IMG/VR virus record: IMGVR_UViG_3300030109_003447
Location: 1-21,407 of that record
DNA from: a virus
Strand: one strand, 5' to 3'
Length of the DNA stretch: 21,407 bases
The notes beneath the pieces are model-generated. The model worked only from the letters and a program-made list of their open reading frames with translations, had not been told where the DNA came from and did no database searches. Below, piece by piece: positions 1-21,407 of this stretch. Position 1 is the stretch's first letter. Each line of letters starts with the position of its first letter. The position numbers and the translations under genes are program-made.

Positions 1-14
1 GCGGACACACAGGC

Positions 15-66
15 CGGCGCCGAAGGCGCCGACCCATTTTGGACGTGTTGTTTTTGCAACACGTCC
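15..66. repeat. Two adjacent hairpins at the window edge
   Basis: A 7-bp GC stem (CGGCGCC / GGCGCCG at 15-21 and 25-31, loop GAA) is followed by a perfect 10-bp stem (GGACGTGTTG at 41-50, CAACACGTCC at 57-66, 6-base loop). They lie just downstream of the minus-strand gene ending at 88, where a transcription stop would be expected. Neither strand has a clean T-run after the stem, so a classical intrinsic terminator is not shown. Stem-loops are certain; function is inference. Confidence 0.5.
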
Positions 67-87
67 ATTATTATATTGACACTATAT

Positions 88-342
88 CTAGTCTAGTAAA
101 ACCATATATGCCTTGGCATTATGTTTCATAAACCAGTCTAGATTCTTTCTCATCTTTTGCCAGTACTTACTAGCACCCGATCCTAGTTCTTTGTCTTCAA
201 GAGTGGCGACAGCCTCATAGTAAAATATCTCATCGTGTTTCTTCGCCTCCTCTTTTGTTAGTTCAATAGATTCACCTGTGAATCTATTTCGTCTTGTGTA
301 GTCGAAGTTATCGACTGTTTCTGATAGGTTTTTAGGTTTCAT
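88..342 (-). CDS. Hypothetical phage protein, 84 aa
   Basis: I do not recognise a family. The protein is charged and soluble, with no membrane segment. The N-terminal half is rich in E, K and T (residues 1-45); the C-terminal part is aromatic (a YWQKMRKNLDWF stretch near residues 59-70). It is the last gene of the leftmost minus-strand block and the two hairpins at 15-66 follow it. The start is the ATG at 342. There is no Shine-Dalgarno before it, but a TTGACA-17-TAATAT promoter ends 6 bases upstream, so the mRNA may begin at the start codon. Confidence 0.7.
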   Translation of the reverse strand: MKPKNLSETVDNFDYTRRNRFTGESIELTKEEAKKHDEIFYYEAVATLEDKELGSGASKYWQKMRKNLDWFMKHNAKAYMVLLD

Positions 343-348
343 AGTCCC

Positions 349-377
349 ATATTATCCTATATAACTAGTATTGTCAA
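349..377 (-). promoter_or_regulatory. Sigma70-like promoter for the 84-aa gene
   Basis: On the minus strand, TTGACA (377-372), a 17-bp spacer and TAATAT (354-349). The expected start of transcription, 7 bases past the -10, is 342, the A of the ATG of the next gene. The half-site AATATGGGA, shared with four other promoters here, overlaps the -10 (minus strand, 353-345). The -35 overlaps the stop codon of the upstream gene. Confidence 0.6.
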
Positions 378-715
378 TCCCTAATATTATTTCTTATCCA
401 CGATTCGAGAAACCTTGACCTTGCCTCGTTATATCCCTCGTTCCAAGGTAAGTTATATTCTTCTGTCTGTTGCCAAGCCGTCCAAGGTCCTTGTTCCGTT
501 GCCTTTCTATTTCGTTTCCCTTGTTCGCCGATCATTGCTAGTATTCTGTCTTTGTACATATTGAAGTATTCGTGCAGACAAGTTTGACTGCAGAACATAT
601 CAAAATACCCTCTTACAGTTCTATTTACATAATAAGGCTCGGGCGATTTTTTCGCCCGAATCCTATCAGTAGTATTATTGTAATGACATAATCTATTCTG
701 ACAATATTTGGTCAT
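374..715 (-). CDS. Zinc-finger-like protein (FCS/TRASH-style), 113 aa
   Basis: Four cysteines can form a zinc site: C5 and C10 (CQNRLC) and C42 and C46 in FCSQTCLHEYF. The second half resembles the FCS...C...F pattern of MYM/TRASH/YHS-type treble-clef fingers (family knowledge). The rest is basic and Trp-rich (three W between residues 74 and 91). A DNA- or protein-binding role is inference. The start ATG at 715 overlaps the stop of the upstream 29-aa ORF (ATGA), so the two are probably translationally coupled. Confidence 0.7.
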   Translation of the reverse strand: MTKYCQNRLCHYNNTTDRIRAKKSPEPYYVNRTVRGYFDMFCSQTCLHEYFNMYKDRILAMIGEQGKRNRKATEQGPWTAWQQTEEYNLPWNEGYNEARSRFLESWIRNNIRD

Positions 716-801
716 ACTATATTATTTATCAATACAACTAATGCTAGTATGACAACTCCTATTGTAAATAGTCCTAGTGCTATTGCATATCCCGATATCA
801 T
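712..801 (-). CDS. 29-aa single-pass membrane micro-protein
   Basis: The reading frame begins MISGYAIALGLFTIG and continues as an almost uninterrupted hydrophobic helix to residue 25, ending NNIV. It shares ATGA overlaps with both neighbours: its ATG (801-799) overlaps the stop of the 82-aa gene and its TGA (714-712) overlaps the start of the 113-aa gene. Overlaps at both ends fill the only gap in the operon, which is strong evidence that it is translated. Function unknown. Confidence 0.7.
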   Translation of the reverse strand: MISGYAIALGLFTIGVVILALVVLINNIV

Positions 802-1046
802 ATTGCCTCTACTCTGAATGGGTTTTTAGCCATTCGCCATTGATTGCCGTTTGCGTCTGCCTCTGCGTGTCTATCCCAATAAATAAAACATATCTGTCCT
901 TTGCTAGATAAAAAACATTTTCCAGTTATGTCTGTATTTGGTTTAGTCCAGTAGCCAAATCTTTCTATAAACTTCTGATGTTTATCTGCATAGTAAGTTA
1001 TTTTAAAGCTACTTGGTATTTTGCTTAATTGTGTTTCGTGTGTCAT
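798..1046 (-). CDS. Hypothetical phage protein, 82 aa
   Basis: No family recognised. It is a soluble protein with many aromatic residues (FGYWTKP, ICFIYWDRH, NQWRMAKNPF), suggesting a compact beta-rich fold. The ATG at 1046 is preceded by AGAAAGGAAAT, a good Shine-Dalgarno. It is first in an operon of four (798-1046, 712-801, 374-715, then 88-342, which has its own promoter), driven by the palindrome-containing promoter at 1060-1099. Confidence 0.75.
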   Translation of the reverse strand: MTHETQLSKIPSSFKITYYADKHQKFIERFGYWTKPNTDITGKCFLSSKGQICFIYWDRHAEADANGNQWRMAKNPFRVEAI

Positions 1047-1059
1047 ATTTCCTTTCTGT

Positions 1060-1099
1060 TTATATGGGATATTATACTATATCCCATATAATAAGTCAA
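1060..1099 (-). promoter_or_regulatory. Strong promoter overlapped by a 13-bp palindromic operator
   Basis: Minus strand: TTGACT (1099-1094), 17-bp spacer, TATAAT (1076-1071), a near-perfect sigma70 promoter. A perfect inverted repeat with 13-base arms (TTATATGGGATAT at 1060-1072 and its complement at 1079-1091, 6-base spacer) covers the -10 and most of the spacer, as a repressor operator would. The arm contains the TATATGGGA half-site found at four other promoters in the window. Confidence 0.75.
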
Positions 1100-1102
1100 G
1101 CT

Positions 1103-2110
1103 TTAATTTGCTTGTCCTTGTCTTTCTGCCATAGCTTTTTTATACATAGCAATTTTATCTTCTCTACTTATGGTTGTCTTATTCATACCCTTAACTCTAT
1201 CTGCCAAGTTCTTTGGATTATAAATAATAAGACCAGTAGAATTAACTCTTATAATTTCTGCGTCAGTAATATTGCAACCAAGTTCGTTGGCTAGTTCAAT
1301 ACCCTCGTCCAGATATTTATAAGACTTCAATCCCATTTTGATTTCTTTCATTTGGTTTTGCAAAGTTTCAATCCATTTTTCGTGGCATTGAATTAACTGA
1401 CCTTTAGCACCTTGCCATTTCATAAAGATTTCAAATTCTTGTGGTGTACAATCTATTTGCCTATCTCTACAATACTCACGACCAATCAAATCTATTTCAA
1501 AGTCTTTGTTCCACTCATTAACTTTTCTATTTGTCTTGTCGCTATCTTCATCACCATATTGATTAAAACCAAGATACTTGTCGTTGGCTTGTTTTACTTT
1601 AGTCCAATGTGGATTGCTCTCTTTACCTCTCATCTTGATATTGATATCTGGGTCGCAACCCTCTTGCCCTTTTAGTTCATCTCTAAAATAAGCATATGCG
1701 AAAGAGTGTGTATCGTCGCCACTATTACGACCATAGTCTTGGGTATCAACTCCGTCCACTCTTGCACCTAGTCTAAAGTCAAAGTGTTTTGTAAATCTGT
1801 GGTCTTGCATAACACCTTTGTCATTTTCTTTCTTGCCATTAAACCCAAAATGAAAGCAACTATCTTTAGCAATAGTATTTACATTTTGAAACTTTCTTTG
1901 TAAGTACCAAGCTTTTTCTATATCATCTGGAGTATAAGTCCTATGTATAACCTCTTTGGCTAGTAGCCAAGTTTGGTCTTGTATAGGTTTTAATTGTTCT
2001 CTTGCCTCTAAATATTTCTGCTTTTCTTCGCAGTCATTTTGAGTAAGAACACTCTCAATACGATTACCTATCTTGTTTCGGTATTCGTGATTTAGTCTTA
2101 TTCGTGCCAT
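1103..2110 (-). CDS. Conserved-looking phage protein, 335 aa (unknown function)
   Basis: A soluble charged protein with no P-loop or obvious catalytic motif. Residues 1-75 look helical (MARIRLNHEYRNKIGNR onward), the middle is polar with several Asp/Gly/His-rich turns, residues 225-275 look like a coiled coil, and the C-terminus is basic. The start region loosely resembles phage proteins of the Nmad5 (nucleotide-modification-associated) type; this is a weak memory-based guess. ATG 2110 follows AGAAAGGAAAATA. It has its own promoter, half of the bidirectional promoter at 2151-2184. Confidence 0.75.
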   Translation of the reverse strand: MARIRLNHEYRNKIGNRIESVLTQNDCEEKQKYLEAREQLKPIQDQTWLLAKEVIHRTYTPDDIEKAWYLQRKFQNVNTIAKDSCFHFGFNGKKENDKGVMQDHRFTKHFDFRLGARVDGVDTQDYGRNSGDDTHSFAYAYFRDELKGQEGCDPDINIKMRGKESNPHWTKVKQANDKYLGFNQYGDEDSDKTNRKVNEWNKDFEIDLIGREYCRDRQIDCTPQEFEIFMKWQGAKGQLIQCHEKWIETLQNQMKEIKMGLKSYKYLDEGIELANELGCNITDAEIIRVNSTGLIIYNPKNLADRVKGMNKTTISREDKIAMYKKAMAERQGQAN

Positions 2111-2150
2111 AAAAATATTTTCCTTTCTGTTAGTTTTTTTATTTTTATAC

Positions 2151-2184
2151 TTGACAGATTATCCCATAATGTATATATTGTCAA
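2151..2184. promoter_or_regulatory. Fully overlapping divergent promoters
   Basis: Plus: TTGACA 2151-2156, 17 bp, TATATT 2174-2179, expected start 2186 (the A of the next ATG). Minus: TTGACA 2184-2179, 17 bp, TAATCT 2161-2156, driving the 335-aa gene. Each -10 touches the other promoter's -35, so RNA polymerase can occupy only one direction at a time. The half-site ATTATGGGA (minus strand) sits beside the minus -10. Confidence 0.65.
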
Positions 2185-2185
2185 T

Positions 2186-2293
2186 ATGAAAGAAAATAAT
2201 AATTATAATTGTCCAATTTGTAGTGAGTTCACTTCTTATGATGAGTGGGCTAAACCACAGGTTGCGTGTATAAATTGTGGAATAGAATTATGA
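2186..2293 (+). CDS. 35-aa zinc-ribbon micro-protein
   Basis: Two CxxC knuckles, CPIC (C9-C12) and CINC (C28-C31), separated by 15 residues, make a minimal zinc ribbon. There is no Shine-Dalgarno; the upstream promoter predicts transcription from the A of the ATG, so a leaderless message is likely. Its stop TGA overlaps the ATG of the next membrane peptide. Tiny zinc ribbons in phages are often host-RNA-polymerase or nuclease modulators; here that is only a possibility. Confidence 0.65.
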   Translation: MKENNNYNCPICSEFTSYDEWAKPQVACINCGIEL

Positions 2294-2364
2294 GTTATTC
2301 CTTTTGGATTATAGCATTAATAATTGTCCATATTGGGTTTTTATTTATGTGTCCTTGGGAATAA
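2290..2364 (+). CDS. 24-aa membrane micro-protein
   Basis: The frame starts MSYSFWIIALIIVHIGF and ends FMCPWE: one hydrophobic helix of about 17 residues. Its ATG overlaps the TGA of the zinc-ribbon peptide (ATGA), indicating coupled translation. It is followed at once by the structured island beginning at 2368. No family recognised. Confidence 0.55.
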   Translation: MSYSFWIIALIIVHIGFLFMCPWE

Positions 2365-2367
2365 AAA

Positions 2368-2435
2368 CTTGAACCCTGATCCAATTGTTAGTAGCAGGGA
2401 TTGACCTAACCAACGCAATTGGATCTGGGGTCAAG
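2368..2435 (+). repeat. Long-stem unit 1
   Basis: Arms 2368-2387 (CTTGAACCCTGATCCAATTG) and 2416-2435 (CAATTGGATCTGGGGTCAAG) pair at 18 of 20 positions. The two mismatches, at positions 6 and 10 of the 5' arm, recur in units 2 and 3. The loop is 28 nt. Confidence 0.8.
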
Positions 2436-2612
2436 TTGTGATCAATGGTTCCTCAACTTTGTTTGAGGGTAACACCCATTGGCGCTTGGCCTGAGTCTTA
2501 AGATCTACTCCTGACGACAATTGTGTCGTCTTATAGTATGGGTTGTAATGTGATCGAGCGACTATGTCCCTCCGGTGATGCATTGGGAGAGGGATCGCCC
2601 ACACAGGACTGA

Positions 2613-2710
2613 CTTGAGCTCTGATCCATCGGCACGGTTGCAACCGTGATTGGCGGGAGATCTCTGTTAAAACCCAGAGTAAGCCACATTCCGATGGATC
2701 TGAGGTCAAG
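2613..2710 (+). repeat. Long-stem unit 2 with two internal hairpins
   Basis: Arms 2613-2632 and 2691-2710 pair at 18 of 20 positions with the same two mismatch positions as unit 1. Inside are a perfect 16-base palindrome (CACGGTTGCAACCGTG, 2633-2648) and a TGGC...GCCA stem (2651-2654 / 2683-2686) enclosing CTCTG/CAGAG (2662-2666 / 2675-2679), so the unit folds as a three-way junction. Confidence 0.8.
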
Positions 2711-2836
2711 TTTGTGGATACACCGCCATTCTGGATTAACTCTAGTACTAGGGCCCGTGTATCGTAAATCGACTTGGCTATGGTCAGGTCAAGCTTGCGG
2801 GATAACCTGACCGGACCAGCAGGCTTGACATAACAA

Positions 2837-2928
2837 CTTGAGCCCTGACCTGTAGAGGTAGAGACACAGGGTCCCTGAGACGCCTCAATATGAATGTGTC
2901 GGCGGATATCTGCAGGTCTGGGGTCAAG
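2837..2928 (+). repeat. Long-stem unit 3
   Basis: Arms 2837-2856 and 2909-2928 pair at 17 of 20 positions plus one U-G wobble, again with mismatches at positions 6 and 10. Inside, GACACA pairs with TGTGTC, enclosing CAGGG/CCCTG and TGAG/CTCA. The outer 12 bases (CTTGAGCCCTGA) match units 1 and 2; the inner 8 differ but stay paired. Confidence 0.8.
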
Positions 2929-3011
2929 CTGCATGGGCTATTGAGCAAACTTGCGTTTGACCAGGCGTCAAGCCACAAGCTTGACACAATTAAATGATAA
3001 GGGAAAACATT

Positions 3012-3224
3012 ATGAAAGAAGAAACAATAACACTAAAAGTAAAAGGAGCTAACGCTGGACAAGTACAAGCACTGTGCATCGACATGGCCATCAGTCTAGA
3101 ACCTTGGAACAAACTTGTAAAAATGAAAATTTTTAAAGGTAAGAAAAGCTTCAAGCTGCAGGCACCACGCCTGAAGCTGGTCGACTACGTTAAGCTTAAG
3201 AAGGAGAAGCAGCATGCAACATAA
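3012..3224 (+). CDS. Hypothetical protein, 70 aa, basic C-terminus
   Basis: No family recognised. Residues 3-40 look like a folded alpha/beta segment (ETITLKVKGANAGQVQ...), and the C-terminal third is basic. The start is the ATG at 3012, not the ATG at 2994, because AAGGGA lies 7 bases upstream of it. The codons for KSFKLQA (near residue 46) are formed by a CAAGCNN heptad tract, so the repeat has become part of the coding sequence. It overlaps the next ORF by 11 bases. Confidence 0.6.
   Translation: MKEETITLKVKGANAGQVQALCIDMAISLEPWNKLVKMKIFKGKKSFKLQAPRLKLVDYVKLKKEKQHAT
3145..3163 (+). repeat. CAAGCNN heptad tract (3 units)
   Basis: AAAGC, CAAGC and CAGGC begin at 3145, 3152 and 3159, a strict 7-base period, inside the 70-aa gene. 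The same unit occurs at 2962-2980, 3295-3327 and 4185-4224 and nowhere obvious outside this island. Confidence 0.7.
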
Positions 3225-3387
3225 GTCACTTGCTGCCATGAACGCGGAGCGAGCAACTCGAAGAGTTGCGAGCTCTTCAAAAAAAAAGAAGCCTAAAGCT
3301 ACAAGCTACAAGCAGCAGGCTGCAGGCCATAATATGGCCACAGAAATAGTGTTCAGTCCACCAATAAAAAAGAAAGGTAGAATATGA
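3214..3387 (+). CDS. Basic 57-aa protein
   Basis: The ATG at 3214 has a strong AAGGAG Shine-Dalgarno 7 bases upstream, and the TGA overlaps the ATG of the Gp88-family gene (ATGA), so it sits inside a coupled operon. The product is lysine/arginine/serine-rich (ATRRVASSSKKKKPK near residues 13-28) with no hydrophobic core, and residues 28-38 are encoded by a heptad repeat. It may be a low-complexity or degenerating ORF kept for coupling; function unknown. Confidence 0.55.
   Translation: MQHKSLAAMNAERATRRVASSSKKKKPKATSYKQQAAGHNMATEIVFSPPIKKKGRI
3295..3327 (+). repeat. CAAGCNN heptad tract (5 units)
   Basis: Units begin at 3295, 3302, 3309, 3316 and 3323 (AAAGC, CAAGC, CAAGC, CAGGC, CAGGC). The tract lies in the coding sequence of the 57-aa protein. 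Confidence 0.75.
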
Positions 3388-4016
3388 AAGTATCAGAAGC
3401 AGAAAAAATTACAGGCGGCTTGAGTAAACCATCTAAGATGCCTGGATTTAGTTATAACTTGCCCGCATACAGGTGCAAGACAGGCGCTAAGCTGGTGAAG
3501 GTGCCAGGCAGCACATGCGCCGGCTGTTACGCTCTTAAGGGTAGATATAGATTTAAGAATGTTCGCGATGCGATGGACAAGCGGCTGGAGGCTATAAGCC
3601 ATCCGCAGTGGGTCCAGGCAATGGCTGTTCAGATCAACAGTAGATTGAAGCATGGCCACGGCTGGTTCCGTTGGCATGACTCAGGAGACCTGCAGAGTGA
3701 AGAGCACTTACTGAAGATCTTCGAGGTGTGCAGCTTGACCCCAGGCGTCAAGCACTGGTTGCCGACACGTGAAGCGCAATTTTTAAAACTAATTACACCT
3801 GAAGAGATCCCAGACAACTTAACAATTAGATTCTCCAGTCACATGATTGGACAGCGTCCGGTGGGTTGGTTCCCGTGGACCAGTACAGTGGGAGAGCCAG
3901 GAGCTGCCGCAGCAGCTGGCCGGTTATGCCCTGCATCCAAACAAGATAACAAGTGCCAGAGCTGTAGAGCATGCTGGGACAGGAAGGTAAGTAACGTCGA
4001 ATATGTCAAACACTAA
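3384..4016 (+). CDS. Gp88-family phage protein (Cys-rich, radical-SAM-like look)
   Basis: The 210-aa product matches what I recall of the phage gene-product-88 family: an N-terminal FSYNLPAYRC, then STCAGCYALKGRY (C45, C48), FRWHDSGDLQS (H98-D102), KHWLPTREAQ (W125-R129) and a C-terminal cysteine cluster (C182, C191, C194, C197). The CxxCYA pattern with a barrel-like order of motifs recalls the Gp37/Gp68 radical-SAM-type phage proteins, so an iron-sulfur or zinc site is likely; no reaction is established. It is coupled to the ORF before (ATGA) and overlaps the next by 14 bases. Codon use is more GC-rich than in the minus-strand genes, consistent with a separately acquired block. Confidence 0.75.
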   Translation: MKVSEAEKITGGLSKPSKMPGFSYNLPAYRCKTGAKLVKVPGSTCAGCYALKGRYRFKNVRDAMDKRLEAISHPQWVQAMAVQINSRLKHGHGWFRWHDSGDLQSEEHLLKIFEVCSLTPGVKHWLPTREAQFLKLITPEEIPDNLTIRFSSHMIGQRPVGWFPWTSTVGEPGAAAAAGRLCPASKQDNKCQSCRACWDRKVSNVEYVKH

Positions 4017-4227
4017 AAAATATGAAAGCATAATAAGAGAGATCCACGAAGAGTGGGCCGTGAAGAACGGTTACCGGCTGGGAGCTGCAAGCAAAGTTGA
4101 TAGCGGCAAGCTACGCATGCAACGTGCAGCGCATCGCAATGATTTGTTAGATGCAAAAAATTCTGAGCATTTCGTGGAAAGCGCCAAGCCACAAGCTACA
4201 AGCGTCAAGCGTCAGGCTTCAAGCTAA
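4003..4227 (+). CDS. Hypothetical protein, 74 aa, repeat-encoded tail
   Basis: Residues 1-55 look like a real helical protein (YESIIREIHEEWAVKNGYRL). Residues 60-74 (AKPQATSVKRQASS) are produced by a CAAGCNN tract, so the original C-terminus may have been replaced by the repeat. The start overlaps the Gp88-family gene by 14 bases. The last 23 bases overlap the convergent nuclease gene. No family recognised. Confidence 0.55.
   Translation: MSNTKKYESIIREIHEEWAVKNGYRLGAASKVDSGKLRMQRAAHRNDLLDAKNSEHFVESAKPQATSVKRQASS
4185..4224 (+). repeat. CAAGCNN heptad tract (6 units)
   Basis: CAAGC (once CAGGC) begins at 4185, 4192, 4199, 4206, 4213 and 4220: six units in strict 7-base register. The tract covers the ends of two convergent genes. 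Confidence 0.8.
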
Positions 4228-4582
4228 GCAACAAGCGTTCTATATGTAACCAATCATCAATCGCCAAGCAGCGAGCTTCGCGGTGATCAGTCAGCAAGCT
4301 TAGGACCGCGGACGACTCATAAAGTTTTACGGACAGAGGAGCGAGGGTCTTGAGCAAGATAAAATTCCGTTTCGGACGAGTTAAATGAAATAGTTTTTGG
4401 TGTGGTGAAAATGACACTTTAGGTGTTTTAGTTACCTTAAGCTCAACCATAAAAAAACCACAATTATCATTGTATCCCAATAGGTCTGGGACGCCTGGGG
4501 AGGCCCAAGACTCTAGTCTAGTCCAGGAAATGTTGGGGGTATTTTGGCGTAGTGAACGCCATAGTTTCGACTCTTCTTTCAT
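4205..4582 (-). CDS. VRR-NUC-like nuclease, PD-(D/E)XK fold
   Basis: The 125-aa product has the VRR-NUC arrangement: SPGVPDLLGY (D33), then FFMVELKV (E47, K49) and SPHQKLFHL (Q62). The D...ExK triad with a following HQ is typical of small phage nucleases related to Holliday-junction resolvases (family knowledge), so it may trim or resolve branched replication or packaging DNA. The start is ATG 4582 (AAAGG upstream) rather than a GTG three codons earlier. Its last 25 or so codons run into the GC-rich heptad region and may be altered. It lies downstream of the 55-aa exported peptide and converges with the 74-aa gene. Confidence 0.75.
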   Translation of the reverse strand: MKEESKLWRSLRQNTPNISWTRLESWASPGVPDLLGYNDNCGFFMVELKVTKTPKVSFSPHQKLFHLTRPKRNFILLKTLAPLSVKLYESSAVLSLLTDHREARCLAIDDWLHIERLLLSLKPDA

Positions 4583-4685
4583 CGTACACACCTTTGATTA
4601 CTTGTTTAACAACAAGGCTTGTGCCGTCAAAAGATTTATCTCCTGATCCACTAACTATACCAAGTATTATTAACAATATTTTCAT
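4518..4685 (-). CDS. Small exported or membrane-anchored peptide, 55 aa
   Basis: The N-terminus MKILLIILGIVSGSG is a short hydrophobic signal or anchor, followed by a polar region (DKSFDGTSLVVKQVIKG). The last 65 bases overlap the nuclease gene in another frame. ATG 4685 has no Shine-Dalgarno but coincides with the start predicted from the minus promoter at 4720-4692; an ATG 13 codons upstream would lie inside that promoter and is rejected. Function unknown. Confidence 0.5.
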   Translation of the reverse strand: MKILLIILGIVSGSGDKSFDGTSLVVKQVIKGVYDERRVETMAFTTPKYPQHFLD

Positions 4686-4687
4686 AG

Positions 4688-4720
4688 TTGCTATGTACGT
4701 TAGATTACGATATATGTCAA
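4688..4720. promoter_or_regulatory. Overlapping divergent promoters at the terminase junction
   Basis: Minus: TTGACA 4720-4715, 17 bp, TACATA 4697-4692, expected start 4685 (the A of an ATG). Plus: TTGCTA 4688-4693, 17 bp, TATATG 4711-4716, expected start near 4723, three bases before the terminase ATG. The geometry matches the promoters at 2151-2184. The plus -35 is weak (4 of 6). Confidence 0.5.
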
Positions 4721-4725
4721 TCATT

Positions 4726-5250
4726 ATGGGTGTACCTAAAAAACTATCGGAAAGACAGATAAAATTTGCAGAAATGCTAGTATATAACGAAGGTCGTAAG
4801 AGTCCTGCCGAATGTGCAAGAGAAGCTGGCTATGAATCGAGGCCTAGACAAGCAGCATCAGAATTACGTAATCCTAGAATTAGTCCTTTGGTTGTTAAAT
4901 ACATAGGAGAGTTAAGAGCAGAAGTACAAGAAAAGTATGGTGTAAATTTTGAAAAGCATATTACAGAACTAGCAAGAATCAGAGACGAAGCTAGAAAGAA
5001 AGGTGCTTGGAGTGCAGCAACAAATGCAGAAGTTGCTAGAGGTAAAGCTGCTGGATTGTATGTAGATCAAAAGATAATCAAGTATGGTAGTCTAGATCAA
5101 TTAACTGAAGAAGAACTAGAATTAAAAATGAAAACTATTTTAGATGATCACAAACTTATTACAGTAGAACCTTTGTCATCTGAAGAATCACCCCTCGAGG
5201 AAAAACATTCCGATCAGAAAAAACCTCATCATCCTGATCATACGAACTAA
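4726..5250 (+). CDS. terS: Terminase small subunit
   Basis: The 174-aa product opens with KLSERQIKFAEMLVYNEGRK and then ECAREAGYESRPRQAASEL, the DNA-binding helix-turn-helix pattern of the Terminase_2 small subunits that recognise the packaging start and load the large subunit. A helical middle (residues 55-110) would form the oligomer, and the C-terminal 40 residues are charged, as in known small subunits. ATG 4726 is chosen because homology-like sequence begins there; ATG 4714 is possible. There is no Shine-Dalgarno and the promoter predicts an almost leaderless mRNA. It stands alone: no large terminase is adjacent, and the gene beyond is on the other strand and overlaps its 3' end by 92 bases. 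Confidence 0.85.
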   Translation: MGVPKKLSERQIKFAEMLVYNEGRKSPAECAREAGYESRPRQAASELRNPRISPLVVKYIGELRAEVQEKYGVNFEKHITELARIRDEARKKGAWSAATNAEVARGKAAGLYVDQKIIKYGSLDQLTEEELELKMKTILDDHKLITVEPLSSEESPLEEKHSDQKKPHHPDHTN

Positions 5251-5449
5251 AAGTCCAAACAAACTTTTTAGTTTTTTTATATAGATACGCTTGTGAAATC
5301 ATAGTAGCACATTGAAACTTATCAAACTCTTCTGGTGTGTTATGACCTGCATCGCCGGTGATGTCTAACCACTTAATAGAATAGAAATAGTATTTTTTCT
5401 TTCCTATCTTTGCATATTTATATTTGGATTTTTTTCTTCGCTTTGGCAT
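5159..5449 (-). CDS. Conserved-looking phage protein, 96 aa
   Basis: A very basic N-terminus (MPKRRKKSKYKYAKIGKKK) is followed by a folded part with YYFYSIKWLDITGDAGH and EFDKFQCATMISQAYL. The pattern suggests a small nucleic-acid-associated protein, but I cannot name a family. Ninety-two bases of its 3' end are antisense to the end of the terminase gene, so the two transcripts overlap. It is the last gene of the long minus-strand array before the terminase. Confidence 0.7.
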   Translation of the reverse strand: MPKRRKKSKYKYAKIGKKKYYFYSIKWLDITGDAGHNTPEEFDKFQCATMISQAYLYKKTKKFVWTFSSYDQDDEVFSDRNVFPRGVILQMTKVLL

Positions 5450-5523
5450 ATCTCTATATAAGGGAGATTTTGACCCCTATAAAGTTTTTTTTGAAAACAA
5501 AAATACCCTCGCGCGCGGGATAG

Positions 5524-5591
5524 ACCCTCTAGAAGTGTTGATTACCAATGCTTATTTAAGCACTTGGTAGACACCCTCTAGAAGTGTTGAT
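5524..5591. repeat. 19-bp direct repeat flanking a hairpin
   Basis: ACCCTCTAGAAGTGTTGAT occurs exactly at 5524-5542 and 5573-5591. Between them TACCAATGCTT (about 5543-5553) and AAGCACTTGGTA (about 5558-5569) form an 11-bp stem with one bulged C and a 4-base loop. Confidence 0.85.
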
Positions 5592-5688
5592 ATAAGCCAC
5601 TTATTTTCTACCACCACCACCGCGCCTACTGAAGTTTACTTTAAAAAAAAACTTATACCCCCAAAGTTTCTCTTATGGTGGTAAATAG

Positions 5689-5753
5689 TGTTGCATAAAT
5701 ACAACACTGTTGCATAAATGTCACTAGCAACGCCTAGATGTTGCTAGCAACGC
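5689..5753. repeat. Iteron-like tandem repeats
   Basis: TGTTGCATAAAT at 5689-5700 and 5708-5719 (19-base period) is followed by CTAGCAACGC at 5724-5733 and 5744-5753 (20-base period). The unit GTTGC or its complement recurs seven times or so, including the palindrome GTTGCTAGCAAC (5740-5751). A period near two helical turns suits cooperative protein binding on one DNA face. Confidence 0.7.
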
Positions 5754-5830
5754 ACGGACGTTGCTATTAAGCTGTCGAGGAGCTATTAACTCCCCGACAG
5801 TTTCCACGACAGATAGGACGTTGGAAACTT

Positions 5831-6064
5831 TTAAGATTTATTGAATGTTGGCGATTTTATGGCAATTTTGTGGCTATTATCTGACTTAATTACCACCATT
5901 ACTGATGTATCGCCTATAACTGTAGACTCTAGCACTTCCATACGCCTTATTTGTGCCAAAGTTCCATCTTCTAATTCCATATAAACTTTTGCATTACTGA
6001 CAGCATTACCTTTTTTACCATCAGTAAATTTATCTAGATATTCTTGTAGATGTTTAACAAACAT
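5831..6064 (-). CDS. Hypothetical phage protein, 77 aa
   Basis: Helical N-terminus (FVKHLQEYLDKF), then a beta-like part (KVYMELEDGTLAQIRRMEV, SVMVVIKSD). No cysteine and no membrane segment. Its ATG overlaps the stop of the upstream 48-aa ORF by one base (TAATG), so the pair is coupled. The repeat region 5450-5830 follows it. Family not recognised. Confidence 0.7.
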   Translation of the reverse strand: MFVKHLQEYLDKFTDGKKGNAVSNAKVYMELEDGTLAQIRRMEVLESTVIGDTSVMVVIKSDNSHKIAIKSPTFNKS

Positions 6065-6210
6065 TATTTACCTTTAAAAAATAGTTTTAGAAACTCCATA
6101 TACGCTTTGCCTCCGTTATACTCATCGTCTTTGTCTTCTGGCATAGGTACATCTGCATTTCTATACTCTTCTTCCTTAGTCATTGGTATTGGTTTCTCTT
6201 TATCTTCCAT
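6064..6210 (-). CDS. Acidic 48-aa protein
   Basis: The product begins MEDKEKPIPMTKEEEYRNAD and is strongly acidic through residue 30, with a more hydrophobic end (AYMEFLKLFFKGK). It shares a one-base TAATG overlap with both neighbours, filling the space between them exactly, which supports real translation. A DNA-mimic role would suit its charge but is speculation. Confidence 0.65.
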   Translation of the reverse strand: MEDKEKPIPMTKEEEYRNADVPMPEDKDDEYNGGKAYMEFLKLFFKGK

Positions 6211-6476
6211 TAATGTAATACTTCCTCATCATCTGGATGATCTGTAGGTTGTTGACCTAGCTCTAAAAATATCTTCCAGTCGCCTCTTCTTGCAAATCCA
6301 CAACTATCAAATACCATTGCTGCTTCGTCTCCATCTCTACACTTAACAAATAACATTATGTCTAACACTGTATTGTGAAACATATAAACTGTTCCTTTGT
6401 CTTCTCTGTCTACATTTTTGTACATATTGCTAATATGTTTTTCTATGTTTTTTATCTTTCTTGTTTTCTTTCTCAT
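6210..6476 (-). CDS. Hypothetical phage protein, 88 aa
   Basis: Basic N-terminus (MRKKTRKIKNIEKH), central beta-like segment (GTVYMFHNTVLDIMLFVKC), two cysteines (CRDGDEAAMVFDSC) and an acidic end (DHPDDEEVLH). No family recognised. It lies in a chain of one-base and ATGA overlaps with the 59-aa and 48-aa ORFs. Confidence 0.7.
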   Translation of the reverse strand: MRKKTRKIKNIEKHISNMYKNVDREDKGTVYMFHNTVLDIMLFVKCRDGDEAAMVFDSCGFARRGDWKIFLELGQQPTDHPDDEEVLH

Positions 6477-6477
6477 A

Positions 6478-6657
6478 TTATTTAGGTTCCTTTCCCTTTG
6501 TCGTTGTTGTTATAAAGTGTCCTTTCTTGTTTGTATACTCGACACTATATTCTTTAGTATGATCTAGTTTAGCACGCAACTTTTTAAAAGACATGGCTTG
6601 CATATCCTCTATTGGTTTGTCTAATCCTAGTTCTCTTACTTTGTATGTGTATCTCAT
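6478..6657 (-). CDS. Hypothetical 59-aa protein
   Basis: Lysine- and threonine-rich protein beginning MRYTYKVRELGLDKPIEDM. The ATG at 6657 overlaps the TGA of the 83-aa gene (ATGA) and the stop lies one base before the next ATG. This tight fit in the operon is the main evidence for it. No hydrophobic segment; function unknown. Confidence 0.65.
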   Translation of the reverse strand: MRYTYKVRELGLDKPIEDMQAMSFKKLRAKLDHTKEYSVEYTNKKGHFITTTTKGKEPK

Positions 6658-6905
6658 CCTCTTACCCCCGATGAAAACACAGTCCAGTTAGAATTACTTG
6701 TATCAGGTTGTTTTAACTCAAGATTGTTAAGTTGTGGTATATGCACAGTTATTTCTTGTTTAGGTGTATATAAACTTCTGCCATCCATATTAAATGGATC
6801 AGCTGATGAGATAACCTCTGGTCCATACTTTTGATTTAACTCTCTTTCTTTTAGATCGTTAGCTCTTTTCATTTCTGATACATATTCTTTTAATAGTTTT
6901 ATCAT
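6654..6905 (-). CDS. Hypothetical phage protein, 83 aa
   Basis: The first 30 residues form an amphipathic helix (MIKLLKEYVSEMKRANDLKE), and the remainder is polar and proline-containing, without cysteine. AGAAAGGAAAC precedes the ATG at 6905 on the minus strand. It lies directly downstream of the exonuclease gene (12-base gap) and may be a partner of it, but nothing in the sequence proves this. Confidence 0.7.
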   Translation of the reverse strand: MIKLLKEYVSEMKRANDLKERELNQKYGPEVISSADPFNMDGRSLYTPKQEITVHIPQLNNLELKQPDTSNSNWTVFSSGVRG

Positions 6906-6917
6906 TTTGTTTCCTTT

Positions 6918-7610
6918 CTACTTATTAATATAGGAATTTCTGTTGTATTTGTCAAGTCTTTCTAACCATTTATATTTATATTCTTTTAGTTCTTTTCCTT
7001 GTAAAATAAACTCTTGATAGTAATTATCTGCACTACACATCATAATGACAAATTTATCTATGTAGGTACCATATATAGTATCATGCGCCATACAATACGC
7101 AGCACCTTGTAAGAAATAGTCTTCTATCCACTCTCTACGTTTTGGCTTATTTGTTTGCTTAAAATCTACTATTGCATCTGACCCATTATGGACACACATT
7201 AAATCTGTTTGACCTGCGTACAATCCTGGATAGTATACATTTACTTCTGTTCCATAATACTCTGGCACATTAGACAATCCACGTTCCGCGATCACCTTTG
7301 CCATAGACGTTGCCTGTGCACCTATCTCCGTTAGATCAGCGTATCCCTCGCCAATAATCATATGTTCAAGAATCTTATGCATTGACGAACCACGATTCGC
7401 GGCCCGTTGTTTTATCTCATCGGCTTTAGCTTTACCTTCACGAGCTACCCATTCCGCTAGTTTTTGTTTTTTCTCCTCTGATTGTGTAGCTGACAATATA
7501 GTAGTAACAGAAGGTAGTTTATGTTCTCCTATAACATAGTGTCGTTTACCATTAACTAACTCTCTATTAGTTCCAGGATATACAAATTTATTTATCTTCT
7601 TTATCTTCAT
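6918..7610 (-). CDS. PD-(D/E)XK exonuclease, RecB/Cas4/MGME1-like
   Basis: The 230-aa product has the RecB-family order of motifs: GSSMHKILEH (H78, E82), YYGTEV (E122), YAGQTDLM (D136), IVDFKQ (D149, K151) and the QGAAYCMAH helix (Q168). These are the metal- and DNA-binding residues of the Cas4/MGME1-like nucleases, which degrade DNA ends or flaps. No four-cysteine iron-sulfur cluster as in Cas4 is seen. In phages this gene usually accompanies the family A polymerase and helps host-DNA breakdown or recombination. The first 23 bases overlap the upstream 53-aa ORF. Confidence 0.85.
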   Translation of the reverse strand: MKIKKINKFVYPGTNRELVNGKRHYVIGEHKLPSVTTILSATQSEEKKQKLAEWVAREGKAKADEIKQRAANRGSSMHKILEHMIIGEGYADLTEIGAQATSMAKVIAERGLSNVPEYYGTEVNVYYPGLYAGQTDLMCVHNGSDAIVDFKQTNKPKRREWIEDYFLQGAAYCMAHDTIYGTYIDKFVIMMCSADNYYQEFILQGKELKEYKYKWLERLDKYNRNSYINK

Positions 7611-7749
7611 AATCTCTACTTACAAAAGACTCTTCGGTTATAACTACACCTTTTTTACCAAAGACTTCTTCCCATCTCTTTCTATACAAGTCATTAGATA
7701 CACGAGACTTGCCGTCGTGTTTTTTACCTTTTTCTTTTTCTTCACTCAT
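7588..7749 (-). CDS. Charged 53-aa protein
   Basis: Begins MSEEKEKGKKHDGKSRVSN, followed by LYRKRWEEVFGKKGVVI and an acidic end. The ATG overlaps the stop of the 66-aa gene by one base (TGATG) and its 3' end overlaps the exonuclease start by 23 bases in another frame. Both ends being tied to neighbours supports translation. No family recognised. Confidence 0.65.
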   Translation of the reverse strand: MSEEKEKGKKHDGKSRVSNDLYRKRWEEVFGKKGVVITEESFVSRDYEDKEDK

Positions 7750-7949
7750 CAGTGTTTCATTCTAAGTAAAATCTCTAACTTATGCTCGGCTTCACATATT
7801 TTAGATAGAAGTTTATCTATTTCATCCAGATGCTGTGGGTGTTCTCCAATAGCTACCGGCTTGTCTAGATAAATTTCTATAGTAGCAAAAGCTTCAGCTA
7901 TAATAGCTTCATACCTTTTTTCTAGTGCGTCTATCATTTTTATCTTCAT
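7749..7949 (-). CDS. Conserved-looking helical phage protein, 66 aa
   Basis: Almost wholly helical: IDALEKRYEAIIAEAFATIEIYL, then KPVAIGEHPQHLDEIDKLLS and EAEHKLEILL. Similar small helical proteins are common in marine phage genomes as I recall them; none has a known function. ATG 7949 is chosen because GGAGG lies 4 bases upstream; a second ATG four codons on is less likely. Confidence 0.75.
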   Translation of the reverse strand: MKIKMIDALEKRYEAIIAEAFATIEIYLDKPVAIGEHPQHLDEIDKLLSKICEAEHKLEILLRMKH

Positions 7950-8076
7950 GGTTCCTCCAGTTTATATAATCAATTACGTATAATAATCCTGTGATAACTA
8001 ATATAACTCCAACACCTATCATCCACAGAATAAAAAATAATAGTTCGGTAACAAAATCTTTAATCTTCTCTATCAT
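7909..8076 (-). CDS. Small membrane protein, 55 aa
   Basis: One or two membrane spans (LLFFILWMIGVGVILVITGL, residues 12-31, extending through LYVIDYI) with a strongly basic tail (RNHEDKNDRRTRKKV) predicted to stay in the cytoplasm. ATG 8076 is preferred; an ATG five codons upstream is possible. It overlaps the gene before by 17 bases and the gene after by 41 bases. Confidence 0.6.
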   Translation of the reverse strand: MIEKIKDFVTELLFFILWMIGVGVILVITGLLYVIDYINWRNHEDKNDRRTRKKV

Positions 8077-8263
8077 CGTGCCATCTTTCATTTATCTTAT
8101 GAGCCATCCACGCAGCCAACGGTAAACATAATATAAATGTCAGTTCCATTGACCTTTGTACTGAATAACCAAAGTATTGATTTAATATTGTCGTAATCAA
8201 AACAGGACCACAACCACCAACACAAAGTAATATAACCATTCTTATATAAAATGGCGGCCTCAT
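8060..8263 (-). CDS. Two-span membrane protein, 67 aa (holin-like size)
   Basis: Two hydrophobic stretches (MVILLCVGGCGPVLITTIL near residues 9-27 and LTFILCLPLAAWMAH near 41-55) with a charged C-terminus (NERWHDDRED). The start is ATG 8263, which overlaps the stop of the 34-aa ORF (ATGA); a longer reading frame of 80 aa would run back through that ORF. Length and topology allow a holin, but the location is far from the peptidase at the right edge, so this is only a possibility. Confidence 0.65.
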   Translation of the reverse strand: MRPPFYIRMVILLCVGGCGPVLITTILNQYFGYSVQRSMELTFILCLPLAAWMAHKINERWHDDRED

Positions 8264-8364
8264 AATAAAATAGCGCCTATTACAAAACCAACAATAAACC
8301 AAATGATTTCTTGTCTATAATACAAAGACCAAAACTCAAATCTTTCTTTAAATTTTTTTATCAT
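8260..8364 (-). CDS. 34-aa membrane micro-protein
   Basis: Starts MIKKFKERFEFWSLYYRQE, with a basic aromatic N-terminal half, then a hydrophobic helix IIWFIVGFVIGAILL. Its stop overlaps the next ATG (ATGA) and its start overlaps the 45-aa ORF by 17 bases. Shine-Dalgarno is weak, so coupled translation is likely. Confidence 0.65.
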   Translation of the reverse strand: MIKKFKERFEFWSLYYRQEIIWFIVGFVIGAILL

Positions 8365-8485
8365 TTCTTATCTTTTTCTTGTGCATACCCATGTACCAAT
8401 CACCAGGTTCATAGTTCCATTTCTTACCATGATGACCTCTTATGTCGGCATACCACATTCGTAATTTTACAATTAATCTTTTCAT
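8348..8485 (-). CDS. 45-aa basic Trp-rich protein
   Basis: Begins MKRLIVKLRMWYADIRGHHG and continues KKWNYEPGDWYMGMHKKK. Three Trp and many Lys/Arg suggest membrane- or nucleic-acid contact. The compact W...GHHGKKWNYEPGDWYMG core looks conserved rather than random. It is the first gene downstream of the structured intergenic element 8498-8601, which would form its 5' leader. Function unknown. Confidence 0.65.
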   Translation of the reverse strand: MKRLIVKLRMWYADIRGHHGKKWNYEPGDWYMGMHKKKIRNDKKI

Positions 8486-8497
8486 AATTCATTTAGC

Positions 8498-8601
8498 TAG
8501 TACCCACCATCTCAGCTGTAGAACGCAGTGAGTACTACTGGTAGAGCTCAGGGTCAGAGGCTTAGCGCGAAGCATTTGCATGGCATGGAGACTTGCGTCT
8601 C
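8498..8601 (-). ncRNA. Structured leader or small RNA between two genes
   Basis: The 134-base gap 8486-8619 is visibly richer in GC than its surroundings and contains three stems read as minus-strand RNA: a 10-bp stem with one G-U pair (8528-8537 with 8498-8507), GCTT/AAGC (8560-8563 / 8570-8573), and GAGAC-GCAA-GTCTC (8588-8601) capped by a GNRA tetraloop. The wobble and tetraloop make sense only on the minus strand, the strand of the operon. No coding frame crosses it. It may be a cis-regulatory leader or a stable small RNA. Confidence 0.45.
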
Positions 8602-8619
8602 TCCCTTATCTACCCATCA

Positions 8620-8757
8620 TTAGGTTAAAAACTCCAATCTGTATAATAATTTCATACTCTTTAATCTTTTTTTGTCTAGTTCTTTTTTCTTATTTTTTTT
8701 AACTCTTTGACGATACTTATTAGTCATCAAATCTTTTGCTATAGGATTCTTTTGCAT
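8620..8757 (-). CDS. Very basic 45-aa protein (NPIAK...YRQRV type)
   Basis: Begins MQKNPIAKDLMTNKYRQRV and is then almost all Lys/Arg to residue 33. Short basic NPxAK proteins of this shape are widespread in marine phages as I recall, without known function; nucleic-acid binding is a fair guess. ATG 8757 is chosen because AGGAAGG lies 8 bases upstream; a 62-aa frame starting at 8808 lacks a site. It overlaps the upstream gene by 38 bases. Confidence 0.65.
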   Translation of the reverse strand: MQKNPIAKDLMTNKYRQRVKKNKKKELDKKRLKSMKLLYRLEFLT

Positions 8758-8905
8758 AACCAGTACCTTCCTGTCTGTTTTTCCATCTTTTATTCCAACC
8801 ATATACACTCATCTTACTACCATAGTGTTCAAAAAATCTGTAATAATAATCTAAAACTACTTTAAATTTATACTTAATTAAATCTATTGCATCAGGTATT
8901 GTCAA
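8720..8905 (-). CDS. Hypothetical 61-aa protein with TTG start
   Basis: The start is TTG at 8905 with an excellent AAGGAG Shine-Dalgarno 4 bases upstream, overlapping the stop of the zinc protein. Residues 1-25 are helical (TIPDAIDLIKYKFKVVLDYYY); the rest is aromatic and basic (WNKRWKNRQEG). No family recognised. Confidence 0.6.
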   Translation of the reverse strand: MTIPDAIDLIKYKFKVVLDYYYRFFEHYGSKMSVYGWNKRWKNRQEGTGYAKESYSKRFDD

Positions 8906-9075
8906 ATTACTCCTTTATCTCTCAGTTCTTCAGGTGTTAACCCTATTGATAATTCTTTTTCTCCATTACAATCTTCACAAATTGCATGTACTTCTTCTCT
9001 AGTTAAATGGTATGGTACCCTGTAAAAGCCAGTGCCTTTACAGGTAGGACATCCAATTTTATTTTCCTTTTCCAT
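8902..9075 (-). CDS. DnaJ-type zinc-finger micro-protein, 57 aa
   Basis: CPTCKGTGFY (C9, C12) and CEDCNGE (C33, C36) are two CxxCxG knuckles like those of the DnaJ central domain, here as a stand-alone protein. A role in protein folding or binding of host partners is inference. It overlaps the RHH regulator gene by 17 bases, so the two are made together from the promoter near 9262-9290. Confidence 0.7.
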   Translation of the reverse strand: MEKENKIGCPTCKGTGFYRVPYHLTREEVHAICEDCNGEKELSIGLTPEELRDKGVI

Positions 9076-9226
9076 TTGTCTTCATTCCTTTGTTATCTTT
9101 AAAAAATCTAATTAATCTACCAATCATTTTTGATCTAGTTCTATTAGTTTTTTGTGCTAACATACCAAGCTCTTTCCACTCTTCTATAGGCACTGATAAC
9201 GACTTATACTTAGCTGGATCAGCCAT
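9059..9226 (-). CDS. Ribbon-helix-helix DNA-binding regulator, 55 aa
   Basis: The fold can be read off: a strand (KYKSLSVP, residues 6-13) that would enter the DNA major groove, helix A (IEEWKELGMLAQKTN, 14-28), a turn RTRS, and helix B (KMIGRLIRFFKDN, 33-45). This is the CopG/Arc-type RHH layout and normal size; such proteins bind palindromes as dimers. ATG 9226 has AGAAAGGAAG upstream. It is the first gene after its own promoter, which carries the TATATGGGA half-site shared with four other promoters, so autoregulation and control of those promoters is a testable inference. Confidence 0.7.
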   Translation of the reverse strand: MADPAKYKSLSVPIEEWKELGMLAQKTNRTRSKMIGRLIRFFKDNKGMKTNGKGK

Positions 9227-9261
9227 TTTCGCTTCCTTTCTTTTGTTTATTTATATTCACG

Positions 9262-9290
9262 GTATATGGGAATTTACAATATTAAATCAA
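9262..9290 (-). promoter_or_regulatory. Promoter of the RHH gene with TATATGGGA site
   Basis: Minus strand: TTGATT (9290-9285), 17 bp, ATATAC (9267-9262), giving a leader of about 28 bases before ATG 9226. TATATGGGA on the plus strand (9263-9271) covers the -10. On the minus strand ATTCCCATATA here also occurs in the same place in the minus promoter at 19446-19418. Confidence 0.55.
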
Positions 9291-9349
9291 GACTTGCAAG
9301 AGATATTTTTTTAATATATAAAAAAGATCTCTTCTCACACCTTTTGTTT

Positions 9350-9377
9350 GCTCTCTGGGAGTTCTATCCCGGAGAGC
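9350..9377 (-). terminator. Stem-loop ending the upstream gene group
   Basis: GCTCTC and GAGAGC (9350-9355 / 9372-9377) plus GGGA/TCCC make a 10-bp stem with one mismatch and a 6-base loop, just past the stop of the secreted protein at 9387 and before the RHH promoter. No clear T-run follows on the minus strand, so it may be a weak or factor-dependent terminator, or an RNA-processing site. Confidence 0.5.
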
Positions 9378-9386
9378 ACAAATTAA

Positions 9387-9599
9387 TTAGGCGTCCACTT
9401 TGGGTTCACATTTAAAACCAATAACTATCTGCTCATTGTTGACACGATTCTGTCCCATTTGTAACATCATCTCATTGGCTATACCATAACCTGTGGTTGC
9501 ACACTCGTAATGTGTTGTATAAATGTCACGGTGTGCTGTCGGTGGTAGACAGTTTTGATAAAGTTGTGAACAGATTGTAAATACTAATATAAATTTCAT
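9387..9599 (-). CDS. Secreted small Cys protein, 70 aa
   Basis: The N-terminus MKFILVFTICSQLYQNC is a short signal-like segment, followed by a polar domain with further cysteines (YECATTGYG, GFKCEPK), which could form disulfides in the periplasm. ATG 9599 is preferred to a frame extending 15 codons further because the signal begins there. Similar short exported Cys proteins occur in marine phages as I recall; function unknown. Confidence 0.65.
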   Translation of the reverse strand: MKFILVFTICSQLYQNCLPPTAHRDIYTTHYECATTGYGIANEMMLQMGQNRVNNEQIVIGFKCEPKVDA

Positions 9600-9603
9600 A
9601 ACA

Positions 9604-9738
9604 CTAACGGCCTTGTCCTCTGTAGGTTTTACGTTTAGGCACACGTTTATTTAATCTTTTAGTATGTCTACCCGGACGTTTTTTAGGTGTTCTTTTTTTG
9701 TAATTACTTACTCCGAAGAGGGGTTTTCTTTTAGCCAT
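9604..9738 (-). CDS. Extremely basic 44-aa protein
   Basis: Starts MAKRKPLFGVSNYKKRTPKK and continues with repeated KR/RP pairs to GQGR; about half of all residues are Lys or Arg. It resembles short basic proteins seen in other marine phages (memory only). Nucleic-acid binding or condensation is the obvious guess. It overlaps the zinc-ribbon gene by 31 bases and lies 4 bases upstream of the secreted protein gene. Confidence 0.65.
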   Translation of the reverse strand: MAKRKPLFGVSNYKKRTPKKRPGRHTKRLNKRVPKRKTYRGQGR

Positions 9739-9938
9739 TCTTTGTCCTTGTCATCTAATTGAAAGTATTTGATACTTCCATTAACATATTGTTTAATATC
9801 TTCTCCACAGCTTGTGCATCTATAATAGTCTGACACAATAGATATTAACATTGTTTGTTCATGACACTCGGGACAAACGCCAGTTACAGTTTCTACATGA
9901 CTAAAAAATTTTAAAAGTTTAGACCAGTCTTTACTCAT
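9708..9938 (-). CDS. Zinc-ribbon protein, 76 aa
   Basis: CPEC and CTSC knuckles spaced by 15-20 residues (VCPECHEQTML...YYRCTSCGEDI) form a zinc ribbon after a helical N-terminus (MSKDWSKLLKFF). The start at 9938 is preferred because its ATG overlaps the stop of the 21-aa ORF (ATGAGTAA); a start 11 codons upstream at 9971 is possible. Likely a nucleic-acid- or protein-binding accessory; no family name recognised. Confidence 0.7.
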   Translation of the reverse strand: MSKDWSKLLKFFSHVETVTGVCPECHEQTMLISIVSDYYRCTSCGEDIKQYVNGSIKYFQLDDKDKEWLKENPSSE

Positions 9939-9996
9939 CGCATCTACATCTTTTACCAAAGATTTTATCAATAAGTTTGTTCCACCACTTCTTCAT
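9931..9996 (-). CDS. 21-aa Trp-rich cationic peptide
   Basis: The frame begins MKKWWNKLIDKIFGKRC and ends RCDE. Charged and hydrophobic residues alternate as in an amphipathic helix, and two cysteines close it. Its stop overlaps the next ATG by 8 bases and it lies one base from the stop of the 70-aa gene, exactly filling the gap. A similar peptide is encoded at 11038-11106. Confidence 0.5.
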   Translation of the reverse strand: MKKWWNKLIDKIFGKRCRCDE

Positions 9997-9997
9997 A

Positions 9998-10210
9998 TTA
10001 CTCCAATACTATTTTTTTAATACTTTTACTACCGTCAATATTGTCCTCTAATTCTGCTTTACCTTTCCAACATTTGTAAGTAACAGATGGACTATACTGT
10101 CTTTCAGCTTCACGTTTATGGCGTAAACATAGGGCCATATTTTCTTGAATACGAGCTTCTTTAATTTCACCGTTAATAAACATTAAAAGTCCGACTACAG
10201 CTTCAATCAT
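9998..10210 (-). CDS. Small exported or membrane protein, 70 aa
   Basis: A hydrophobic N-terminus (MIEAVVGLLMFING) is followed by a charged domain with two cysteines (MALCLRHKREAER, VTYKCWKGKAE). The final part (GSKSIKKIVLE) is basic. Its ATG overlaps the stop of the secreted 179-aa gene (ATGA). It looks like a conserved marine-phage small protein, but I know no function. Confidence 0.7.
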   Translation of the reverse strand: MIEAVVGLLMFINGEIKEARIQENMALCLRHKREAERQYSPSVTYKCWKGKAELEDNIDGSKSIKKIVLE

Positions 10211-10746
10211 TTTTTATCCTTATAATTATCTAATGTTACTATATCAGGATTTTCTTCCATATACTTGTTTTTTAATTCTGTCCAATAACTTATTTTAGGG
10301 TCAAAATCTCTTTCTCCAACAAATTGAGAGGTAGACATAACACCAACTTTCATACACATATTGATTAATTCAGCAAACTCTGGTGGTGGAGGGCTTATTC
10401 TAGGTACTCTTTTACACTCCTTAATAACTTCTAATTGTGTTTTAATTTTCATTTGTTTTTCTTGTTCAGCGATAAACTCATCTGTGCATGCTGTACCTAA
10501 ATACTTTCTCCACGTAAGTCTTACACTTCTATCATCATCAGTTCCTTCATAATTATTACTAGGACTATAATGATTGTAATTATATTGATCATCTCTTTGT
10601 TCTATAGACACATCAAAACTACCTTGAGCACACGTGTTTGTGCCGTTGTTTAGATATTCATTACGTGCTTGTGCTGATGTTACTACAAACAGAAAAAAAA
10701 TAATCCAAAATAAATTACCTGTTAAGATCTTTGATATCGTATGCAT
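10207..10746 (-). CDS. Secreted protein, 179 aa
   Basis: A clear signal peptide (hydrophobic FWIIFFLFVVTSAQA, residues 13-27, with cleavage likely after AQA) leads to a polar Tyr/Asn-rich domain (residues 28-75) and a helical C-terminal part with paired cysteines (C39, C87, C111, C131 approximately). It follows the membrane coiled-coil protein with a 32-base overlap. That order (anchored coiled coil, then exported partner) recalls the Rz/Rz1 spanin pair, but there is no lipobox, so I give this only as an option. Confidence 0.7.
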   Translation of the reverse strand: MHTISKILTGNLFWIIFFLFVVTSAQARNEYLNNGTNTCAQGSFDVSIEQRDDQYNYNHYSPSNNYEGTDDDRSVRLTWRKYLGTACTDEFIAEQEKQMKIKTQLEVIKECKRVPRISPPPPEFAELINMCMKVGVMSTSQFVGERDFDPKISYWTELKNKYMEENPDIVTLDNYKDKK

Positions 10747-11038
10747 GTTCCCTTACTTGATCAGCTAATTGTCTATATAAATTTTCTGCCATTTCCCACG
10801 TTGCTTCTGCTGCAGATAATCTTGTAGCAACTTCGTTTAACTTATCTTCTGCTACTTTTAAATCTCTTTCCATATTTACAAGAGTTTGTTTATTTGCTTC
10901 TATTGTATCAGTAAGATTAAGAACATATCTCACAGATGTAAATGTTCCGGCTAATATTGCAGCCACAACAGGTACAATTACTATGTTCTTTTTTACCCAT
11001 TCAAATCTGGATAATTTACTTTTAGTTTTTTTAGCCAT
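10715..11038 (-). CDS. Membrane-anchored coiled-coil protein (i-spanin-like topology), 107 aa
   Basis: A basic N-terminus (MAKKTKSKLSRFEWVKKN) precedes one membrane span (IVIVPVVAAILAGTFTSV, residues 19-36) and a 60-residue coiled coil (TIEANKQTLVNMERDLKVAEDK onward is heptad-like). This is the topology of inner-membrane spanins and of some holin-associated proteins. Its ATG shares one base with the stop of the 22-aa peptide (TAATG). Confidence 0.7.
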   Translation of the reverse strand: MAKKTKSKLSRFEWVKKNIVIVPVVAAILAGTFTSVRYVLNLTDTIEANKQTLVNMERDLKVAEDKLNEVATRLSAAEATWEMAENLYRQLADQVREHAYDIKDLNR

Positions 11039-11106
11039 TACTTATAAAAATCTTTGAAAAGCCAGTCAGTGTATTTTTTTAACCACTTTTTAATCCAATT
11101 AATCAT
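11038..11106 (-). CDS. 22-aa amphipathic Trp/Lys-rich peptide
   Basis: The frame begins MINWIKKWLKKYTDWLFK. It has a strong Shine-Dalgarno (AAGGAG, 7 bases before ATG 11106), an 8-base overlap with the gene before and a one-base TAATG overlap with the gene after. With three Trp and six Lys on an amphipathic helix it looks like a membrane-active peptide. It is one of the best-supported micro-ORFs here. Confidence 0.65.
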   Translation of the reverse strand: MINWIKKWLKKYTDWLFKDFYK

Positions 11107-11749
11107 TTTTTTTCTCCTTAATATCATAGAAGAATCTATCAGAATCTTCTGTTATCCATTTACCTGTGTCCTCTACACTCCACTCTGTAGTTTGGACTTT
11201 CCAATCTGGCACCTCATCTTTAACTGTAAAAGAAGGTAGGTCCCAAATTATACGATTGTTAGGTTGTGCTGCATAGTTCCCATCATTTAGGGCTATGATA
11301 TGTGCGCATTTATGTTCATGCGGAATCTCTGAATGATCAGAATTTAGTATATTAGCATCTGGGTGTCCCCAGTCAACTGTGAATATATATTTACCTGAGT
11401 GAAATTTTTTGTCTTTTCCAAAGAATTTGCCGTTTACACCGCCCAATAAATCCCAAGTAGTAACAGCAGGATAATAACTAAAACAATTCCAAAGCTGTAA
11501 CTCATCAAGTCTATATTCAGGTACTTCTTTTGGGTCAAAACCTCTTTGAATAAACGCAGATATCGGTAAACGATAGAAGACAGCACCGTTTTCCATAATT
11601 GAATGAAATAAGATAGCCCTGCCTGACAACGATGTAATACCGAAGATAATACAGTCTTCAACTTCTCCATGATGTTTTTTACAGTCATAAAGGTATTCTC
11701 TCCTTATTTGTGCGTATTGTAAAGGGATATTTGCATTTAAATAAGCCAT
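11099..11749 (-). CDS. Conserved-looking phage protein, 216 aa (unknown)
   Basis: A globular protein with two parts: residues 1-75 helical/beta (YLNANIPLQYAQIRREYLYD, CIIFGITSLSGRAILFH) and residues 90-216 Trp- and His-rich (WNCFSYY, DWGHPDANIL, HEHKCAHI). The histidine-rich middle could bind metal, but I see no known catalytic motif. It lies directly downstream of the DNA polymerase; its GAGGA Shine-Dalgarno overlaps the polymerase stop, so it is co-expressed with replication genes. Confidence 0.75.
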   Translation of the reverse strand: MAYLNANIPLQYAQIRREYLYDCKKHHGEVEDCIIFGITSLSGRAILFHSIMENGAVFYRLPISAFIQRGFDPKEVPEYRLDELQLWNCFSYYPAVTTWDLLGGVNGKFFGKDKKFHSGKYIFTVDWGHPDANILNSDHSEIPHEHKCAHIIALNDGNYAAQPNNRIIWDLPSFTVKDEVPDWKVQTTEWSVEDTGKWITEDSDRFFYDIKEKKND

Positions 11750-11758
11750 AGTTAATCC

Positions 11759-13621
11759 TCATTTTATTTGTCCCCAATTGTCTCCGCTATCATAATCAAC
11801 TTTATTAGGAACTTTTAACTCGACAGCTGATTCCATTATTTTTGTAATTTCTTCAGCTTTTTTATCTGACTCAACTGATATATCAACTTCATCATGAATT
11901 TGTATATGTGGCACTATACCATTTTCATATAATGCTACCATACTTTTTTTAGTCATATCAGCAGCTGATCCTTGTATCAATCTATTTAATGCTTTGTATG
12001 TGAAAGCTCTTCGCAAATGATCTCCGTATTCTTTTCTTGCTGCTTCTAATGGTAAGGGTTTGTAAACACCAAATTGTACAGGTTGCCATAAATCAAAATG
12101 ACATGCTCTACCTAATAGTGTTCTTATCTTACCTCTATCGTTTGCTTTGCGCATAACATCATCCATAAGTCTTTTAACAAATGGTGCCTTTCTATGATAT
12201 TGTCCAATTAGTTTTTCTGCAGAGTCTTTCATTAATCCTAGCTCTGCCATTAATTTATTTTTACCCATTCCATACATAAGACCTAAATTAATAGTCTTGG
12301 CTTGCTTCCGTTCTATGCCTGCCATATCGGCCACGACCTGATGGAAATCAGCGTCTCCGGCCTTGTATGAAGCTACAATTTCATCAACACCAGGTAAATT
12401 CTGCAGTTTTGCGTAATGTACTAATATTCTAGGTTCTTGTTGTGAGTAGTCAAATGTACCCCATTTAGTGTTTTCTTCAGGTATAAATATAGATCTTATC
12501 ATTGGTCCTAAATCTTTATGTCTTGCAGGTATCTGCTGTAGATTTGGGTTTGACATACTAAACCTACCAGTAACTGTACCACCAGCATCTGATCTAATTT
12601 GATTTATATCTGCATGTATTCTACCTTTGTGTTCATGTTTCATTATAGTGTCTATAAATGTAGTGTTAGCTTTGTTTAACTCTCTACAATTAGCTATGTC
12701 TTTTGCTATTTCGTGTGGATGATTAGCTAAAAAGTTTTTTGTAAAACTAGGAGCACCTGTCTTTTCTGTTCTATCATAAGGTAATTTTAATTTATCAAAT
12801 ACTTTTGCAATAGAAGCTGCAGCCCATATCTCTACATCTACATTAGTTATTTGTTTTATCTTTTGTAATATATCTTTTTCTTGTTTTATAAGATTTTGTT
12901 TAATTTCATTTGCTCTATCTAAATCTACACGTACACCTTTAAATCTCATGTCTACAAGACAAGGAAATAATTTTAATTCTAAATCAAATATAGATGTAAG
13001 TTCTTCTGAGTATAATTCTACTTCTAATCTTTGCCATAAATTTAATGTAGCTTCAGCATCTTGTTCTGCATACTGACCTACAAACATTGCAGGAAGTTTC
13101 CATAAATCTTTTTTAGGATCTACTTCCCATGCTTTTGCTGCTGCTTGTAAAACTTTTTCGTCTTTACCTTTACCAACATATTGTTTTGCTAGTGAATCTA
13201 ATCTATACGATAATCTGTTTTCATTTATTAATGATGCAGCTATCATTGTATCTACAATCTTACCTTTAATTATTATACCTACTGATCTTAACCAGCACAC
13301 ATCATACATTGCATTGTGAAAGATAAATGTTTTGTTTGGATCTTTAAATATATCTCTTAGCCAACTAAATACTAACGTTGTATCCATGTTGCCACCATTC
13401 TCATGACCTATTGGATAATAACCTGACCAACCTTCTACAGCCAAAGCGATACCTGCAATATGACCTCGACCAACCACGTTCCCCGCTCCAAGTGTAGTTA
13501 GTTGCGGGTCGTTAGTCTCTAAGTCTACAGCTATCTCTTTGTACTGTGTAAGATCTTTAAGTTCATCCGGCATTACCCATTCTGTTTCAGGAGTAAATAA
13601 TGGTGGTTGAACAGTTCTCAT
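11759..13621 (-). CDS. polA: DNA polymerase, family A, with 3'-5' exonuclease domain
   Basis: The 620-aa product replicates the phage genome. Exonuclease motifs: AVDLE (D33, E35), FHNAMYDV (N103, D107) and YAEQDAEAT (Y184, D188). Polymerase motifs: A, FDYSQQEPR (D391, E396, R398); B, KTINLGLMYG (K442, Y450); C, IHDEVD (D577, E578). The 5'-3' exonuclease domain of bacterial Pol I is absent, as usual for phage enzymes. The residue equal to E. coli Phe762 is Leu446; in marine phages this variant has been linked to slower replication and often temperate lifestyles. ATGA overlap with the DUF6378-like gene couples expression. Confidence 0.97.
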   Translation of the reverse strand: MRTVQPPLFTPETEWVMPDELKDLTQYKEIAVDLETNDPQLTTLGAGNVVGRGHIAGIALAVEGWSGYYPIGHENGGNMDTTLVFSWLRDIFKDPNKTFIFHNAMYDVCWLRSVGIIIKGKIVDTMIAASLINENRLSYRLDSLAKQYVGKGKDEKVLQAAAKAWEVDPKKDLWKLPAMFVGQYAEQDAEATLNLWQRLEVELYSEELTSIFDLELKLFPCLVDMRFKGVRVDLDRANEIKQNLIKQEKDILQKIKQITNVDVEIWAAASIAKVFDKLKLPYDRTEKTGAPSFTKNFLANHPHEIAKDIANCRELNKANTTFIDTIMKHEHKGRIHADINQIRSDAGGTVTGRFSMSNPNLQQIPARHKDLGPMIRSIFIPEENTKWGTFDYSQQEPRILVHYAKLQNLPGVDEIVASYKAGDADFHQVVADMAGIERKQAKTINLGLMYGMGKNKLMAELGLMKDSAEKLIGQYHRKAPFVKRLMDDVMRKANDRGKIRTLLGRACHFDLWQPVQFGVYKPLPLEAARKEYGDHLRRAFTYKALNRLIQGSAADMTKKSMVALYENGIVPHIQIHDEVDISVESDKKAEEITKIMESAVELKVPNKVDYDSGDNWGQIK

Positions 13622-13902
13622 TTTTCGTCGCCTTCAAGTTTACACTCACCGGCAATAGCCATGTAAGCTGCTGCATCAATGTATGTATCTGCATGAGGAT
13701 TACCAAATTTAGCTCTCGCTATTTTTAACAACCCTAATAGGATAGCAGCATCGTGTGCTGTTATCTCCCTGTCTAAATAAGCTGACCAAAGTTTAGCAAT
13801 GTTTGCATGGTTTTGTATTTTATCTCCATAGTCTTTTGCTCTTGGTCCAGTTATTAATTTAACTGCTGTCTCTAAATATTCTTTTGTTAGATTTCTTCTC
13901 AT
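13618..13902 (-). CDS. DUF6378-like phage protein, 94 aa
   Basis: GPRAKDYGDKIQNHANIAKLW followed by AAILLGLLKIARAK and HADTYIDAAAYMAIAGE matches my memory of the DUF6378 phage family: an all-helical domain with conserved RaxdYG, nH...iaxlW, KiaR and DxyiDxaaY motifs, reminiscent of MazG-like nucleotide hydrolases. Function is not established. It is coupled by ATGA overlaps to the HNH gene before and the polymerase after. Confidence 0.75.
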   Translation of the reverse strand: MRRNLTKEYLETAVKLITGPRAKDYGDKIQNHANIAKLWSAYLDREITAHDAAILLGLLKIARAKFGNPHADTYIDAAAYMAIAGECKLEGDEK

Positions 13903-14432
13903 AGATCCCCACTTTCTGTTAGTTTTAAATATAGAATATTTCTTGGCATCATTTTCTCTTTTGGATATCCAATAGAGTTTTCAGACACAGTCGCCAATCT
14001 TAAGTTCTCTGGTCTGTAATCACATTTTTTTCCGTTGATATGATCAACAACGACTTTACCTGCTTGATAAGTTAAATTGTTAGGGTTCAGTCCCCACAAC
14101 TTACCTACTAGCACGTGAAAATATATTTTAACTCTTTTTCTTCTAACTTGTTTTACACTATCTGTTCCTTCTTCTGAGTCTACAGTATAGTTAACGTAAG
14201 GTTTTGTTACAGATATACATCCAGAAAGTTGTGGATGCTTTCTATAGTTAGCACTCTTCCTAACAGGACCACCTGTTATTGCTACGTAAGGCCAGATAGG
14301 TTGATTATATATTTCTATGTCACCTATTCCTGCCATCGGATGATAGCCACCTGTTTTATATAATGTGTATTTACCTTTTCTAACTCTTGGGTCTACATCT
14401 TCTAACGGTACTTCTGTTCTTGGATCAATCAT
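13899..14432 (-). CDS. HNH endonuclease
   Basis: The 177-aa protein has a C-terminal HNH_3-type nuclease: FHVLVGKLWG (H106), VVDHINGKK (D130, H131, N133), RPENLRLAT (N143) and a final EN (N152). The N-terminal 100 residues are beta-rich and may bind DNA. Such enzymes in phages are usually homing nucleases or nick DNA during packaging or recombination. It is tied to both neighbours by ATGA overlaps, which is unusually tidy for a homing insertion. The lack of CxxC zinc knuckles is normal for HNH_3. Confidence 0.85.
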   Translation of the reverse strand: MIDPRTEVPLEDVDPRVRKGKYTLYKTGGYHPMAGIGDIEIYNQPIWPYVAITGGPVRKSANYRKHPQLSGCISVTKPYVNYTVDSEEGTDSVKQVRRKRVKIYFHVLVGKLWGLNPNNLTYQAGKVVVDHINGKKCDYRPENLRLATVSENSIGYPKEKMMPRNILYLKLTESGDL

Positions 14433-15937
14433 AATATATAAGCTCGATCAAAGTTCTTAGGATCTACTATGTGTAATTCTTTTTTAGATCTAGTTGTGCC
14501 TGTGTAAAACAATCTATGTAATTCATCAGGATCATAACTAAAAGTTTCTAACGCTGCATTAGTAAGATCTTGTAAGATTAATACTTTCTCTGCCTCTCCT
14601 CCTTTTGCTCCATGTATTGTTGACATTTTAATACGAGGATTAGCGTTTATCTTCTCACCGTTAGCCCTCATATTTCTTATATAGTTTTCTGTAAAATTAT
14701 CAAGTCCTTCGAACGATTCATACCATACCTTGTCGGTAAGTAATCCGTAGTCTTTTTTACAATCTTCTATTCTGTATTTATCTTCTGAGTGTAATAATTT
14801 ACCTTCTCTAAATCCATCTGCCACATTTGTGCCTAAATATTGATATATGTTTTTGACCTCAATATGTGTAAGCATTGCACCCTTTCTCCAATGCTCCCAG
14901 TTTTGCAAAGCCATTAATAATTTAACATCAATAGAGTTTCTACCTTTGTGTTGATAATACCAACCTCTTAACTCACATAATTCTTTTATATCATCTAGAA
15001 AAAAGTTAGCAGATGCTAACACCAACCAATTACCTTCTGACATATCTACCTGTGTTACGTCAGAATATCTTTTTAAAATACCTTCTTCTCCTCTAGGTTT
15101 ATATTCTTTGTTAAATCTATTCTGTACATTACCTATTATTTTTTGTGATAATTCATGTATAGGACCACCTGGTATTCTATATGATTGATCTAGTGTCTCA
15201 ATTTTATCTACTTCTTTTTTTAAAGATATAAAGTGATCAACATCTGCACCTGCCCATTTAAATATTGCTTGGTCATCATCACCAGCTATGTATGTTTTGT
15301 CTACATCTTGCCATATCTGTCTAACCATTTCCCATTGTATTCTTGATAAGTCTTGTGCTTCATCAATAAATAAAACTTTAAATGTAGATGTAATTTCTTT
15401 TTCAATAAATTCTTCTATAAGGTCTGTAAAATCTTTTAATCCTTTTTGCTTTTTAAATTTTTTTAGTTCCTCGCTCAGTAGATAGAGTGTATTTCTTTCA
15501 ACATCTATTATATTAGTACGCGAGTCATAGTAATCTAATAAGTCCATACGCTTAACTCTTGCTGTATTTATAATTGTTAAATATTCGTTGTCTGAATTAA
15601 ATGTTCCATCTTCGTTCGAATACTTAGCTGTTTTGATTGGTATTCCACACTTCTGTCCAAACTCTTTATAGTCTGCACTCGACATCATCTTCTCTTTTGT
15701 TGTTGATAACTTTTGAAATGCGTAAGAGTGTAGTGTTCTAAAATTTTCTAGATCATTATCTACATCTAACTCAAACTTTTTTGCTGCTCTCTCTGCCGCT
15801 TCGTTGGCTGCCTTTCTTGTAAAAGAAAAATAACCTATTTGTTTTGGTCTAATCCCATTCTGAATAAATTCGTCTACTAAGTTTAACAACGTTGTTGTTT
15901 TTCCTGTTCCTGGTGGACCTAATATTATTGTCTTCAT
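14429..15937 (-). CDS. SF1 DNA helicase, UvrD/Rep-like
   Basis: The 502-aa product uses ATP to unwind DNA. Motifs in order: I, GPPGTGKT (7-14); Ia, FSFTRKAANEAAERA (38-52); II, LFIDEAQDL (D192, E193); III, AGDDDQAIFKWAGA (218-231); IV, QSYRIP (251-256); V, STIHGAKGGEAEKV (439-452); VI, YTGTTRSKKEL (478-488). Shorter than UvrD (about 720 aa), with reduced 1B/2B subdomains, more like phage Dda-size enzymes. GGAGG lies 10 bases before ATG 15937, and the gene overlaps the 64-aa ORF by 89 bases. With no DnaB in the window it is a candidate fork helicase along with the SNF2-like protein. Confidence 0.93.
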   Translation of the reverse strand: MKTIILGPPGTGKTTTLLNLVDEFIQNGIRPKQIGYFSFTRKAANEAAERAAKKFELDVDNDLENFRTLHSYAFQKLSTTKEKMMSSADYKEFGQKCGIPIKTAKYSNEDGTFNSDNEYLTIINTARVKRMDLLDYYDSRTNIIDVERNTLYLLSEELKKFKKQKGLKDFTDLIEEFIEKEITSTFKVLFIDEAQDLSRIQWEMVRQIWQDVDKTYIAGDDDQAIFKWAGADVDHFISLKKEVDKIETLDQSYRIPGGPIHELSQKIIGNVQNRFNKEYKPRGEEGILKRYSDVTQVDMSEGNWLVLASANFFLDDIKELCELRGWYYQHKGRNSIDVKLLMALQNWEHWRKGAMLTHIEVKNIYQYLGTNVADGFREGKLLHSEDKYRIEDCKKDYGLLTDKVWYESFEGLDNFTENYIRNMRANGEKINANPRIKMSTIHGAKGGEAEKVLILQDLTNAALETFSYDPDELHRLFYTGTTRSKKELHIVDPKNFDRAYIL

Positions 15938-16043
15938 ACTTTTTTAACCTCCTTTCTAATCTTTTTATTGTAGCTTCAGCCATTTCATATTCTTGCATTA
16001 ACTCTAACCATTTAAATTTCCAATTAATTCCAATCTTACCCAT
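15849..16043 (-). CDS. Coiled-coil protein, 64 aa, between primase and helicase
   Basis: Residues 8-38 form a heptad-like helix (WKFKWLELMQEYEMAEATIK); the remainder is basic and Asn-rich. AGGAGG lies 10 bases before ATG 16043, which overlaps the primase stop by one base (TAATG). Its last 89 bases overlap the helicase start in another frame. It may bridge primase and helicase, but only position suggests that. Confidence 0.65.
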   Translation of the reverse strand: MGKIGINWKFKWLELMQEYEMAEATIKRLERRLKKYEDNNIRSTRNRKNNNVVKLSRRIYSEWD

Positions 16044-17554
16044 TAAAAATTATCCTCCTGATATTTTACATTAGACACACTTGCTTCTACTTTCTTTAAT
16101 GCTTTTATTTGTATTAACCTTGGGTGTTGTTTCTTAACTTCTAAACGAACCTCATCAACAAACACATCAAGTTGTTTTATTAGATTACCTGTTTTAGTTT
16201 TATCTAATTCCCAATTGTTTTTCTTACAAAAATTAAAAAAGTCTTCCATTCTAAAATATGTGTACTCTCTACTGCTATCTGTAAAAGGTAATTTATTAAA
16301 TATATCATCCATTGTTCTTGCGTTCTGTCTATTAGTTGTCCAGTCTTGTAGTAAATCCATAATCTCATTGTTTGGATCTAAAGAAGCTAAAGGTTCTACT
16401 TCTTGTAAATTTTCTAGTAATGGTTTTAAATATAATTGTTTCCAATCTTTTGGTTTAGGAACAGGCACAACTAAATTAGCTTGATCTAAACATGCCAATG
16501 CAAATAAAGGTGAGCTATAAAGTTGTTCTGATTTTAATTCTATTCTGTCTTCGTTTACATTTAAAAACCATTGTGGTGGTTTAGAAGTATACTTTGTTAA
16601 GTTTCCTAATATTGGCATTTCTTCTTCACCATAACCAACACCAAACTTTTTTGTTCTACATAAACCTGATTGGCATACTGCATTTATAGGTGCATCTTTA
16701 CATCTATACTTGTCATAACCTTTTCTGTTTACTGATTTAATTAGTTGTTGTACTTCTGTATTACTTAGTGGTGGTGTCACATAATTTTGATTTGCTTTTA
16801 CTAACTCATCTTCCCAAGTATCTGGCTTAGCTTGTTTGTAATATACTGCAATATTAAATAGTGCATTGTTTCTTGCACCTTCTCCAAAACCTGTCTCTGC
16901 TAATTTATTTAAACAAGGTGGTCCATCAGGAAATGAATCTACTACCTTTGTTTCTACTACTTTTATTTCTTCTAATTTCTCTTGTACATATTGGTCATAC
17001 ATAGAATAGAATGATTCTAAACTAGCAGCTTTACCATTATCATCAAGAGCATATCGTAAACCATTTGTACCATTGTAATATGGTAAATTAAGAAAGTTAC
17101 CAGTGTCTCCACGTTCTACTAATATTTCACTTTGTTTTGGAAAAATCTCACAGCCTTCATAACCAAGACCTTTAGCCATTTTCTTTAATGTCTTTTGCAT
17201 TCTGATGGCAGGCACAAAGTCTTTAGTAAATAAAAACACGTGCGCGCCACCAGATTTGGAGCGACAAACAACAAGTGGTAATTTTAAATTCCTGATCCTA
17301 GATATAAGATTACTATGATTGAGATTATACTCATCAATATCAATGCAGCCCCACTTACAATTATTGGACTCGGTAATTGGGATAATTCCCAATGCAGGTC
17401 CTTTACCTTCGATATGATTTTTCCATAGATCATCTGTAACTTCTTTCCTAACAATAAAAGCTTTTCCTTTTTGTTTTCCATTTTCTTCTCGGTCTCCCTT
17501 CTGATATTGACCATAAGCAATTTTTAATCCTTCAAATATATTTTTAAACTTCAT
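16043..17554 (-). CDS. AEP-superfamily primase / PrimPol (TOTE-like)
   Basis: The 503-aa protein has an archaeo-eukaryotic primase core: WGCIDIDEYN (D72, D74, metal binding), CRSKSGGAHVFLFT (H105) and GCEIFPKQ (E136). This arrangement matches the primase domain named after TOTE conflict systems. A helical PriCT-like region follows (EGARNNALFNIAVYYKQ near 236), then a cysteine cluster (YRCKDAPINAVCQSGLC) typical of zinc-bearing primase C-terminal parts. It would make primers or short DNA for the adjacent polymerase. No helicase domain is fused, unlike D5/gp4 primases; the UvrD-like gene next door may serve. Start ATG 17554; no clear Shine-Dalgarno apart from AAAGGAA. Confidence 0.85.
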   Translation of the reverse strand: MKFKNIFEGLKIAYGQYQKGDREENGKQKGKAFIVRKEVTDDLWKNHIEGKGPALGIIPITESNNCKWGCIDIDEYNLNHSNLISRIRNLKLPLVVCRSKSGGAHVFLFTKDFVPAIRMQKTLKKMAKGLGYEGCEIFPKQSEILVERGDTGNFLNLPYYNGTNGLRYALDDNGKAASLESFYSMYDQYVQEKLEEIKVVETKVVDSFPDGPPCLNKLAETGFGEGARNNALFNIAVYYKQAKPDTWEDELVKANQNYVTPPLSNTEVQQLIKSVNRKGYDKYRCKDAPINAVCQSGLCRTKKFGVGYGEEEMPILGNLTKYTSKPPQWFLNVNEDRIELKSEQLYSSPLFALACLDQANLVVPVPKPKDWKQLYLKPLLENLQEVEPLASLDPNNEIMDLLQDWTTNRQNARTMDDIFNKLPFTDSSREYTYFRMEDFFNFCKKNNWELDKTKTGNLIKQLDVFVDEVRLEVKKQHPRLIQIKALKKVEASVSNVKYQEDNF

Positions 17555-17576
17555 TCTATAATTCCTTTATTCTTGT

Positions 17577-17624
17577 GGGGCGAGTTCAGTCTCCCGTCGT
17601 CGCCCCGGTTTTTCCCTTGGGAAA
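17577..17624 (-). terminator. Paired stem-loops between SSB-like and primase genes
   Basis: A GC-rich 7-bp stem (GGGGCGA 17577-17583 with TCGCCCC 17600-17606) and a second stem TTTCCC-TT-GGGAAA (17611-17624) fill most of the 73-base gap. The genes before and after read on the same strand and no T-run follows, so partial termination or mRNA processing that lowers primase relative to the SSB-like protein is more likely than full termination. Confidence 0.5.
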
Positions 17625-17627
17625 TCT

Positions 17628-18410
17628 TTAGTACGGCGTATCGCTCGCTGTACTTCTCTCTTCTTTTGAGTGTTTTGCACTGACAGATCCTTTTAGGACG
17701 CTCTCACCAAAACCTTTTGCTTGCTCGTAAAGTGGTCTGGCTTGTACCGGACCTACTAATGACACATTCCAACCAAACCAAGTTCCCTTGTCATTTGATT
17801 GTTGTACAGTTTTTAAGTGGTACATATGTGAAAACATTCTTGGATTAAACATATTCCCATCTTTACCTTGCAACTGTATTGATTTCATTAACGAGTTCCA
17901 AGTTCTACTAACTTTTAATTGTGTAGATTTCATTGTTATCAATGCTGTTGATGCAGCTTTGTCTTTAACAACTACTACATAATATGAAGCAGTATTTTCT
18001 AGATAGTTCCCATTCTTTAATCTATCTTTACCAATAGAATCACGAGTTGCCTCGTTGATAATAGGACTAGTTCCGGCATGGATTGCCACTGGCGCACCAC
18101 CTCCTTCACCTCTATCTTTCCATTCAATATATTCTCTCTTGTATGCACAAGGGATTACATTGATTCCTTTTACTCCATCGTAAAGTTCGTTAGTTACAGT
18201 ATTGTAGATCATACCAGGTTTGGCACCCTCTACAAATTTTGCATCTCTTTCATTTACTTGTGGAGATAACTGACCCAAGATTCTAAGAAAAGGTAATGCT
18301 AGATCTTGTGAACCTATATTATCTTCTCCTACTTTTGCGTCAGCTTCGAAAAGATCTACACTTGGTAGATTCTCTTTCATCTTTGTTACGTTTCCTGTTT
18401 CGCTTTTCAT
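17628..18410 (-). CDS. Candidate ssDNA-binding or recombination protein, 260 aa
   Basis: I recognise the general type, phage proteins with an LPFLRILGQLSPQVNE start (residues 39-54), a GxIxNTVT segment (PGMIYNTVT), then VIPCAYKREYIEWKDR and a beta-rich aromatic body, found in replication modules of marine phages. The aromatic/basic beta body fits an OB-like single-strand binder, and an SSB is otherwise missing from this module, but the fold is not proven. AAAAGGAG lies before ATG 18410. It precedes the primase gene across two hairpins and would be highly expressed. Confidence 0.65.
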   Translation of the reverse strand: MKSETGNVTKMKENLPSVDLFEADAKVGEDNIGSQDLALPFLRILGQLSPQVNERDAKFVEGAKPGMIYNTVTNELYDGVKGINVIPCAYKREYIEWKDRGEGGGAPVAIHAGTSPIINEATRDSIGKDRLKNGNYLENTASYYVVVVKDKAASTALITMKSTQLKVSRTWNSLMKSIQLQGKDGNMFNPRMFSHMYHLKTVQQSNDKGTWFGWNVSLVGPVQARPLYEQAKGFGESVLKGSVSAKHSKEERSTASDTPY

Positions 18411-18427
18411 GTTTCTCCTTTTCGCGT

Positions 18428-18988
18428 TTAACGTTTCATTTTAGTTTCATCCTTCACAAATAAGTGAAAGACGTCGGAAGGCATGTCAAGTCCGGACTCG
18501 ACACGCTCCCTGTATAGGGCCTTCAATGTCATTGGCTCAACCTTCTCACGTTGGCTGGGCTCATAACCATTTCCGACCGCAAGGTCCAGCAATTGCTTCG
18601 CCTTGTTATCTTCGCCTTTACCAAAAGTAACAGCAACCTCATTTTTAATAATGTCGCCTAACCCTTGGTCTCGAAGCCATTTATAAGCTGCGGCTTTCTT
18701 TTCCGGATCTTTCGGTAGTGTACAACTATATTTTTTATTAACCTCTACAGTTGTGCCGTCAGCTAATTTCAAAGATTTCAAACCTTGTTCTGCTAATATA
18801 TTAGGTATGACCTCTGAATTAATTTTGTTAAATTTTTCTTTTAATGCTTTAGTTTGTTTCTCAGATACTTCTATTTGTAACTGTAGTTCAAACATTTGAC
18901 TCAAATGCACTGATAAAGAATCTAAATCTGTAGATTCAAACTCATTTGATTTATCTGCTTCAAAGTCTATTCCATTTCCTTTACTCAT
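18428..18988 (-). CDS. Conserved phage replication-module protein, 186 aa
   Basis: An acidic N-terminus (residues 8-25) leads to a long helical region (FELQLQIEVSEKQTKALKEK, about residues 33-58), a beta segment LKLADGTTVEVNKKYSC, and a distinctive stretch WLRDQGLGDIIKNEVAVTFG followed by EDNKAKQLLDLA and PMTLKALYRERVESG. This pattern occurs in many tailed phages near SSB and polymerase genes, as I recall, without assigned function. Codons are more GC-rich in its C-terminal half than in neighbouring genes. GAAAGGA precedes ATG 18988. Confidence 0.75.
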   Translation of the reverse strand: MSKGNGIDFEADKSNEFESTDLDSLSVHLSQMFELQLQIEVSEKQTKALKEKFNKINSEVIPNILAEQGLKSLKLADGTTVEVNKKYSCTLPKDPEKKAAAYKWLRDQGLGDIIKNEVAVTFGKGEDNKAKQLLDLAVGNGYEPSQREKVEPMTLKALYRERVESGLDMPSDVFHLFVKDETKMKR

Positions 18989-18990
18989 TT

Positions 18991-19398
18991 TTATCCTTTC
19001 TGATTGAGATCGAATGCTATTGGATAATATTTAGCCTCTCTTCGATCCCATTTCAAGAGGTTAAATACTCCATTAGTATTATCACTTACTATTGCAGATG
19101 ATATACCAATGATTGCAGGATCTCCAGTTAAAAGAATATAATCTTTATCTCTAAAGTCCCTTAAATTTTTTCTCATTTTAAAAACAAAAGGTTGTGATGA
19201 AAAAACTATTTGTGATTCAGGTCCATACAAAGGCAAACAAATAACTAAGTATCCATAATCAGATGCACTTAATATATTTATGTTTGCAGGTGGATGCTGC
19301 AATACATAGACAAAACTTTCTTCAGGGTTCTCTTTTTGAAATGTTAAAAACTCCTGTAGAGATTTTGGTTTATATAATTCAAATATTTTATTCTTCAT
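18991..19398 (-). CDS. Hypothetical phage protein, 135 aa
   Basis: A beta-rich soluble protein (ESFVYVLQHPPANINIL, YGYLVICLPLYG, DYILLTGDPAIIGISSAIVSD) that may be a small ligand- or nucleic-acid-binding domain; no family recognised. I choose ATG 19398 (MKNKIFELYKPKSLQEF) over ATG 19416, because the minus promoter predicts transcription from about 19410, downstream of the earlier ATG. It is the first gene of the 14-kb minus-strand array that carries the replication genes. Confidence 0.65.
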   Translation of the reverse strand: MKNKIFELYKPKSLQEFLTFQKENPEESFVYVLQHPPANINILSASDYGYLVICLPLYGPESQIVFSSQPFVFKMRKNLRDFRDKDYILLTGDPAIIGISSAIVSDNTNGVFNLLKWDRREAKYYPIAFDLNQKG

Positions 19399-19409
19399 TC
19401 TTTTTGCTC

Positions 19410-19446
19410 TTGACATCTTATATGGGAATCTCTATATGTTTGTCAA
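19410..19446. promoter_or_regulatory. Overlapping divergent promoters between replication array and SNF2 gene
   Basis: Plus: TTGACA 19410-19415, 17 bp, TATATG 19433-19438, leader of about 18 bases to ATG 19463. Minus: TTGACA 19446-19441, 17 bp, ATATAA 19423-19418. The ends form an inverted repeat (CTTGACA...TGTCAAG). TATATGGGA (19420-19428) overlaps the minus -10 and lies in the plus spacer, so a bound repressor would block both directions. Confidence 0.7.
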
Positions 19447-19462
19447 GTAGAAAGAATAAGTT

Positions 19463-20896
19463 ATGAAATATAAATTTAAAACGCCGCCTTATAAGCATCA
19501 ATTAACTGCGTTAGAAAAATCGTGGGATAAAGATGAGTATGCATATTTTATGGAAATGGGTACTGGTAAATCAAAAGTACTTATTGATAATATTGCTATG
19601 CTATATGACAAAGGTAAAATAAATTCGGCCATAATTATAGCTCCTAAAGGTGTGTATCGCAACTGGTATTCACAAGAAATTCCAACACATATGCCTAGTC
19701 ATATACCTTATAAAACGGTACTATGGACTGCGACTACATCCAAAGCAAAGGATAAAGAGTACCAACAATTGTTTGAAATTAATTATGACCTTCACATCCT
19801 TATAATGAATGTAGAAGCATTTTCGACAAAAAAGGGACACCTTTTTGCCACAAAGTTTATGAATGCAAGAAAGTGTTTAGTCGCTGTAGATGAGTCTACA
19901 ACAATTAAGAACCCAAGTGCCAAAAGAACCAAAGCTATCACTCAGATGGCTTCTATGGCCCGTTATAGACGTATTTTGACAGGGTCTCCGGTAACTAGAT
20001 CACCTCTAGATCTATATAGTCAATGTAATTTTTTAGAACCAGAACTATTAGGTTTCCAAAGTTATTACGCATTTAGATCAAGATATGCACATATGGTTAG
20101 TAGAAACTTTGGTGGTAGACAAGTACAGATTGTAGGCAGTTATAGAAGACTAGATGAATTATCAGATAATATAAAACCTTTTTCTTATAGAGTATTAAAA
20201 GAAGATTGTTTAGATCTACCTGCTAAAATCTATATGAAAAGAACAATAGAACTTACACCAGAACAACAAAAACATTATGCATCTATGAAGTCATTAGCTC
20301 TTACAGCATTAAAAGGTAAATCTGTAAGTGCACCACATGTGCTATCACAGCTTATAAAACTACATCAAATAACTTGTGGTCATTTAAAGTTAGATGATGG
20401 GTCAATAGAAGATATAAAAAACAGAAGGTTAGACGAACTTATGGATGTTCTAGAAGAAGTAGAAGGCAAAGTAATTATATGGGCTAACTACATTTATGAC
20501 ATAGAAAAGATAGTCAAAACTATTATAAAAGAATATGGAGAAGAATCTGTTGTAGATTATTATGGTGCTATTGCGTCAGAAACTAGACAGAAAAATGTAA
20601 CTGAATTCCAAGATCCGCGTTCCAAGGTCAAATTTTTCGTAGGTAATCCACAGACAGCCGGTTATGGTTTAACTCTAACTGCGGCTAATACGGTTATTTA
20701 TTATTCTAATGGTTATGACTTAGAAAAAAGATTGCAATCAGAAGATAGAGCGCATAGGATCGGACAAAAAAAGTCTGTAACGTATATCGATCTGATGGCA
20801 GAAAAGACAGTTGACGAAAAGATAGTTAAGTCTTTACGTAAAAAAATAAATATAGCATCAGAAATCATGGGTGAGGAGCTTAGAGAATGGATCTAG
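19463..20896 (+). CDS. SNF2-like (SF2) DNA helicase/translocase
   Basis: The 477-aa protein has all SWI2/SNF2 motifs: I, MGTGKSK (32-38); Ia, IIIAPKGVYRNW (57-68); II, AVDESTTIKNP (D143, E144); III, ILTGSP (171-176); V, GLTLTAA (402-408); VI, QSEDRAHRIGQ (425-435). SNF2 proteins move along duplex DNA with ATP rather than opening long forks; phage copies are thought to aid replication, recombination or removal of bound proteins. It is compact, with no accessory domains. It is divergent from the replication array and shares a bidirectional promoter with it. Confidence 0.93.
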   Translation: MKYKFKTPPYKHQLTALEKSWDKDEYAYFMEMGTGKSKVLIDNIAMLYDKGKINSAIIIAPKGVYRNWYSQEIPTHMPSHIPYKTVLWTATTSKAKDKEYQQLFEINYDLHILIMNVEAFSTKKGHLFATKFMNARKCLVAVDESTTIKNPSAKRTKAITQMASMARYRRILTGSPVTRSPLDLYSQCNFLEPELLGFQSYYAFRSRYAHMVSRNFGGRQVQIVGSYRRLDELSDNIKPFSYRVLKEDCLDLPAKIYMKRTIELTPEQQKHYASMKSLALTALKGKSVSAPHVLSQLIKLHQITCGHLKLDDGSIEDIKNRRLDELMDVLEEVEGKVIIWANYIYDIEKIVKTIIKEYGEESVVDYYGAIASETRQKNVTEFQDPRSKVKFFVGNPQTAGYGLTLTAANTVIYYSNGYDLEKRLQSEDRAHRIGQKKSVTYIDLMAEKTVDEKIVKSLRKKINIASEIMGEELREWI

Positions 20897-20973
20897 AAGA
20901 AGATGAATTTCTCTATATAATTGTACTAATTTTAATTTGTTACATTGGCTTTAAACTTATTGGTTGGATGTAG
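20887..20973 (+). CDS. 28-aa membrane micro-protein
   Basis: Starts MDLEEDEFLYIIVLILIC, then IGFKLIGWM: an acidic head and one hydrophobic helix. Its ATG overlaps the end of the SNF2 gene by 10 bases, and GAGGAG lies 8 bases upstream inside that gene, a good ribosome site. Function unknown. Confidence 0.6.
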   Translation: MDLEEDEFLYIIVLILICYIGFKLIGWM

Positions 20974-20984
20974 TGGAACATATT

Positions 20985-21197
20985 GTGACGATAACATTAT
21001 TATACTTAACCTTAATGGGTAATATAGAGATGACTTCTTTTGAAATACCATCAAAGGAAAGTTGTGGCTCTTGGTTTCATCACAATGTAAAAGTACATGA
21101 ACGTAAAAAAAGAAAATTATTTACGAATCATTATTATCATATGTATGATGGTAAACAGGTTATTGGTTATATTTGTGGAGATGAACCCCCACAATAA
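20985..21197 (+). CDS. Small exported protein, 70 aa, GTG start
   Basis: A hydrophobic start (TITLLYLTLMG) leads to a domain with C (SCGSWFHHN) and a C-terminal KQVIGYICGDEPP, so two cysteines could pair. The start is uncertain: GTG 20985 has AGTGGA 7 bases upstream; GTG 20973 and TTG 20964 are alternatives, giving 74 or 77 aa. It resembles small exported proteins of marine phages. It ends one base before the convergent peptidase gene. Confidence 0.6.
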   Translation: MTITLLYLTLMGNIEMTSFEIPSKESCGSWFHHNVKVHERKKRKLFTNHYYHMYDGKQVIGYICGDEPPQ

Positions 21198-21407
21198 TTA
21201 TTCTACGACTTGTCCGTCTTTCCATTTCATTTCAGGAAGTCCGTTCTCGTATTTTTTCCCGTCAAAAGTAAGCACTTGTTTTCTGTTAGCACCTTTCTCA
21301 TTGTAAGATACGTGTACCCAGCCGGCTTGGCCGTCGTTTGGTTTGTAGTATTCAAGAATTAATTGATCAAAATCACAGTTAGCTTCTATCCAATAAGCTA
21401 TTTTAAT
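21198..21407 (-). CDS. C-terminal part of an M15-type peptidase (endolysin candidate), cut by the window
   Basis: The open frame runs from the TAA at 21200-21198 to the window end (69 codons). Residues FDQLILEYYKPNDGQAGWVH and then SYNEKGANRKQVLTFDG are typical of the C-terminus of phage Peptidase_M15 (D-Ala-D-Ala carboxypeptidase-like) lysins, where the WVHVS histidine is a zinc ligand. The N-terminal catalytic residues (HxxxxxxD) lie beyond the window. It would cut host peptidoglycan at lysis. It converges with the small exported protein with no spacer. Confidence 0.7.
   Translation of the reverse strand: MKIAYWIEANCDFDQLILEYYKPNDGQAGWVHVSYNEKGANRKQVLTFDGKKYENGLPEMKWKDGQVVE

Follow-up and report, generated by a model that had tools for sequence, protein, structure and literature searches.

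The gap at positions 5450-5830 of the analyzed DNA is probably a phage replication origin, with repeats that would be bound by the AEP-PriCT_1 primase of the same phage. The window, i.e. the whole stretch of DNA that was analyzed, is a 21,407-base linear viral fragment (IMG/VR record IMGVR_UViG_3300030109_003447). Judged from its sequence, it is a fragment of an HTVC027P-like pelagiphage; the primase, polymerase, helicase, exonuclease and terminase small subunit (TerS) indicate kinship with HTVC027P-like pelagiphages and with the marine phage 023Pt_psg01. An initial annotation had proposed an iteron cluster in this gap as a candidate origin. The support for an origin is indirect: the position of the gap is conserved, its repeat class follows the replication genes and not TerS, and the repeat word covaries with residues in the predicted wing of the primase. 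The repeats named in that annotation are, however, not the ones that covary.

The gap lies at the end of a minus-strand replication module, ahead of a gene for a 96-aa protein, and is enclosed by the minus-strand genes at 5159-5449 and 5831-6064. The TerS gene (4552-5250, plus strand) is convergent with the 96-aa gene (5159-5449, minus strand). The candidate origin is approximately 10 kb from the primase gene. Searches of the window for tRNAs and for Rfam families (at the gathering threshold) returned nothing. The genes and the region concerned are as follows.

4552..5250, plus strand: terminase small subunit (TerS) gene (phrog_51, E 1.2e-7); the start is mechanical and the true start uncertain
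5159..5449, minus strand: 96-aa gene, function unassigned (phrog_25889, E 2.9e-7), downstream of the cassette
5450..5830, unstranded: non-coding cassette, candidate replication origin (no ORF of at least 50 aa; same place in 190 distinct relatives)
6918..7610, minus strand: exonuclease, on the upstream side of the cassette (phrog_298, E 1.9e-48)
11759..13621, minus strand: family-A DNA polymerase of the same replication module (phrog_17, E 1.7e-121)
14429..15937, minus strand: DNA helicase of the same replication module (phrog_1967, E 2.7e-79)
16043..17554, minus strand: AEP-PriCT_1 primase, proposed iteron reader and initiator (Pfam, phrog_21866, covariation)

The gap had been described as the only one in an otherwise gapless genome, which does not hold: positions 2111-2993 form a longer stretch that contains mechanical ORFs only. 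Within it and slightly beyond, about 640 nt (2360-3000) lack convincing genes and have a GC content near 50%, compared to about 35% in the phage. This region has at least three long hairpins sharing a terminal stem (approximately 2368-2437, 2613-2711 and 2835-2929) and an RNA folding z-score of -7.55; it matches no Rfam family and nothing in 50,697 phage records. It is possibly an array of structured RNAs.

The sequence elements of the gap itself, apart from the position-conserved iterons (see below), are listed here.

5458..5501, plus strand: long imperfect inverted repeat, arm 1 (ATAAGGGA and T-run), adjoining the 96-aa gene (alignment)
5510..5517, unstranded: CGCGCGCG run (sequence); CGCGCG recurs in relatives
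5524..5542, plus strand: 19-bp exact direct repeat ACCCTCTAGAAGTGTTGAT, copy 1 (shuffle test)
5543..5569, unstranded: imperfect palindrome TACCAA...TTGGTA between the two 19-bp direct repeats (sequence)
5573..5591, plus strand: 19-bp direct repeat ACCCTCTAGAAGTGTTGAT, copy 2 (shuffle test)
5635..5676, minus strand: long imperfect inverted repeat, arm 2 (ATAAGAGA and T-run) (alignment)
5684..5766, unstranded: TTTATGCAACA and GTTGCTAGCAAC units with a 19-20-base period, the iterons of the initial annotation (sequence)
5772..5800, unstranded: strong hairpin CTGTCGAGGAG...CTCCCCGACAG (sequence and folding)
5800..5828, unstranded: hairpin GTTTCC...GGAAAC, just past the stop of the gene at 5831-6064 (sequence and folding)

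Most of what had been claimed for the gap was reproduced. It contains no ORF of at least 50 aa, is rich in repeats and is strongly structured: folded as single-stranded DNA it reaches -68 kcal/mol, compared to -36.7 (sd 4.4) for 100 shuffles (z -7.15). The 19-bp direct repeat indeed flanks a stem, the palindrome, and none of 2000 Markov shuffles of the gap has an exact direct repeat of this length (longest 15). The CGCGCGCG run is present, and the four iteron-like units with a 19-20-base period begin near 5693, 5712, 5732 and 5752. The hairpins are present as well. Exact inverted repeats do not exceed 12 nt, an ordinary length that is equaled in 229 of 2000 shuffles. The initial annotation had overlooked a long imperfect inverted repeat that encloses the repeat block, with arms at 5458-5501 and 5635-5676; its score of 36 was not attained in 1000 shuffles (best 35).

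Repeats of the TTTATGCAACA type recur in HTVC010P (NC_020481, approximately 34690-34775), at the non-coding genome end of an unrelated pelagiphage, where the match to gap positions 5684-5766 has 83.7% identity over 49 bases (E 2e-3). They also occur before the iterons in two relatives of the window (L551 and L639).

Relatives were collected with the 96-aa protein, TerS and the exonuclease as queries; 190 distinct regions that precede the 96-aa gene were obtained. Upstream stretches shorter than 200 nt and exact duplicates had been removed, and the window itself (L001) is included. The gap is directly upstream of the same 96-aa gene in all 190, this gene being present throughout by selection. 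TerS was recognized in 184 of them, being encoded on the opposite strand in 181, and the exonuclease in 162. A 7-mer in at least four copies within 330 nt was found in 171 of the 190 regions. When regions sharing 12-mers are reduced to one row per cluster, such a 7-mer is present in 73 of 85 gap clusters, but only in 3/70 and 0/81 of the control windows on either side. The same applies to GTTGGTAT, which is kept in place in 39/85 clusters (controls: 2/70 and 0/85), and to CGCGCG (44/85 clusters; controls: 1/70 and 0/85), which is mostly located 55-74 nt before the 96-aa gene. AAGTGTTG, contained in both copies of the 19-bp repeat, was found in 28 of the 85 gap clusters. With regard to an A+T-rich opening region, T-runs are found beside the iterons, but the mean GC content of the gaps (34%) is not below that of the surrounding window. 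The iteron word forms one dense cluster per stretch in each of the 11 stretches for which it was counted.

Several checks had been suggested for the origin. Cumulative GC skew does not point to it: in the two complete relatives examined, 023Pt_psg01 and HTVC027P (MN698241, gap at 14.74-14.95 kb), the skew follows the gene strand (a weak test for phages). Conservation of the repeat spacing was found in part, with the same layout in relatives but differing repeat words and no conservation of the sequence.

The 171 regions having a 7-mer in four copies (the others were dropped before classing) fall into 21 repeat-word classes. The repeat word varies between lineages while the layout is constant, and within one cassette the iteron words, direct and inverted copies alike, change together as a set. 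Near-identical phages can have unrelated repeats: the clearest case, an outright swap, is the pair L016 and L266, in which flanks of 873 and 916 bp (94.4% and 93.1% identity) surround repeats that bear no relation to each other. The primase is absent from the contigs of this pair. Their iteron types recur in 5 and 9 regions, so one chimeric contig does not explain the swap. Read on the strand of the 96-aa gene, the layout in the window's clade is a single inverted iteron, ATAAGAGA with a T-run, an iteron pair and the GTTGGTAT core, followed by an inverted iteron, more iterons, CGCGCG, a T-run and a mirrored ATAAG arm. The words found in the iteron slots are TGGCACA for L619, GGCGGTAGA for L617, TGGCAAG for L575 and L672, and GTGGTCA for L551 and L639. 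In the window, the slots are filled by GGTGGT/GGTAGA-like words at the following positions.

5566..5571, plus strand: iteron-like copy GGTAGA, inverted, occupying the single inverted iteron slot, the same slot as TCTACCGCG of L617
5607..5621, minus strand: iteron-like block GGTGGTGGTGGTAGA, located where relatives have the iteron pair (L012, L617 and L619 compared)
5677..5682, plus strand: iteron-like copy GGTGGT, inverted, adjoining the ATAAGAGA arm, in the slot of GTGCCAC / CTACCGC in relatives

These position-conserved iterons differ from the repeats named in the initial annotation, which had missed them. In the window they are weak (about four imperfect GGTGGT/GGTAGA copies), so that the case for an origin rests on the window's relatives.

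The iteron class was compared to pairwise protein identity in 26 genomes. The best agreement was obtained for the polymerase (AUC 0.994), helicase (0.989), primase (0.983) and exonuclease (0.968), while the values for the 96-aa protein (0.794) and for TerS (0.613, 25 genomes) are lower. Since other vertically inherited genes nearly match the primase, the AUC values count against TerS but do not single out the reader of the iterons. TerS, the 96-aa protein and the exonuclease were rejected as readers: near-identical proteins occur with different iterons, or the reverse.

A column scan points to the primase. It initially covered eight proteins (2290 columns) from 17 genomes whose primase is window-like and whose cassette could be read. 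A single column is invariant in all ten TGGCACA genomes and has this residue in none of the other seven: Arg472 of the primase. Eight further genomes, examined once the rule was fixed, all fit; only for L651 had the primase been read before the gap, while for the other seven both were read together, so that these were not blind, and labels were assigned by hand. In the resulting 25 genomes of the window's clade, Arg472 is found in 13/13 TGGCAC genomes and in 0/12 others. Among 1019 variable columns from primase, polymerase, helicase and exonuclease in these 25 genomes, the top two are primase residues 472 and 477, and they remain so in the 21 genomes with unambiguous iterons, i.e. when the four least certain labels are dropped. 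At position 477, the genomes with GGTAGA words (L617, L662 and L669) have Thr, the two GTGGTCA genomes have Tyr and the two CGTGGCG genomes have Glu; almost all TGGCA genomes have Gln there. Column 123 of the exonuclease was promising in the 17 genomes and failed in the enlarged set. On the polymerase tree, TGGCAC undergoes six changes; Arg472 accompanies it in five of five independent pairs (p 0.0625, the lowest value that five pairs permit). L671/L550 and L672/L651 are each two stretches of one record.

Both scans leave out the L373-like clade and the GGTACAA, GATACAA, TGCTACA and TGTTACA types, because their wing is too different for confident alignment. A residue code was not seen in the L373-like clade, where three AAATGTCC genomes differ at the matching residue (N, D and M). 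GATACAA (2 genomes) and GGTACAA (10 genomes) are separated by 23 of 276 variable columns, so this comparison is uninformative on the wing. Contigs found via the primase of the L373 clade seldom include the cassette (1 of 15 tried).

Two of the genomes with Thr at residue 477, L662 (NZAX01000010.1) and L669 (PAHC01000030.1), are in Flavobacteriaceae and Rhodobiaceae MAG bins, respectively, and have a related replication module with the same cassette layout. The cassette system may reach beyond SAR11 phages, or the MAG bins may hold stray phage contigs.

In the primase, Pfam assigns AEP (PF22548, E 2.6e-11) and PriCT_1 (PF08708, E 1.6e-6, above the cut-off) and no RepA_N domain, and the protein matches phrog_21866 (primase, E 8.5e-92). 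Among PDB sequences it has no significant match; its AlphaFold2 model (mean pLDDT 80, pTM 0.48) matches the AEP prim-pol 7p9j (E 7.4e-10). The C-terminal end is predicted to be a winged helix.

16103..16375, minus strand: predicted C-terminal winged helix, residues 394-484 (AlphaFold2 model; the domain alone agrees)

According to this model, residues 472 and 477 are in the wing loop. Foldseek found no match for the C-terminal domain below E 0.001. The structural neighbors come from a second aligner only: TcpK without and with oriT DNA (Z 8.2 and 8.1), and also SCCmec Cch, the SaPIBov1 initiator and ORC winged helices. Such a Z, near 8, may reflect a common arrangement and says nothing on function.

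If the gap is an origin, copies of the primase would dock on the short iterons via the wing of the C-terminal winged helix. The DNA with the nearby T-run and palindrome would then open, and the primase would lay the first primer at the opened site, to be extended by the module's own DNA polymerase and helicase.

Alternatively, the cassette might be an operator or promoter of the 96-aa gene, with repeats that bind a regulator and a link to the primase that only reflects the shared ancestry of the replication module. The cassette is always directly upstream of the 96-aa gene. Agreement with the iteron class is as good for polymerase, helicase and other vertically inherited genes as for the primase, and there are no more than five independent pairs. 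However, the two best of 1019 columns both fall within residues 472-477, in the predicted DNA-binding wing, and only 0.6% of random column pairs are that close in one protein. Furthermore, the eight additional genomes fit, and L662 and L669, although distant relatives, have both Thr472/Thr477 and GGTAGA iterons in common with L617. We regard an operator as unlikely.

Even less likely is a packaging start (cos or pac), where the neighboring TerS would bind the iterons and CGCGCG or ATACCAACA would mark the cut. TerS adjoins the gap in 181/190 regions, and the gap has an excess of contig ends: of the 56 upstream ends within 5 kb, 14 are in the first 420 nt, while the subsequent bins hold 7, 6, 2 and 6. 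Contigs L006, L009 and L011 begin within 2 nt of each other, and L081, from another clade, begins at the same ATACCAACA inside the cassette, which is either an assembly break or a genome end. The remaining ends are mostly scattered and beside strain variation, as in an assembly break, so that contig ends were rejected as proof of a cos site. The excess leaves a small probability for a packaging role. Against it, the iteron class is nearly independent of TerS (AUC 0.61 as above, and 0.65 over 10,153 pairs, from which those missing any of three proteins were left out). TerS is less than 35% identical in 354 of 1217 same-class pairs, the same iterons being found even at 17-22% identity, and different iteron classes occur with TerS that is 98-99% identical.

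The least probable reading, a structured RNA or an array of transcription terminators without an initiator, would account for the several hairpins (two are followed by T-runs on the minus strand) and the folding z of -7.15 as DNA, but there is no Rfam match at the gathering threshold, and direct and inverted iteron copies change as a set, which is more in line with a protein site than with base pairing.

Beyond the origin itself, it is conceivable, although doubtful, that the origin is an exchangeable cassette, in which the iteron word and the primase wing residues are repeatedly replaced together while the rest of the genome stays.

A literature search, including term look-ups in PMC12753301 and PMC9599517, found no published replication origin of HTVC027P-like pelagiphages. 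Several known systems are comparable in part. Proteins with AEP, PriCT-1 and HTH domains are known from the ColE2-type Rep and RepE/RepS families, and ColE2 Rep is able to unwind duplex DNA by its PriCT-1 and HTH domains (PMC5862659). The pelagiphage primase has the same domain order, with an HTH that is predicted only, and likewise no fused helicase. The described families reside in plasmids and integrated elements, whereas the primase analyzed here belongs to tailed phages with their own polymerase and helicase gene, and its candidate origin is approximately 10 kb from the primase gene and has many iteron classes. The P4 alpha protein and the pRN1 replication protein are primases in which a C-terminal winged helix is linked to the recognition of the origin, and P4 alpha binds repeats at its own origin (PMC4234260). 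The pelagiphage primase resembles them by its predicted C-terminal winged helix; unlike it, both include a helicase domain. Further differences are the Toprim type of the P4 primase and the pRN1 origin, which is a stem-loop without iterons.

Covariation of initiator and iterons has precedents. In the PLE satellite, where the origin is the target of the phage nuclease Odn, the DNA-binding domain of the initiator RepA and the iterons covary and have been exchanged between related genomes (PMC8263062). The covariation in the window's clade is a likeness in behavior and not kinship: the PLE initiator is of the RepA_N type, while the pelagiphage candidate is an AEP-PriCT_1 primase. For geminivirus Rep with its iteron-related domain, amino acid changes correlate with the iteron sequence across many viruses (PMC10653810). 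This resembles the covariation in the window's clade, but the protein family is unrelated and replication is by rolling circle. TcpK of plasmid pCW3, the best structural neighbor of the primase C-terminal domain (possibly just a common arrangement), reads tandem nine-base boxes on oriT mainly through its wing (PMC6137059). It is a conjugation protein without primase domains, but nevertheless a precedent for short tandem repeats being read chiefly by a wing.

In the literature found, there is no description of this layout, of its setting in phages or of so broad a range of iteron classes. If our assignment is correct, an origin and an initiator become testable in HTVC027P, whose host is in culture, and the 21 natural iteron classes would be a ready set for the study of how a DNA-binding wing changes its target. 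An origin of this kind would raise the question of what drives the constant change of its own address. If cassette exchange occurs, turnover would be expected where origins are targeted by parasites, by rival phages in the same cell or by origin-directed nucleases, for which the conflict between PLE and ICP1 is an example. For the wing of a winged helix, cassette exchange would also yield a natural table of which amino acids recognize which bases.
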